A stretch of 64,000 nt of DNA from positions 1-64,000 of the forward strand of contig NZ_VUNR01000006.1 in the NCBI RefSeq assembly GCF_009695585.1. Direction: 5' to 3'. Both the position numbers and the translations under genes were made by a program. Source of the DNA: Anaerovibrio slackiae. GTDB taxonomy: Bacteria; Bacillota; Negativicutes; Selenomonadales; Selenomonadaceae. Under the pieces are notes generated by a model. The model made no database searches. It was given only the letters and a program-made list of their open reading frames with translations, and was not told the origin of the DNA. This document shows positions 1 to 64,000 of this stretch, piece by piece (the stretch's first letter is position 1; each line of letters opens with the position of its first letter).

Positions 1-228
1 GGTTGCCCGGCCTTTGGTTTCCAGGTCATGCGACCAGGAAACGTCATTCGGTATTAGCACCCCTTTCGAGGTGTTGTCCCCATCTGAAGGGCAGGTTGCC
101 TACGCGTTACTCACCCGTTTGCCACTAGGCTCCATAATAGCAAGCTATCACTTCGCCCCGTTCGACTTGCATGTGTTAAGCACGCCGCCAGCGTTCGTCC
201 TGAGCCAGGATCAAACTCTCCAATAAAT
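1..228 (-). rRNA. rrs: 16S ribosomal RNA, 5' end only (gene runs off the left edge)
   Basis: Read on the minus strand the segment begins with the universal AGAGTTTGATCCTGGCTCAG primer site, followed by the conserved GACGAACGCTGGCGGCGTGC and AACACATGCAAGTCGAACG blocks, helix-6 variable sequence, and GTGAGTAACGCGTAGGCAACC. About 220 nt of the mature molecule are present. The mature 5' end is set at about 228 by analogy with other 16S genes and may be off by a few bases. The variable regions resemble Selenomonadaceae, but this is from memory, not from a search. Confidence 0.97.
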
Positions 229-483
229 ATATTGGTCTGGACATTAACCAATCAACTTCACCCTACGGGCTCGTTTCTTGGATGTCCTGACACTCATTTC
301 ACAGCCGTTCAGCTATCGCTTCACGGGTGAAATGTAGAAGACCTTGAATGGCTCTCAAAATTATCCATGTAATGGAATTTCAGATTGTGTTTCGCACAAA
401 TCTTGTTTTGTTTATATCCTGCATCCGCATGGCGGACACAGAATCCAACATCTGGCTTGAAATCATGTGTGCATGATTTCTTA

Positions 484-509
484 TTGCATTGTTTAGTTTT
501 CAAGGAACA
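484..509 (-). promoter_or_regulatory. rRNA leader boxA-like antitermination element
   Basis: The minus strand reads TGTTCCTTGAAAACTAAAC, the sequence typically found in the 16S leader and spacer of Firmicutes rRNA operons and thought to bind the Nus antitermination complex. It lies between promoter P2 and the 16S 5' end. The rest of the leader (229-484) has no gene and holds processing-stem sequence only. Confidence 0.6.
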
Positions 510-584
510 CTGCCTCTCTATCATCAACGGCTTGTAAAAGCTCTGTAAGCTTTTTGTAAGACCGCTGTGCGAGTCAGCTTTTAT

Positions 585-613
585 ATAATATCTCAAATCA
601 TTCAGCTTGTCAA
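585..613 (-). promoter_or_regulatory. rRNA promoter P2
   Basis: TTGACA (608-613) and TATTAT (585-590) are separated by exactly 17 bp on the minus strand, close to the sigma-A consensus. It points at the 16S gene about 350 bp downstream. Confidence 0.8.
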
Positions 614-712
614 GAACTTTTTGAAATATTTTTTATTGACATCGCCAGCCCCTTGATTCTGCCCACCGCTGTCAGCGTGGCTCTCAAGGACATGTCAGCG
701 ACAACGATGTAT

Positions 713-741
713 ATACTACTACATCATTGCCGCTTTGTCAA
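713..741 (-). promoter_or_regulatory. rRNA promoter P1
   Basis: TTGACA (736-741), 17-bp spacer, TAGTAT (713-718) on the minus strand. With P2 this makes the tandem promoter pair usual for rRNA operons. Its -35 box sits only about 9 bp beyond the stop codon of the pilO-like gene, so no stand-alone terminator fits between the pilus operon and the rRNA operon. Confidence 0.75.
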
Positions 742-749
742 CACTTTTA

Positions 750-1277
750 TCAAAGTTTTTCTGAAAAAATTTTGAACTGCAGCCTGCAATCCAAAAAATC
801 CCCCTTGCTGGCTACATCCATTGCCACCACCTGCATAAATCTGCTGCCATTTTGCAATGCCCGCAAAAAACGCACCAGGGAAAAATAATCCCCTTGCAGA
901 TTTACCCTCACCGGCATGGAAAGCAGGCCATTTTCTTCCTGTGCTTCCTCCGGCACCAGCTCACAGAGCACCATGCCTGTCCTGTCAGAGGCAGCCTTCA
1001 GCTCCTGCAAAAACACCCCTGTCTGCATCTCATCAGGCAGCAGTGCCGCCACGCGTTTTTTCTCCATCTCCACCTCCAGCTGATATTTTTCCACATCCGG
1101 ATGCTCCTCCTGCAGCCTTTCCAGGGCAGCATACTCCTCCTGCATCTGATGCAGGGACTGCTCCTGTTCCTCCAGCTCCTGCACCGCCCCGGCTCCCTGC
1201 CACATCATTGCCGCCCACAGTGCCAGCAGCAGGCAGGAGGCTGCCGCAAAGCCCCGGCACTTCCACTTTTGCATCAT
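750..1277 (-). CDS. pilO: PilO-like type IV pilus inner-membrane assembly protein
   Basis: This 175-residue bitopic protein has a short basic N-terminus, one transmembrane helix (about residues 9-29), a periplasmic coiled coil rich in Glu/Gln (about 32-75) and a C-terminal ferredoxin-like region. The order is that of PilO/GspM-family proteins, which pair with PilN to link the outer parts of the machine to the PilC platform. It is the last gene of the pilus operon, 19 bp after the PilN-like gene, with AGGAATAT just ahead of a double ATG. Sequence conservation in this family is low, so the call rests on topology and on its position next to a PilN-like protein. Confidence 0.75.
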   Translation of the reverse strand: MMQKWKCRGFAAASCLLLALWAAMMWQGAGAVQELEEQEQSLHQMQEEYAALERLQEEHPDVEKYQLEVEMEKKRVAALLPDEMQTGVFLQELKAASDRTGMVLCELVPEEAQEENGLLSMPVRVNLQGDYFSLVRFLRALQNGSRFMQVVAMDVASKGDFLDCRLQFKIFSEKL

Positions 1278-1296
1278 ATATTCCTCGCCATATCCC

Positions 1297-2358
1297 TCAC
1301 TGGCTTCCCTTCAGCTGAAAGCTGATCATGCCATCCTTGCCCACATCCGCAGATGCCAGATAGATTTTCCCCTGAAAAAATTCCTCATCCGCCTGCAGCC
1401 TCTCCATCAGCTCCGACACCTGCCTGTATCCTGCCGCCTTGCCGGACAATACCAGCCTGTGGCCCGCCTCTGCCGACATCCCCGTCAGCCAGCTGCCCTC
1501 CGGCATGGCATTGCCCACAGTCACCAGCAAGCCCTGGCACCGCAGCCCATTTTCACGAATTCTCCCCATAGCCTTGTTTTTCCTCTCTGCAACCTGCTTA
1601 TTTTCCTCAATAGCCTGCCTGCGTTCCCCTATATCCGACAGCAGCGCCAGCCGTTCCCTCTGAGCACGGAGCTCCTGCCCTGTTTCATAGCCCATATACC
1701 CCAGCCAGCCCCCTGCCAGCAAAAAGATAGACAGGCTGGCACCCCACAGGATGCCGCCACAGCGCAGCCAGTCCCACCTGCGCCACACAGGATGCACGCA
1801 GTCAAAGCGAATCCCTTCGCCTCCCAGGGCTGCCATTGCTCCCCGGGCAGCTCCCTCCGCCCCGGCAGCACCGACAAAAAGCACACAGCCAGCCATGCTG
1901 AAATACTGCTGCCAAAAGGACAGCCTCTCCGCCATGCGTTCCCTGAGAATGCCCCCCAGCCTGAACCTGCCATCCGCCAGCCTCTCATAGCCAAAGGCAA
2001 AACTCCTATGCCAGCCGGAGGCCGCCGCAAAATCCAGCCTCAGGCTCTGCTGCAGCTCCCTGTCTGCCATATCCGGGAACTGCTTTTCATAAAAGAACAC
2101 CTCCTGCCCTTCCAGCACCAGATAGCACACCCCTTCCTCCGGGCAGCTCCTGAGTCCCCCCAGGGCAGCCCGTGCCCAAAAATCCTCCACCCCCTCATCA
2201 TTACCGCACACATATTCCTCCTGCCACACCAGCTCCGCCCTGCCGTTCTCCGACCGCTCCGCCATTGCCATACAGATATTGTCCTGCCGCACCAGAATCC
2301 CCATCCCGGCACGTACTTTTGCTGACAGCCATGCCCTCAGCCTGCTTATACCTGTCAT
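1297..2358 (-). CDS. pilN: PilM/PilN-like pilus assembly protein
   Basis: This 353-residue protein has a soluble N-terminal half of about 190 residues that resembles a shortened PilM/GspL actin-like domain (a 'GILVRQDNICMAM' strand followed by small-domain-like segments). Next come one transmembrane helix (about 195-215), a coiled coil (about 220-265) and a PilN-type C-terminal domain ending in a beta-rich segment. In most type IV pilus operons PilM and PilN are separate genes; here one polypeptide appears to carry both roles, as GspL does in type II secretion. It sits directly upstream of the PilO-like gene. Assignment of the N-terminal half is an inference from position and size. Confidence 0.65.
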   Translation of the reverse strand: MTGISRLRAWLSAKVRAGMGILVRQDNICMAMAERSENGRAELVWQEEYVCGNDEGVEDFWARAALGGLRSCPEEGVCYLVLEGQEVFFYEKQFPDMADRELQQSLRLDFAAASGWHRSFAFGYERLADGRFRLGGILRERMAERLSFWQQYFSMAGCVLFVGAAGAEGAARGAMAALGGEGIRFDCVHPVWRRWDWLRCGGILWGASLSIFLLAGGWLGYMGYETGQELRAQRERLALLSDIGERRQAIEENKQVAERKNKAMGRIRENGLRCQGLLVTVGNAMPEGSWLTGMSAEAGHRLVLSGKAAGYRQVSELMERLQADEEFFQGKIYLASADVGKDGMISFQLKGSQ

Positions 2359-2410
2359 TCACCGATTCCCGTCCTTTCCCGGCTTTTCCCAGCCTATTTT
2401 CTCCATCATC

Positions 2411-2851
2411 CTAGCCTATCCTCTCCAAAACCAGCTTTTCCTGTGCCCTGTCCCCATAGAAGCACCATTGAAGCAGGTATTCATTGCCCATCATCATCTG
2501 CTTTTCATATTTCACATGGGACACCAAAACCAGCCTGTCATCAGCCTCATCCCTTTTGATTGTCACCCGGTATGCCATGCCATCCCTGCTGCCTGACGCA
2601 ATTTCCTTTATCCGCCAGCTTTCCATTGCCAGGAACTCATCCACCCTGGCAAAATCCCCCTGCAGCCTGATGCGCTGCTCCTCCAGCAGATTTTCCGCCA
2701 TCAGCTGCAAAGGCAGGTTGCGCTCCGCCAGGATAATCAGCTGGCTCTCCCGCTGGCTCAGCAAAAACACCAGCGTCCCGATAGCCAGAAAGCTCCCCAG
2801 GAGCCACGCCCCCAGCAGCGTAAGGCTGCCCCTTTCACCATCACACCTCAT
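2411..2851 (-). CDS. Small pilin-operon membrane protein, PilX/ComG-like
   Basis: 146 residues. The N-terminus MRCDGERGSLTLLGAW resembles a prepilin leader (…RG|SLTLL) followed by a single hydrophobic helix (about 10-30), a charged helical stretch and a beta-rich C-terminus. This is the layout of minor pilins such as PilX, though the usual Glu at +5 is absent. Its start codon overlaps the stop of the gene before it (ATGA), showing translational coupling. I do not recognise a specific family, and minor pilin is inferred from topology and operon position. Confidence 0.55.
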   Translation of the reverse strand: MRCDGERGSLTLLGAWLLGSFLAIGTLVFLLSQRESQLIILAERNLPLQLMAENLLEEQRIRLQGDFARVDEFLAMESWRIKEIASGSRDGMAYRVTIKRDEADDRLVLVSHVKYEKQMMMGNEYLLQWCFYGDRAQEKLVLERIG

Positions 2852-3420
2852 GCATCATCAACCGCCTCTCCCCCTGCCACATGCTGCTCCAGTCCCTGCC
2901 CATAGCTGTACAGTGTCCTGTCCAAGCGAAATACATGCCCCGTGGTCTGGTTGCACCCTGCCATGACTACCCGGACCTTGTTGGGGGCAAAAATCTGAAA
3001 ATAGCATTCCTGCAGCACCACAGCCGACAGGGAAGTATTGCCCAGCACAGGCTGATTGTTCTTCCTGATCCAATAGCCGCTGCCATCCGCCAGCCGGGTA
3101 AACCTGTATCTTTGCCAATAATCATCATTTTCATTCATATAGTTCCTGCGGATTTTCAGGTTGATGCTATGGCTGTCCATAACCTCTGACTGCAGCTCAC
3201 GGCAGTACCGCACATCCTGGGCGATTTCCTCCATGGGAATCCGAACCTGCTGCATCAACTCCCAGTCACCCAGAAAATCCTGATAATACCGTACTCCCAT
3301 GCCGAACATATTCAGCATGCCAAAGCCTATCACCCATATCAGTGGCAGTGCCGCCAGCAGCTCCAGGACGGAAAAGCCATCCTCCTCAGCCTTCCACCGC
3401 CACTTCCTTTGCCAAGGCAA
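2848..3420 (-). CDS. Minor pseudopilin (prepilin-type N-terminus, FSVLE)
   Basis: The class III signal …EEDG|FSVLELLAALP is clear: a Gly before the cleavage point, Phe at +1 and Glu at +5, then a hydrophobic helix. A TTG start at 3420, seven bases after GGGAGAGG, gives a 190-residue precursor with a 15-residue leader. A longer frame upstream has no signal and lies inside the preceding gene, so I reject it. The mature part contains a Tyr/Arg-rich region like PilW/ComGF-type minor pilins. It would be processed by the prepilin peptidase encoded at 4206-4802. The gene overlaps both neighbours. Confidence 0.7.
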   Translation of the reverse strand: MPWQRKWRWKAEEDGFSVLELLAALPLIWVIGFGMLNMFGMGVRYYQDFLGDWELMQQVRIPMEEIAQDVRYCRELQSEVMDSHSINLKIRRNYMNENDDYWQRYRFTRLADGSGYWIRKNNQPVLGNTSLSAVVLQECYFQIFAPNKVRVVMAGCNQTTGHVFRLDRTLYSYGQGLEQHVAGGEAVDDA

Positions 3421-3745
3421 AGGAGTGCCTCTCCCTGTGCCCCTGCCAATCCGCCTGCACATGGTAGCGCACCATCCCCTGCACCCCAGCAGCCTCCCTA
3501 GTAGACTCAACACAAAACTCATAGCCGTTTTCCTGCCTATACCGGATGCCAAGGTCACTCTCCTGCCGCTCAACGCACAGCCTGTCCAGTTGTTCCCGTA
3601 CCATGCATTCAGCTGTTACATAGCCTTCCAGCTCCTTCATGCCTGCCAGCTGGACATGCATATAGGACATACCTGCCACCATAGCAAGGAGCAGAATCAG
3701 AGCACCCATAGCATCCAAAATGAAATATCCTTCCTCACGCCTCAT
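3386..3745 (-). CDS. Minor pseudopilin with Asp at +5
   Basis: 119 residues. MRREEG|YFILDAMGALILLL is a short prepilin leader followed by a hydrophobic alpha-1 helix. Position +5 of the mature protein is Asp instead of the near-universal Glu. That still supplies the acidic side chain used to neutralise the N-terminus of the neighbouring subunit, and a missing Glu is typical of tip minor pilins (GspK-like). Its ATG overlaps the stop of the upstream pseudopilin (ATGA). The remaining 90 residues match nothing I recognise. Confidence 0.65.
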   Translation of the reverse strand: MRREEGYFILDAMGALILLLAMVAGMSYMHVQLAGMKELEGYVTAECMVREQLDRLCVERQESDLGIRYRQENGYEFCVESTREAAGVQGMVRYHVQADWQGHRERHSFALAKEVAVEG

Positions 3746-4191
3746 AGCTGCCGCTCCTCCAGCCGTACACGCCCCACAGTATCCACCACAATCCTCTGCT
3801 CATAGCCGCCCTTTATAAGCCGCACTGTACCGGCAGTAGCGTGCCCCCGCGGTGAAAACAGAAATCTTGATCTGTTGGTATGCATTTGAATACCTTTTTC
3901 TACCCTGCGCCAATTCAGGGCACGCCCCTGCTGAGAAATCTTGTGCTCACCACGCTGTACCTTCAGTATAGGACCGCTCAGTTTCTTGTCATAGTTCTCA
4001 TAGCTACTATAATCCATCCCATGGCTCCAGCTCTGCACGTACCGCAAATCATTCAGCAGGCACAGCGCCTCATACCTGAGCTGCAACCTATCCAGTGGCA
4101 CATACCGCGGTACCGCTGCCGCCAGCAGCAGCATAAAAATCCCAAGGCACAATACCATTTCCAATATCCCCGTACCTGTCTCATTCATCAT
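3742..4191 (-). CDS. Minor pilin-like protein
   Basis: Starting at the ATG at 4191, four bases after AAAGGGG, the protein is about 149 residues. It opens with MMNETGTGILEMVLCLGIFM, a short polar segment and then a hydrophobic helix of about 20 residues, as in GspH/FimT-type pseudopilins. The Glu falls at +3 after the Gly rather than +5, so peptidase processing is less certain than for its neighbours. The globular part ends with a basic strand region. It is coupled to the next gene by an ATGA overlap. Confidence 0.6.
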   Translation of the reverse strand: MMNETGTGILEMVLCLGIFMLLLAAAVPRYVPLDRLQLRYEALCLLNDLRYVQSWSHGMDYSSYENYDKKLSGPILKVQRGEHKISQQGRALNWRRVEKGIQMHTNRSRFLFSPRGHATAGTVRLIKGGYEQRIVVDTVGRVRLEERQL

Positions 4192-4205
4192 AGTTCCCCT
4201 TTCCG

Positions 4206-4802
4206 CTACCATGCCCCCGTATACCAGCCCATCAGCTCACGCCCATGCAGGATCGACAGCAAACATGCCGCTGCCAGAAAAGGTCCCAGGGGCATCCTGT
4301 ACGCTTGTTCCCTAATCCGGGCAGCCCCTGCCACATACACCAGCACAGCCCCTCCGCCACCCAGCATAAAAGTCAGGAAAAACGCCAGCGGAATGTACTC
4401 AAATGGGATGAAGGTTCCTAATCCCGCAGAAAAGCAAACATCCCCGAAGCCCATACTGCCCCTGCTCAATACAAAGACAATCAGCATCAGCAAACAGAAC
4501 AAGCTGCCACCTGCCATCGACCAAAACACACTGCCTGTTTCTCCCCACATCATCCCCTGCGCTAGTGCCAGCAACAAGCCTGAAGCCGCCATGCAAAAAG
4601 ACAATCTGTGATACAGCTTGCCATATATACTGTCCAGAACAGCCGCAGGCACCGCAAACAACGTACAGACAACCGCCCGGCACAAAACGTCCGCATACTC
4701 CGTACAGACCAGCTCATACATAAGCACCGCCACAATCACTGCCAGCACCAGCCTCCGATGCCTCAGCAGCTGTCCGCAGATTTCCCTGCTACCGGCTGCC
4801 AT
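4206..4802 (-). CDS. pilD: Prepilin peptidase (A24 aspartic protease), short form
   Basis: This 198-residue polytopic membrane protein would cleave the leader peptides of the pilins in this operon. Both catalytic aspartates are visible: AVLDSIYGKL near residue 57 and the family signature GFGD (SMGFGDVCFSAGLG) near residue 119. It lacks the N-terminal cytoplasmic methyltransferase domain with its zinc-binding cysteines found in classical PilD, so it is a peptidase-only form like TadV or archaeal enzymes. Mature pilins here may therefore not be N-methylated by this protein. Its start overlaps the stop of the major pilin gene by one base (TGATG). Confidence 0.85.
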   Translation of the reverse strand: MAAGSREICGQLLRHRRLVLAVIVAVLMYELVCTEYADVLCRAVVCTLFAVPAAVLDSIYGKLYHRLSFCMAASGLLLALAQGMMWGETGSVFWSMAGGSLFCLLMLIVFVLSRGSMGFGDVCFSAGLGTFIPFEYIPLAFFLTFMLGGGGAVLVYVAGAARIREQAYRMPLGPFLAAACLLSILHGRELMGWYTGAW

Positions 4803-5233
4803 CAGCCATTCACCCCGCTTGACGAACTATCATTCCCCTTGCCGAATTCATCCACCGTATGCCCCTGAAACCTGGCCTCCTCGCCATTTTCAGCCAGCAC
4901 ATACTCCGTAGCCGTGATATCCACGATGCCATCTTCCTTCAGCAGACACTTACCAGTAGGCGGGCTAAGCTTATCCAAATGCGCCACATATTCACCCAGG
5001 TCGCTGGAAATATCTGACGGATTGGTGCCATTCTGCAGCTGATACATGGTTATGGCTGCATCCAGTGTCTGCAAATCAGACTGAATTTTTGCCGTATTTG
5101 CCATAGCCATGGTATTGGTGTACCTTGGCACAGCAAATGCAGCGATTACCCCCACTATACCGATATATACCAATAGCTCCAGCATAGAAAAGCCATGCTC
5201 GTTTTTCCATACCTTTCTCAACAACTGAATCAT
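4802..5233 (-). CDS. pilA: Major type IV pilin / GspG-like pseudopilin
   Basis: 143-residue precursor with a textbook class III signal: basic leader, …NEHG|FSMLELLVYIGIVGVIAAFAVP, with Gly at -1, Phe at +1, Glu at +5, and the Pro that kinks alpha-1. A short helical spine and a C-terminal domain ending in a Ser/Gly-rich, acidic tail follow. The length and the conserved N-terminus fit a GspG/PulG-type major subunit. It lies between the platform gene pilC and the prepilin peptidase. It is the only pilin here with the full canonical motif, and so the likely main filament subunit. Confidence 0.85.
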   Translation of the reverse strand: MIQLLRKVWKNEHGFSMLELLVYIGIVGVIAAFAVPRYTNTMAMANTAKIQSDLQTLDAAITMYQLQNGTNPSDISSDLGEYVAHLDKLSPPTGKCLLKEDGIVDITATEYVLAENGEEARFQGHTVDEFGKGNDSSSSGVNG

Positions 5234-5249
5234 AATCTTTACCCCTCTT

Positions 5250-6449
5250 TCACATTACACACATCAAATCCAATATCGGCAGCACCGTACTAAGCACAAT
5301 GAAACCTGCCACGCCCCCTAAAAGCAGCATAATCAGCGGCTCTGCCAGCACATTTATCCTCTCCAGCAACAGCTCTGCCTCCCCCTGACATACATCTCCC
5401 GCACCTTCCAGCATCCCTGCCAGCTCTCCTGATTGTTCCCCTGCCCTTATCATGGAAAGCACCATCGCCGGAAACAGCCTCGATTTTTCCATGCATACCC
5501 CCAGGCTGTAGCCCTGCTCCAACTGCACAGACATAGAATCGCACGAAAACTGCCAATACGCATTGCGGCTCATATTCCTGACTATGCCGATACCCTGGTG
5601 CAGCCTGATGCCGCTGTGCGCCATCATGGCAAGCACGGACAGGAAGGCTGCCTGCTCACTGCGCAGCTTCAGCCTGCCCCATACCGGCAACAGGAATGCC
5701 AGCCGCCCCAGCTTCAGTCCCAGCCAGCTGAACCTGCTGCCAGCCTGCCTCAGCAGGAAAAATAACAGCGCCACCGCTATCATCAGAACAGCACAAACAC
5801 CCAAATGCTCACTCAGTGCAAGCAGCAGGCGCGTGGTCCCTGGCAGCTCTGCCCCAAATCCTGAAAATACCTCTGCAAAAACCGGCAGAACCTGGCACAA
5901 GAGAAATATCACTAACGCAGCACCAATTATGCATAACAGGCACGGATAAGCCATCGCCAATTCCAACTTCTGCATTATTTCCTGACGTTTCCTGAAAATC
6001 TGATACATCTTTCCAAAAACCTCTGGCAGGTTGCCAGACAATTCACCGCCTTGCACCATAACAATCATCGTTGGCGAAAACTCTTTTCCCAAAAGCCCCA
6101 TGGACTCCGACAGCGAATACCCATCCACCAGATACTGCAACAGCCTTTCCATACTTTTCTTGTGAGCTGTATCCAAGTCACCTGCAAAAATTCTAACCGC
6201 TTCCAGGACAGGCAGTCCTGCCCTCAGCATAATATGCATCTGACGGCAAAAGGCTAGCCTGAACCTGTCACTGCCCTGCCCGAAGTGCCTGTACCATAGC
6301 CGCTTTACCCAGCTCTCCCTATGCAGGCTGATGACAGTCAGCAACCTGTCCCGCAGCTTTGCCGCCGCCTCAATCCTGTCACATGCCGCAATACAGCCCT
6401 TTTGCCTTCTGCCCATTTCATCGATGCCTTCATACACATACATCGCCAT
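5250..6449 (-). CDS. pilC: Type IV pilus / type II secretion platform protein PilC/GspF
   Basis: About 399 residues from the ATG at 6449 (a TTG six bases upstream abuts the pilT stop and is less likely). It contains two copies of the GspF domain (roughly 65-185 and 265-385), each ending in transmembrane helices, with a third hydrophobic segment near 205-230. PilC is the inner-membrane platform on which the PilB and PilT motors act. The length is standard. It sits directly downstream of pilB and pilT, as in many pilus operons. Confidence 0.9.
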   Translation of the reverse strand: MAMYVYEGIDEMGRRQKGCIAACDRIEAAAKLRDRLLTVISLHRESWVKRLWYRHFGQGSDRFRLAFCRQMHIMLRAGLPVLEAVRIFAGDLDTAHKKSMERLLQYLVDGYSLSESMGLLGKEFSPTMIVMVQGGELSGNLPEVFGKMYQIFRKRQEIMQKLELAMAYPCLLCIIGAALVIFLLCQVLPVFAEVFSGFGAELPGTTRLLLALSEHLGVCAVLMIAVALLFFLLRQAGSRFSWLGLKLGRLAFLLPVWGRLKLRSEQAAFLSVLAMMAHSGIRLHQGIGIVRNMSRNAYWQFSCDSMSVQLEQGYSLGVCMEKSRLFPAMVLSMIRAGEQSGELAGMLEGAGDVCQGEAELLLERINVLAEPLIMLLLGGVAGFIVLSTVLPILDLMCVM

Positions 6450-6455
6450 ACTCAA

Positions 6456-7490
6456 TCACCCGGCACTCAAAACCTTACCAAATTCACGCCTCACAAGATT
6501 TGCCTTCCTCAGCTTATCCACTCCCATCTCCATGCTCTGCATCCCTTCCGCCATGCCTGACTGGATAATATTGTGCAACTGCTCATATTTACCGCTGCGG
6601 ATAATATTTCTCGCCGCATGATTGGCATTGAGGCATTCCACCGCACAATGCTTTATGCCTCCCCTGCCGGTCAGCAGCTGCTGCGTGCAAATCCCTTGCA
6701 GCGAAGCGGCCAGCAGCGACCTGCCCATAGACTGCTGTTCCTCCGGATACATGCTTATCAGCCTTTCCACCGTCTCAGTTACACTCCCGGCATGCATGGT
6801 TGCTATGACATAGTGGCCTGATACCGCTGCATTGAGAACAGCATGCACCGTCCTATAATCACGAAGCTCCGAAACCATAATGACATCCGGGCCTTCCCGC
6901 ATGGCATTTTCCACCGCCTGAAAATAATCCCCAAAATCATCTCCCTTTTCCAGCTGGCTGACCAGCCCATAGCCCTTGGTGAACAAAAATTCAATAGGAT
7001 CCTCCAATGTCAGTATATGCAGGTTTCCTGAGCGATTCATGCTTTCCAGCAAGGCAGCCACCGTAGTACTCTTGCCAGCCCCCGTGGCACCTGTCACCAA
7101 AAACAGCCCCTGCCGCCTGTCACCAAACCTGCCTGCAATCTCCGCCTGTCCCAACTGTTCCAGGGCAGGTATCTGGCGAGGCAGTGTCCTGATGGCAAAA
7201 GAAATCTGCCCCCTTTTCTTGTAGACATGTACCCTATACCGCCAGCTATCCATTGCCCAGGCACAATTCACTGCATTATCACTGCACATTTTCTCCCATG
7301 CATCTTCCTTCACAATCAGCTTGAACAGCCCGTACATATCACTTTCTGAAGGCACATATTCTTTCAAATGCGACAACACATCTCCCCTGCGCCAGCAAAC
7401 CGGCTCATTTGCCGTCATATGCACATCAGATATGCCTGCCTCCGATGCACATCGCAAAATCCTGACAAAATCACGCTGCCTTACCCCCAT
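6456..7490 (-). CDS. pilT: Pilus retraction ATPase PilT-like
   Basis: 344 residues, the usual PilT length. Walker A is GATGAGKS at 134-141, the Asp box is LTLEDPIEF (160-168), and the His box includes TMHA near 231-234. At the Walker B/Glu position the sequence is MVSELRD (205-211) where most PilT proteins have GEMRD: the catalytic Glu is kept but the Gly is Ser. The C-terminal half keeps the QQLL segment seen in retraction motors. It lies 12 bp after pilB and 6 bp before the pilC start, so the three motor/platform genes are co-transcribed. Confidence 0.85.
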   Translation of the reverse strand: MGVRQRDFVRILRCASEAGISDVHMTANEPVCWRRGDVLSHLKEYVPSESDMYGLFKLIVKEDAWEKMCSDNAVNCAWAMDSWRYRVHVYKKRGQISFAIRTLPRQIPALEQLGQAEIAGRFGDRRQGLFLVTGATGAGKSTTVAALLESMNRSGNLHILTLEDPIEFLFTKGYGLVSQLEKGDDFGDYFQAVENAMREGPDVIMVSELRDYRTVHAVLNAAVSGHYVIATMHAGSVTETVERLISMYPEEQQSMGRSLLAASLQGICTQQLLTGRGGIKHCAVECLNANHAARNIIRSGKYEQLHNIIQSGMAEGMQSMEMGVDKLRKANLVRREFGKVLSAG

Positions 7491-7502
7491 AGCAACACCT
7501 CC

Positions 7503-8780
7503 CTAAAAAATTTCCATCAGTTCTTTCAGCTCCAAATACCCCAAAGCAGCTTTTGCAATCCCATCCTGCTTCATGCCAATCATACCATTCTCCATCGCTA
7601 TTGCTTCCAAATCCTCAGCCTTTACATTGTTCATCACCGCCTCCGCCACATCTCCTTCTACAGAAAGCAGCTCCTGTACTGCAATCCTGCCTGCATAACC
7701 AGTATAATTACATGCCGCACATCCCCCTTCCCTATGCTTAAAAAATCTGTCTGACTGCCATCTGTATTCATCACCTAAAAAAATCCCCTCCCCGCTTTCT
7801 TTTTGAACGAAATATGCCTCCCGGCAGCAAGGACACAATCTTTTTACCAATCTTTGCCCTACAACCAGTGAAATAGCCGATGCCAGCAGATATGGCTTAA
7901 TTCCCATATCCAAAAGACGGAATATCGTCTTGACCGCACCCGGGGTGTGCAGTGTAGCAAACACCCTGCGCCCTGTAAGTGCTGAAGTAATCAGCATATC
8001 TGCCGTCTCAGCATTCCTCAGCTCCCCGACTGCCAGACAATCAAAATCCTGCCTCAGCACCGCCCTCAGTGCCATCTCAAAGGTATAGCCTATTTTTTCG
8101 TTTATTTGGATCTGATTAATCCCCTCAATCCTGTATTCAACCGGATCCTCGATGGAAATAATATTCCGCCCTTCCTGGTTCAGCATACTGAGAATAGCAT
8201 ACAGATCAGTAGTTTTGCCGGAATTTACAGGCCCGGACAAAAGCACTGCCCCATGTCCCGATGTGCATTTCTGCCGTAGCAATTCATAATTCCTGCTGGT
8301 AAAATCAAGCTGCTCAATCCCCTTAAAGCTTTCCTGATTGTTCAGAAGCCGTAGTACTATTTTTTCGCCGTTAATCATGGGAACTATTGACACCCTGATA
8401 TCCAGCATCCTGCTTCCATCTGCCATAAAGGAAAACCTGCCATCCTGAGGCAACCGTTTTTCAGCTATATCAAGGCCGCACATAATCTTCAGCCTGGACA
8501 GCAGATTGCCATACAGCTCCCACGGCATATCCTGAAAGAACTGCTTCATGCACCCATTTATTCTTAGCCGTATGCGCACCTCCTGTTCCAAAGGCTCAAA
8601 ATGTACATCACTAGCCCTTTCCGCCACCGCTGTCTTGATTATAAATTCCATCAGATCCACCAACGGTGTCCTTTCATCCTGTAATCTGGCAGGCTGCTCA
8701 CGCACCATTTCTATCAAGCCATTGGAAGCATTTTGCCTGGCTCGTTTCATCAGATGAAAATATTTTTCCTTAAGCTCCAT
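7503..8780 (-). CDS. pilB: Pilus extension ATPase PilB/GspE-like, short form
   Basis: 425 residues, about 130 shorter than classical PilB and lacking the separate N-terminal N1E domain, so nearer in size to ComGA. Walker A is GPVNSGKT (183-190; usual GPTGSGKT), the Asp box is SIEDPVEY (209-216), and the Walker B region is AVGELRNAETA (250-260), where Asn replaces the Asp of GEIRD. A zinc-binding cluster of cysteines is kept (CPCC near 316-319 and CAAC near 354-357). It is the first gene of the operon; GGGGG lies six bases before the ATG, itself preceded by a (TA)n tract. The changed residues may slow but need not abolish ATP hydrolysis. Confidence 0.88.
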   Translation of the reverse strand: MELKEKYFHLMKRARQNASNGLIEMVREQPARLQDERTPLVDLMEFIIKTAVAERASDVHFEPLEQEVRIRLRINGCMKQFFQDMPWELYGNLLSRLKIMCGLDIAEKRLPQDGRFSFMADGSRMLDIRVSIVPMINGEKIVLRLLNNQESFKGIEQLDFTSRNYELLRQKCTSGHGAVLLSGPVNSGKTTDLYAILSMLNQEGRNIISIEDPVEYRIEGINQIQINEKIGYTFEMALRAVLRQDFDCLAVGELRNAETADMLITSALTGRRVFATLHTPGAVKTIFRLLDMGIKPYLLASAISLVVGQRLVKRLCPCCREAYFVQKESGEGIFLGDEYRWQSDRFFKHREGGCAACNYTGYAGRIAVQELLSVEGDVAEAVMNNVKAEDLEAIAMENGMIGMKQDGIAKAALGYLELKELMEIF

Positions 8781-8791
8781 CCTGTACCCCC

Positions 8792-8814
8792 TATATATAT
8801 ATATATATATATAT
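8792..8814. repeat. (TA)n dinucleotide tract just upstream of pilB
   Basis: About eleven to twelve uninterrupted TA units lie between the pilus promoter and the pilB ribosome binding site. In the transcript the tract is self-complementary and could fold. Such tracts change length by slipped-strand mispairing, so it could tune pilus expression. It is followed by further AT-rich sequence to about 8895. Confidence 0.9.
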
Positions 8815-8896
8815 AATTATTATATTAAATTAAATATTTCTATTTTGTAATTATATTTTCTATTCACTGAAATTTTATAAACTAATCTTGGTGACT

Positions 8897-8924
8897 ATAA
8901 TACCACATTTCCAGATTTTTGCAA
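8897..8924 (-). promoter_or_regulatory. Promoter of the pilus operon
   Basis: TTGCAA (8919-8924), 16-bp spacer, TATTAT (8897-8902) on the minus strand. The predicted 5' untranslated region is about 110 nt and ends in the (TA)n tract and GGGGG ribosome binding site of pilB. 8925-9030, between this and the divergent transporter promoter, is AT-rich with a TATATA-type imperfect palindrome around 8985-9015 and no gene. Confidence 0.65.
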
Positions 8925-9030
8925 GCATTTTTTATCATAATCTGAAATATTTTTATTATTTGCTCGCATTGTTAATTATTAATATATATATCTATATAAA
9001 TATATATATTAATATTAAATGAAAATCCCC

Positions 9031-9059
9031 TTGACTTTTCCCCCCATTAGAGCTACTAT
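9031..9059 (+). promoter_or_regulatory. Promoter of the DASS transporter gene
   Basis: TTGACT (9031-9036), 17-bp spacer, TACTAT (9054-9059). Transcription would begin near 9066 and produce a leader of about 180 nt before the start codon at 9246. Confidence 0.75.
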
Positions 9060-9086
9060 TGTTATATAAACATTTTAATACAAACT

Positions 9087-9120
9087 ATATAACTTTTGTT
9101 ATATTGCACAGTGTCGTGCA
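9087..9120 (+). promoter_or_regulatory. Two inverted repeats in the transporter leader (possible operator or RNA hairpins)
   Basis: ATATAAC-TTTT-GTTATAT (9087-9104) is a perfect 7-bp inverted repeat. TGCAC…GTGCA (9105-9120) follows at once. They lie just downstream of the predicted start of transcription, a position suited to a roadblock operator or to RNA structure that competes with the hairpin at 9166. No regulator is identified. Confidence 0.4.
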
Positions 9121-9165
9121 GCTCATCAGTTATACTTCATCTATGCGTTTTGCGCTTGGTTTCTG

Positions 9166-9196
9166 AAGCAGGCTCTCGGTTTGAGCCTGCTTTTTT
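9166..9196 (+). terminator. Intrinsic terminator in the transporter leader (candidate attenuator)
   Basis: The arms AAGCAGGCTC and GAGCCTGCTT form a perfect GC-rich stem with a short CTCGGTTT-like loop, followed directly by T6. It lies between the promoter at 9031 and the gene start, so either it terminates a short independent RNA of about 130 nt or it acts as an attenuator of the transporter gene. Confidence 0.7.
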
Positions 9197-9245
9197 ATTT
9201 ATAAATATAGAGTTGTATAAAATCTAGGGGAAAGGAATGATTTGT

Positions 9246-10700
9246 ATGCGTCAAAAATATGGTTTGGCGGTGGCTATCCTGGTGCTGATTGCCACCCTGA
9301 TGGTTCCCACGCCGCCGGAGCTGTCCACAGCAGGCCACAGAATGCTGGCGGTATTGCTGTTTTCCGTTATTGTCTGGATGTCCGAATCGGTATCCTATCC
9401 TGTCTCGGCATCCATCATCATGACTCTGATGGCGTTCCTGCTGGGCACCGCCCCCAACATGAACAACCCTGACAAGCTGCTGGGTACCTCGGGGGCTCTC
9501 AAGCTGGCTCTCAGCGGCTTTTCCAGTACCGCCCTGGCACTGGTAGGTGCTGCCCTCTTTATTGCAGCAGCCATGATGAAGACGGGGCTGGACAAGCGCA
9601 TTGCCCTGTTCGTCCTGTCCAAGATAGGAGCCAGGACCAACAGGATTCTGGCAGGCGTGATTCTGGTGGGCTTTATCCTGAGCTTCTTCGTGCCTAGCAC
9701 CACCGCCCGGGTCTCCTGCATGGTCCCTATCGTCATGGGCATCATCTCCGCTTTCGGCGTGCCGCTGAAAAGCCGCTTCTCCGCCGTGATGATGATAGCC
9801 ATCGCCCAGGCGGACAGCATCTGGAACGTAGGCATCAAGACCGCCGCCGCCCAGAACATGGTCGCCCTGGGCTTCATCGAGAAGCAGCTGGGCACCACCA
9901 TCAGCTGGCTGGACTGGTTCATCGCGGCGGCCCCCTTCGCCGTCATCATGAGCGTGGTCCTCTACTTCCTGCTGCTGAAGCTGGTACCCCCTGAGATGAA
10001 GGAAATCCCCGGCGGCCAGGAGACCGTGGCGAGAGCCCTCAGGGAGCTGGGCCCTATGACCGCCAGCGAGAAAAAGCTCATGGCCCTCTCCGTCATCCTG
10101 CTGTTCCTGTGGTCCACGGAGAAGGTGCTCCACAGCTTTGACACCTCCACCACCACCCTGGCGGCCGTCACCCTGATGATGCTGCCGGGCATCGGCATCA
10201 TGGACTGGAAGGAAGCCCAGAACCGCATCGGCTGGGGCACCCTGGTCATGTTCGGCGTAGGCATCAGCCTGGGCTCCGCCATCCTGTCCACCAAGGCAGC
10301 CACCTGGATAGCCCATGTCATCGTGGACGGCTTCAGCCTCTACACCATGAGCGCGGTTGCCATCATCGGCGTCATGTCCCTGTTCCTGATCCTCATCCAC
10401 CTGGGCTTTGCCAGTGCCACGGCCCTGTCCTCCGCCATGATCCCCATCATCATCTCCGTGCTGCAGGGAGCCTCCGAGCAGGCGCCCCTCAACGTGGTGG
10501 GCATGACCATGATACTGCAGTACGTCATGTGCTTCGGCTTCATCCTGCCGGTAAACGCCCCTCAGAACATGGTGGCCTTCAGCACTGAGACCTTCGAGGC
10601 CAGGACCTTCGTCAAGACCGGCATTCCGCTGACCATCATCGCCTTCGGCGTCATCATGCTCATGTCCGTCACCTACTGGAGCTGGCTGGGCATCATCTGA
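9246..10700 (+). CDS. DASS (SLC13) family sodium/dicarboxylate-type anion transporter
   Basis: About 484 residues with roughly 11-12 hydrophobic helices. The family hallmark VPSTTARVS near residue 155 and a second helix-break motif FASATALSSAMIPI near 395 correspond to the two SNT-type substrate/Na+ sites of DASS transporters (succinate, citrate, tartrate, sulfate and similar anions). Two ATGs are in frame; I prefer 9246 because AAAGGA ends nine bases before it, whereas the ATG at 9237 touches the same sequence. The gene is alone on the plus strand, divergent from the pilus operon, with its own promoter, leader terminator and downstream terminator. Substrate cannot be read from the sequence; a C4-dicarboxylate would fit an anaerobic fermenter. 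Confidence 0.9.
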   Translation: MRQKYGLAVAILVLIATLMVPTPPELSTAGHRMLAVLLFSVIVWMSESVSYPVSASIIMTLMAFLLGTAPNMNNPDKLLGTSGALKLALSGFSSTALALVGAALFIAAAMMKTGLDKRIALFVLSKIGARTNRILAGVILVGFILSFFVPSTTARVSCMVPIVMGIISAFGVPLKSRFSAVMMIAIAQADSIWNVGIKTAAAQNMVALGFIEKQLGTTISWLDWFIAAAPFAVIMSVVLYFLLLKLVPPEMKEIPGGQETVARALRELGPMTASEKKLMALSVILLFLWSTEKVLHSFDTSTTTLAAVTLMMLPGIGIMDWKEAQNRIGWGTLVMFGVGISLGSAILSTKAATWIAHVIVDGFSLYTMSAVAIIGVMSLFLILIHLGFASATALSSAMIPIIISVLQGASEQAPLNVVGMTMILQYVMCFGFILPVNAPQNMVAFSTETFEARTFVKTGIPLTIIAFGVIMLMSVTYWSWLGII

Positions 10701-10774
10701 GCCCCCTGCCAGGCAGGGCGGTTGCCGGTCTCAGCCTGACGGGCGCAGCACAAATAAAAATCCGGGCAAAAAAA

Positions 10775-10820
10775 AGAGACCGCGAGGATTGTGTCCCATA
10801 CAATCCTTGCGGTCTTTAAT
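10775..10820. terminator. Bidirectional terminator between the transporter and the 84-residue gene
   Basis: Arms AAGAGACCGCGAGGATTGT and ACAATCCTTGCGGTCTTT are complementary over about 17 bp with a 7-nt loop, flanked by an A-run on the left and a T-run on the right. It can therefore stop transcription of both convergent genes. Confidence 0.9.
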
Positions 10821-10913
10821 TATATCCAAAACACAGGGGTAATGGTGTCTTGAATGCACAGCCCCGGGGAAGGGCTGCTGCGGAAAAAGAAAAGCAGTAG
10901 ATACGCTATGCCA

Positions 10914-11168
10914 TCACGCCACGCCGGTAACAGGCTTCAGCATGATGTTGTGGCCGACAGTCAGAATGTTGTACTTCTGCTTCAGCTCATTGGTGAAATC
11001 CTCCAGAGCGGCCACGTTATTGCACTCCACTGTAATAAAGCAGTCACCCTCCTCAATGTCGGAGCAGGATATAACCCTGTCATCCTCCTCGATGAAGCTC
11101 ATGAAGGATTCGTCAGATGCCAGCGCGCAGGCACCGGCAATGCTCATAAATGATTCAACCATGGTCAT
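10914..11168 (-). CDS. Small acidic protein of unknown function
   Basis: 84 residues, acidic, without a signal peptide, membrane helix or zinc motif. The pattern strand-helix-strand (…GDCFITVECNNVAALEDFTNELKQKYNI…) suggests a small alpha/beta fold of ferredoxin or ACT type, but I recognise no family. It has a strong ribosome binding site (TAGGAGG five bases before the ATG), a near-consensus promoter at 11196-11224 and a terminator on its far side. It is thus a genuine, independently and probably well expressed gene. Nothing nearby hints at its function. Confidence 0.75.
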   Translation of the reverse strand: MTMVESFMSIAGACALASDESFMSFIEEDDRVISCSDIEEGDCFITVECNNVAALEDFTNELKQKYNILTVGHNIMLKPVTGVA

Positions 11169-11195
11169 TTAAACCTCCTATCATCTCACAAGGAC

Positions 11196-11224
11196 ATTAT
11201 AGCCGAAAACCGAAATATTGTAAA
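11196..11224 (-). promoter_or_regulatory. Promoter of the 84-residue protein gene
   Basis: TTTACA (11219-11224), 17-bp spacer, TATAAT (11196-11201) on the minus strand, about 28 bp before the start codon. The stretch 11225-11467 upstream of it is AT-rich and holds no gene I can support. Confidence 0.8.
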
Positions 11225-11467
11225 CACTTTTCTTGCACATTGGTGAAATTTTGATATATCTTTAACTGTTATAATAGATAGCCTTCATAATTTTAAACAC
11301 CTGGCAGGAAAAGCTTTTCATTTTTATGCAACAACCATTCATCAAGCTATCTCACAGGCTTGCCATTTTAGCACCATCCTGTTGCAAAGCAATTATATGA
11401 TATTTTCTGCAATTTTGCAAGCCGTTTTTTGTATTTTTTATGCAAAGTTTCATGGCTTTTCAGACAC

Positions 11468-11528
11468 AAAAAAATCCTTTCTGTCCATGGCAGACATACA
11501 TCAGCTGCCACAGCACAGAAAGGATTTT
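11468..11528 (-). terminator. Terminator of the aldolase gene
   Basis: On the minus strand AAAATCCTTTCTGT pairs with ACAGAAAGGATTTT, with an inner GGCAG/CTGCC pairing, and the hairpin ends in T7. It lies 24 bp after the aldolase stop codon. Confidence 0.8.
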
Positions 11529-11551
11529 CTTCTGCAATGCTATCCCGGAAG

Positions 11552-12577
11552 CTATAAAATTTTCTTCAGCTGGTCCACCGCCTTCTGGGTGGTCGCCCAG
11601 CTGGTAGCCAGGCGGATGACGGTGTTCTTCTTGTCATACTTTTCCCAGTAGCTGTAGGATACAACCCTGGCAAGCTCTCCCAGGGCACTGTCAGGCCACA
11701 CCACAAAAATCTGGTTGGTAGGCGAGTCCACATAGAGCCGGTAGCCCTTGTCCAGGAGATCCTCCTTTATCTGGGCCGCCATCTCCACTGCATGGCGGCA
11801 GATCTGAAAATACAGGTTGTCCGTAAAGAGGGCGGAAAACTGCACCCCCAGCAGCCTGCCCTTGGCCAGAAGGCCGCCGTGCTGCTTCACGGAGGTCAGG
11901 AAATGCTTCGGGGCATTGCCCTGGGGGAACACCACCGCCTCGCCGCAGATGGCGCCCGCCTTGGTGCCGCCTATATAGAAGGCATCCGCCAGCCTCGCCA
12001 CATCTGCCAGGTCCATATCCGCCTCATCGCACATGAGCCCGTACCCAAGCCTGGCCCCGTCCACGAACAGCCTGATGCCGTAGGCGTTGCAGGTGTACCG
12101 CAGGGCCTCCAGCTCCGCCTTGGTGTAGACGGTGCCATACTCCGTAGGCTGGGAGATGTACACCAGCCCCGGCTGTGGCATGTGGTCGCTGCTGGCATCT
12201 GCCCCGAACTCCCGCAGGTAGCGTGCCAGGTCCGCTGTCTTTAGCTTGCCCTCGTGCCCCGGCAGGGTAATGACCTTGTGGCCGCTGTACTCGATAGCTC
12301 CTGCCTCATGGACGCTGATATGCCCCGTGTCCGCGGCTATCACTGCCTCGTAGGGCTGCAGCATGGTATCAATGACAATCTGGTTGGTCTGGGTGCCCCC
12401 TGCCAGGAAGTATACCTCCCCCTTGGGGCACTTGGCAGCCGCCCGTATCTTGTCCGCCGCCTCCCGGCAGTACCTGTCAGTACCGTAGCCCGGCAGCTGC
12501 TCCATGTTGGTGGCGGTCAGCGCCTTTAGCACAATGGGGTGCATGCCTTCGCCATAGTCGTTGGTAAAAAACAGCAT
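11552..12577 (-). CDS. ltaE: Low-specificity L-threonine aldolase family PLP enzyme
   Basis: 341 residues, the family length. The aldolase/beta-eliminating lyase fold is shown by the N-terminal FTNDYGEGMHPIV, the PLP-phosphate and ring-stacking His segment, LFVDGARLGYGL near residue 175 and the PLP lysine in IGGTKAGAICGE near 208. The expected reaction is cleavage of L-threonine (and allo-threonine) to glycine and acetaldehyde in the cytoplasm. GGGAGG lies eight bases before the ATG. It is 38 bp after the TetR-type regulator gene and probably in the same transcript, which suggests control of this enzyme by that regulator. A related phenylserine aldolase activity is possible. Confidence 0.85.
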   Translation of the reverse strand: MLFFTNDYGEGMHPIVLKALTATNMEQLPGYGTDRYCREAADKIRAAAKCPKGEVYFLAGGTQTNQIVIDTMLQPYEAVIAADTGHISVHEAGAIEYSGHKVITLPGHEGKLKTADLARYLREFGADASSDHMPQPGLVYISQPTEYGTVYTKAELEALRYTCNAYGIRLFVDGARLGYGLMCDEADMDLADVARLADAFYIGGTKAGAICGEAVVFPQGNAPKHFLTSVKQHGGLLAKGRLLGVQFSALFTDNLYFQICRHAVEMAAQIKEDLLDKGYRLYVDSPTNQIFVVWPDSALGELARVVSYSYWEKYDKKNTVIRLATSWATTQKAVDQLKKIL

Positions 12578-12615
12578 CGCTGTCGCCTCCCATCATTTTG
12601 CCGGAGGGCATCCCG

Positions 12616-13308
12616 TTATTTCACCAGAGGATGCTCCACCATTTCCTTGCCAATTCTCTCCCATGTATCGTTCATGGAGCGAATCTTTTCCACAATTCCG
12701 TTGATTTCGGCCTCTTTTGCCCCGAAAACCCCCAGAGCCAGCCGCAGGAGGCTTTCCCTGGTCCCGGCGGAATCCACCTCCCGCCGGAAGAACATCTCTG
12801 ACAGGCAGGCATGCATGGCTCCCTTCACCATCAGGGTATTCTGATAATACCCCTCATCGGAGCACTCATACTCCGTATCATCAAACAGCCCCCGTGCCAG
12901 CTCCACGAACTGTGCCACCATCCCCTCAAAGATAATGGTGGAGTTGTAGCCCTCCAGGTAGGTATCTCTGACAATCTTGTAGTCCGCCAGCACCTTCAGC
13001 TCCACCTGGCAGACAGCCGCATACTTGAACAGCGGTGATTCATCGCAGCAGTTCTTGTTGATCTTGTTGATGCAGTCACGCACCAGCTCCAGGAGGATCG
13101 CCCGGAAAATATCTTCCTTGTTCTTGAAGAAATAATATATGCTGCCGGTCAGCACCCCGGAATGCTCCACAATCTTCCTGATAGTGGTCTTGCTGTAGCC
13201 TTCCCTCGCCAGAAGCTCCTTGGCGCTGTTCATGATGCGCCCCCGGATGAGCGTTGCATGGTCGCTCATGATGGTTCCGTCTTCAGATTTTAATACTCTC
13301 CTTGCCAT
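12616..13308 (-). CDS. TetR/AcrR-family transcriptional regulator
   Basis: About 230 residues from the ATG at 13308, which has GAGGGG nine bases upstream; an upstream in-frame ATG and one at 13269 are alternatives. The helix-turn-helix lies near residues 27-73 (IRGRIMNSAKELLAREG, then TTIRKIVEHSGVLTGSIYYFFKNKEDIF), the TetR signature. The C-terminal ligand-binding helices include two closely spaced cysteines. The gene is preceded by a promoter whose -35 box overlaps a 16-bp near-palindrome, fitting autoregulation, and is followed by the aldolase gene. Confidence 0.9.
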   Translation of the reverse strand: MARRVLKSEDGTIMSDHATLIRGRIMNSAKELLAREGYSKTTIRKIVEHSGVLTGSIYYFFKNKEDIFRAILLELVRDCINKINKNCCDESPLFKYAAVCQVELKVLADYKIVRDTYLEGYNSTIIFEGMVAQFVELARGLFDDTEYECSDEGYYQNTLMVKGAMHACLSEMFFRREVDSAGTRESLLRLALGVFGAKEAEINGIVEKIRSMNDTWERIGKEMVEHPLVK

Positions 13309-13371
13309 TTCCTTAATCCCCTCATATCCAAAACTTTTAAGCTTAAACACATTCAGATGTTACATATTTCC

Positions 13372-13409
13372 ATTCTATAGCAAAAATATTCCATTGTCAA
13401 TATTGAGAA
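13372..13409 (-). promoter_or_regulatory. TetR-gene promoter with overlapping operator
   Basis: TTGACA (13395-13400), 17-bp spacer, TAGAAT (13372-13377) on the minus strand. A 16-bp near-perfect palindrome, TTGTCAAT|ATTGAGAA at 13394-13409, covers the -35 box, and an ATTGTCAAT direct repeat extends it. The size and symmetry fit a TetR-family operator, so the regulator probably represses itself and the aldolase gene. Confidence 0.6.
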
Positions 13410-13479
13410 TTGTCAATCTGTCCTTCATTTTGCCAAAAAGGCAAGACATTATTCCATCTGCCAGGCAGACTGTCCTCCC

Positions 13480-15075
13480 TCACAGATGGATTTTTTTCTT
13501 GAACATTTCTGCAACATATTCATCATGTGTAATAACCAGCATGGCCCTGCCTGCAAAAGCAGCCAGCAGCCCTGCCAGCAGCCTCTCCCCGGTCCGCCTG
13601 TCCAGGCCGCAGGTAGGCTCGTCCAGCAGCAGGAGCCTGCTGCCGGTGCTGAGAGCCCTTGCCGCCGCCAGTGCCACCAGGAGCCGCTGCCTCTGTCCCC
13701 CGGACAGCCTGCAGCCATCCTGCCCCAGCCGGTAGCCCAGCCCATCGGGGCAGCTCCTGACGAAGTCCCCCAGGCAGGCAAGCTCCAGCGACTGCCACAC
13801 TACAGCCTCAGAGCCTTCCGGGCAGAGCCTCCTGAACAGCTCCCCTATGGTGGTGTCAAATACATACACGTTCTGGGTGATGGCGCTGACCGTGCCCCCT
13901 TCTGCCAGCAGGCTTCCCTGCAGGGTGCCCCTGTCCGGCTGCCACAGCCCCAGCAGCAGATAAAAAAGCGTAGTCTTGCCGCTGCCGCTGTCCCCCAGCA
14001 CTGCCGCCTTCTCCCCTGCCATGAGCTCAAAGGACACCGAATCCGGCACCCTGTGAACCCCGTCGTAGGAAAAGGATATCCTGTCGGCTTTTAGGCAGAC
14101 TTTATTACTATTCATTATACTACTTTCTGCCCAAATTTGACTACTATTTTTCTCAAATTGACTATTGTTTTCTGAAATTTGGCTACTATTTGCCCCGGAC
14201 AAGGCAGGCAGCACATGGCGGACCGCCTCCGCCAGCCCGGCAAACTCCCCCAGAATCGCCTGCACGGACACAGCCAGCACCGCCGCCTCCACAAAGCTCA
14301 TCCTGCCCAGGCTGCAGCTCTCCCACAGCTCTGCCATCAGGAGGCAGAAGGGCAGCACCAGCATGAGGCGGATAGCCAGCTCTGTCAGGCTGCGGCAGCG
14401 TCCCTGCCGCCTGCCGGCCAGCCACAGGCTGTGTGCCGCCCCGTCCAGCTGCGCCTCTGCCCATGCCCTGCCCCCTGTAGTAAAAAGCTCCTCCCTGCCT
14501 GACTGCAAATCCAGCAGCCTGTGACGGTAGGCGCTATATTCCGCCGTCAGTGCCAGCTGCTTCCTCTCCCCCAGCCAGGCAGTACCTGCCACCGCCAGCC
14601 AGCACCAGGCAGGCAGCCAGCTGCACAGGGGCGAAAGGCTGCCCATGCCGCAAAGCACCGCTGCTGCCAGCATCGCCAGCATGAGGCTCACCAGCATAGG
14701 CGTCACACCCCTGAGGTAGAAGCTCCGCCATTCCTCCGCCGCCCGGTTCAGCCTGTGCAGGAGGCTCCCCTGATTCTCCCCGCTGCTGTGGCTGAGGGGC
14801 AGCAGCCGCAAGAGATAAATAAACAGCCTGCGGCTGACCCGGGCAGAAAGGGCAAATGCCGCCGCGTGCCCCGTATACCTTTCACCGTAGCGGAGCAGGG
14901 CGCGCAATATGCCAAAGGCCCGCACCCCGGTAATGGGCAGTGCCAGGGTATAGAGCTCCGGCTGCAGGGAAGCTGCCGCTATCAGGTATGCCGACAGCCC
15001 CAAAAGGGCGATGGAGGACAGGGAAGACAAAAGGCTCAGGCAGAAGGCCGCCAGCTGCATGCATCTCATAAGCAT
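13480..15075 (-). CDS. cydC: Cytochrome bd assembly ABC transporter subunit CydC
   Basis: 531-residue fused membrane/ATPase half-transporter. The N-terminal 300 residues carry about six hydrophobic helices. The ATPase domain has Walker A GDSGSGKT, signature LSGGQRQRL and Walker B LLLLDEPTCGLD. CydDC exports cysteine/glutathione and is needed for haem insertion into the bd oxidase. The start overlaps the cydD end by 10 bp. The linker between the two domains holds a low-complexity Asn/Ser/Gln stretch (NSSQ…NNSQ…NSSQ) that looks like a small repeat expansion. A hairpin made by CCATCTG and CAGATGG at the 3' end may help terminate the operon. Confidence 0.9.
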   Translation of the reverse strand: MLMRCMQLAAFCLSLLSSLSSIALLGLSAYLIAAASLQPELYTLALPITGVRAFGILRALLRYGERYTGHAAAFALSARVSRRLFIYLLRLLPLSHSSGENQGSLLHRLNRAAEEWRSFYLRGVTPMLVSLMLAMLAAAVLCGMGSLSPLCSWLPAWCWLAVAGTAWLGERKQLALTAEYSAYRHRLLDLQSGREELFTTGGRAWAEAQLDGAAHSLWLAGRRQGRCRSLTELAIRLMLVLPFCLLMAELWESCSLGRMSFVEAAVLAVSVQAILGEFAGLAEAVRHVLPALSGANSSQISENNSQFEKNSSQIWAESSIMNSNKVCLKADRISFSYDGVHRVPDSVSFELMAGEKAAVLGDSGSGKTTLFYLLLGLWQPDRGTLQGSLLAEGGTVSAITQNVYVFDTTIGELFRRLCPEGSEAVVWQSLELACLGDFVRSCPDGLGYRLGQDGCRLSGGQRQRLLVALAAARALSTGSRLLLLDEPTCGLDRRTGERLLAGLLAAFAGRAMLVITHDEYVAEMFKKKIHL

Positions 15076-16892
15076 GGGCCCACCTCCCCTTCAACTTTCC
15101 CGGACTCAGACTCAATTTCAATTTCAATCTCAGCCTCAATCTCAACCTTCTCAATCTCAGGCTCAGCTTCAACCGCAATCACCCTGTCCGCCCGGCTCAC
15201 AGCCTGCTGGCGATGAGTGGCCAGCACCACCACCCTGCCGCTGCCCTGCCACTGCCGCAGCATATCCAGAAGCTCCCCTTCCTCATGGGGTTCCAGCCCT
15301 GCCGTCACCTCATCCAGGAGCAGCACGGAAGGGCTGCCCAGCATTGCCCTGGCCATCCCCAGCCTGTGCCGCTGGCCGTTGCTGAGGGAGATGCCCCCAT
15401 CACCAAGCTTTGCTTCCATCCCCCCGGCAGCAGCCTGCCGTCTGTACCAGCTGCCAAGTCCTGCCAGCTCCAGCACCCTCACCAGCTCCCCATCGGGAAA
15501 ATCCCTGCCCAGGAGCAGGTTGTCCCGGAGGGAGGCGGCATACACATGCGGCTCCTGGGGCACATAGCCGATAATTTTCTGCCGCGTTCCCTCCGGCAGT
15601 GCCCCCAGGTCATAGCCTGCCAGCAGGAACTGCCACCCGGCCGGGGGCAGGAGACCTGCCATCCGCCGCAGGAGGGTGGTCTTCCCGGCACCGCTGCTGC
15701 CTGTCACCACCGCAAAGGTGCCTCCGGGCAGCTCCAAAGCATGATTGCCGCTCTCACCTGCTCCTGCCAGCATTTTAGAACCAGTGCCGCTCCTATCTGC
15801 TCCTGCCGGCATTTCAGAAGCGGTGCCGCTCCCCTCTGCCCCTGCCAGTGCCAAGGCAGCAGTGCCAATTTTCTCCGCCTCTGCCAGTTCCTGGAGGGCA
15901 GCCCTGGTATTCATCAGCACATGAAAGGCCATGCCTGCACTCCTGACCGGCATAAAAAACTCCGGTGCCAGGAGAAGCACCAGAAAGCCTGTAGCAAAAT
16001 CCAGGCTCCCTGCCAGCACCCTGAGCCCGATGCCCACTGCCAGCACCGCGATGGACAGGGTAGTGAGAAGCTCCACCGCAAAGGCGGAAAGAAAGGCTAT
16101 CCGAAGCACCCTCAGGGAAGATTCGCTGTGATGCCTTGCCAAATCCTCCATCTCCCTCAGGGCGGCAGCCGTCCGCCTGAACAGCTTCAAGGTCACAACT
16201 CCCTGCATCAGCTCATAAAAGCCCCTGTTCAGCTCCGACTGCCTGTCCCACTGCTCCGCGCTGGCACCGGCTGCCAGCCTGCCCAGAAGGTACAGCATGA
16301 CAGGCGCCACCGGCATGGTGACAAAGGCGATAAGGCCGCTGACCGCATCCAGATATAAGAACACTGCCAGGAACAGGGGCAGGCGGATAAGCCCCGCCAG
16401 CACCAGGGGCACCACCTTCTGAAAGAACTCATCCAGGGCATCCACATGCTGGCAGCAATACGCCGCCAGCCCGGCATTATCCAGCATATCCTGCCTTTGC
16501 ATCCCCTGCTCTTTGTTCGGCATGTCCTGCTTCTGCAGCCCCTGCCCTCTGTTCAGCATATCCTGCCTTTGCCTTCCCTGCCCCCGGCTCAGCCAGTTCA
16601 GCCTGTGCAGCCGTTTTCTGCAGGACAGCCGCACCCTCTCCGAGATGCCGGACAGCAGATACCTGCCCAGGGCGCCGCACACCGCCTGGACAGCCAGAGC
16701 CGCCGCCAGAAGCAGCAGATACCGCCAGCCAGCATCAGCCAGCATCCTTTCTCCTGCCATGCCGTCAATCAGCATGGCCGCAGCGTATGCCGCCAGCAGG
16801 ATGCAGCCATTCTCAAAAAGGGCAGCCACCAAGGTGGCCGCCCTCTCCCTGACAGGTATTTGGTTATAGCAAAACCGCAAAAACTTCTTCAT
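15066..16892 (-). CDS. cydD: Cytochrome bd assembly ABC transporter subunit CydD
   Basis: About 608 residues from the ATG at 16892, which overlaps the cydB stop by one base (TGATG). The membrane domain is N-terminal. The ATPase domain has Walker A GSSGAGKT, a signature LSNGQRHRL with Asn for the usual second Gly, and Walker B VLLLDEVTAGLEP. Three features are odd: three 36-bp tandem repeats encoding 12-residue GQ-rich units (16482-16589), a Gly/Ala/Ser-rich repeated linker before the ATPase domain, and a C-terminal tail of Glu-Ile/Glu-Val repeats. All keep the frame. CydDC would act in the inner membrane to mature CydAB, whose genes precede it. Confidence 0.9.
   Translation of the reverse strand: MKKFLRFCYNQIPVRERAATLVAALFENGCILLAAYAAAMLIDGMAGERMLADAGWRYLLLLAAALAVQAVCGALGRYLLSGISERVRLSCRKRLHRLNWLSRGQGRQRQDMLNRGQGLQKQDMPNKEQGMQRQDMLDNAGLAAYCCQHVDALDEFFQKVVPLVLAGLIRLPLFLAVFLYLDAVSGLIAFVTMPVAPVMLYLLGRLAAGASAEQWDRQSELNRGFYELMQGVVTLKLFRRTAAALREMEDLARHHSESSLRVLRIAFLSAFAVELLTTLSIAVLAVGIGLRVLAGSLDFATGFLVLLLAPEFFMPVRSAGMAFHVLMNTRAALQELAEAEKIGTAALALAGAEGSGTASEMPAGADRSGTGSKMLAGAGESGNHALELPGGTFAVVTGSSGAGKTTLLRRMAGLLPPAGWQFLLAGYDLGALPEGTRQKIIGYVPQEPHVYAASLRDNLLLGRDFPDGELVRVLELAGLGSWYRRQAAAGGMEAKLGDGGISLSNGQRHRLGMARAMLGSPSVLLLDEVTAGLEPHEEGELLDMLRQWQGSGRVVVLATHRQQAVSRADRVIAVEAEPEIEKVEIEAEIEIEIESESGKVEGEVGPCL
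16482..16589. repeat. Three 36-bp tandem repeats inside cydD
   Basis: Units at 16482-16517, 16518-16553 and 16554-16589 share the frame CAGCATATCCTGC..TTGC and encode 12-residue repeats of the type RGQGxQxQDMLN. They lie in the first cytoplasmic loop region of CydD and preserve the reading frame. Confidence 0.9.
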
Positions 16893-17914
16893 CAATAGTG
16901 GTTCCCCTCTATATCTGCCTCCGTAATAGTGCCCCGGAAATGCCAGTAGGCCATCCCCTGATAAATCAGCACAATCGGCACGAAGACACATGCCGCCCCG
17001 GTCATGATGGACAGGGTATACGGGGTGGAGGAAGCATTGTAGATATTCAGGCTCCAGGCCGGGTTCAGGGAGGAAATCAGGATATTCGGGAACAGTCCCC
17101 CGAATATGCCTGCCGTGGTAAAGAGCACCGCTGCCGCCGTCCCTGCAAAGGAACCGCCGTAAAGCCCCGCCTTCATCAGCACCATTGCCGCCACAAAAGC
17201 GACAACTGCCAGCCCGATAAGCACCAGTGGCATAGTAGTGGACAGGAGCCCGGTGCAGGCATACATGCCAAAGGCAAACATCAGGTAAAAGACCGCTGCC
17301 AGCAGCCCCAGCTTCAGGGCAAGAGCCTTGATTTTCTCCTGCAAGGCATACCTGCCCAGCCGCATGTTGAGGTAGGCAGCCCCGTGGAAGGCAAATACCA
17401 GCAGAAATGCCGCGCCGCCGATAATCGTCCCCGGTGTCAAAAGGTCAAAAAACGTCCCTGCATAAATCATATTGGCATCAATCTTCATGCCGCTGACCAG
17501 GTTTGCCACAGCCACCCCCCACAAGAATGCCGGCAGGGCGCTGCCGATAAAAATCGCCATATCCCAGAGCCTGCGCCACTTGATATCCTCCAGCTTGTCC
17601 CGGAACTCAAAGGCAACGCCCCTGAGGATAAGCCCTATCAGCATCAGAAAAAGTGCCAGGTACATGCCGCTGAACATGGTGGCATACACATGGGGAAAGG
17701 CCGCAAAGGTGGCTCCCCCTGCCGTAAGCATCCACACCTCGTTGCCATCCCACACCGGGGTAATGGTCCTCAGCATCATGCGCCTTTCTGTATCGTCATT
17801 GGTAGCCAGCATGGACACCATGCCCACCCCGTAGTCAAAGCCCTCCAGAAGGAAGAACCCGGCAAACAACACGCCTATCAGCACGAACCAAATAGTGTTC
17901 AAATCCATTTCCAT
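16892..17914 (-). CDS. cydB: Cytochrome bd ubiquinol oxidase subunit II
   Basis: 340 residues with about eight to nine hydrophobic helices and the family N-terminus DLNTIWFVLIGVLFAGFFLLEGFDYGVG. It forms the heterodimer with CydA in the cytoplasmic membrane, reducing O2 with quinol electrons and giving an anaerobe oxygen tolerance. It starts 18 bp after the cydA stop and overlaps cydD, so the four cyd genes form one operon. Confidence 0.95.
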   Translation of the reverse strand: MEMDLNTIWFVLIGVLFAGFFLLEGFDYGVGMVSMLATNDDTERRMMLRTITPVWDGNEVWMLTAGGATFAAFPHVYATMFSGMYLALFLMLIGLILRGVAFEFRDKLEDIKWRRLWDMAIFIGSALPAFLWGVAVANLVSGMKIDANMIYAGTFFDLLTPGTIIGGAAFLLVFAFHGAAYLNMRLGRYALQEKIKALALKLGLLAAVFYLMFAFGMYACTGLLSTTMPLVLIGLAVVAFVAAMVLMKAGLYGGSFAGTAAAVLFTTAGIFGGLFPNILISSLNPAWSLNIYNASSTPYTLSIMTGAACVFVPIVLIYQGMAYWHFRGTITEADIEGNHY

Positions 17915-17932
17915 TATCTGCCACTCCCTTCC

Positions 17933-19288
17933 TCAGTCTTCTGCAATCTTGGTATTGTAGATATGGCGGAAGCCGATGCCGACAGCCACCGCAATCAGCA
18001 CCAGGTACACTGCCGTAAAGCCTGCGATGGTCAGCCCCACCTCACCGGCAGTGAGGTTTGGCGATACGGCATCAGCCGTCTTCTGCAAGCCCACCACAAT
18101 CCACGGCTGGCGGCCTGCCTCGGCAATATACCAGCCTACAGAGTTGGCGATAAAGGGCAGGAAAAACAGCACCTGCACCAGCTTCAGCACAATCGGAAAA
18201 TCCAGGAGCTTCCTGCGCCATGCCAGAAGCCCCAAAAGAGCCGTAATGGCAGCCATCAGCCCCCCTACGCCAATCATGATGCGGAAGCTGAAAAACAGCC
18301 CCGTCACATCAGGGTAATAGTCACCCTGGCCGTATTTTGCCACCAGCTCCTGATGGAGGTCGTTCATTCCCTTTACCTCCCCCTCAGGCTTGTTGTAGAG
18401 CATAAAGGAGAACAGGGCCGGTATCTCGATGGCCATATCGTTCTTGTGCTCATCCTCGTTGATAACCGCCATGACGGTAAAAGGTGCCGGGTTTTCCGTC
18501 TCCCACAGGGCTTCCATGGCAGACAGCTTCATAGGATTGGCCTCCGCCAGGTACTGGGTATGGAAATGGCCTACCCCCATGGTGCCCATGAGCCCCACCA
18601 TGGTATAGACTACCGCTGCCTTCAGGGACAGCTCAAAGGCCGCCCGGGACTCCCTGTCATACAGGAGCTTCCAGGCGGAGATTGCCAGTACCAAAAAGCC
18701 TGCCGTGGACACACCTGCCAGCAGGGCATGGCCGAACTCCCCGTGGACATAAGGATTGGTCACAAGGGCCAGAAAATCCGTCATCTCCGCCCGGCCGTTG
18801 CTGATGGCATAGCCCACCGGGTGCTGCATAAAGGAATTGGCCGTCAGAATCCAGAAGGCAGACAGATTGCTGCCCAGTGCCACAATCCAGATAGTCAGGC
18901 AGTGCAGCTTCGGGCTGAGCCTGTCCCAGCCGAACATCCAAAGGCCTAGGAAGGTGGACTCCAGGAAAAATGCCGTCAAGGCCTCCAGGGCCAGCGGCGC
19001 ACCGAAAATATCCCCCATGAACCTTGAATACTCCGACCAGTTCATGCCAAAATGAAATTCCTGCACAATGCCTGTTACCACGCCCATGGCGAAGTTAATC
19101 AGGAACAATCCCCCGAAGAATTTCGCCAGCTTCCTGAGCCTGTCCCTCATGGCATAGGTCTTTGTCACCAAAGAGCCCGTCTCCAAAAGTGCCACGAAAA
19201 TCGACAGCCCCAATGTCACAGGCACGAACAGAAAATGATACACAGTTGTCAGGGCGAACTGCACCCTGGACAGCAAAAGCGCATCCAT
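17933..19288 (-). CDS. cydA: Cytochrome bd ubiquinol oxidase subunit I
   Basis: 451 residues, typical of the short-Q-loop form found in Firmicutes. His18 in TTVYHFLFVPVTLGLS is the expected haem b595 axial ligand, and the GRQPWI motif of the quinol site is present near residue 345. Further conserved His/Met haem ligands are in the second and seventh hydrophobic segments. AGGAGGG lies seven bases before the ATG. It is the first gene of the operon. The 170-bp region upstream (19289-19458) holds a TATAAT near 19341 without a convincing -35, so I do not call a promoter. Confidence 0.95.
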   Translation of the reverse strand: MDALLLSRVQFALTTVYHFLFVPVTLGLSIFVALLETGSLVTKTYAMRDRLRKLAKFFGGLFLINFAMGVVTGIVQEFHFGMNWSEYSRFMGDIFGAPLALEALTAFFLESTFLGLWMFGWDRLSPKLHCLTIWIVALGSNLSAFWILTANSFMQHPVGYAISNGRAEMTDFLALVTNPYVHGEFGHALLAGVSTAGFLVLAISAWKLLYDRESRAAFELSLKAAVVYTMVGLMGTMGVGHFHTQYLAEANPMKLSAMEALWETENPAPFTVMAVINEDEHKNDMAIEIPALFSFMLYNKPEGEVKGMNDLHQELVAKYGQGDYYPDVTGLFFSFRIMIGVGGLMAAITALLGLLAWRRKLLDFPIVLKLVQVLFFLPFIANSVGWYIAEAGRQPWIVVGLQKTADAVSPNLTAGEVGLTIAGFTAVYLVLIAVAVGIGFRHIYNTKIAED

Positions 19289-19458
19289 ACCTTTCCCTCC
19301 TTTTCTTTTACCGCAGAAAAACGATTCTCCATTGATTATAAATACAATCAGTTCTCACTGTTATTTATTCGACCAAAGGGAAAAAATTCCTGCTAAGAAC
19401 GAGAAAAAATACACAAAATTTGGCAAAATCCCGCCCGGGCAGGTACCATGGGCATACC

Positions 19459-21138
19459 TTATCGGGCTGATTGCCCCCGCAGGCACACCTTCTTGCCGCA
19501 AAAGGCGATGCCGTACTTCCAGACTTTCTCTATCTGCCGCTGCTGAAACTCCGCGATGTAGGACAGCTCCTCAATCTGTGCCAGGGCTTCCAGTGCCTTT
19601 TCCTCCAGCTGCCCCTCGTCAGCTGCCCGCTTGAACTCCATGATCACCCCGTAGTACCGCCTGTCGGTGGGAATCAGCGCCAGATCGAACCTGCCGTAGC
19701 CGCTCTCCCGGTTGGACTGCACTATATGGGTATCTTTCAAGAGGACGCAGAAGCCCAGCATCATGCCGTGATAAAAACTTTCCCCGTTGGCAGCATCGTG
19801 GTAGCTGACGCTGTTTCTCAGGATGCGGTTCAAGTCCTCCTCAAAGAGAACGGCATTGCCCTTCAGCATTTCATCCATCATATTGGTTATATCGCTGACA
19901 CCGCGATAACCTGTAAAATTCTGCGCAATCTCACGGGTGAACAGCCGCAAAATTTCCAGGTTCGGTATCTGCAAATCCATATAGGTGCCCAGCAGGCTGT
20001 CCTGAGAACTGGTGCATTTCAAGTAGCCGGTAGTCAGCAGCATGGTGTACAAATCATCGGCATTGCTGCCGATTTCTTCATAAATAATCCCTTCCTGCAC
20101 CTGCTTGCTGATTGTATTGCCGTCCATCAGCGACTGCAAATCCTCCCGGTCCCTGCCATCCAGCCTGTCCAGCATATATTTGATAATGCCGTTGCCGGAG
20201 GTGTTTACCCAGTATGGCGCAGGCTTGCATTTGGCATCAAAATACATGATGACGGACCAGGGGTTGTAGATTTCACTGCCGCCGAAGCTGTAGCCGTCAT
20301 ACCATTCCCGGATTTCCGGCAGCTTATCCTCTAGCTGCAAATCCGCAGCCATCCTTGCCACTTCCTGGCCCGTAAAGCCAAATATATCGCTGTAATCCTC
20401 CGAAAGGACGCTGCACACCTTGAGATTGTTCAGGCCGCTGAAAATGCTCTCCTTGGCCACCCGCAAAACGCCGGTCAGCACCGCAAACTCCAGGGCATCG
20501 TTCCCCTTCAGCACCTCGCTGTAAAACTGCCGCATGAAGCGTATCATGTCCTCATAATAGCCATCTTCCCAGGCATGCTGTATAGGGGCATCGTATTCGT
20601 CAAGAAGCAGGATGGTCTTGACACCATAATGCTTCCACAGGTACACAGTCAGCATTTTCAGGCTCTTGCCCCATTTATCCCTGCCATACTGCTCATGGTC
20701 AGCTATATTGTACACTGACAGAAAATATTCCTTTTCCCGCTCATTAAGAGCCGGTGACTCAGCCAGAAAGCCGTATTCAGCATACAAATCAGAAATCTTG
20801 CCGCACAAATCACGCAGGGCGTCCTGATAATTGCCTGTGGCAATATCCTTCAAGGAAAAAAATATCACTGGGTATTTGCCCCGGTGCTGTATGTATTTTT
20901 CCCCTGCCCGGCTGATGTTCAGTCCCTTGAAGGTATCACGGCCGGCGGCATTGATGTCAAAGAACTCCTGCAGCATCCGCATGGCAAGGGTCTTGCCGAA
21001 TCGCCGGGGCCGGGTTATCAAAGTGACCTTATTCTTATTATCCAGCAATTCCTTGATAAAATTCGTCTTATCAACAAAATAATAGTCCCTGGAAACCATT
21101 TCCCGGAAATTGTCCACGCCTACCGGCATAGCGTACAT
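19459..21138 (-). CDS. AAA-ATPase-like / PD-(D/E)XK nuclease-like fusion protein
   Basis: About 560 residues from the ATG at 21138, eight bases after GGAGG; a longer frame upstream lacks such a site. N-terminal AAA-ATPase-like domain (family pfam09820): MPVGVDNFREMV, FVDKTNFIKELLD, a Walker-A-like RPRRFGKTL and a Walker B KTILLLDEYDAPI. C-terminal PD-(D/E)XK-type domain (pfam08011) with GRFDLALIP and VIMEFKRA supplying D…ExK. These families are common, often multicopy and poorly understood. It is a lone gene between the cyd and mutS2 operons, bounded on its upstream side by a terminator. The role may be DNA-related; I infer nothing more. Confidence 0.85.
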   Translation of the reverse strand: MYAMPVGVDNFREMVSRDYYFVDKTNFIKELLDNKNKVTLITRPRRFGKTLAMRMLQEFFDINAAGRDTFKGLNISRAGEKYIQHRGKYPVIFFSLKDIATGNYQDALRDLCGKISDLYAEYGFLAESPALNEREKEYFLSVYNIADHEQYGRDKWGKSLKMLTVYLWKHYGVKTILLLDEYDAPIQHAWEDGYYEDMIRFMRQFYSEVLKGNDALEFAVLTGVLRVAKESIFSGLNNLKVCSVLSEDYSDIFGFTGQEVARMAADLQLEDKLPEIREWYDGYSFGGSEIYNPWSVIMYFDAKCKPAPYWVNTSGNGIIKYMLDRLDGRDREDLQSLMDGNTISKQVQEGIIYEEIGSNADDLYTMLLTTGYLKCTSSQDSLLGTYMDLQIPNLEILRLFTREIAQNFTGYRGVSDITNMMDEMLKGNAVLFEEDLNRILRNSVSYHDAANGESFYHGMMLGFCVLLKDTHIVQSNRESGYGRFDLALIPTDRRYYGVIMEFKRAADEGQLEEKALEALAQIEELSYIAEFQQRQIEKVWKYGIAFCGKKVCLRGQSAR

Positions 21139-21210
21139 AACAAGCACCTCCTGACTCAACGCCCAGCTTCTTATCTGTATTTTATAACAAAAACATAAGT
21201 ATTGCAATAC

Positions 21211-21255
21211 AAAAAGAGGAATGGCATCTGATGATAATCACCAAATCTCATTCCC
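21211..21255 (-). terminator. Terminator downstream of mutS2
   Basis: On the minus strand GGAATG…ATTTGGTGAT pairs with ATCATCAGAT…CATTCC (some G:U pairs), followed by TCTTTTTG. It lies about 109 bp after the mutS2 stop and just upstream of the AAA-like gene, separating the two transcripts. The remaining 21256-21363 holds no gene. Confidence 0.7.
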
Positions 21256-21363
21256 CTATTGATATTCTATATTGCTGCGGAAAATAATGCTTTTTATCTC
21301 ATTTTGCCGTCAGCTATCTGCCCTGCCTGTGCAGCCTTGCCAATTAACTCAGCTATTCCCTGC

Positions 21364-23763
21364 TTATTGCAGCTCCACTAAGGTTGCCCCGGTACCCCCT
21401 TCGCTCATGTCGGCGAAGTTGAAGCTGGCCACGTTGCGGTGGCGTTTCAGGTAGGCATGGACGCCCTTCCGCAGGGCGCCGGTGCCCTTGCCGTGGATAA
21501 TCAGCACCTGGCTGAGGCCTGCCATGACGGAATCGTCCAGGAACTTGCCCAGCACCATCTCTGCCTCGTCCACCATCATGCCCCGGATATCAATATCCCG
21601 GTGGGCTTCCTGAGCCTTGGAGATAAAGCTGCTGCCCCGCTTCCTGCCGCCGCCCCCGGAGAGGGAGCCATTGGCACCGCCCTTGGCAGACGGCTTTTCC
21701 TTGGGTGCCTTTTCCACAAATTTGCAATCCCTGGCCTTCACATTGGTCTTGAGGCTGCCCAGCTGCACCTCCAGCTCCTTGCCCCTGATGGACAGGACGG
21801 TGCCCTTCTGGTCCAGCTTGGTCACGTAGATGATATCCCCCGGCTCAAGGGTTTTCAAATCCACAGGCTTGCGGAAGGCCTTGACGGACACAATGCCCGG
21901 GCGCACCTTGCCAGCCGCCTCGTTAATCTGGTCGCGGGCTGCCTGAATGGCCGCCTGCCGCTTCTGGATGCCCTGGTCGTTGAACTGCTCCTTCAGCTGG
22001 CTGATGACCTCCTCGGACTCACGGCGCATGCGGCGCACCAGTGCCGCCCCCTCGTCCTTGGCACGGCGGAGGATATCCGCCTTTTTCTGGTTCAGCTCCA
22101 CCCGCATGGCCTCTGCCTTGGCCTCCATCTGCTCCGCCCGGCGCAGCCTGGTCTCAATATCCGCATTCATCTGCTCATAGAGCATCTTTTCCTTTTCCAG
22201 CTGGTTGATGACCTGCTCAAACTGGGCATGATCCGCCTGAATCAGCTGCTTGGCGCGGATAATCAGGGACTCGCTGAGCCCCAGCCTGCGGCTGATGGCA
22301 AAGGCGTTGCTGGCGCCGGGTATGCCAATCAGCAGGCGGTAGGTAGGACGGAGGGTTGCCACGTCAAACTCCACGCAGGCATTCTCGATGCCCTCCCTGC
22401 CAAAGGCAAAGGTCTTCAGCTCCGAATAATGGGTAGTGGCCAGCACGGTGGCCTTGATAGTCAGCAATCGCTCAAGAATCGCCATGGCCAGGGCCGCCCC
22501 TTCCTCCGGGTCCGTGCCTGCCCCCAGCTCGTCAAGGAGCACCAAATCCTCCGGCTCCACCTTGTCAAGGATGGAAACCAGATGTGTCATGTGGGCAGAG
22601 AAGGTACTGAGGCTCTGCTCGATGCTCTGCTCATCGCCAATATCCGCGTAGATGTTGCTGTACACGGCAATCTCCGAGCCGGATTCCACCGGCAGGAACA
22701 GCCCTGACTGGGCCATCAGCACCAGAAGGCCGAAGGTCTTCATGCTGACGGTCTTGCCCCCTGTGTTGGGGCCTGTCACCAGCAGCATGCTGTAGCTGTC
22801 ACCGATAGTAATGTCAATAGGCACTACCTTGTCCGGGGGCAGCAGGGGATGCCGGGCAGACATGAGCTTTGTCACCCCTGCCTCGTTCAGCACCGGCTCC
22901 GTGGCCTTCATCTCATAGGCGAGATTTGCCTTGGCAAAGGCAAAATCCACCTGCGCCATGATTTCGCAGTTGTCCATCAGCTGGCTGTCGTTCTTCCGTA
23001 TCTTCTGGGAGGCCGCCCGGAGGATGCGCTCCACCTCGTGGCGCTCCGCTGCCGTCAGCTGCTTGATGTCATTGTTCAGGTTCACCACTGCCATAGGCTC
23101 GATGAAAAGGGTGGAGCCGGTGGCGGACTGGTCGTGGACAATGCCCGGGAAGTGCTGGCGGTACTCCTGCTTCACCGGCAGCACATAGCGGTCGCCACGC
23201 ATGGTGACGATGGCTTCCTGAAAATACTTCTGGTACTCATTGTTGTGCAGGAGGCCTGCCAGATGATCCTTGATTTTCGCCTGGCTGATCCTGATTTCCC
23301 GGCGGATGCGCTTCAGCTCCACGCTGGCATCGTCCCGGAGGTTGCCATGCTCATCCACGATGTGCTCCAGGTCCTTTTCCAGCTGGCCAAGGATTTCCAG
23401 GCTGCGGGCCCAGTTCTTCAAAATCGGTGCCTCTGCCTCCAGCTCCTTGAAGAACCGCTTCATCTCCCGCATGGCGTACATGGTGGTGAGAATGTCAAGA
23501 AGCTCGTCAGGAGCCAGCACTGCCCCCAGGCCTACCTTCTTGATGCTCTCCCGGATGTCCTTGATGCCCCCCAGGGGCGGCTGCGCCATGGAGGACACAT
23601 AGACCGCCTCCGCCGTCTGCTGCAGCCGCTCCCTGACTTCCTCCCTGTCGCCGGAGGGCAAAAGTCCGCCAGCCAGCTCCTTGCCCAGGGTGGTGCCTGC
23701 CTTTTCCCTGAGCCTTGACAGGATGCGCTTGTATTCTAAAACCTTAAATGATTCCTGTTCCAC
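21364..23763 (-). CDS. mutS2: Endonuclease MutS2
   Basis: 799 residues, full length. MutS-type core with Walker A GPNTGGKTVSMKTFG near residue 335 and Walker B VLLDELGAGTDPEEGAALA, a long coiled coil (about 510-620), a basic KOW-like segment, and a C-terminal Smr nuclease domain with DIRGMMVDEAE and HGKGTGALRKGVHAYL. MutS2 acts on branched DNA and, in Bacillus, on collided ribosomes. The start is GTG, eight bases after GAGGAG and abutting the stop of the U32 gene, so the two are co-transcribed. Confidence 0.95.
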   Translation of the reverse strand: MEQESFKVLEYKRILSRLREKAGTTLGKELAGGLLPSGDREEVRERLQQTAEAVYVSSMAQPPLGGIKDIRESIKKVGLGAVLAPDELLDILTTMYAMREMKRFFKELEAEAPILKNWARSLEILGQLEKDLEHIVDEHGNLRDDASVELKRIRREIRISQAKIKDHLAGLLHNNEYQKYFQEAIVTMRGDRYVLPVKQEYRQHFPGIVHDQSATGSTLFIEPMAVVNLNNDIKQLTAAERHEVERILRAASQKIRKNDSQLMDNCEIMAQVDFAFAKANLAYEMKATEPVLNEAGVTKLMSARHPLLPPDKVVPIDITIGDSYSMLLVTGPNTGGKTVSMKTFGLLVLMAQSGLFLPVESGSEIAVYSNIYADIGDEQSIEQSLSTFSAHMTHLVSILDKVEPEDLVLLDELGAGTDPEEGAALAMAILERLLTIKATVLATTHYSELKTFAFGREGIENACVEFDVATLRPTYRLLIGIPGASNAFAISRRLGLSESLIIRAKQLIQADHAQFEQVINQLEKEKMLYEQMNADIETRLRRAEQMEAKAEAMRVELNQKKADILRRAKDEGAALVRRMRRESEEVISQLKEQFNDQGIQKRQAAIQAARDQINEAAGKVRPGIVSVKAFRKPVDLKTLEPGDIIYVTKLDQKGTVLSIRGKELEVQLGSLKTNVKARDCKFVEKAPKEKPSAKGGANGSLSGGGGRKRGSSFISKAQEAHRDIDIRGMMVDEAEMVLGKFLDDSVMAGLSQVLIIHGKGTGALRKGVHAYLKRHRNVASFNFADMSEGGTGATLVELQ

Positions 23764-26499
23764 TTATAATACTCCTCTAAAGTAATGGCCTCTGGTGATA
23801 TTCTCCCCTTCCAGCTGCTGCACAGCCTTTTTCTCAGCCTCTGTCAGTTCTGCCGGATAGGCCATATACTTTCTGTAGTTCCTTACTGTCTTTCTCAGCT
23901 GCCCCTCATCCATGTACCTGCCGTCAAGCCGCAGGCTGCTGATTCCCATGTCCCGGAATTTCATGGCATGGGGCAGCATGCTGAGACGGCTGCTGTTCAA
24001 AAGGTGCATATGGCAGTACTGATCCATCACCAATGGGAATTTGATGTCCTTCCTATCCTTGAGGAAGAAGCTCTTGCCGCTGGTGACGCATGGTGCGCCG
24101 CAGCTGCCCTTGTCCAATCCCCCCAGGAAGCTGCCTGTGCAGCAGTACTCGGACACCATCAGCTCCAGGTTGCCATCCACAAGGCACTCCACAGGCACAG
24201 GCGACTGGCCTGCCAGGTCAGATAGCTGCGCCATGTTCAGCTCCGGTGACAGGACGGCACGGCTGATGCCCAGCTCTGCCAGATGCCTCAGTGCCTCTAT
24301 GTTGTAGCTGATGAGGGAAAAATCCGCCTCCACCGGCAAGTCAGTCAGCTTCCTTGCAGCATAGAGGCTGCCGATGTTGTGGACGCTGATGGCGGCTGCC
24401 CCCATATCCCGGATGCTTTCCAGCCATTTGTGGAAGGCTGGCAGCTCCCCGTCACGGATGATGCGGGGGGTGTTGAAAACCACCTCTGCCCCTGACTGCC
24501 TTGCCAGCTTCACTGCCATCTCATACATGGGCAGGGTAACTGCCTCGTGGCGGTAATTCTCGCCGCCGAAGACGATGCGATCCGCGCCCCCCTCAAGGGC
24601 TGCCGACAGCTTTGCCAAATCGTCTGCCACCACGGTAATGCCTGTTTCGCCACGGTTGCGGCTCCTGATATTTTCAGTCTGCCGGCATAATTCACTGGCA
24701 GTTTCACCAGACTTAGGGCTCCTGATATTTTCAGGGGCAGTTTTTTCTATAACGCTATAAAAATTGGCAAGGCCTGCCCGGACGGCAGTGGCAGCTTCCC
24801 TGCGTGCCTTATCTGCTTTCTGCTGAAAATCTGCCAGCCGCATCTTTTCCAGCTGCTCTACGCATTTTCGGCGCACCTCGTTCAGCTCGCTGACAGGCAC
24901 CATGACATGGCCGCTGATTTCTGTCTTTAGCCCGGTCAATGTGAAAATGCTGGTGCCCAGGCGGCCAATCTGCTTCATGAGGGTTTCCTCCGTCAGGGGA
25001 CGCTTCATGGCCTCCTGCCCGATAAACTCCGTCTCCGCCTCAGCCACATTACCATCTTCATCGGTGAGGCTGAGATAAAGGGGCTGTCCCACAGCTGCCC
25101 GGACAACGGCTCTCACGCCAAAGCGACGCACCGGGGCACCTGTATTGTACATGGCCTTGGCCGCATCCATCAGCTTCCCGTCATAGACCTTGAATACCCT
25201 GTCCCCCGGGAATACGCGCCCCTTGACGGTGAGGGCAGCCATGTCACCTGCCGCCGCCTTTTCTACCGGCAGAAGATTCTGCATGTTCAGGCTGCTGGCA
25301 TTTTTTGCCAGGTTCTTCGCCTGATTCCTGTCCTGCTTTTTTCTATCGTCTTTGCTGATGTTTTTCTTGGCATTTTTCAGGCGGCTTTTGCCTCTGATAC
25401 CTGTTACCAGCTGCATATCCTGCACGGTGGCAGTCACCCTGCCCCCTACCTTTACCCAGAAATCCACCTGGTCACCTGCACTGATACCATCTGACAGCCT
25501 GAGAACCGCCAGTCCGCTGTCCTCCGTCAGGGGATGGTACTCCTGCACCCTGCCCAGCATCAGCCCCCGGTTATTGGGACGCTTGTCGCTCATCATGTTG
25601 CGCCCCTGCTTCTTTTCCAGATATGCGGTGGTGAAATCCCTGTTGAAAATCTGCGCCAGGGCCCTGCTGTCCTCCTCCGGCACGGCAAAATCACCTGACA
25701 GGAAGCTGTCCACCGCCCGGCGGTAACAGCCTACGGCCACGGCCACATACTCAGGCCGCTTCATCCGTCCCTCGATTTTCAGGGAGGTAACCCCGGCAGC
25801 CAAAAGCTCCGGCAGCAAGTTGATAGTATTCATATCCCTTGGGCTCAGCAGGTATTTGCCTGCGCTGTCCCCCAATAGGTCATTGTCCTTTTCATCCACC
25901 AGGGTATAAGGCAGGCGGCATGGCTGGGCACAGCGGCCCCGGTTGCCGGAACGGCCGCCGATCATGCTGCTCATCAGGCACTGGCCGGAGTAGCAGACGC
26001 ACAGTGCCCCGTGGACGAATACCTCTATCTCCGCCTTGGCATGGGCGCAGATGTGGCGCACTGCCTCAAGGGTAACCTCCCGGGACAGCACCACCCTGCT
26101 AAAGCCCAGGGCCTCCAGTGCCCTGACGCCGTCCAGGTTGTGCACCGTCATCTGGGTGCTGACATGCATGGGCAGCTCCGGCACGGTTTCCCGGACAATC
26201 CGTGCCGCCCCCAGGTCCTGCACCAGCACCGCATCCGCCCCTGCCTCATAGAGGAAGCGCAGGTACTTCTTCAGCTCCGGCAGCTCCCGGCTGTCCATGA
26301 TGGTGTTCACTGTCACATGCACATGGACACCCCTGAGATGGGCAAAGCGGATGGCCTCCCTCATGCCCTCCTCATCAAAATTGTCCGCATAGGCACGGGC
26401 CCCAAACATATTGCCTGCCAGATAGACAGCATCCGCGCCGCTTTCCACTGCCGCTACTAATGCTTCCCGGCTGCCAGCCGGTGCCAAAAGCTCAATCAC
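23764..26499 (-). CDS. U32 family peptidase-like protein (large form with DUF3656-type C-terminus)
   Basis: 911 residues. The N-terminal U32 domain shows MIELLAPAGSREALVAAVESGADAVYLAG, VHGALCVCYSGQCLMSS and GNRGRCAQPCRLPY, whose cysteines bind a cofactor in the related RlhA/TrhP proteins, which modify rRNA/tRNA. A middle region and a second barrel-like half follow, with another cluster GSFLGGLDKGSCGAPC. Two basic or repetitive inserts are unusual: a Lys/Asn-rich stretch near residue 380, and a 19-residue duplication carrying ENIRS…GET twice near 595-620. Peptidase is the historic name; hydroxylation of tRNA or rRNA is more likely by family. Start GTG, eight bases after GGAGG. Confidence 0.85.
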   Translation of the reverse strand: MIELLAPAGSREALVAAVESGADAVYLAGNMFGARAYADNFDEEGMREAIRFAHLRGVHVHVTVNTIMDSRELPELKKYLRFLYEAGADAVLVQDLGAARIVRETVPELPMHVSTQMTVHNLDGVRALEALGFSRVVLSREVTLEAVRHICAHAKAEIEVFVHGALCVCYSGQCLMSSMIGGRSGNRGRCAQPCRLPYTLVDEKDNDLLGDSAGKYLLSPRDMNTINLLPELLAAGVTSLKIEGRMKRPEYVAVAVGCYRRAVDSFLSGDFAVPEEDSRALAQIFNRDFTTAYLEKKQGRNMMSDKRPNNRGLMLGRVQEYHPLTEDSGLAVLRLSDGISAGDQVDFWVKVGGRVTATVQDMQLVTGIRGKSRLKNAKKNISKDDRKKQDRNQAKNLAKNASSLNMQNLLPVEKAAAGDMAALTVKGRVFPGDRVFKVYDGKLMDAAKAMYNTGAPVRRFGVRAVVRAAVGQPLYLSLTDEDGNVAEAETEFIGQEAMKRPLTEETLMKQIGRLGTSIFTLTGLKTEISGHVMVPVSELNEVRRKCVEQLEKMRLADFQQKADKARREAATAVRAGLANFYSVIEKTAPENIRSPKSGETASELCRQTENIRSRNRGETGITVVADDLAKLSAALEGGADRIVFGGENYRHEAVTLPMYEMAVKLARQSGAEVVFNTPRIIRDGELPAFHKWLESIRDMGAAAISVHNIGSLYAARKLTDLPVEADFSLISYNIEALRHLAELGISRAVLSPELNMAQLSDLAGQSPVPVECLVDGNLELMVSEYCCTGSFLGGLDKGSCGAPCVTSGKSFFLKDRKDIKFPLVMDQYCHMHLLNSSRLSMLPHAMKFRDMGISSLRLDGRYMDEGQLRKTVRNYRKYMAYPAELTEAEKKAVQQLEGENITRGHYFRGVL

Positions 26500-26537
26500 A
26501 ACTAAAACCTCCGTACAGCCCTCATTGCTGCTGCCTG

Positions 26538-26629
26538 CTACACAATGCTTAACTCATGCTTTCTGAAAATCTTTTATATCACTTTCTGCTGAAAACAGCA
26601 CTACACAATGCTTAACTCATGCTTTCTGA
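26538..26629. repeat. Pair of identical 29-bp direct repeats in the U32/DEAD-box spacer
   Basis: The 29-bp sequence beginning CTACACAATGCTTAACTCAT occurs at 26538-26566 and again at 26601-26629, separated by 34 bp. No coding or obvious stem-loop accounts for it. It is the only notable content of the 26500-26646 spacer. Confidence 0.9.
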
Positions 26630-26646
26630 TAATCCCTATGGGCTTT

Positions 26647-27963
26647 TTACCTTCTGCCCCGGACGCCGTTTTTCGCCCTGTCCCGCATACGGCGTGAACG
26701 GCTGTTGCGCCCCTTGTGCTCCGCACCCTTGCGGTTGGCGTAGCGGCTCTTTGCCTTCTTGGCCTGCTCCTTTTCGGCAGCGGCACGCTTGGCGGCCAGC
26801 TCACGCTCACGCTTTTCCCTTTTCAGCCGGGCAGCCAGGCTGCGGCCGGACACATCCTTCTGAATGTGGTTCTTGATGCCTGCCTCGATGCGCCGCAGCT
26901 GGGAATACTGACGGGCGTTGACAAAGGTGATTGCCACTCCCTGCTGGCCTGCCCTGCCGGTGCGGCCGATACGGTGAATATAGCTTTCCGTATCCCTTGG
27001 CATGTCGTAGTTGAACACATGGGTTACGCCCTCGATGTCCAGTCCTCTGGCGGCAATATCCGTAGTCACCAGAATCTGCAGCTTTGCCTCCCGGAACTTC
27101 CTCAGCACATTGGTGCGCTGCAGCTGGGACAGCTCCCCGTGCAGCTCATCTGCCAGATAACCCCGCCTTGCCAAAGCCATTGCCACCTGGGACACACGGC
27201 TTCTAGTGGAGCAGAAGACCATGGCCAGATAAGGATTCTGCTCATTAATCAGCTCGCAGAGCTTGTCCAGCTTGGAGTCCTCCACCGTATCCACTATCCG
27301 CTGCTGGATATTGTCCAGGGTGATGTTTTCCGTCTTGATGATAACATGCTGGAAATCCGTCATGTAGCGGTGGGCCAGTGCCTTGATTTTGTCCGGCATG
27401 GTGGCGGAAAACAGCATGATCTGCCTGTCCCTGGCCATGGTGGACAAAATCTGCTCCACATCCTCCAAAAAGCCCCGGCGCAGCATCTCGTCCGCCTCGT
27501 CCAGCACAATCCTGTTGGTGGTGGCAAAATTGATGGTTCTGCGCCGCATGTGGTCCAGAATCCTGCCGGGGGTGCCGATAATCACATGGGGCTCCCTGCC
27601 CAGCTTCTGCTTCTGCCTTTCTATGTCCTGACCACCGTATATGGCTAATGAACGCACGCCCTCCGCCTTGCCCAGCTGGGCTGCCACCTTGGCAATCTGC
27701 AAGGTCAGCTCCCGGGTAGGTGTCAGAATCAGGGTCTGGATGTTGTCCGCCTGCACCTTTATCTTGTCGTACAGGGGCAGCAAAAATGCCAGTGTCTTGC
27801 CTGTGCCTGTCTGGGCCTGTACTATGGTGTCCCTGCCGTTCCTGAGGGCAGGAATTGCTTCTGCCTGCACAGGGGTAGGCTCCTTGATGCCCATCTGCGC
27901 CAGCACGGTGCAGATGCCTTCGGACACCCTCAGCTCATTGAATGAAGTGATTTTATTCTCCAT
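26647..27963 (-). CDS. DEAD-box ATP-dependent RNA helicase
   Basis: 438 residues. The motifs are present in order: Q motif (F..L…GI.EPTPVQ), AQTGTGKT, PTRELTLQ, GTPGRILD, VLDEADEML, SATMP, ARGLDIEGVTHV and HRIGRTGRAG. The C-terminal 80 residues are strongly basic (Lys/Arg-rich), as in the RNA-binding tails of RhlE/CshA-type enzymes. It probably unwinds structured RNA in ribosome assembly or mRNA decay. It stands alone between two spacers, downstream of the ABC-F gene. Confidence 0.95.
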   Translation of the reverse strand: MENKITSFNELRVSEGICTVLAQMGIKEPTPVQAEAIPALRNGRDTIVQAQTGTGKTLAFLLPLYDKIKVQADNIQTLILTPTRELTLQIAKVAAQLGKAEGVRSLAIYGGQDIERQKQKLGREPHVIIGTPGRILDHMRRRTINFATTNRIVLDEADEMLRRGFLEDVEQILSTMARDRQIMLFSATMPDKIKALAHRYMTDFQHVIIKTENITLDNIQQRIVDTVEDSKLDKLCELINEQNPYLAMVFCSTRSRVSQVAMALARRGYLADELHGELSQLQRTNVLRKFREAKLQILVTTDIAARGLDIEGVTHVFNYDMPRDTESYIHRIGRTGRAGQQGVAITFVNARQYSQLRRIEAGIKNHIQKDVSGRSLAARLKREKRERELAAKRAAAEKEQAKKAKSRYANRKGAEHKGRNSRSRRMRDRAKNGVRGRR

Positions 27964-27995
27964 AATCTATCCTCTAAAAAATACTGAATTGAAAT

Positions 27996-28022
27996 GAGCC
28001 GATGGCATACGTCATCGACTCA
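27996..28022 (-). terminator. Weak hairpin after the ABC-F gene
   Basis: On the minus strand GAGTCGATG pairs with CATCGGCTC around an 8-nt loop, followed by ATTTCAATT rather than a clean U-run. It lies between the ABC-F stop and the DEAD-box start and may only attenuate read-through. Confidence 0.35.
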
Positions 28023-28049
28023 TGTTTACTGCTATAGAATACTAAAAGC

Positions 28050-29672
28050 TCACTCTGCCCCGTACATCTTGGCCAGCCTTGCCTGCACTTCCTCATCAGC
28101 CAGGAAGTCATCGTAGCTGGTGAGCTTGTCAAATACTCCCTCAGGAGTCAGCTCAATGATGCGGTCGGCAATAGTCTGCACAAACTGATGGTCGTGGGAA
28201 ACGAACAGCAAGGTTCCCTTGAAGGCAATCAGCCCGTCATTCAGGGCCGTAATGGACTCCAAATCCAGATGGTTGGTAGGCTCGTCCATCAAAAGCACGT
28301 TGGCGCCGCTGAGCATCATCTTGGACAGCATGCAGCGTACCTTCTCGCCGCCGGAGATAACGGAGGCTTTCTTCAGGCTTTCCTCGCCGCTGAACAGCAT
28401 GCGCCCCAAAAAGCCCCGGACAAAGGACTCATCCGGGTCCTTGGAATACTGGCGCAGCCAGTCGGTGAGGCTCAGCTCGCAGCCCTCAAAATACTGGGTA
28501 TTGTCGTTTGGCAGATATGCCTGGGTAGTGGTAACGCCCCACTTGAAGGAGCCCTCGTCCGGCTCCATTTCACCCATCAAAATCTGGAACAGGGCAGTCT
28601 TCCCTGCGCTGTTCGGGCCGGTAAAGGCAATCTTCTCGCCCTTCTTTACCGTAAAGGAAACATTGTTCAGCACCTTTTCCCCGTCAATGGTCTTGGAAAT
28701 GCCCTCCACCAGAAGCAGCTGGTCGCCAGCCTCCCGGTCAGGGGTAAAGGCAATATACGGATAGCGGCGGGAAGACGGCTTGATATCCTCCAGGGTAATC
28801 TTGTCCAAAAGCTTCTTTCTGGAAGTAGCCTGCTTGGATTTGGAAGCATTGGCTGCAAAGCGGGCAATAAAGGTCTGCAATTCCTTGATTTTTTCCTCTT
28901 TCTTCTTGTTGGCGTCCTTGGCCAGCTGCAACGCCAGCTGGCTGGAATGATACCAGAAGTCGTAGTTGCCCACATAGAGCTGGATTTTGCCAAAGTCCAC
29001 ATCCGCAATATGGGTGCAGACCTGATTCAGGAAATGGCGGTCATGGGAAACCACGATAACGGTGTTCTCAAAGCCAGCCAGAAAGTCCTCCAGCCAGTTG
29101 ATGGAGGCCAGGTCCAGATGGTTGGTAGGCTCGTCCAGCAGCAGGATGTCAGGATTGCCAAAGAGAGCCTGCGCCAGCAGTACGCGCACCTTCAGGGCAG
29201 GGTCCAGCTCGGACATCTTCTGATAGTGGTATTCCTCGCCGATGCCCAGGCCGTTCAGCAGCTTGGCTGCATCGGACTCGGCATCCCAGCCGTTCAGCTC
29301 CGCAAACTCCGCCTCAAGCTCACCGGCACGGATGCCGTCCTCATCGCTGAAATCAGGCTTGGCATAGATGGCATCCTTCTCGTCCATAATGTCCACCAGG
29401 TGCTGGTTGCCCATGATGACAGTGCGCAGCACCTCATACTCGTCATAGGCATAATGGTCCTGCTTCAATACGGACATGCGCTCACCCGGGGTAATGTCGA
29501 TGGAGCCCTTGGTTGGCTCAATATCGCCACTCAGGAGCTTCAGGAAGGTGGACTTGCCGGCACCGTTGGCACCGATAACGCCATAGCAGTTGCCCGGCGT
29601 GAACTTGATGGATACGTCCTTAAAGAGGACGCGCTTGCCAAATTGCAGTGTTACACCGCTAGTTGAAATCAT
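28050..29672 (-). CDS. ABC-F family ATPase (YkpA/YbiT type)
   Basis: 540 residues with two ATPase domains and no membrane part. Walker A motifs are GANGAGKS (about 34-41) and GPNSAGKT (about 350). Both domains have DEPTNHLDL. The second has signature SGGEKVRCML and the first a degenerate LDPALKVRV, as in the YbiT/YkpA branch. The linker is rich in Lys (…AKDANKKKEEKIKELQ…), the P-site-tRNA interaction motif of ABC-F translation factors. The likely role is ribosome rescue or translation quality control, not transport; antibiotic-resistance ABC-Fs have longer linkers. Confidence 0.93.
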   Translation of the reverse strand: MISTSGVTLQFGKRVLFKDVSIKFTPGNCYGVIGANGAGKSTFLKLLSGDIEPTKGSIDITPGERMSVLKQDHYAYDEYEVLRTVIMGNQHLVDIMDEKDAIYAKPDFSDEDGIRAGELEAEFAELNGWDAESDAAKLLNGLGIGEEYHYQKMSELDPALKVRVLLAQALFGNPDILLLDEPTNHLDLASINWLEDFLAGFENTVIVVSHDRHFLNQVCTHIADVDFGKIQLYVGNYDFWYHSSQLALQLAKDANKKKEEKIKELQTFIARFAANASKSKQATSRKKLLDKITLEDIKPSSRRYPYIAFTPDREAGDQLLLVEGISKTIDGEKVLNNVSFTVKKGEKIAFTGPNSAGKTALFQILMGEMEPDEGSFKWGVTTTQAYLPNDNTQYFEGCELSLTDWLRQYSKDPDESFVRGFLGRMLFSGEESLKKASVISGGEKVRCMLSKMMLSGANVLLMDEPTNHLDLESITALNDGLIAFKGTLLFVSHDHQFVQTIADRIIELTPEGVFDKLTSYDDFLADEEVQARLAKMYGAE

Positions 29673-29728
29673 TGTTACTTATACCTCGCAAATTCTAAAT
29701 TAATTCATTAATTACTTATTTATCAGCA

Positions 29729-30571
29729 TCAGGAATTAATAATTCCCTTGTAATAGTCATTTAATATGCTCTGGCCGTAGCCTACTCCCGGCACTGCCCA
29801 GCGGCCATTCAAATCCTGCCATCTGGTCAGGGTTTTCTCCCCGTAGGAATTGCGCACCAGGTCATAGCGCGGATCCACGATATTGTCATCAGGCTTTTCC
29901 GTGGAGGCGTATGCCAAAAGGTGCTGGATATGGGCCTTTACCCCCAGCCGCGGCGTGGCAAAATAAGCCCCCCGCACTGTGGCGCTGGTAGTTCCCAGGC
30001 CGCAGTAGTTGTTCTGCGCCGGCACCACCGTGCCGCCATACCTGAAATAGCCTGTCTCCTTCAGGGCCTGGGCAAAGGCAATATCAGGGCGGATGCCTGT
30101 GCGGCTGCCTTCCTCATAGTAGTATGCCACCAGCTCCTGGGGGGAAACGTTCAGCTTGGGATAAGGATTGTTCCTCAGGAGGTAGCGGACGCACTGCTCC
30201 TGGGTGGCCACGGCGCCCCCCATAATCATGTTGTCATCATTGCTCATGGCCACCACCGCTGGTTTGGGCGGCATGAAATCCTCCGGATGCAAAATCCGCT
30301 GGATGCGTTCCTGCAGGCTAAGCGCCTTTTCAGGCTTTTCCGCAGCTGACATAGCCTCAACGCCCTCATCAGCCACTTCGTTCCTATCCATGACATCGCC
30401 AGACCGGAGGGATTTGTGCCTGTCCGTATTTACCACTGTACGGCCTGATACCCTGACATCCTCAGGCTGGCCTGCCTGCCTGCCCGTTGCGGCATCGGCA
30501 CTGCCTATTCCGGCAAAAAACAAGAAACTAAGGCTGCAAGCAACAACCGATAATAATCTCTTACCTCTCAA
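29729..30571 (-). CDS. Secreted N-acetylglucosaminidase-domain cell-wall hydrolase
   Basis: About 280 residues. A signal peptide is clear (RGKRLLSVVACSLSFLFFAGIGSADA). A low-complexity linker follows, then a glucosaminidase (pfam01832) domain in the C-terminal half: GIRPDIAFAQALKETGYFRYGG carries the catalytic Glu, followed by QNNYCGLG and the Tyr-rich end. It would cut glycan strands of peptidoglycan outside the cytoplasmic membrane. The start is uncertain: TTG at 30571 lies eight bases after GGGGG, while GTG at 30577 is too close to it. It has its own promoter at 30655-30684. Confidence 0.85.
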   Translation of the reverse strand: MRGKRLLSVVACSLSFLFFAGIGSADAATGRQAGQPEDVRVSGRTVVNTDRHKSLRSGDVMDRNEVADEGVEAMSAAEKPEKALSLQERIQRILHPEDFMPPKPAVVAMSNDDNMIMGGAVATQEQCVRYLLRNNPYPKLNVSPQELVAYYYEEGSRTGIRPDIAFAQALKETGYFRYGGTVVPAQNNYCGLGTTSATVRGAYFATPRLGVKAHIQHLLAYASTEKPDDNIVDPRYDLVRNSYGEKTLTRWQDLNGRWAVPGVGYGQSILNDYYKGIINS

Positions 30572-30654
30572 AATCACTGCCCCCAAAAACAACTTAAAAC
30601 AAAAAATAACTCAAAAACAGCTTTTTAACTCATTCACTCTATACAACGTCAAAT

Positions 30655-30684
30655 ATCATATCACGAAACCTGCACTATATGCAA
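30655..30684 (-). promoter_or_regulatory. Probable promoter of the glucosaminidase gene
   Basis: TTGCAT (30679-30684), 18-bp spacer, TATGAT (30655-30660) on the minus strand, giving a leader of about 80 nt. Confidence 0.5.
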
Positions 30685-30744
30685 GCCAATATCAGTCATA
30701 GCCGGACAGCTTTTAGCCTGACGCTCCTGGCTGCCCATTGATGC

Positions 30745-31746
30745 TCATATATCATGCTCCGTATTCATGGACCTGGCCAGGATGTCCCTGCCCAGCACGG
30801 TGACGGAGTAATACAGCCCCACAAAGAAGGGCAGGTATTCAGCAATGAACCGCCACGCCACTGCCAGCACTCCCACAGTGCCTGCCGGTACGCTGTCAGC
30901 AAACAGCAGCACGAAGCCACCCTCTGCAATGCCGGAGCCTCCCGGCGTCGGGGAAAAGTACAGCAGGATATTCAGGAACATCATGCGCCCCATTACCGTC
31001 AGCCAATCCACATCCGCCCCCAGCCCCAGCATCAGGCAGGGCACTACCATGTAAATAAAAATCAGGCTCAGCCCTGATTCAAAGAAAACCCGCACCATGG
31101 ACTTGGGCGATGAGGCTAATAGCTGGATGCCTGTCTTGCAATCCCGGTACACCTGCAAAAAATGCTTGCGCATCACATGGGAGGAAATCCGCTTGGAAAT
31201 CCTCACTGCCGCATAATCAAAGGCATTGTTGCGGATGCCGTACACCAAGATGCCCAGGGCCAGGAGCACAATGCTCCCCACCATGACCATCACATCGTTG
31301 GACACTCCCGGCAGGATGCCCTCGTCATGGAGAAACACGAAGGGCAGGCAGCATGCCAGGAACAGGATGGATACGATGGTACGCACCATGGCCAGCACAG
31401 CCGCCTTGCCGGCAGGCACCCCCGCCTTCTGGAGAAACATCACCTGGGCAATGGCACCGGCTGCCGCCCCGGGCCCCAGCATGGCCAGGAAATAATTGCC
31501 GAAGACCACCTGCACCGACTGCTTCAGGGTGATTTTTTCCCCGGAAATCTTTACCATGTGCATGAGCCTGGTACCGTCCAGCACCAGCCCCACGCCGATG
31601 GCAAGGATTGCCAGCAGCACCGACCAGGGCTGGAACATGTGCAGGTTGGCGATGGTGTTTATATCCACGGTAAAGTATATTACTGCCCCGGAAATCACAA
31701 GGACAAACATTGTCAAAAGGAAAATCCGCACACAGACTTTATTCAT
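30745..31746 (-). CDS. Lysylphosphatidylglycerol-synthase-like transmembrane protein (UPF0104/YbhN type)
   Basis: 333 residues with about eight hydrophobic helices. The conserved flippase-like elements are present: VQVVFGNYFLAMLGPGAAAG with the Gly/Pro-rich turn and SPTPGGSGIAEGGFVLLF near residue 260. It corresponds to the membrane half of MprF without the aminoacyl transferase domain. Proteins of this type flip or handle lipid-linked substrates. It overlaps the deacetylase gene by 8 bp, so the two products probably act on one lipid-linked glycan. Confidence 0.85.
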   Translation of the reverse strand: MNKVCVRIFLLTMFVLVISGAVIYFTVDINTIANLHMFQPWSVLLAILAIGVGLVLDGTRLMHMVKISGEKITLKQSVQVVFGNYFLAMLGPGAAAGAIAQVMFLQKAGVPAGKAAVLAMVRTIVSILFLACCLPFVFLHDEGILPGVSNDVMVMVGSIVLLALGILVYGIRNNAFDYAAVRISKRISSHVMRKHFLQVYRDCKTGIQLLASSPKSMVRVFFESGLSLIFIYMVVPCLMLGLGADVDWLTVMGRMMFLNILLYFSPTPGGSGIAEGGFVLLFADSVPAGTVGVLAVAWRFIAEYLPFFVGLYYSVTVLGRDILARSMNTEHDI

Positions 31747-32593
31747 CGGTTAACTCCTTAAAGGATATAAGCCTAATATTCTGCTCCCTGATATAAGCCA
31801 TGGCCTGCTTGGAGGTTACGGCGGCCAGCTCATCCTCCCAGTGATACTGCCAGTCGTAGATGCTGCCCAGCACACCGGCATCGGCACCGGGATGAACCAT
31901 GATTTCGGAGGTGCCCTCCGGCAGTGCCTCCAGGATATTCATAAAGTATTCTTCTTCCATGTGCCCACCTGCCAGCATGCCAAAGAAGCTGTCAGGCATG
32001 GCTATGTGATAGTCTTTTGCCTGCCTGCGGGCCAGCATGGCGCAGGCTGTCAGGCCGCATTTTGCCACCCGGCGGAACATCCCAGACGGATAGCCGCCCT
32101 CAAAGAGAAACGCCTCTCCCGGATAGCGCATGCGGCGGATGCCGTATTTTTTCATCAGCTCCAGGCAGATTTCTGTAATGCCCGGCAGGGTATGCAGGTG
32201 CTGATGGCTGTCAAGGTGGGTGATGTTCAGCCCCAGTGACATAGCCCTGGCTATCTGGGCTTCGCACTCTGCGTAGAGCTGCCCCTTGTCGATATTGCCC
32301 AGCAGGTAGTTCTTGATGAATACCATGTGGTCGGCATGGAATTTGCCGTCTTCTGCCAGCAGGGTGGAAACCTTGTCCCGGGGCAGCAGGGGATTTTCTG
32401 CCACCAGCGTCAGGTGGATGCCAATGCCCAGCCAGGGATTTTCCCTCGCCAGCTGGCTGGCTTCCTCCACAGCCGCCCCTGTAGGCATCAGGGATGTACT
32501 GCGTATGCAGCCCTTTTGATAGCCCCGGATGACCGCCTTATTTACTTCACTATGGAGGCCGAAATCATCGGCATTTACAATCAGTCTTTTCAA
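31739..32593 (-). CDS. ChbG/HpnK (YdjC-like) carbohydrate deacetylase
   Basis: 284 residues. Metal-binding motifs of the family are visible: LIVNADDFGLH near the N-terminus, GIHLTL near residue 58 and LDSHQHLHTLP near 126. The family removes acetyl groups from N-acetylated sugars (chito-oligosaccharides, or sugar-lipids for HpnK). The start is TTG, seven bases after AGGTGA. It is coupled to the flippase-like gene downstream. No other hopanoid gene is visible here, so a sugar-lipid or peptidoglycan-related substrate is as likely as a hopanoid. Confidence 0.85.
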   Translation of the reverse strand: MKRLIVNADDFGLHSEVNKAVIRGYQKGCIRSTSLMPTGAAVEEASQLARENPWLGIGIHLTLVAENPLLPRDKVSTLLAEDGKFHADHMVFIKNYLLGNIDKGQLYAECEAQIARAMSLGLNITHLDSHQHLHTLPGITEICLELMKKYGIRRMRYPGEAFLFEGGYPSGMFRRVAKCGLTACAMLARRQAKDYHIAMPDSFFGMLAGGHMEEEYFMNILEALPEGTSEIMVHPGADAGVLGSIYDWQYHWEDELAAVTSKQAMAYIREQNIRLISFKELTDE

Positions 32594-32646
32594 AACTCAT
32601 TCACCTGTTATTTCTTAGTATGCTCTCGCTATGCTGCCCCAAGGCA

Positions 32647-33435
32647 TCATGATACAACTTCTTCGTGAGCCGCGTAGGCACTGTGGTTGTGGATGGATTC
32701 AAAGTTCTCGCACTCTATGGAAAACCACTGGATTCCCGTAAGCCCTCTCAGTGCCAGCACCCCGTCCCGGATGATGTCCTCCACAAATTTTGGGTTTTCG
32801 TAGGCTGTTTCCGTGACAAATTTCTCGTCCTCCCGCTTCAGCAGGGGATAAATCTGGCAGGATGCCTGCTTTTCCATCAGCTCCACCAAATCCTCGATGA
32901 GAATGCACTCATTCTGAGGATGGAACCTGACCTGCACATCCATGATGCCCCGCTGGTTGTGGGCCCCGTACCGGGAAATCTCCTTGCTGCATGGGCACAG
33001 GGATGTATACGGCAGCTTTACGCCCAATGTGAAGCGCAGGCCGCCCCCCTGCTCCATGTCACCGGCAAAGAAGCAGTCCACGTCCAGCACGGATTGCCTG
33101 CCGCTGACAGGGGCTGTCCTGTCCACGAAATACTTGAAGTCGATGCGGATGGAGGCGGACTCTGCCTGCAATTTGTCCAGGGCTTCCTGCAGGATTTCTG
33201 CCAGCTCCGGCTCCGCCACAGGCTTTTTGGACCATGGATTGAGTATCTCCAGGAAGCGGCTCATGTGGGTGCCCTTGTATTCCATGGGCAGTGCCACCGT
33301 GAAGCATGCCCTTGCCACTGCCTGCTGGTAGCCTCCGTCCTTTGTCTTGATGAGAAATGGCAGGCAGGCTTCCTTGATGCCTACCCTCTGTATGGAAATG
33401 CCGCGCTGGTCTATGCTGCTCTGAACATCCTTCAT
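32647..33435 (-). CDS. folE2: GTP cyclohydrolase FolE2 (type IB)
   Basis: 262 residues. The family motifs are present: VALPMEYKGTHMSRF, the metal-binding Cys in YTSLCPCSKEIS and ISRYGAHNQRG. It converts GTP to dihydroneopterin triphosphate, the shared first step of folate and queuosine synthesis, using metals other than zinc. AGGAGGGG lies four bases before the ATG. It follows queC, separated by a large palindromic element at 33461-33643, which suggests a queuosine-related grouping. Confidence 0.95.
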   Translation of the reverse strand: MKDVQSSIDQRGISIQRVGIKEACLPFLIKTKDGGYQQAVARACFTVALPMEYKGTHMSRFLEILNPWSKKPVAEPELAEILQEALDKLQAESASIRIDFKYFVDRTAPVSGRQSVLDVDCFFAGDMEQGGGLRFTLGVKLPYTSLCPCSKEISRYGAHNQRGIMDVQVRFHPQNECILIEDLVELMEKQASCQIYPLLKREDEKFVTETAYENPKFVEDIIRDGVLALRGLTGIQWFSIECENFESIHNHSAYAAHEEVVS

Positions 33436-33460
33436 CCTACCCCTCCTAAATTGTGCTTTA

Positions 33461-33643
33461 TACGACGTAATATGCCTTTAATATGACATGACAGTACCCA
33501 TGAAAACACGCTCGCGCTCTTAGCACAGCCTCACGCTTCTAAGCTCCTGCATCGCTTACGCTCGCACTCGCTAAGAAGCGAGGCTGCACTCAAGGTTTTC
33601 CTGGGGTACATATCATGTCATCCCCGGCATATTATGACGTATA
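33461..33643. repeat. Palindromic element A: GC-rich core flanked by inverted arms
   Basis: Left arm 33461-33499 and right arm 33604-33643 are imperfect inverted repeats (shared blocks: TAATATGCC, ATGACATGA, GTACCC). Between them is a GC-rich core of about 100 bp, itself foldable (CTTCTAAGC near 33535 against GCTAAGAAG near 33570). The core is nearly identical, in inverted orientation, to 63355-63430 and related to 62708-62805. It is the main content of the 33436-33734 gap, which also holds a perfect 7-bp inverted repeat, ATATGTT-ATAG-AACATAT, at 33666-33683. Confidence 0.85.
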
Positions 33644-33734
33644 TCGAATTATAACCGCCACTACGATATGTTATAGAACATATTTGTCAGATACTGTGGT
33701 ATACTCATACGTTATATACTCTATGTATATTTTG

Positions 33735-34424
33735 TTAATTCGACATAGTTTCATACTCTACAGGATCTTTTACGCCTGCTTCGGCGAAGCCCTTCAGGCG
33801 CAGCTTGCAGCTGTCGCAGACGCCGCAAGCCTTTGTGCCGCCCTTGTAGCAGCTGTGGGTAAACTGCAACGGCGCACCCAATCTGCTGGCAAGCTGCACG
33901 ATTTCCTTCTTGGTCAAGTCCTGCAACGGCGTTTCAATCCTGATATGCCTGCCGTCAGCTGCCCCTGCCTTGGTGGCATAGTCTGCCAATGCCTGGAATT
34001 TCTGGATGAACTCAGGGCGGCAGTCAGGGTAGCCGGAGTAATCAACGGCATTGACGCCGATGAAGATGTGGTCTGCCCCGATGACCTCTGCATAACCCAG
34101 GGCATAGCTCAGGAATGTCAGGTTCCTGGCCGGTACATAGGTGACAGGAATGTCGTTGTCCTCATGCACTATCTCCCCATCCGGCACCTGAATGTGGCTA
34201 TCCGTCAGGGCGGAGCCGCCTATCTGCTCCATGTTGGTCTCTATGATTAAATGCTTTTTTACTTTGTAAAAATCAGCTACTTTCTTGGCTCCTTCCAGCT
34301 CAATGCTGTGGCGCTGATGATAGTTGAAGCTGATGGGATACAGCTCGTAGCCCTGTTCTTTGGCTACTGCCATGCAGGTGGTTGAATCCAGCCCGCCTGA
34401 TAATAATATTACTGCTTTTTTCAT
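33735..34424 (-). CDS. queC: 7-cyano-7-deazaguanine synthase QueC
   Basis: 229 residues. ATP-PPi loop motif LLSGGLDSTTC at the N-terminus and the C-terminal zinc site HSCYKGGTKACGVCDSC. It makes preQ0 from 7-carboxy-7-deazaguanine, ATP and ammonia. It begins three bases after rpe (AAGGAA seven bases before the ATG lies inside the rpe end), so it belongs to the rsgA-rpe transcript. Confidence 0.97.
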   Translation of the reverse strand: MKKAVILLSGGLDSTTCMAVAKEQGYELYPISFNYHQRHSIELEGAKKVADFYKVKKHLIIETNMEQIGGSALTDSHIQVPDGEIVHEDNDIPVTYVPARNLTFLSYALGYAEVIGADHIFIGVNAVDYSGYPDCRPEFIQKFQALADYATKAGAADGRHIRIETPLQDLTKKEIVQLASRLGAPLQFTHSCYKGGTKACGVCDSCKLRLKGFAEAGVKDPVEYETMSN

Positions 34425-34427
34425 ATC

Positions 34428-35078
34428 TCAGTTCCTTCCATGCAATGCCTTAATCGTAGCCTTTATATCCTTGCTCTTGTACACGGCGGAGCCTGCCACC
34501 AGCACGGTAGCCCCTGCCTCAATGATTTCCTGGGCATTGGCCTCAGTCACGCCGCCATCAACCTCCAGCTCCGCCTGAGAGCCGCAGGCATCCAGGGCAG
34601 CCCGGAGCCTGCGCAGCTTGCTAAGGGAAGCCGGAATGAACTTCTGTCCGCCATAGCCAGGATTTACAGACATTACCAGCACCAGGTCCACATCCGCCAA
34701 AAGCTCCTCCACCATGGCCACAGGAGTGCCAGGGTTCAGGGAAATACCTGCCTTGCAGCCTGCGGCATGGATAGCCTGAATCACCCGGTGCGGATGCTTG
34801 GCCGCCTCCACATGGAAGGTGATAATATCCGCACCAGCCTTGATGAAGGACTCAATCTGGGTATCAGGATGCTCCACCATGAGGTGCACATCAAACACCG
34901 CATCAGTAACAGGGCGAATCGCCTTCACAATCCCGGCTCCCAAAGTAATCTCCGGCACAAAAGTACCATCCATTACATCAATATGCACATACTCTGCCCC
35001 GGCATCCACAACCTTCTTCACCTCTGCCCCCAGATTAGCAAAATCCGCAGAGAGGATGGATGGAGAAACTTTTATCAT
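34428..35078 (-). CDS. rpe: Ribulose-phosphate 3-epimerase
   Basis: About 216 residues from the ATG at 35078. Motifs: KVSPSILSADFANLG, EYVHIDVMDGTFVPEITLG, DVHLMVEHP, SVNPGYGGQKFI and ELEVDGGV, giving the metal His/Asp ligands of the TIM-barrel enzyme. It interconverts ribulose- and xylulose-5-phosphate in the pentose phosphate pathway. It starts one base after the rsgA stop, with AAGAAGG nine bases upstream. Confidence 0.97.
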   Translation of the reverse strand: MIKVSPSILSADFANLGAEVKKVVDAGAEYVHIDVMDGTFVPEITLGAGIVKAIRPVTDAVFDVHLMVEHPDTQIESFIKAGADIITFHVEAAKHPHRVIQAIHAAGCKAGISLNPGTPVAMVEELLADVDLVLVMSVNPGYGGQKFIPASLSKLRRLRAALDACGSQAELEVDGGVTEANAQEIIEAGATVLVAGSAVYKSKDIKATIKALHGRN

Positions 35079-35079
35079 A

Positions 35080-43900: not shown

Positions 43901-45193
43901 GGTGCCGTCACGCTGGGGATAAAGCTGCACCATTGCCTCACGTCTCGGCACCGGCAGCCTTTCCCCGGCATTTTCCAGCACAAATTCCTGATGAGCCTGC
44001 AAGAAGCTGCTGACTACATCCTGATTTTCCTCATGGGCAATGGTACAGGTACTGTACACCAGTATGCCCCCCGGCTTTACCGCCTCGGCAGCACTTTCCA
44101 GTATAGCCAGCTGCAATGCAGGAAGCTCCCGGATAAGCTCCGGCGTCTTGCGCCAGCGGGAATCCGGCTTGCGTCTAAGCACCCCAAGGCCTGAGCAAGG
44201 GGCATCCACCAGCACCCTGTCAGCCTGTCCGGCAAAATCCCTGCCGATGGTCCTGGCATCCTGCAGCCGTGGCTCAATAATCTGGATGCCAAGGCGATGG
44301 GCGTTTTCCATCACCCGCTGCAATTTGTGATCGTAGATGTCACATGCCACAATCCGCCCCCTGTTTTCCATCAGGGCGGCAATATGGGTGGTCTTGCCTC
44401 CCGGGGCACTGCACACATCCAGCACCAGCTCCCCCGGCTCCGGTGACAGCACATGAGCCACCAGCATGGAGCTTTCATCCTGCACCTGGCAGTAGCCCTC
44501 CTGCAAGGCGGACAGGCTGTCCAATGCGCCATGTTCCTCCAAAATAAATCCCTCATCCACCAGCTGGGAAGGCTGCACCTCCACGCCTGCCGCTACCAGC
44601 TGCAAGCGAAGTTCTGATGGGCTTGTCTTTAATGTATTGGTGCGCACGGACAGAGGTGCCTGCTGGTTGTTGAACCGGCACAGCTGCTCCGCCTCATCGT
44701 AGCCAAACTCCTTGATCCAGCGGCGCACCAGCCACTCGGGATGCTGCTCCCTCAGTGCCAGCTGCACCGTGGCATTGCCCTTGCCGGAGGGGAAAGCTCC
44801 CTTTTCCGGCTCCCTGGCCATGGAGCGCAGGATGCCGTTGACAAAGCCTGCCGCTCCCTTATTGGCAAATTTCTTGGTCAGCTCCACCGACTCATTGCAG
44901 GCGGCAGAGGCAGGGATTTTGTCCATGTAGCGCAGCTGATAGGTGCCCAGCCGCAATATGTCCTGCACTACAGGATTGACCTTTTTCCAGGGACGGGAAA
45001 GGTACTTTTTGATAATCCAGTCCAGGGTTTCCCCTGCCTTGACGGTGCCATAGACCAGCTCCGTCACGAACCGCCTGTCCATGTCTGACAGGCCTCCCTG
45101 CCTCAGCTCCTTTGCCAGTGCCACGTTGGCGTAGGCACCCTGCTGATGCACGGCATGAAGGATTTTTAATGCGGCTTCCCTTGCTTTATCCAT
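43865..45193 (-). CDS. rsmB: 16S rRNA cytosine-C5 methyltransferase RsmB (Sun)
   Basis: 442 residues. An N-terminal NusB-like RNA-binding domain (about 1-140) is followed by the methyltransferase domain with SAM motif VLDVCSAPGGKTTHIA, the VLVDAPCSGLGVLRRKP catalytic-loop cysteine and LVYSTCTIAHEENQD, the second cysteine. It modifies C967 of 16S rRNA. It starts four bases before the end of the DUF116 gene spacer and belongs to the def-fmt operon. Confidence 0.96.
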   Translation of the reverse strand: MDKAREAALKILHAVHQQGAYANVALAKELRQGGLSDMDRRFVTELVYGTVKAGETLDWIIKKYLSRPWKKVNPVVQDILRLGTYQLRYMDKIPASAACNESVELTKKFANKGAAGFVNGILRSMAREPEKGAFPSGKGNATVQLALREQHPEWLVRRWIKEFGYDEAEQLCRFNNQQAPLSVRTNTLKTSPSELRLQLVAAGVEVQPSQLVDEGFILEEHGALDSLSALQEGYCQVQDESSMLVAHVLSPEPGELVLDVCSAPGGKTTHIAALMENRGRIVACDIYDHKLQRVMENAHRLGIQIIEPRLQDARTIGRDFAGQADRVLVDAPCSGLGVLRRKPDSRWRKTPELIRELPALQLAILESAAEAVKPGGILVYSTCTIAHEENQDVVSSFLQAHQEFVLENAGERLPVPRREAMVQLYPQRDGTDGFFIACMRKK

Positions 45194-45197
45194 TAGG

Positions 45198-45983
45198 TTA
45201 TTTTCTCCTTATAATTTCTTCGATGGCCTGACGAAACTCCTTTAAGTCCACGTGGGTGTTGTAGCAGGGACCGTTGGGACGCAGGTTCAGGACTCCCACG
45301 GAGGGAATCGGGTATACATCCTGTATGCCGCTGGCCAGGTCACGCTCACAGGCAATAGCCACTACCGCCTGGGGGCGGATTTTCATAACTGTCTGCCGGG
45401 CCAGGGTGCCCCCTGTCACCACGAAGAAATGAAAGCCCATTTCCTCTGCCATAGTCACCAGGGCACCGATGTCGCACCTGCCACAGCGCTTGCAGTTATG
45501 CGGGTCCCGGGTAATCTTGTGGGGGCAGTCTGCCAGCTGCAAGCAATGGGGCGTCACCACCAGCAGCCTGTCAGGAGGCACCTTCAGATGGCGATGCTTT
45601 ACTATCTGGTTGCTCACCGCCACAAAGGAGCCCTCAATCCGCCGCCTGTCAATGCCCAGCAGCTTCCCGGCACCTACCGCCACATAAAACAGCATATTCA
45701 TCAGGGCATAAGTCTGGCGGCTGAAGCATTTTGGCACAGGCCAGCCCAGCACACCTGCCAGCATGCTGAAATTGCCCAGCGCCAAAAGCCCTGCCACTAC
45801 CCCCAGCACCAGGCCAAAGCACAATGGCAGATATTCATTTATTTCCCAAAGCCCCGGATAAGCAACCTTCCACATGATGAGGAAAGCGAGGGCCACCACG
45901 GCAAAGCTGCCGCCCATCAGGCTGATAAAAAGCCTTTTCTTGTTGCTCTTATGGGGCGCCTTATTTTGTGTAACGCAATTCAT
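45198..45983 (-). CDS. DUF116 membrane protein
   Basis: 261 residues. Two N-terminal transmembrane helices (about 18-37 and 50-75) precede a soluble domain with a cysteine cluster (CPHKITRDPHNCKRCGRCDIGAL) that may bind an iron-sulfur cluster or zinc, and a conserved TGGTLARQTVMKIRPQAVVAIACERDL. DUF116 proteins are regularly encoded between fmt and rsmB in Clostridia and Negativicutes but have no known function. The conserved company suggests a role linked to translation initiation or rRNA modification. Confidence 0.9.
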   Translation of the reverse strand: MNCVTQNKAPHKSNKKRLFISLMGGSFAVVALAFLIMWKVAYPGLWEINEYLPLCFGLVLGVVAGLLALGNFSMLAGVLGWPVPKCFSRQTYALMNMLFYVAVGAGKLLGIDRRRIEGSFVAVSNQIVKHRHLKVPPDRLLVVTPHCLQLADCPHKITRDPHNCKRCGRCDIGALVTMAEEMGFHFFVVTGGTLARQTVMKIRPQAVVAIACERDLASGIQDVYPIPSVGVLNLRPNGPCYNTHVDLKEFRQAIEEIIRRK

Positions 45984-46001
45984 AATTTTTACCCAAGCTT
46001 T

Positions 46002-46937
46002 TTATGAGAAAACTGCTCCGATTTCCACACCATGGCCCCGGACAAAATCCCCGGCGCTCATGCGCTTCCTGCTTGGTGGCTGCAATTCCAGCACCTCCAG
46101 CAGCCCCTTGCCGGTGGCTACTTTGAAGCTGTTTTTGCCCAGCTCCGTCACCGTTCCCGGTGGCTGGCTGCAATCCCCCTCCGCTGCACGGGTACGCCAG
46201 AATTTATAGTTTTTGCCCTCCAGCATGCCCCATGCCACAGGCCAGGAATTGAGCCCGCGAATCAGGTTGTGGATCTCTGTTGCCGTCTTCGTCCAGTCAA
46301 TGTGCCCTGTTTCCTTGTTCAGCATCCCGGCATAGTTGGACAGGCTGTCATCCTGCTTCTCCGGCACAATAGTGCCTGCCGCCAAACCGTCTATAGTGTC
46401 AGACAGAAGCCTGCCCCCCATGTCCATCAGCTTGTCATGAAGCTCCTCCGTGGTCATGTCAGGGGTGATGGCTACCTTATCCTTCAGCAGCATATCGCCG
46501 GTGTCCAGCCCTGCATCCATCAGCATGGTGGTAACACCGGTCTCCTCCTCGCCGTTGATGATGGACCAGTGAATCGGTGCCGCTCCCCTGTACCTTGGCA
46601 GCAGGGAGGCGTGGACATTGACGCAGCCCAGCCTTGGGATATCCAGAATCCGCTGGGACAGAATCTGCCCGAAAGCCACTACTACGATGAGGTCAGGCTG
46701 CATTTCCTCCAGCCTTGCCGTAAATTCCTCTGTCTTGATTTTTTCCGGCTGCAATACCGGCAAACCGTACTCAAGAGCCGCCTGCTTCACAGGAGAGGCC
46801 TGAAGGTTATGCCCCCTGCCCTTTGGCCGGTCCGGCTGGGTAATCACCGCCATAATATCTGTCTTTTCCTGCAAGACACGCAGGCAGGGTACGGCAAAAT
46901 CCGGCGTACCCATGAAAATCGTTTTCAATCTATCCAT
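46002..46937 (-). CDS. fmt: Methionyl-tRNA formyltransferase
   Basis: 311 residues. Motifs: FMGTPDFAVPCL, VNVHASLLPRYRGAAPIHW with the catalytic Asn/His, and GVTTMLMDAGLDTGDML. An OB-like C-terminal domain recognises the initiator tRNA. It transfers formyl from 10-formyl-THF to Met-tRNA(fMet). It follows def in the operon with a 90-bp gap, which holds short GCTGCT-type repeats and no gene. Confidence 0.97.
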   Translation of the reverse strand: MDRLKTIFMGTPDFAVPCLRVLQEKTDIMAVITQPDRPKGRGHNLQASPVKQAALEYGLPVLQPEKIKTEEFTARLEEMQPDLIVVVAFGQILSQRILDIPRLGCVNVHASLLPRYRGAAPIHWSIINGEEETGVTTMLMDAGLDTGDMLLKDKVAITPDMTTEELHDKLMDMGGRLLSDTIDGLAAGTIVPEKQDDSLSNYAGMLNKETGHIDWTKTATEIHNLIRGLNSWPVAWGMLEGKNYKFWRTRAAEGDCSQPPGTVTELGKNSFKVATGKGLLEVLELQPPSRKRMSAGDFVRGHGVEIGAVFS

Positions 46938-47026
46938 ATTGTATTTTATCTCCTTATATTGCCCCTTGGGGACTGCGCATGGCTGCTAATAGCTGCACAC
47001 AACTTCCCATAGCTGCTCATGGCTGC

Positions 47027-47500
47027 TTACTGCTGCTTTTTGTCCCCCTGCCTGATGCTCCTTGCCACATCAATGAACAGCACTCCCTGCAAGTGATCCA
47101 GCTCATGCTGGATGCAGCGTGCCAGAAGCCCGTCAGCCGTCAGCTTCTTCCGCTTGTTCCAGCGGTTGGTGTACTCCACCGTCACCTTGGCGGCACGCTC
47201 CACATCACCGAAGACATTTGGCACGCTGAGGCAGCCCTCCGAGTCGGTGGCACAGCCCTCCCGTGCCGTAATCACAGGATTAACAAGCTCCAAAAGCCCA
47301 TGCTCATCCTGCACATCTATCACCACGCAGCGGATGGACTGGCCAATCTGGGGAGCCGCCAGCCCCACCCCGTCAGCCTTGTACATGGTTTCCGCCATGC
47401 TATCCATAAGCTTTCTCAGCTTGCTATCCACCTTTTCAATCGGAGCCGCAATCTGCTTTAAAACGGGATCTCCTGCTTTCACAATCTCCAGCACTGCCAT
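47027..47500 (-). CDS. def: Peptide deformylase
   Basis: 157 residues. All three metal-site motifs are intact: GVGLAAPQIG, EGCLSVP and QHELDHLQG. It removes the N-formyl group from nascent proteins. GGGAGGATG precedes the ATG, and the gene is first in the def-fmt-DUF116-rsmB-rlmN transcript, with promoter 47537-47566. Confidence 0.98.
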   Translation of the reverse strand: MAVLEIVKAGDPVLKQIAAPIEKVDSKLRKLMDSMAETMYKADGVGLAAPQIGQSIRCVVIDVQDEHGLLELVNPVITAREGCATDSEGCLSVPNVFGDVERAAKVTVEYTNRWNKRKKLTADGLLARCIQHELDHLQGVLFIDVARSIRQGDKKQQ

Positions 47501-47536
47501 TTATATCATCCTCCCAAAATTCTTCATAACTAATTA

Positions 47537-47566
47537 ATTCTAGCACATTTACATGTACATTGACAA
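47537..47566 (-). promoter_or_regulatory. Promoter of the def-fmt operon
   Basis: TTGTCA (47561-47566), 18-bp spacer, TAGAAT (47537-47542) on the minus strand, about 37 bp before the def start codon. Confidence 0.7.
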
Positions 47567-47632
47567 TTTTTCCCACAAAAAATGACAGATAGCCCTATTT
47601 CGCACGGCAGGCTATATTTCCACACACCAAAA

Positions 47633-47660
47633 GAGGCCGGGACATACATCCCGACCTCAA
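47633..47660 (-). terminator. Terminator of nifJ
   Basis: On the minus strand GAGGTCGGGA pairs with TCCCGGCCTC around a 6-nt loop and is followed by TTTTGG. It lies about 95 bp after the nifJ stop and isolates it from def. Confidence 0.8.
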
Positions 47661-47752
47661 TTTTATTTTTTATTCAGCCTGTCAAAGAAAGCATTTTGCA
47701 ATTACAGCAGTTGCAAAAGCTCCTGCCATGCTTGCCGCCAGCGTAAGGATTC

Positions 47753-50700
47753 TTACTTGCCAGCCAGCTTCTTGTAGCCTGCCAGACGGTTCTGGGCATC
47801 CTTCTTGGTCTTCTCAAAGAGAGCCTCAGCTGCCTCAGGGAAGCTGCGCTTGAGGGAGGAATAACGAACCTCGCCCAGCAGGAAGTCCTCGAACTTATCC
47901 CAGTCAGGCTCCTTGGAATCCAGGGTGAAGGCAGGCTTCTCGCCGCCAACCAGAGCAGGGTTGTAACGGAAGTTAGCCCAGTAGCCGCACTCAACAGCCC
48001 TCTTGGCCTCCTCCTGGCTCTTGCCCATGCCGATGCGGATGCCGTGGTTGATACATGGAGCATACGCGATGATGAGGGATGGTCCCGGATAAGCCTCAGC
48101 CTCGGCAATAGCCTTGAGAGCCTGATTCTTGTCAGCACCCATATCAATCTGAGCTACATATACATAACCGTAGGTCATAGCCATCATGCCCAGATCCTTC
48201 TTCTTGGTCTTCTTGCCGGTTGCAGCAAACTGAGCAATAGCGGCAGTAGGAGTAGCCTTGGAAGCCTGACCGCCGGTGTTGGAGTATACCTCGGTATCGA
48301 ATACGAATACGTTTACATCCTCGCCGGAAGCAAGTACATGGTCTACGCCGCCGTAGCCGATATCATAAGCCCAGCCGTCGCCGCCGAAGATCCACTGGGA
48401 ACGCTTAACCAGGAAGTCGCTGTTCTCGGCAATCTTGTTCAGCAGCTCATCGCCGTCCTTCTCGTTTGCCAGAAGCTCGGCAACAGCATCAGCACGCTGA
48501 CGGGAACCCTCGCCTGCATCCTTGTTGTCGTACCACTCCTTGAGAGCTTCCTGCAATGCAGCGGAGCCCTTGCCGGCATCCAAAGCAGCCTTTACATCAG
48601 CAGTCAGGGCATTGCGGACAGCCTTTACGCCCAGGAACATGCCAAGGCCGAACTCGGCATTGTCCTCGAACAGGGAGTTAGCCCAGGCAGGGCCATGGCC
48701 CTGTGCATTCTTGGTATAAGGCATTGCCGGAGCGCTGGCACCCCAGATGGAGGAGCAGCCGGTAGCGTTGGCAATCATCATGCGGTCGCCAAAGAGCTGG
48801 GTGATGAGCTTTGCATACGGAGTCTCGCCGCAGCCTGCGCAGGCGCCGGAGAACTCAAGCAGAGGCTGCTCGAACTGGGAACCCTTTACAGTGTCCTTCT
48901 TCACAGGGTTTGCCTTCGGAGCAACCTTCTTAGGGTCTACGCCGTAGTCAAATACAGCCTGCTGAGTCTCCTGGGTAGCGATAGGCTTCATAACCAGAGC
49001 CTTCTCCTTGGCAGGGCAAACATTAGCGCAGTTGCCGCAGCCGGAGCAATCCAGAACGGATACAGCCATGGTGAAGTTCAGGCCCTTTGCACCAATAGCA
49101 GGCTTGGAAGCGAAGGCTGCAGGAGCTGCGTCCTTCTCAGCATCAGTAGTGAGAACAGGGCGGATAGCTGCATGAGGGCAGACAAATGCGCACTGGTTAC
49201 ACTGAATACACTTGGTAACATCCCACTCAGGTACGTTGATGGCGATGCCGCGCTTCTCATAAGCGGATGCACCGCTAGGGAATGTACCATCAGCCAGGGA
49301 CTCCAGAGCCTTGACGGACAGCTTGTTGCCCTCCTGACGGTTGATAGGGTTCTGGATGTTCTTGATGTAATCAGGCAGGTCAGCTGCAGCTGCCTCAGCG
49401 GCATCCTCAGCATTTGCCCAATCAGCAGGAACCTCTACCTGATGCAGGGCATTGATACCTGCATCGATGGCACCGTGGTTCATATCAACGATGTTCTGGC
49501 CCTTCTTGCCATAGGAAGTAACTACGGCATCCTTCAGGTACTGAACAGCAGTATCAATAGGAATAATGTCAGCCAGCTTGAAGAATGCGGACTGCATTAC
49601 CATGTTGAAGCGGCCGCCGAGGCCCAGCTCCTGGGCAATCTTGACAGCGTTTACAGTGTAGAACTTGATGTTGTTCCTGGCTATGTAACGCTTCATGGAA
49701 GCAGGCAGATGCTCGTTCAGCTCTGCATCAGTCCAGATGGTGTTCAGCAGGAAAGTGCCATTCTTCTTCAAGCCTGCCAGCAGGTCATACTTGTCAACAT
49801 AGGACTGCTGGGAGCAGGAAATGAAGTTTGCATTGTTAATCAGATATGGAGAAGCAATCGGAGTCTCGCCAAATCTCAGATGGGACATGGTGATACCGCC
49901 GGACTTCTTGGAGTCATAAGCGAAATAAGCCTGAGCATAGAGCTTGGTCTTGTCGCCGATGATCTTGATAGCGGACTTGTTGGCGCCAACAGTACCGTCA
50001 GAGCCCAGGCCCCAGAACTTGCAGGCAGTGGTGCCGGCAGGAGTCAGGTCAACATCCTCAGGATACAGGGCCAGGGAAGTGCCATTCAGGTCATCATCAA
50101 TACCGATGGTGAAGCCGTTGGCAGGAACGTCTTTCTTCAGCTCCTCATAGATGCCCAGTACCTGGTCAGGATTTACATCCTTGCCGCCCAGGCCATAACG
50201 GCCGCCAACGATGATAGGATTTCTGTCAGTGCCATAGAAAGCAGTGCGGACATCCTGATACAGAGGCTCGCCCAGGGCACCTGGCTCCTTGGTGCGATCC
50301 ATAACGGCAATCTTGGTAACAGTGGAAGGAATAGCATTCAGGAAATGCTTTACAGAGAACGGACGGAACAGATGAACTGCAACCATACCAACCTTCTCGC
50401 CCTTGCCATTGAGGTAATCAACAGCCTCAACCAGAGTCTGGTTCAGGGAACCCATAGCGATAACTACGCGCTCTGCATCAGGTGCGCCATAGTAATCGAA
50501 TACATGGTGCTCACGGCCGGTAACCTTTGCCAGGTCAGCCATAGCCTCCTCAACCAGGTCAGGCACAGCCTCATAATACTTATTTACAGTCTCGCGAGTC
50601 TGGAAATAAATATCATCGTTCTGGGCAGTACCGCGGATGCAAGGATGGTCAGGATTCAGGGCGTTGCGGCGGAACCTGTTCACAGCATCCCAGTCCAGAA

Positions 50701-51280
50701 TCTTGCCCAGCTCATCATAAGGAATAACCTCAATCTTCTGGATTTCGTGGGAAGTACGGAAACCGTCAAAGAAGTTCAGGAAAGGAACGCGGCCCTTGAT
50801 GGCAACCAGATGAGCAACAGCAGCCAAATCCATAACTTCCTGTACGGAAGACTCGCACAGCATAGCCATGCCGGTCTGGCGTGCAGCCATAACATCCTGA
50901 TGATCGCCAAAAATGTTCAGGGAGCTGGTTGCCAAAGCACGAGCACTTACATGGAATACACCTGGAAGCAGCTCACCGGATACCTTGTACATGTTAGGAA
51001 TCATCAACAGCATACCCTGGGATGCAGTATAGGTGGTGGTCAATGCACCAGCCTGCAGAGAACCGTGCACAGCACCAGCTGCACCAGCCTCGGACTCCAT
51101 CTCAATGATGTTTACCTTCTGGCCGAACAGGTTCAGCTGACCTTTGGCTGCCATCTCGTCAACGTTCTCAGCCATAGGAGAAGAAGGTGTAATAGGATAG
51201 ATAGCGGCTACATCAGTAAAAGCGTAGGATATATACGCAGCAGCAGCATTACCATCCATAGTTTTCATTTTCTTGCTCAT
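47753..51280 (-). CDS. nifJ: Pyruvate:ferredoxin (flavodoxin) oxidoreductase, single-chain
   Basis: 1175 residues from the ATG at 51280 (GGGGGAG nine bases upstream); a 58-residue upstream extension is non-conserved. All PFOR domains occur in one chain: N-terminal domain with YPITPSSPMAE, a two-4Fe-4S ferredoxin domain near 690-760 (CIQCNQCAFVCPHAA and CSGCGNCANVCPAKE), and a TPP domain with GACAGCGETPY, NATGCSSIWG and VFDTEVYSNTGGQ, plus the proximal cluster cysteines. It oxidises pyruvate to acetyl-CoA, CO2 and reduced ferredoxin, the key reaction of fermentative anaerobes. Monocistronic, with a strong promoter and terminator; codon use suggests high expression. Confidence 0.98.
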   Translation of the reverse strand: MSKKMKTMDGNAAAAYISYAFTDVAAIYPITPSSPMAENVDEMAAKGQLNLFGQKVNIIEMESEAGAAGAVHGSLQAGALTTTYTASQGMLLMIPNMYKVSGELLPGVFHVSARALATSSLNIFGDHQDVMAARQTGMAMLCESSVQEVMDLAAVAHLVAIKGRVPFLNFFDGFRTSHEIQKIEVIPYDELGKILDWDAVNRFRRNALNPDHPCIRGTAQNDDIYFQTRETVNKYYEAVPDLVEEAMADLAKVTGREHHVFDYYGAPDAERVVIAMGSLNQTLVEAVDYLNGKGEKVGMVAVHLFRPFSVKHFLNAIPSTVTKIAVMDRTKEPGALGEPLYQDVRTAFYGTDRNPIIVGGRYGLGGKDVNPDQVLGIYEELKKDVPANGFTIGIDDDLNGTSLALYPEDVDLTPAGTTACKFWGLGSDGTVGANKSAIKIIGDKTKLYAQAYFAYDSKKSGGITMSHLRFGETPIASPYLINNANFISCSQQSYVDKYDLLAGLKKNGTFLLNTIWTDAELNEHLPASMKRYIARNNIKFYTVNAVKIAQELGLGGRFNMVMQSAFFKLADIIPIDTAVQYLKDAVVTSYGKKGQNIVDMNHGAIDAGINALHQVEVPADWANAEDAAEAAAADLPDYIKNIQNPINRQEGNKLSVKALESLADGTFPSGASAYEKRGIAINVPEWDVTKCIQCNQCAFVCPHAAIRPVLTTDAEKDAAPAAFASKPAIGAKGLNFTMAVSVLDCSGCGNCANVCPAKEKALVMKPIATQETQQAVFDYGVDPKKVAPKANPVKKDTVKGSQFEQPLLEFSGACAGCGETPYAKLITQLFGDRMMIANATGCSSIWGASAPAMPYTKNAQGHGPAWANSLFEDNAEFGLGMFLGVKAVRNALTADVKAALDAGKGSAALQEALKEWYDNKDAGEGSRQRADAVAELLANEKDGDELLNKIAENSDFLVKRSQWIFGGDGWAYDIGYGGVDHVLASGEDVNVFVFDTEVYSNTGGQASKATPTAAIAQFAATGKKTKKKDLGMMAMTYGYVYVAQIDMGADKNQALKAIAEAEAYPGPSLIIAYAPCINHGIRIGMGKSQEEAKRAVECGYWANFRYNPALVGGEKPAFTLDSKEPDWDKFEDFLLGEVRYSSLKRSFPEAAEALFEKTKKDAQNRLAGYKKLAGK

Positions 51281-51468
51281 GTTTTTATACTCCCCCTTGT
51301 GATTAGTACGCAGCCCATCTTTTGTCCAACCTTTAAAAAAAGACGAATTGATTGACGCAAACCGGCTTTTTCTGACTTGGTCAAAATTGGTACAACGTAT
51401 AAAGTATACACAACCAACTTGAACCATGCACTTTTCCTTATATGAAATATGCACAATCCGTTTACATT

Positions 51469-51497
51469 ATTATACAACCTGCGATAACTTTTGTAAA
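51469..51497 (-). promoter_or_regulatory. Promoter of nifJ
   Basis: TTTACA (51492-51497), 17-bp spacer, TATAAT (51469-51474) on the minus strand. The leader to the start codon is about 180 nt and contains no gene. Between this and the metY promoter, 51530-51575 has four ACAATT/AATT-type repeats that could be regulator sites. Confidence 0.8.
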
Positions 51498-51614
51498 TGG
51501 ACATATCATTTTTGCAACCTTTACATTTATTTTGACAATTCGCTACAATTAGCAACAATTCACAATAATTGAATTTTGGCTGACAATACTTTAACAATTT
51601 TTCAGTCTTTTCCC

Positions 51615-51643
51615 TTGCCAGCGAGTGTTCCTTACTATAAAAT
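51615..51643 (+). promoter_or_regulatory. Promoter of metY
   Basis: TTGCCA (51615-51620), 17-bp spacer, TAAAAT (51638-51643) on the plus strand, about 80 bp ahead of the start codon. Confidence 0.6.
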
Positions 51644-51662
51644 ATATGAATATATGGACATA

Positions 51663-51686
51663 TGCATATATTTTGCAATATATGCA
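51663..51686 (+). promoter_or_regulatory. Perfect 10-bp inverted repeat in the metY leader
   Basis: TGCATATATT and AATATATGCA flank TTGC, a 24-bp perfect palindrome about 13 bp downstream of the predicted transcription start and 36 bp before the metY ATG. It could be a repressor site or an RNA hairpin. No SAM riboswitch or T-box sequence is seen in this short leader. Confidence 0.55.
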
Positions 51687-51721
51687 AGATTATTTTTGGA
51701 TTGTTTTAGGGGGAAATTTGT

Positions 51722-53008
51722 ATGAAGAATTATCATATCGGCACCAAATGCGTTCAGGCAGGCTACACGCCAAAAAATGGCGAGCCACGGCAGGTGCCAA
51801 TCATCCAGTCCACCACCTTCAAATACGATACCAGCGAGGAAATGGGCAAGCTCTTTGACCTGGAGGCCAGCGGCTATTTCTATACCCGGCTGCAGAATCC
51901 TACCAATGACTATGTCGCAGCCAAGATTGCCGCCCTGGAGGGAGGCTCCGCAGCCATGCTGACCTCCTCCGGCCAGGCAGCGAATTTCTTTGCCCTGTTC
52001 AATATCTGTGAGTGCGGCGACCACATCGTGGCATCATCTTCCATCTATGGCGGCACCTATAACCTGATTGCCGTTACCATGAAGAAGATGGGCATTGATG
52101 TAACATTTGTTTCCCCGGATGCGGATGAAGCGGAGCTGAATGCCGCTTTTCAGGAGAATACCAAGGCCATGTTTGGGGAGACCATTGCCAATCCTGCCCT
52201 GACGGTGCTGGATATTGAGCTGTTTGCCAGGGTTGCCCATGCCCACAACGTGCCGCTGATTGTGGACAACACCTTCCCTACCCCGGTAAACTGCCGCCCG
52301 ATTGAGTGGGGGGCGGATATCGTTACCCACTCCACCACCAAGTACATGGACGGCCACGGAGCTGCCGTAGGTGGCGCCATCGTTGATGCCGGACGCTTTG
52401 ACTGGATGGCTCATGCCGACAAGTTCCCGGGCCTCTGCACCCCTGATGACAGCTATCACGGCATCATTTACGCAGAAAAATTTGGCAAGGAAGGTGCCTT
52501 TATCACTAAGTGCACCGTGCAGCTCATGCGTGACCTGGGCTCCATCCCGTCCCCAAACAGCGCATTTCTTTTGAACCTGGGGCTGGAATCCCTCCATGTG
52601 AGGATGCCGAAGCATGTGGAAAACGGCCAAGCTGTGGCAGAATTTTTGGAGGCCCATCCAAAGGTAGCCTATGTGAATTATCCGGGGCTGGCTTCCAGCA
52701 AATATCATGAGCGTGCCAAAAAGTACCTGCCAAAGGGCGGCTGCGGCGTAGTTTCCTTCGGCCTGAAGGGGGGCAGGGAAGCTGCCAGCACCTTTATGAA
52801 GAACCTGAAGCTGGGTGCCATCGAAACCCATGTGGCCGATGCCCGCACCTGCTGCCTGAACCCTGCCACCTCCACCCATCGCCAGCTGACCGATGAGCAG
52901 CTCATCGAGGCCGGGGTACCGGCAGAGCTCATTCGCATCAGCCTGGGCATTGAGGACAAGGAGGACTTGATTGCCGATATTGCCAATGCATTGGATTCCA
53001 TTGAGTAA
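51722..53008 (+). CDS. metY: O-acetylhomoserine sulfhydrylase (homocysteine synthase)
   Basis: 428 residues, the MetY length. Cys/Met-metabolism PLP enzyme: GYFYTRLQNPTNDYVA, AMLTSSGQAAN, LIVDNTFPTP, the PLP Lys in THSTTKYMDGHG near residue 210 and HVADARTCCLNPATSTHRQL near the end. The long insert before GLESLHVRM separates MetY from cystathionine lyases. It joins O-acetylhomoserine and sulfide to make homocysteine. AGGGGG lies seven bases before the ATG. It stands alone, divergent from nifJ. Confidence 0.95.
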   Translation: MKNYHIGTKCVQAGYTPKNGEPRQVPIIQSTTFKYDTSEEMGKLFDLEASGYFYTRLQNPTNDYVAAKIAALEGGSAAMLTSSGQAANFFALFNICECGDHIVASSSIYGGTYNLIAVTMKKMGIDVTFVSPDADEAELNAAFQENTKAMFGETIANPALTVLDIELFARVAHAHNVPLIVDNTFPTPVNCRPIEWGADIVTHSTTKYMDGHGAAVGGAIVDAGRFDWMAHADKFPGLCTPDDSYHGIIYAEKFGKEGAFITKCTVQLMRDLGSIPSPNSAFLLNLGLESLHVRMPKHVENGQAVAEFLEAHPKVAYVNYPGLASSKYHERAKKYLPKGGCGVVSFGLKGGREAASTFMKNLKLGAIETHVADARTCCLNPATSTHRQLTDEQLIEAGVPAELIRISLGIEDKEDLIADIANALDSIE

Positions 53009-53033
53009 AACGAAATAACAAACAATACAAAAC

Positions 53034-53080
53034 AAAAATGGCGTGAACGCATATCTGCTGGTATGCGCCACGCCATTTTT
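53034..53080. terminator. Bidirectional terminator after metY
   Basis: AAAATGGCGTG…ACGCATA pairs with TATGCG…ACGCCATTTT around a short loop, flanked by A- and T-runs, so it serves metY and the convergent CMD remnant. Confidence 0.9.
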
Positions 53081-53085
53081 TTACT

Positions 53086-53454
53086 TTATTCAGAAGCAGC
53101 ACGCTCTGCAAAGACTTCCTTAGCTGTAAATATCCCGTTCAGCACCCGTGGAAATCCCACATAGGGTATGCACTGCATAAATGCCTCCACTATTTTTGAC
53201 TGCGAAAGCCCTACATTCAGGGCGCCGTTAATATGCACCCTGAGCTGGGGCTCACAGCCGCCCATAGCTAAAAGGCTGGTGATGGTTATCAGCTCACGCT
53301 CCTGCAAGGACAAGCCTTCCCTTGTATAAATATCCCCAAAGGCAAACTCCACAATATACCTGCCCAGATCAGGCGCAATATCCTCCAAGGCATTTATCAC
53401 GCCCTCGCCGCCTTTGCCATCCACTTTTGCCAGCTGCTGCCAGCCCTGCTCAAA
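53086..53454 (-). pseudogene. Carboxymuconolactone decarboxylase family gene, 5'-truncated
   Basis: The reading frame encodes …FEQGWQQLAKVDGKGGEGVI, then LQERELITITSLLAMGG and HINGALNVGLSQSKIVEA, the CMD-fold peroxidase-like family. Homology clearly begins upstream of the first possible start (GTG at 53424, no good ribosome binding site) and is cut by a stop codon at 53461-53463. The normal start codon and promoter are therefore missing. A shortened product from GTG is conceivable, but deletion is the simpler reading given the gene remnant next to it on the opposite strand. Confidence 0.65.
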
Positions 53455-53578
53455 CCTGCATCAGCAATATGTCCTTGAACAGCAGAAAAAATGGCAGGAA
53501 TATGGCAGGAACCTTGAGGAAAAAATCGCCTTTTACAAGCATGAGATTCAGTATATCCAGCCGTCTATAACTGACTAA
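53450..53578 (+). pseudogene. C-terminal remnant of a MerR-type regulator
   Basis: The plus strand encodes 42 codons ending in a stop: …LHQQYVLEQQKKWQEYGRNL and EEKIAFYKHEIQYI, the coiled-coil plus YK.E-Y ending typical of MerR-family regulators. No start, promoter or DNA-binding domain is present. It abuts the broken 5' end of the CMD gene. MerR and CMD genes often form a divergent pair, so one deletion removed the shared promoter, the CMD start and most of merR. Confidence 0.55.
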
Positions 53579-54230
53579 CAAACTTCTTCAGCGCCTCGCT
53601 GTCGCTGTTTGCCATTTTTTCCAGCAGCCTGTTAAAAGCCTCCTGCTCAGCGCGGTTGAGCCGCAGGTGGAGCATGGCCTCCCCGATAGTTTTCAGCAAC
53701 AACTGCAGGGCGTTTATTTTCCCTGCCTCCCGGCTGCTGCATTTCTTGTATTCATCCATCAGGATGTCGAAATCATGAGCTGTCGGCCTTTTGTACTCAT
53801 TGGTGGTTGCCCTGCCAGCTTCCAGCACCATGTTGTTCATGGTCTTGAGCGCCGTGTTAAAGTCCTTGTTGTACAGCTTCTGGCTGAGGTTATCTGCCCG
53901 CTGATTAAAGGAGCGCATAGCACTTTCAAAATTCATGACCGCATTGCTGAAACGGCTCATCTGCTTCATCTGCTCCGACATGCCGTTTTCCCCATCCTGC
54001 AACGCCTGCAGCCTTGCCCCGATCCCGGCAATCCCTTCTACCATGCCGTCAATCTTATCACTGTATTGGCAGAACACCTCATCCAGCTGCTTTTCCTGAA
54101 GCTTCTCTCCCAGCTGCCCCATGCAGGCATTCAGCCTGCCCAGATACTTATCAATTTCTTCCAGCCCCTTCTGATAGCCCAGAATAGCCTCACAGACCTT
54201 TTGCAGCTCATCCCGTCTTTCCTGTGTCAT
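53565..54230 (-). CDS. Coiled-coil protein of unknown function
   Basis: 221 residues, almost wholly helical, with heptad-like spacing from about 10 to 115 (MEEIDKYLGRLNACM-type helices) and again from 150 to the end. No signal peptide, membrane helix or enzymatic motif is visible. The gene lies 68 bp downstream of the large helicase gene on the same strand and probably shares its transcript. By context it may be an accessory or sensor subunit of the helicase system. I do not recognise the family. Confidence 0.75.
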   Translation of the reverse strand: MTQERRDELQKVCEAILGYQKGLEEIDKYLGRLNACMGQLGEKLQEKQLDEVFCQYSDKIDGMVEGIAGIGARLQALQDGENGMSEQMKQMSRFSNAVMNFESAMRSFNQRADNLSQKLYNKDFNTALKTMNNMVLEAGRATTNEYKRPTAHDFDILMDEYKKCSSREAGKINALQLLLKTIGEAMLHLRLNRAEQEAFNRLLEKMANSDSEALKKFVSQL

Positions 54231-54298
54231 AATCCAAGCACCTTTCCTTTCGGCATATCGCCATCAACCATCCTATAACATTAATCATTCTATAGATT

Positions 54299-57200
54299 TC
54301 AATTCACTTGCTCATTGCACCTGTCCAGGGTAGTGCTGATGGCGGCAGCAGACCTCTGGAAAAAGCCCAGCATCTGCCTGCTCCAGCCGGAAATATATTC
54401 CTCCATAAAAGGGTACATCTCCACAGCGTCCGTCAGTGCCTCATAAAAAGCCTTCCTGTTCAGGCTGCCGAACTTGTACTCCCAGGCCTGCTGCGCTGCC
54501 AGCAGCCAGTTTTCCTGCTGCCCCTCCCGGCTTACGGCATACCGTTCTGACAGCACATAGGCTGCCAGAAAATCTGCCCCTTCCAGCTCCGGCTGCTTCA
54601 GCAGGGTTTCCACGCTGTTCTGCCTGTTGCGCCCCTTGTTGCTCCAGCTCCTGCCAATAGAAGCGTAGCTTTCAATAGCCCCCAGAAAATTCTTTTTCAT
54701 CTCCCGCGCCTTGCCCTGGCAGTAGGCGATCATATCCGGCTCCTTGCCATCCTTGGCATAAATATTATATGCCAGCTCATACTGCCCGAAATTCAGAGCA
54801 TGCTCCGCCGTTTCCAGATTGCTTTCCACGATACTTTCCGTAACGCACTGATACAGATACCCCAGCCAGGTCTGCTGCCCGTCAGGTGCAGTATCCAGAA
54901 GATTGTCACAGCACTCTATCAGCCCCAGCTCTGCCGCCATGTTCAGAAAATCATATATCCTGCTACCATCTGCCGCAGCCTCCTCATAAATAATAATGCA
55001 GCGGTTGCCCCGGGTAGCTCCCACATAAAAATATTTCCACGCTAATACCGGGTCAAATCTGGTCTCAGTCAAAAGATTGTATAAAAGCACCGAAGGGTAC
55101 TCCATCCCCTTGCAGCTAATCACATCCGTGACAGCCGCCGTATCAGCATCCGGAAAATCTGCCTTGCCAACGGAATTATCAAAGGCGAAAATCGTCTGCA
55201 GGACGCTGGCATCCAGCTTGCTGCAAAGCTCATCCAGCAGCAGCCGCCTGTTCTCCGCCCCCGGCTTTATCCACACAGGCATCACACCGGCAGGAGTCAG
55301 CGGTGGCACCTTGATTTCCGCCATTTCATTCTGCTTCAAGGTCATTATATCGCTCTCCATAAAATACTGGATAATATAATTTTGAAAATCAATAATACTT
55401 TTGCTGGAGCGATAATTATAATGCAAAAACCTCGCCTTGCACCCATACAGGTCAATGTCCTTCCCAAGAAAGCGGTCATAGTCGTTGGATGCCGTCCTCA
55501 TCCAGCCCTCGTTGAAATATGTAGGCTGCACCATCTGGCATCTGTCTGACGCCATCCTTTTCGTCATGGATTTTTGCAGCAGATGAAAAATAGCCAAAAG
55601 CTCCATCTGTGTCAAGTCCTGGCACTCATCCAAAAATACCGCGCTGTACTCCGGCAGCAGCTTGCATCTGCCCCGGCTGCTGTATGTCTCCCTTGCCCTA
55701 ATCAGCATCCTGGCAATGTCGTTATCGTCCAGCAGCTTGTGCCTGTGCAGATAACGCTGATAATGCTCATAGGTCTTGTAAACCGTATTCACCCACAGCA
55801 CACTGCCTACGCTGTCCTTTTTTTCCCGGCGCAAAAGCTCGCGATACTGCTCCTCCGGCAGATAATCGCCAATCTCCGCCATGCTTTCGTAGGCAAGCCC
55901 CAAAGGAACTGCCCCCTTAATAATGCCGTGAATTTCACGCCATACTGCCAGCAGGGTTGTTTCGTTATTCTGATACTGCCTGCTGACGTCCTTGCCGTGC
56001 CAGAACTGGCGCCAGTCCACCTCCTGCTCCCAGAACTGACGAAAAACAGCCAGGCTCTGGCTGCTGTTCAGCAGGCTGCGCTCCGGCACAGCCGGGTAGA
56101 AGGCTTTCAGATACCGCCGCAAAAAATCAAAGGTAGTGCTGATTTCTGCCTCTGATTGGATAACCTTGCCATCCTGCCCTTTGCGGAATTCATAATCTAG
56201 CGTATAGACGAGGTTTTCCGACATGGTGAGATACAGGCAGCTGCAATCCGGCTTTTGCAGCTGGTCGTTGAGCCATTTCAGCCCCACCACTGACTTGCCT
56301 GCCCCGGCATTGCCGATAACCGAGATGTTCTCAGCCCTTTCACCGCTCTCAATGATGGACTGCTGGTCACTGTCATAAACAAAGTGCCGGGGTGACGCCA
56401 TGTACTCGCCAAAGCTTTGCCTGCCCTGATTTTTTGGCTGCCATTCTGCCAGCTGCTGCAAAAAATCCTCCAGCTCATAATATACATATCCCACACTCCT
56501 GCCCTTGATTTTTCTGATGTCAACCATCTGCCTGTCATGGCTGCTAAGCTTCAAAAGCGTCAGGATGCCGTCCTTGAAGACCATGCTCAGGCGATTGCTG
56601 CCTACACGCCTTTTCAGTACCTTGCGCCCTTTGCAGCCCCGGACCAGCTTAAAATCGTTACCGGCAGCCCGCCTGCCGCCCTTCAGGATGCGTTCCAGCT
56701 TTTTCAGCCTGTCGCCAAAGGTCTTCTGGAACCGCTGCTGCTGCTCCGAAGAAATATTGCGAAAAATATTCTTGTCAAACTGAATACCACGGAACAAACC
56801 GGCTGCATTTACCAGCCTTGCTGTACTTGCTGCACCTGTTGCACTTACCTGACTCACTGTGCTTGCTTCTCTATCCGTCATAGCCTGGTCCTCGTCCCCG
56901 TCACATCCAGCCACATCACCGCCATTTTCCCCTGTGGCTGTTGCCTCACCGCCCTCGCAGCCATTTTCAGGCATAGTATCTATTTCCAAAGGCTCCCCAT
57001 TTAGTGACTTTTCGTCATCCCCGGCAGGTTCATGAGCTGACTCCCCGGCGCGTTCCTCTGCCGCATCTACATATCTGCCCTCATCCGCCTGCCCCTCCTG
57101 CTGATTTTGCGGAGCAAACAATCCTGCCAGCTCATTCACTTCCAGCATGGCAGACACCTGCTTGTTGTCACTTCTCCACCGGCTGCTGCCGCCGTCCAGC

Positions 57201-58738
57201 ATGCACTTTAGCTCCAGCGCCTCATAAAAAACCGGCACCGGGGATGCGCCAGCAGCAATCTTCCCATCTGCAAAGCCGGAAAAACCAGACGCATACTCCT
57301 GCACAGGATTACAGCGAAAATAAAAAGCAAATTCACCTATCTCAAGGTAAAGATTGCCCTGAAACCTGCCGAAATAATCCGCCAGGCTATACAGCTTTTC
57401 CCTCATGCTGCAACAACAAAATTCCCGCCATGCCATATCCCATTTAAACTCCCGTCCCTCAGGATGCTGCAAGGCATATTCCTGCAAAATATTCAAGGCA
57501 CTGCATGCCAAAAATAAATTCTGCCTGGTGTATTCCGGCGCATCCCCCAGCACGCACAGCCAGCTATATGCAATGCTCGCCGCCTCATCACCCATTTCAT
57601 ACTTTGGGGCTGCGTAGGAATTTGTGCGCATATTCCCAGCTGCCACCGCCAGCATTTTTTCCATGCATTCCTCACAGCTGCAGCCAAGCTTCAGGTATAT
57701 GCGTATAAACTGACGGCGCGTTTCCCCAGGAATGCCAGCTGGCGGTATATGCTTGCCATAATCCAGCTCGCCCTCCAGCTGGTTGCGGCAGATGCGGAAA
57801 ATCTCCGTACAAAACTCCCTGTATGCCGCCGGAAGCCGGTATTTGTCCGCAAAGCTTGCCACCAGCTTCCTGATGGACACAGAACCGGCAAAGCTCCAGC
57901 AGGCAGCCAGATGCTTGTAAAGCAAATCATAAAAATCCAGCCCCTGCAGCCTGGCGTACTCCAAAAATTCCCATGCGTCCGATGTAAAAATCGCCTGCTC
58001 ATACAGGCGATGCCTGCCGTCCCTGATGGACTCAATGGATTTGCCCTCCACCAGGCGATACCTGCGCCTATATGCCTTCGCCAGAATATCGGAGATATTT
58101 GCCTGATATGCAGTATCCCAGATGGCCGCCACCATGATACCGGCAGCCTGGGTCATATCGTAGAGCAGGGACACTCTCCACTGCCCCTCCTGCCAGAAGG
58201 CATCTGCCTCCAGCACTGCCACGCTCCATTTCTCATCCTGCTTGGACTGCTTTTTCAGAATACGGCCAACCAGCTGCACATCATGCTTGTCATGAAACAC
58301 AGCCACCCTGGCTTCGCCCCGGCAAAGGCAATAAGTCATGGAATATTCCTGGGGCAGGGGCTTGAAATCAATCCCCCGCAAGCATGACAGCAGGGAGGCA
58401 CGAAAACTATCCTCCTGCTCTTTTCCGGCAGCTGCCATTTCTTTATGGGCAGGCTGATATATGCTGCAGCCCGGCTTTAGATCTGCCTGCTGCCGCACAA
58501 TGCCACTTTGCCCTTCCATGTCTCCCTGCCGCTCCATTTCTCTCTGCTGCGCTATTTCTCTCTGCTGCTTCATTTCCCTTTGCCTGCCTGCATTTCTGCC
58601 TATGCATTGGAACATGTTGTCCAGCCCTGCCAGGCTGTCCAGGCTGCCATGCTTCCTACGCTGCTTTCTGTGCCTGTCAGACGCCAGCTTCGCACGTATC
58701 TTTTTTGCATCCAGCAAGGAACTGCTCTTTTTCCCCAT
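54299..58738 (-). CDS. Large SF1 (UvrD/Rep-type) helicase with long N-terminal extension and RelE-like segment
   Basis: 1479 residues. About 45-85 is a charged Gln/Arg/Glu repeat (QREMKQQREIAQQREMERQ), and about 90-560 is unrecognised, largely helical. An acidic linker follows (about 570-650). Residues 665-760 resemble the RelE/ParE fold (KLERILKGGRR… ending in LLKLSSHDRQ). The helicase core has GNAGAGKS (about 809, Walker A), VFLDECQDLTQ (about 1037, DExQ), LHYNYRSSKSIIDFQN, ISCKGMEYPSVLLYNLL (about 1211) and YVGATRGNRC (about 1239). The C-terminal 180 residues look TPR-like (helical pairs with Tyr/Ala spacing). It is paired with a coiled-coil gene and divergent from two WYL genes, an arrangement typical of defence or DNA-damage loci. 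The exact role is unknown. Confidence 0.85.
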   Translation of the reverse strand: MGKKSSSLLDAKKIRAKLASDRHRKQRRKHGSLDSLAGLDNMFQCIGRNAGRQREMKQQREIAQQREMERQGDMEGQSGIVRQQADLKPGCSIYQPAHKEMAAAGKEQEDSFRASLLSCLRGIDFKPLPQEYSMTYCLCRGEARVAVFHDKHDVQLVGRILKKQSKQDEKWSVAVLEADAFWQEGQWRVSLLYDMTQAAGIMVAAIWDTAYQANISDILAKAYRRRYRLVEGKSIESIRDGRHRLYEQAIFTSDAWEFLEYARLQGLDFYDLLYKHLAACWSFAGSVSIRKLVASFADKYRLPAAYREFCTEIFRICRNQLEGELDYGKHIPPAGIPGETRRQFIRIYLKLGCSCEECMEKMLAVAAGNMRTNSYAAPKYEMGDEAASIAYSWLCVLGDAPEYTRQNLFLACSALNILQEYALQHPEGREFKWDMAWREFCCCSMREKLYSLADYFGRFQGNLYLEIGEFAFYFRCNPVQEYASGFSGFADGKIAAGASPVPVFYEALELKCMLDGGSSRWRSDNKQVSAMLEVNELAGLFAPQNQQEGQADEGRYVDAAEERAGESAHEPAGDDEKSLNGEPLEIDTMPENGCEGGEATATGENGGDVAGCDGDEDQAMTDREASTVSQVSATGAASTARLVNAAGLFRGIQFDKNIFRNISSEQQQRFQKTFGDRLKKLERILKGGRRAAGNDFKLVRGCKGRKVLKRRVGSNRLSMVFKDGILTLLKLSSHDRQMVDIRKIKGRSVGYVYYELEDFLQQLAEWQPKNQGRQSFGEYMASPRHFVYDSDQQSIIESGERAENISVIGNAGAGKSVVGLKWLNDQLQKPDCSCLYLTMSENLVYTLDYEFRKGQDGKVIQSEAEISTTFDFLRRYLKAFYPAVPERSLLNSSQSLAVFRQFWEQEVDWRQFWHGKDVSRQYQNNETTLLAVWREIHGIIKGAVPLGLAYESMAEIGDYLPEEQYRELLRREKKDSVGSVLWVNTVYKTYEHYQRYLHRHKLLDDNDIARMLIRARETYSSRGRCKLLPEYSAVFLDECQDLTQMELLAIFHLLQKSMTKRMASDRCQMVQPTYFNEGWMRTASNDYDRFLGKDIDLYGCKARFLHYNYRSSKSIIDFQNYIIQYFMESDIMTLKQNEMAEIKVPPLTPAGVMPVWIKPGAENRRLLLDELCSKLDASVLQTIFAFDNSVGKADFPDADTAAVTDVISCKGMEYPSVLLYNLLTETRFDPVLAWKYFYVGATRGNRCIIIYEEAAADGSRIYDFLNMAAELGLIECCDNLLDTAPDGQQTWLGYLYQCVTESIVESNLETAEHALNFGQYELAYNIYAKDGKEPDMIAYCQGKAREMKKNFLGAIESYASIGRSWSNKGRNRQNSVETLLKQPELEGADFLAAYVLSERYAVSREGQQENWLLAAQQAWEYKFGSLNRKAFYEALTDAVEMYPFMEEYISGWSRQMLGFFQRSAAAISTTLDRCNEQVN

Positions 58739-58799
58739 ACTCCCGCCTCCTCTGCTATGGAAACCGATTACTATTGCTCACAAAATCCATATATACACT

Positions 58800-58829
58800 A
58801 TAGCACATCCCCCGGCATATCTCAGTCAA
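58800..58829 (-). promoter_or_regulatory. Probable promoter of the helicase gene
   Basis: TTGACT (58824-58829), 18-bp spacer, TGCTAT (58800-58805) on the minus strand, about 60 bp before the start; GAGGAGG precedes the ATG. Confidence 0.55.
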
Positions 58830-58892
58830 AAAAAATGTGAGCTTGGCAAAAATTCCGCCAAATCCGCCTCAATGCTTTTCTCCACACCTAAA

Positions 58893-58956
58893 AAAAGTTA
58901 TAATACTATTCGTCAGCCATCGATATTTTCCCAAAAGTTATAATACTATTCATCAG
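58893..58956 (+). promoter_or_regulatory. 24-bp direct repeats with TATAAT boxes upstream of the WYL genes
   Basis: Copies at 58893-58916 and 58933-58956 share AAAAGTTATAATACTATT and end in C(G/A)TCAG, exactly 40 bp apart. Each includes a TATAAT -10 box (58899-58904, 58939-58944) but neither has a good -35. The spacing of about four helical turns fits cooperative binding by a dimeric regulator on one face. WYL-protein autoregulation is a reasonable guess. Confidence 0.6.
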
Positions 58957-59003
58957 ATAGCAGTATTTTTCAAAAATCACGCGAAAGGAGCTGGCGATTA
59001 CTC

Positions 59004-60290
59004 ATGTCATACAATAAAGCTGCCAAGGCTTTAAATAAATACATAGGGGACTACGATACCCTGCGCCCTTTTCTCCGTTACATTTCCTACGGCTGCCACA
59101 ACAAGCAGTATTTTCAGAAGCACTACGGCATCAATGCCAGGACCTACGAGGACAATCTCTCCCGCATCCGCTTTTTCCTGCCGGAAAACATGCTTCTCAC
59201 CCAGAGGCAGAACCGCAAAGAAATCCACACCATCAAAGGGGATTCCTATTACAGTGCCCACAATTTTCTCCATGTCACATATCAGATAAAAAGCTGCCGC
59301 CCAGAGGCTGTTTTTTACCTGCTGGCTATCCTGCAAATCGTGGAAAACAGCGATACGCCGCTCAGTGAGCAGGAAATCTATAATTTTCGCCTGATACCTG
59401 ACGGCAACAAATATCCTGACATGCTGCCACTGCTGGAGGAAGACCTGGGCATCAGCCTCAGTACCTTGAACCGGTATCTGAGCACCCTTTCCGCCCTGGG
59501 ACTGATAAAATGCAACAGCCATCACTCCCCCAAAAGCTATGGAGCAGCCCCCAATCCCCTGGCGTTGCTTACCCCTGAGGAAATAACCGAGCTGCGCCAT
59601 GCCATTCACTACTACATGTCCATTGCACCTATGAGCCTGCCCGGCTACCAGCTGGATACGGCACTGCAAATCATGTACTGCCAGCCCCCTGTGTTCAAGC
59701 CCCTCTGCCAGTTCAAGCACAACAGAATGGTCCGTACCCTGGATGACTGCGTCATCCACGAAATAATTACCGCCATAGAGAATGAGCAATACCTGACTTT
59801 CCGATACGGCAGCAAATCCGTTTCTGCCATCCCCTGCCACATTTACATTGACTTCCTCACCGGCAGGCAGTATCTCTTTGCCCTGGCCAGGCGCACCTCC
59901 CGTTCCCATGTATTCAGCCAGCCCCAGACCTACCGCATCGATATGATGTTCAACACAAAACGGGCAAAGCTGCCGATGAACCTGCAGGACAAGCTGCCCC
60001 TGTGCCTGAAACCGGCACTGAAGCCTCTCAGCCTGAGGCTCACCTGCCAAGACAGCAAAAAAATGAACGGCCTTATTTACCGCGTCTGCAGCCGCTACCC
60101 GGACGCACAGCTGCAGCACATCTCCCCGCAGCAGGTCATCTGCCGCATCCAGCTGCCTGATATCATGCGCGCCCTGCCCTGGATACGCACCCTTTATCCC
60201 TATGTGGAAATCATCGACAGCAATTCCTGGCTCAACAAACGTATTAGGCAGGACCTGCAGGAGGCATTAGCAAACTATGAACAAATCTAA
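59004..60290 (+). CDS. WYL-domain protein 1 (PafB/PafC-like regulator)
   Basis: 428 residues. An N-terminal helical region is followed by a winged helix-turn-helix-like segment near 150-175 (LLEEDLGISLSTLNRYLSTLSALGLI) and a WYL domain near 250-320 (IENEQYLTFRYGSKS…RQYLFALARR…). The C-terminal portion resembles the WCX extension. WYL domains bind nucleic acid or nucleotide ligands, and many regulate defence loci or the DNA-damage response. It is divergent from the helicase gene and overlaps the second WYL gene by 14 bp. AAAGGAG is 13 bases before the ATG, which is long. Confidence 0.8.
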   Translation: MSYNKAAKALNKYIGDYDTLRPFLRYISYGCHNKQYFQKHYGINARTYEDNLSRIRFFLPENMLLTQRQNRKEIHTIKGDSYYSAHNFLHVTYQIKSCRPEAVFYLLAILQIVENSDTPLSEQEIYNFRLIPDGNKYPDMLPLLEEDLGISLSTLNRYLSTLSALGLIKCNSHHSPKSYGAAPNPLALLTPEEITELRHAIHYYMSIAPMSLPGYQLDTALQIMYCQPPVFKPLCQFKHNRMVRTLDDCVIHEIITAIENEQYLTFRYGSKSVSAIPCHIYIDFLTGRQYLFALARRTSRSHVFSQPQTYRIDMMFNTKRAKLPMNLQDKLPLCLKPALKPLSLRLTCQDSKKMNGLIYRVCSRYPDAQLQHISPQQVICRIQLPDIMRALPWIRTLYPYVEIIDSNSWLNKRIRQDLQEALANYEQI

Positions 60291-61266
60291 GCTTTTCAAC
60301 GAGACACAATCAGAGCATTTTCTCACTCTGTGCAGTGTCATCAACGACATACACCGCGGCAGCCTGTTGACAGAAACCGATATCCTGCACCGCTTCCCCC
60401 ACATTGACTGGGCAGATAAGGACAGGCTGCTGCAGCTTTTGCATTCGGTGTTTATTTTTGATGAAAAAGGCCATGCCAGGCTTTTTATCAACGCCCCCAT
60501 TCCCCAGCTTGCTACCCATTACCAGCTCCGCTGGCTCAAGGATATGCTGCTCAATCCCGAATGCGATTTTCTGCTGGCTGACCAAATCAGAATCAAGCTG
60601 CTGGCTGCCATGAAGGATATAAATCCCCTGACCACCCCTGAGACCATTACCATTTTCCGGGAAACAGGCGACAGGAACCTGCCTCTGGCCAATTCTGACA
60701 TGCTGGCAAAAATCTGGCAAGCACTAAAAAATCGCCAAAAGCTTGCCTACACCTATCAGGATGCAGGCGGCAATATCCATCAGGGCATCTGCCCGCCCTG
60801 CCGCCTGGAATACGACTGCGCCTGGCACAGGCTGCACCTCATCCTCTGGCTGGAAAAGGAGCAACGCGCCATCAAGCTGAACATCTCCGGCATCCAGGAA
60901 ATCTCTATCACGGATATCAGCTATGGCAGGGAAATAGAGCAGTGCTTTGAGGACTTCCTCGCCAGGAACAAGACCAGCGTGGTGCTGCAGCTATCACCAA
61001 AAAATAATGCCGTAGACCGCTGCTTTGCTATTTTTTCCTCATATGACAAACAGTCCGTCTACGATGAAGATAATGATATCTATACCCTCACCATCACCTA
61101 CTACCAATTTGACCGGGAGGAAATCATCAACTATATCCTCTCCCTGGGTGCCGCAGTCACTGTCATGGCACCACAGGATATGCGGCAATCCGTCATTGAC
61201 CGGCTCAAAGCCCAGTGGCAGCGTCTCAGCAGCACGCCGGATAAACCCTCTCCTGAGGCAGATTAA
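60277..61266 (+). CDS. WYL-domain protein 2 (partner of protein 1)
   Basis: 329 residues. A shorter N-terminus (about 1-140) without an obvious intact helix-turn-helix precedes a WYL-like domain near 145-210 (LKNRQKLAYTYQD…RLHLILWLEKEQRAIKLNISGIQEI) and a C-terminal WCX-type region. Two adjacent WYL genes encoding cooperating proteins recall PafB-PafC, which act as a heterodimer sensing DNA damage. Its start lies inside the preceding gene, so translation is coupled. It ends at a bidirectional terminator. Confidence 0.75.
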   Translation: MNKSKLFNETQSEHFLTLCSVINDIHRGSLLTETDILHRFPHIDWADKDRLLQLLHSVFIFDEKGHARLFINAPIPQLATHYQLRWLKDMLLNPECDFLLADQIRIKLLAAMKDINPLTTPETITIFRETGDRNLPLANSDMLAKIWQALKNRQKLAYTYQDAGGNIHQGICPPCRLEYDCAWHRLHLILWLEKEQRAIKLNISGIQEISITDISYGREIEQCFEDFLARNKTSVVLQLSPKNNAVDRCFAIFSSYDKQSVYDEDNDIYTLTITYYQFDREEIINYILSLGAAVTVMAPQDMRQSVIDRLKAQWQRLSSTPDKPSPEAD

Positions 61267-61308
61267 GTATTTGTATGCTGAAAAACTGTACATAATAAAT
61301 TCATGTAT

Positions 61309-61354
61309 AAAAGCCTTCACCAGCACAGAAAAAACTGTCATGGTGAAGGCTTTT
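61309..61354. terminator. Bidirectional terminator between WYL protein 2 and the Rpn-type gene
   Basis: AAAAGCCTTCACC pairs with GGTGAAGGCTTTT, with an inner ACAG/CTGT pair around an A-rich loop, ending in T-runs on both strands. Confidence 0.85.
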
Positions 61355-61438
61355 GACAATAACCGCAAATCATTCTTATTCATCCAGAATTTCCCATTGA
61401 CAACCAGTGTGTCACGCTTTTTGAGTTTCACCTTTCTT

Positions 61439-62437
61439 TTACAATAAAGCAGCTTTCTTTCCAATGTCTGTAACTTGTTCTGCTGTCAGCTTGGCTACTT
61501 TGGCAATAACATCAATGCTGACTTTTTCTTTCAGCATATTAGTTATCATCTCAGTTTTAGTTTTTTCAATGCCACGAGCTTCACCGATAGCAATACCGCG
61601 GGCTTCACCGCGAGCCTCAATGCCTAAACTAATATTGCACATATCGCTCATCTCCTCATCTAATTCTACAGTCATAGGGATAGAGTGGTCAAATTCCAAC
61701 CTGTTCTTTTTGTCTTCTACTGCCATATTGCTTAATAGAATGTCCATCATCCTGATAAGCTCATTGTTGCTTTTATCATAAGTTTCGTTTAAATGCACAA
61801 GAGTGACGTTTAGCAAATCATAGGCATAATCGATATTGAGCTTATTGTTGCCGTTATAAATAATCTCTGGATGCAATGTATATGATACGATAGAGTCTTT
61901 TTTATCATTGGGACAATCCATGCAAATCCAAATAGAATAGACCTTTTTGATATTATCATACTGAATTCTGTCTTCGCCCTTGTTGCTGAATTCAACTCCC
62001 AGCTGTGCTGAGATAAGCCTTGCTACATAGAAAACACCGCGCTTGACAATGCTATAGCCCGGATTGCTTTTCCTTTGTGCCTCAACATTGACGATGATTT
62101 TTGTCTGGCTGCCGTCAGGCAACCGCATGATAAAACGAATATCATAAAAAACCGTTCCCTCATCTTTTATGCTATCCTGGCAGTTTAACAGTACAGACTT
62201 GCTGTTACTCAGGCCGGGATTTACCCGTACGGAAGAAATCTCTATGCTTTCATGGTCAATAGAGGCTTCAATTTCAGCGATTGACATATTCCTGACTTCT
62301 GTAACGGTTCCTTTGACAGTCCGTGCCAGGATAGACATATTTGCCAATACACGCTTAATAGCTTGGTCGCATTTGATACGCTTTGCTTCGATTTCCAAAT
62401 CATCTGCAAGAAAATTATTTGTTTTTAACGGCTCCAA
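61439..62437 (-). CDS. Rpn-family PD-(D/E)XK nuclease/recombination-promoting protein
   Basis: 332 residues. N-terminal PD-(D/E)XK core: FYDIRFIMRLPDGSQ and IIVNVEAQRKSN supply D…E-x-Q. The C-terminus carries the GEARGEARGIAIGEARGIEK repeat and an amphipathic helix typical of Rpn/YhgA-like and 'transposase_31' proteins, which promote RecA-independent recombination and may limit phage. Start TTG, seven bases after GGAGG. Its gene has its own promoter and faces the palindromic region 62524-63725. Confidence 0.85.
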   Translation of the reverse strand: MEPLKTNNFLADDLEIEAKRIKCDQAIKRVLANMSILARTVKGTVTEVRNMSIAEIEASIDHESIEISSVRVNPGLSNSKSVLLNCQDSIKDEGTVFYDIRFIMRLPDGSQTKIIVNVEAQRKSNPGYSIVKRGVFYVARLISAQLGVEFSNKGEDRIQYDNIKKVYSIWICMDCPNDKKDSIVSYTLHPEIIYNGNNKLNIDYAYDLLNVTLVHLNETYDKSNNELIRMMDILLSNMAVEDKKNRLEFDHSIPMTVELDEEMSDMCNISLGIEARGEARGIAIGEARGIEKTKTEMITNMLKEKVSIDVIAKVAKLTAEQVTDIGKKAALL

Positions 62438-62479
62438 GGGCTCACCTCCAGTATAATCAGAAAATATGCTCCTACGAAT

Positions 62480-62508
62480 ATTATAACTGAAAAAATTTCT
62501 TATATCAA
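62480..62508 (-). promoter_or_regulatory. Promoter of the Rpn-type gene
   Basis: TTGATA (62503-62508), 17-bp spacer, TATAAT (62480-62485) on the minus strand. It lies just outside the left 31-bp inverted repeat of the palindromic region. Confidence 0.65.
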
Positions 62509-62579
62509 TATATTGGAAAATTCCAGTTTGTCGTAGTGCTTGATCGTTACTTCGGCGAGATATGTAAGGTTTATTGATT

Positions 62580-62933
62580 AGTGCAGGGGAGCTGTCAGAA
62601 AAACATCAGCATATATTCCAATGGGCGGTCACTTTTTTACATTGTTGTGTATAAACCTACTTACGGTCAGACCTTTTTATAGAGCCTCAGGGCAGTACCA
62701 TCGCAGGCACGCTCGCGCTACTATCCACGCCTAGCGGATGCTAAGCTCTCGCTTCGCCTTACGGCTCGCGACTCGCTAAGCACCGAGGCGCGTCTCAGTG
62801 CCGTGCGAATGGTACATGCCCTGATACTCTTTAAGAGGTCTGACACAAAATTTTCACAGATCTGCTTATAAAGTCAACCGCCCATTAAATTATCTGCTAA
62901 GAGTTACAATCTTGCGACAGCTCCCCACTCACT
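62580..62933. repeat. Palindromic element B
   Basis: Arms of about 120 bp pair with interruptions: GGGGAGCTGTC near 62586 and its complement near 62913; AATGGGCGGT near 62630 and near 62877; GTCAGACCT near 62667 and near 62838; CAGGGCA…GTACCAT near 62689 and near 62811. The GC-rich core is at about 62701-62810 and is a diverged copy of the core in element A. Confidence 0.85.
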
Positions 62934-62956
62934 TCTCAGCAAGTCCTTATATTTTG

Positions 62957-63275
62957 CCGTAGCAACATGATGATGCCTTACGAGCAAGCCTGAAAAGAGG
63001 GGACTAGGAGCTGGCGCAACCTGCAACTGCCAACCGCCGTATAAAATATAGTGCCATTAAGCAATTATATTGACTTGCAATACAATTAATTACCAACAAC
63101 CATACAAAATATAGGGGCTAGTAATTGACAAAATTTACAACTGCTGATGTTTATGCAACCAACTCTGCTGGTAATAGCAGATTGCCTTGCATAGTAGTTG
63201 GCAGTAGCAGGTCTCGTCAGCCTCCCCGCTCCCCCTTTTCAGGCTTGCTCGTAAAGTAGGATTAGTTGCTACAGC
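62957..63275. repeat. Palindromic element C
   Basis: Left arm 62957-63035 and right arm 63190-63275. They share GTAGCAAC, a 20-bp perfect block starting TACGAGCAAGCCTGAAAAG, then ACCTGC and ACTGCCAAC in the same order. The loop of about 150 bp is AT-rich, with two TA(C/T)AAAATATAG direct repeats, and lacks the GC-rich core. Confidence 0.85.
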
Positions 63276-63307
63276 TTCATACTAATTGGGGTGAGTTGAA
63301 TTATTCT

Positions 63308-63668
63308 GTTGTATCTGTTCAGACACAAAGAGGGACAGGTGCGGCATGTACCCAAAGAAAACCTTGAGTGCAGCCTCGCTTCTTAGCGAGTGCGAGCGTA
63401 AGCGACGCAGGAGCTTAGAAGCGCGAGGCGCAGGGGATGACGAAACCCTATTGACATGAATTAGTTTCGAGGATAAATCCTTGTATGCTAGGCGGAGGAA
63501 GAAGGCATGGTGGTTCCATGCCGACCGACGACAACAACGCAGACAAGGATTTAGACCGAAAATAATCATGGAAATAGGGTTTTGTCACCCCTCCGAGCGA
63601 GAGCGAGTTTTCTATGGGTACTGCCGCTACCTGTCCCTTTCCAATGTCTGAACAGAGTCCACGAAGTA
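63308..63668. repeat. Palindromic element D with nested inner hairpin
   Basis: Outer arms near 63313-63354 and 63614-63655 share TCTGTTCAGACA, GGGACAGGT and GTACCC. Inside is the GC-rich core (63355-63437) almost identical to element A, interrupted by an inner palindrome (63433-63490 with 63536-63592; shared AAACCCTATT and TAAATCCTTGT) that ends in a perfect GGCATGG-TGGTT-CCATGCC hairpin. Confidence 0.85.
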
Positions 63669-63729
63669 TCAAATTACGTCAGTCAGTATATGCACGAAGT
63701 AACGATCAACCACTACGACAAACTGAAAT

Positions 63730-64000
63730 TTAAAATAATGATAACTGCCCCTCTTTTTCCTCTGCAGGATTTTTCACAATTTTCAAATGCTCCGCCTTGC
63801 GCCTGGTGATTTTTTCATCTCCCCGCAGCTCACCTGATAAAATAGTGGAACACGGATTGTGCAGGGCGGCACATGCCTCCACCATTTTGGCATTGAAATT
63901 TGCATAGCAGTATGCACACAGGTGGCGGCAGGTATTGTACTGCCCTATATCCACGCTCTGCACACAGCCGCACTCCTGGCGCTGGTTGGCATCCTTGCCA
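63730..64000 (-). CDS. DUF1848-type protein, C-terminal fragment (runs off the right edge)
   Basis: The frame is open to the window end. About 90 residues are visible: the start of this part reads …[20 protein letters not shown], then [12 protein letters not shown], with clustered cysteines, the ending of DUF1848 proteins, which are thought to be radical-SAM-like or iron-sulfur. GTG at 63961 is an internal codon, not the start. The C-terminus is basic, then ends in GQLSLF. Confidence 0.75.

Follow-up and report, generated by a model that had tools for sequence, protein, structure and literature searches.

What occupies more than a kilobase of DNA with inverted repeats at several scales, one inside another, and with no gene? 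The block that raises this question lies close to one end of the window, the 64,000-nucleotide stretch of DNA that was analysed, on contig C56 of a host genome (G000) of 3.01 Mb in 66 contigs. The original prediction had left two readings side by side, elements inserted into elements or a branched RNA that the outer stem would close, and had proposed a comparison with the host genome and its relatives. That comparison uncovered a repeated family. The block is probably a composite member of a MITE-like family of mobile palindromes, interspersed and non-autonomous, from one Selenomonadaceae genus, whose members nest in and recombine with one another.

Bounds, fold and parts of the window element

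The predicted outer inverted repeat is real, and its limits needed a small correction: the element spans 62518-63731 (1214 bp), slightly wider than 62524-63725, and a repeat search gives terminal repeats of 37 bp instead of 31 (62518-62554 and 63695-63731), which are 95% complementary and enclose 1.14 kb. The ends are common to tens of copies. The left terminal repeat, AAATTCCAGTTTGTCGTAGTGCTTGATCGTTACTTCG (62518-62554, + strand), has an identical end type in other copies. The right one (63695-63731, - strand) also recurs, and its first bases, AA, make up the TAA stop codon of a DUF1848 gene on the - strand together with the preceding T.

Three palindromic arms fill the space between these repeats, as predicted, but they measure 404, 315 and 421 bp and not 320-360 bp. 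Arm 1 (62555-62958), defined by the predicted fold, is the palindrome of a left unit and carries at its tip a module core (CACGCTCGCGCT..CCTAGCGGATGCTAAGC..GCTAAGCACCGAGG, 62691-62806) that has separate matches of 92-93% in other copies. Arm 2 (62959-63273) is the palindrome formed where two units join; the inner end of a right-hand unit of ~395 bp makes up its right half. Arm 3 (63274-63694) is the palindrome of that right unit, framed by TCTGTTCAGAC / GTCTGAACAGA. Both arms 2 and 3 were delimited by the repeat search, the reading of complete copies and the fold. The tip of arm 3 holds a module, GAAAACNCGCTCNCGCTC...AAGGTTTTC (63357-63612, - strand), which is ~98 bp long elsewhere and is split here by a 165-bp hairpin (63430-63594). 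Most copies have 8 bp in place of this hairpin.

In the minimum-energy fold of 62518-63731 nearly every base is paired, giving the outer stem, the three arms and the 165-bp hairpin in arm 3. The fold energy is -566.9 kcal/mol, compared with -342.2±10.3 kcal/mol for 60 dinucleotide shuffles (z -21.9). Segments of equal length (1214 bp) from 28 other places in the window have a mean of -407, and the best of them reaches -516. The block is indeed non-coding: we saw no plausible gene inside the element, whose open reading frames are at most 95 aa long and merely read through stems. The element has no Rfam match, even at E<=1. Carriage by a phage or plasmid was rejected, as the element has no match in plasmid or phage records and its end motif is absent from IMG/VR.

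A PD-(D/E)XK (Rpn-like) gene at 61439-62437 adjoins the element. This gene family has 19 members in G000. Three of them (on C20, C25 and C56) have a module or element nearby, against about one expected by our own estimate, and the gene was rejected as a partner of the element.

A dispersed family of units, composites and nested modules

The DNA of the window element gives 261 local matches at about 40 places in its own genome, and the 14-base end motif AATTTCAGTTTRTM occurs there 63 times, compared with 0 times for the reversed control pattern. A pattern scan of a species-level genome collection, in which the relatives are Selenomonadaceae/Veillonellaceae MAGs, located the end AATTTCAGTTTRTCGTMGTG in only two other assemblies, JALFXV (SUG1110) and CAMFES, which correspond to the congeners G008 and G014. 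G011 and others have matches that are weaker or incomplete. Each of these three related genomes carries tens of family copies, and the counts are lower bounds, since contig ends often fall within copies. We paired the ends (AAATTTCAGTTT) in stretches that cover ~55 loci of G000, obtaining 35 paired-end elements in G000 loci and 13 in relatives. Element lengths run from 395 to ~1700 bp and cluster at 392-400, 460-553, 809-961, 1008-1080, 1214 and 1716 bp.

Complete copies reveal a unit of ~395 bp that consists of a type B end, a long hairpin arm and a type A end. The unit exists alone, and inverted pairs of units make up multi-arm forms of 800-1200 bp. Forms of 800-1000 bp are two units of ~395 bp in inverted orientation, joined head to head through their B ends; two half-arms then pair to create a middle arm, which is why an inverted repeat is seen to enclose three palindromes. 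The window copy belongs to these long forms, but its left unit is of a different subtype.

Other DNA (0.9-1.3 kb) separates the units at L035 and L101. At L101 (3867-5210, in G014) two units flank 1.3 kb with open reading frames of 119 aa and 246 aa, a possible passenger. A second, doubled end (AAATTTCAGTTTGTAAAAAG + AGATTTCAGTTTGTCGTAG) lies 20 nt further out at L026 (877-917), L065 (~905), L099 (1664) and L102 (1548), and is possibly the footprint of repeated insertion. Copies at L010 (~2558), L024 (~2910) and L036 (~3440) adjoin one and the same sequence, TTATATCATAAGTTTGRTATTRTGT, which is another small repeat or a regulatory site.

The ~98-bp module inside the arms is itself a repeated component, its end having 74 exact matches in G000. 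It also occurs apart from the long elements, at the tips of many hairpins with unrelated stem sequences. We compared 14 such host stems, among which three frame-type stems are mutually related: the distal arms match their own partner (mean score 10.7) better than those of other hosts (5.1), and 0 of 2000 permutations reached the observed mean self-complementarity. Only a minority of module copies contain the 165-bp hairpin, whose core is nearly invariant and whose stem varies yet stays paired. The window also holds a smaller relative in the queF-queC gap (33455-33660), a distinct palindrome whose tip bears the same ~98-bp module. A C-terminal fragment of a UDP-glucose dehydrogenase-like gene borders, at L018 (1892-2275), on a module that contains the 165-bp hairpin.

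Exchange at orthologous sites and position at gene ends

The nesting can be followed from species to species. At the L039 site, G008 (C36) has a bare transcription terminator, GCGGCAGGGCATGCCCTGCCGCTTTTTTT; in G014 (C132) the tip of this terminator stem holds the module; G000 (C2) has the module with the 165-bp hairpin within; and G011, another congener, has a short gap. The direction of change at this terminator, gain versus loss, is one that we infer. The outer stem at L157 is kept between G000 and G008 and the module type differs. In the queF-queC gap the outer stem is likewise kept between G000 and G008, with another module type in G008, and the G014 ortholog has a truncated module. Modules are partially deleted at L175 in G014 and at L183 in G008. 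The 3' end of purA has no hairpin in G000 and one each in G008 and G014, in opposite orientations and with stems that have diverged yet remain complementary.

Long elements differ in the same manner. The 165-bp hairpin is the difference between L013 in G000 (553 bp) and its G008 ortholog L100 (392 bp); L019 measures 1048 bp compared with 396 bp in G008 at the common site, and L035 1716 bp compared with ~400 bp; and at the site of the window copy G008 has an element of 903 bp that is oriented the other way. Inner parts that occur alone elsewhere, and that are present, absent or exchanged at orthologous sites, support the suggestion that elements have inserted into elements. The left flank of L030 and the right flank of L046 belong to two different copies in G000 but are joined in G008, which may reflect recombination between copies, with a MAG assembly error as the alternative. 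At C1:64290-71800 in G000 (L013, L044), element copies in opposite orientations lie at both ends of an extra segment; the two genes that bound it are 7 kb apart in G000, and G014, G011 and others have them as convergent neighbours.

One intergenic, module-bearing hairpin of ~160 bp (L179; G000:C18 ~34214, G008:C53, G014:C68) is ~99% identical in the three species, with diverged flanks. This conservation hints at a selected function or recent exchange. Most element sites are common to the three species, and therefore little recent movement is visible. For the long AAATTT-ended element itself, the shared sites compared include no occupied site with a clean empty counterpart: at L040, L042 and L047 a relative has no long element, and the gaps are too diverged for the junction to be read, because the intergenic DNA has drifted.

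Element ends have a marked relationship to genes. Among 148 distinct ends in the three genomes, 89 lie at the 3' end of a gene (orthologs being counted more than once), and for 30 of these 89 a T and the first two bases of the element form the stop codon (T|AA); the next most frequent distance accounts for 7. The G000-centred set has 18 of 55 gene-adjacent ends in this register. At two stop-codon ends the element contributes GA, yielding TGA. Proteins encoded by genes with T|AA ends terminate at the same position as their homologs in congeners, and in one of these genes the corresponding codon of G014 is TAG; the genes are therefore not truncated. At ends away from genes, T is favoured before AA (32 of 59) and C is avoided. 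The T|AA register is explained simply by an insertion preference, the alternative being that spacer DNA was eroded until no further base could be lost. Either end type can face the stop of a gene. The search for target-site duplications, a check proposed at the outset, was negative: in 45 elements the direct-repeat score is not above that of shuffled pairs. Inverted pairing of the flanks shows a weak excess (mean 2.44 versus 2.11±0.18).

Competing explanations, known systems and mechanism

A structured non-coding RNA, or a very large branched 3'-UTR or terminator RNA that is made when transcription runs on from the upstream gene into the element and that serves to stop transcription or to shield the mRNA, would account for the strong fold, for elements directly 3' of stop codons, for stems that vary between hosts with pairing retained and for the hyperconserved L179 hairpin. 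Selection on an RNA would favour G.U on one strand, but stem mismatches on the read strand are G.T in 428 cases and A.C in 431 (141 versus 169 in a second set; the copies are not independent). These equal counts leave the branched RNA of the original prediction unsupported, and the absence of an Rfam match, the ability of either end type to face a gene stop and the arms missing or exchanged at common sites also speak against it. We consider an RNA explanation unlikely.

The palindromes might instead be immobile, having grown in place from ancestral terminator-like hairpins by replication slippage and template switching and been homogenised by gene conversion. That most sites are common to the species, that target duplications are absent and that modules swap within fixed outer stems would all fit growth in place. 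It is hard to reconcile with tens of dispersed copies sharing identical ends and a 395-bp unit, with a purA hairpin found in two relatives and not in G000, or with a terminator site whose layers are discrete, shared modules as opposed to local growth; we judge it quite improbable.

REP-associated tyrosine transposases (RAYTs) are longer than the Y1 proteins of IS200/IS605. G000 does encode Y1-family proteins, but the full-length matches are open frames of 126-140 aa, as in IS200/IS605, and we saw none of their genes enclosed by a pair of ends; judged by length, the Y1 proteins of G000 are only of IS200 size, and a RAYT was sought there and not found. The family resembles REP/BIME sequences in being a mosaic of intergenic palindromes in modular arrays, with pairing kept while the sequence changes (PMC2817692). 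It differs in its far larger units (400-1200 bp), its long terminal inverted repeats, its different ends and in that no RAYT was found, and a short (20-40-nt) hairpin unit with a GTAG-type foot was not found, the units being at least 395 bp and the module ~98 bp long. We consider a REP/BIME-type mosaic spread by a RAYT very unlikely. A terminator-targeting group II intron (IIC) was discarded, there being no Rfam match (domain V/VI) and no large open reading frame for an intron-encoded protein.

The mobile palindrome family shares with MITEs the terminal inverted repeats common to dispersed, high-copy, intergenic copies with no capacity to encode a transposase. Unlike MITEs, it has no target duplications, reaches 1.7 kb, contains nested hairpins that are swapped and has ends locked to gene stops; lacking target duplications, it is MITE-like and not a MITE. 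As for a parent insertion sequence that would share its ends, no transposase gene or transposase-like open reading frame lies between paired ends in any copy read, the genome is fragmented at many copies, and no candidate mobilising enzyme was identified.

BOX elements have a modular build with tandem central modules. Like the BOX elements of pneumococcus (cf. PMC3049150), the family comprises small modular interspersed repeats in intergenic DNA, but its modules nest in hairpin tips and are not in tandem. The insertion sequences IS1397, ISKpn1 and IS621 insert into REP palindromes (PMC1525189), which parallels insertion into existing palindromes here, except that the inserted unit is a non-coding hairpin, stacked up to three deep, and that a host terminator is among the targets. 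Repetitive and double hairpin elements of mitochondrial DNA are also non-coding, potentially mobile and able to form multi-hairpin structures (PMC2800124); they differ in being mitochondrial, much smaller, mainly tandem and not nested. We found nothing specific on nested palindromes in Negativicutes in the open-access literature, and the family is apparently undescribed.

The following mechanism would be consistent with these observations. Units and modules may spread as folded hairpin DNA, with a mobilising enzyme presumably supplied in trans, and would prefer as targets the 3' ends of genes (T|AA) and the tips of hairpins, including terminators. Homologous recombination and gene conversion among the many copies would then swap and flip the arms, and pairing would be maintained at the level of DNA, not as a one-strand RNA product. 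Absent duplications and hairpin targets would suit a candidate enzyme that acts on folded single-stranded DNA. More tentatively, and with considerable doubt, the family may represent a new class of mobile palindromes that move as folded single-stranded hairpins and target hairpin tips (including those of host terminators) and stop codons. If so, elements of the new class would stack inside one another and be exchangeable like cassettes. The record of three species is one of large intergenic palindromes built layer by layer, including a foreign hairpin in the tip of a host terminator, and the coincidence of element ends with native stop codons means that these repeats rewrite gene 3' ends and terminators in these anaerobes.
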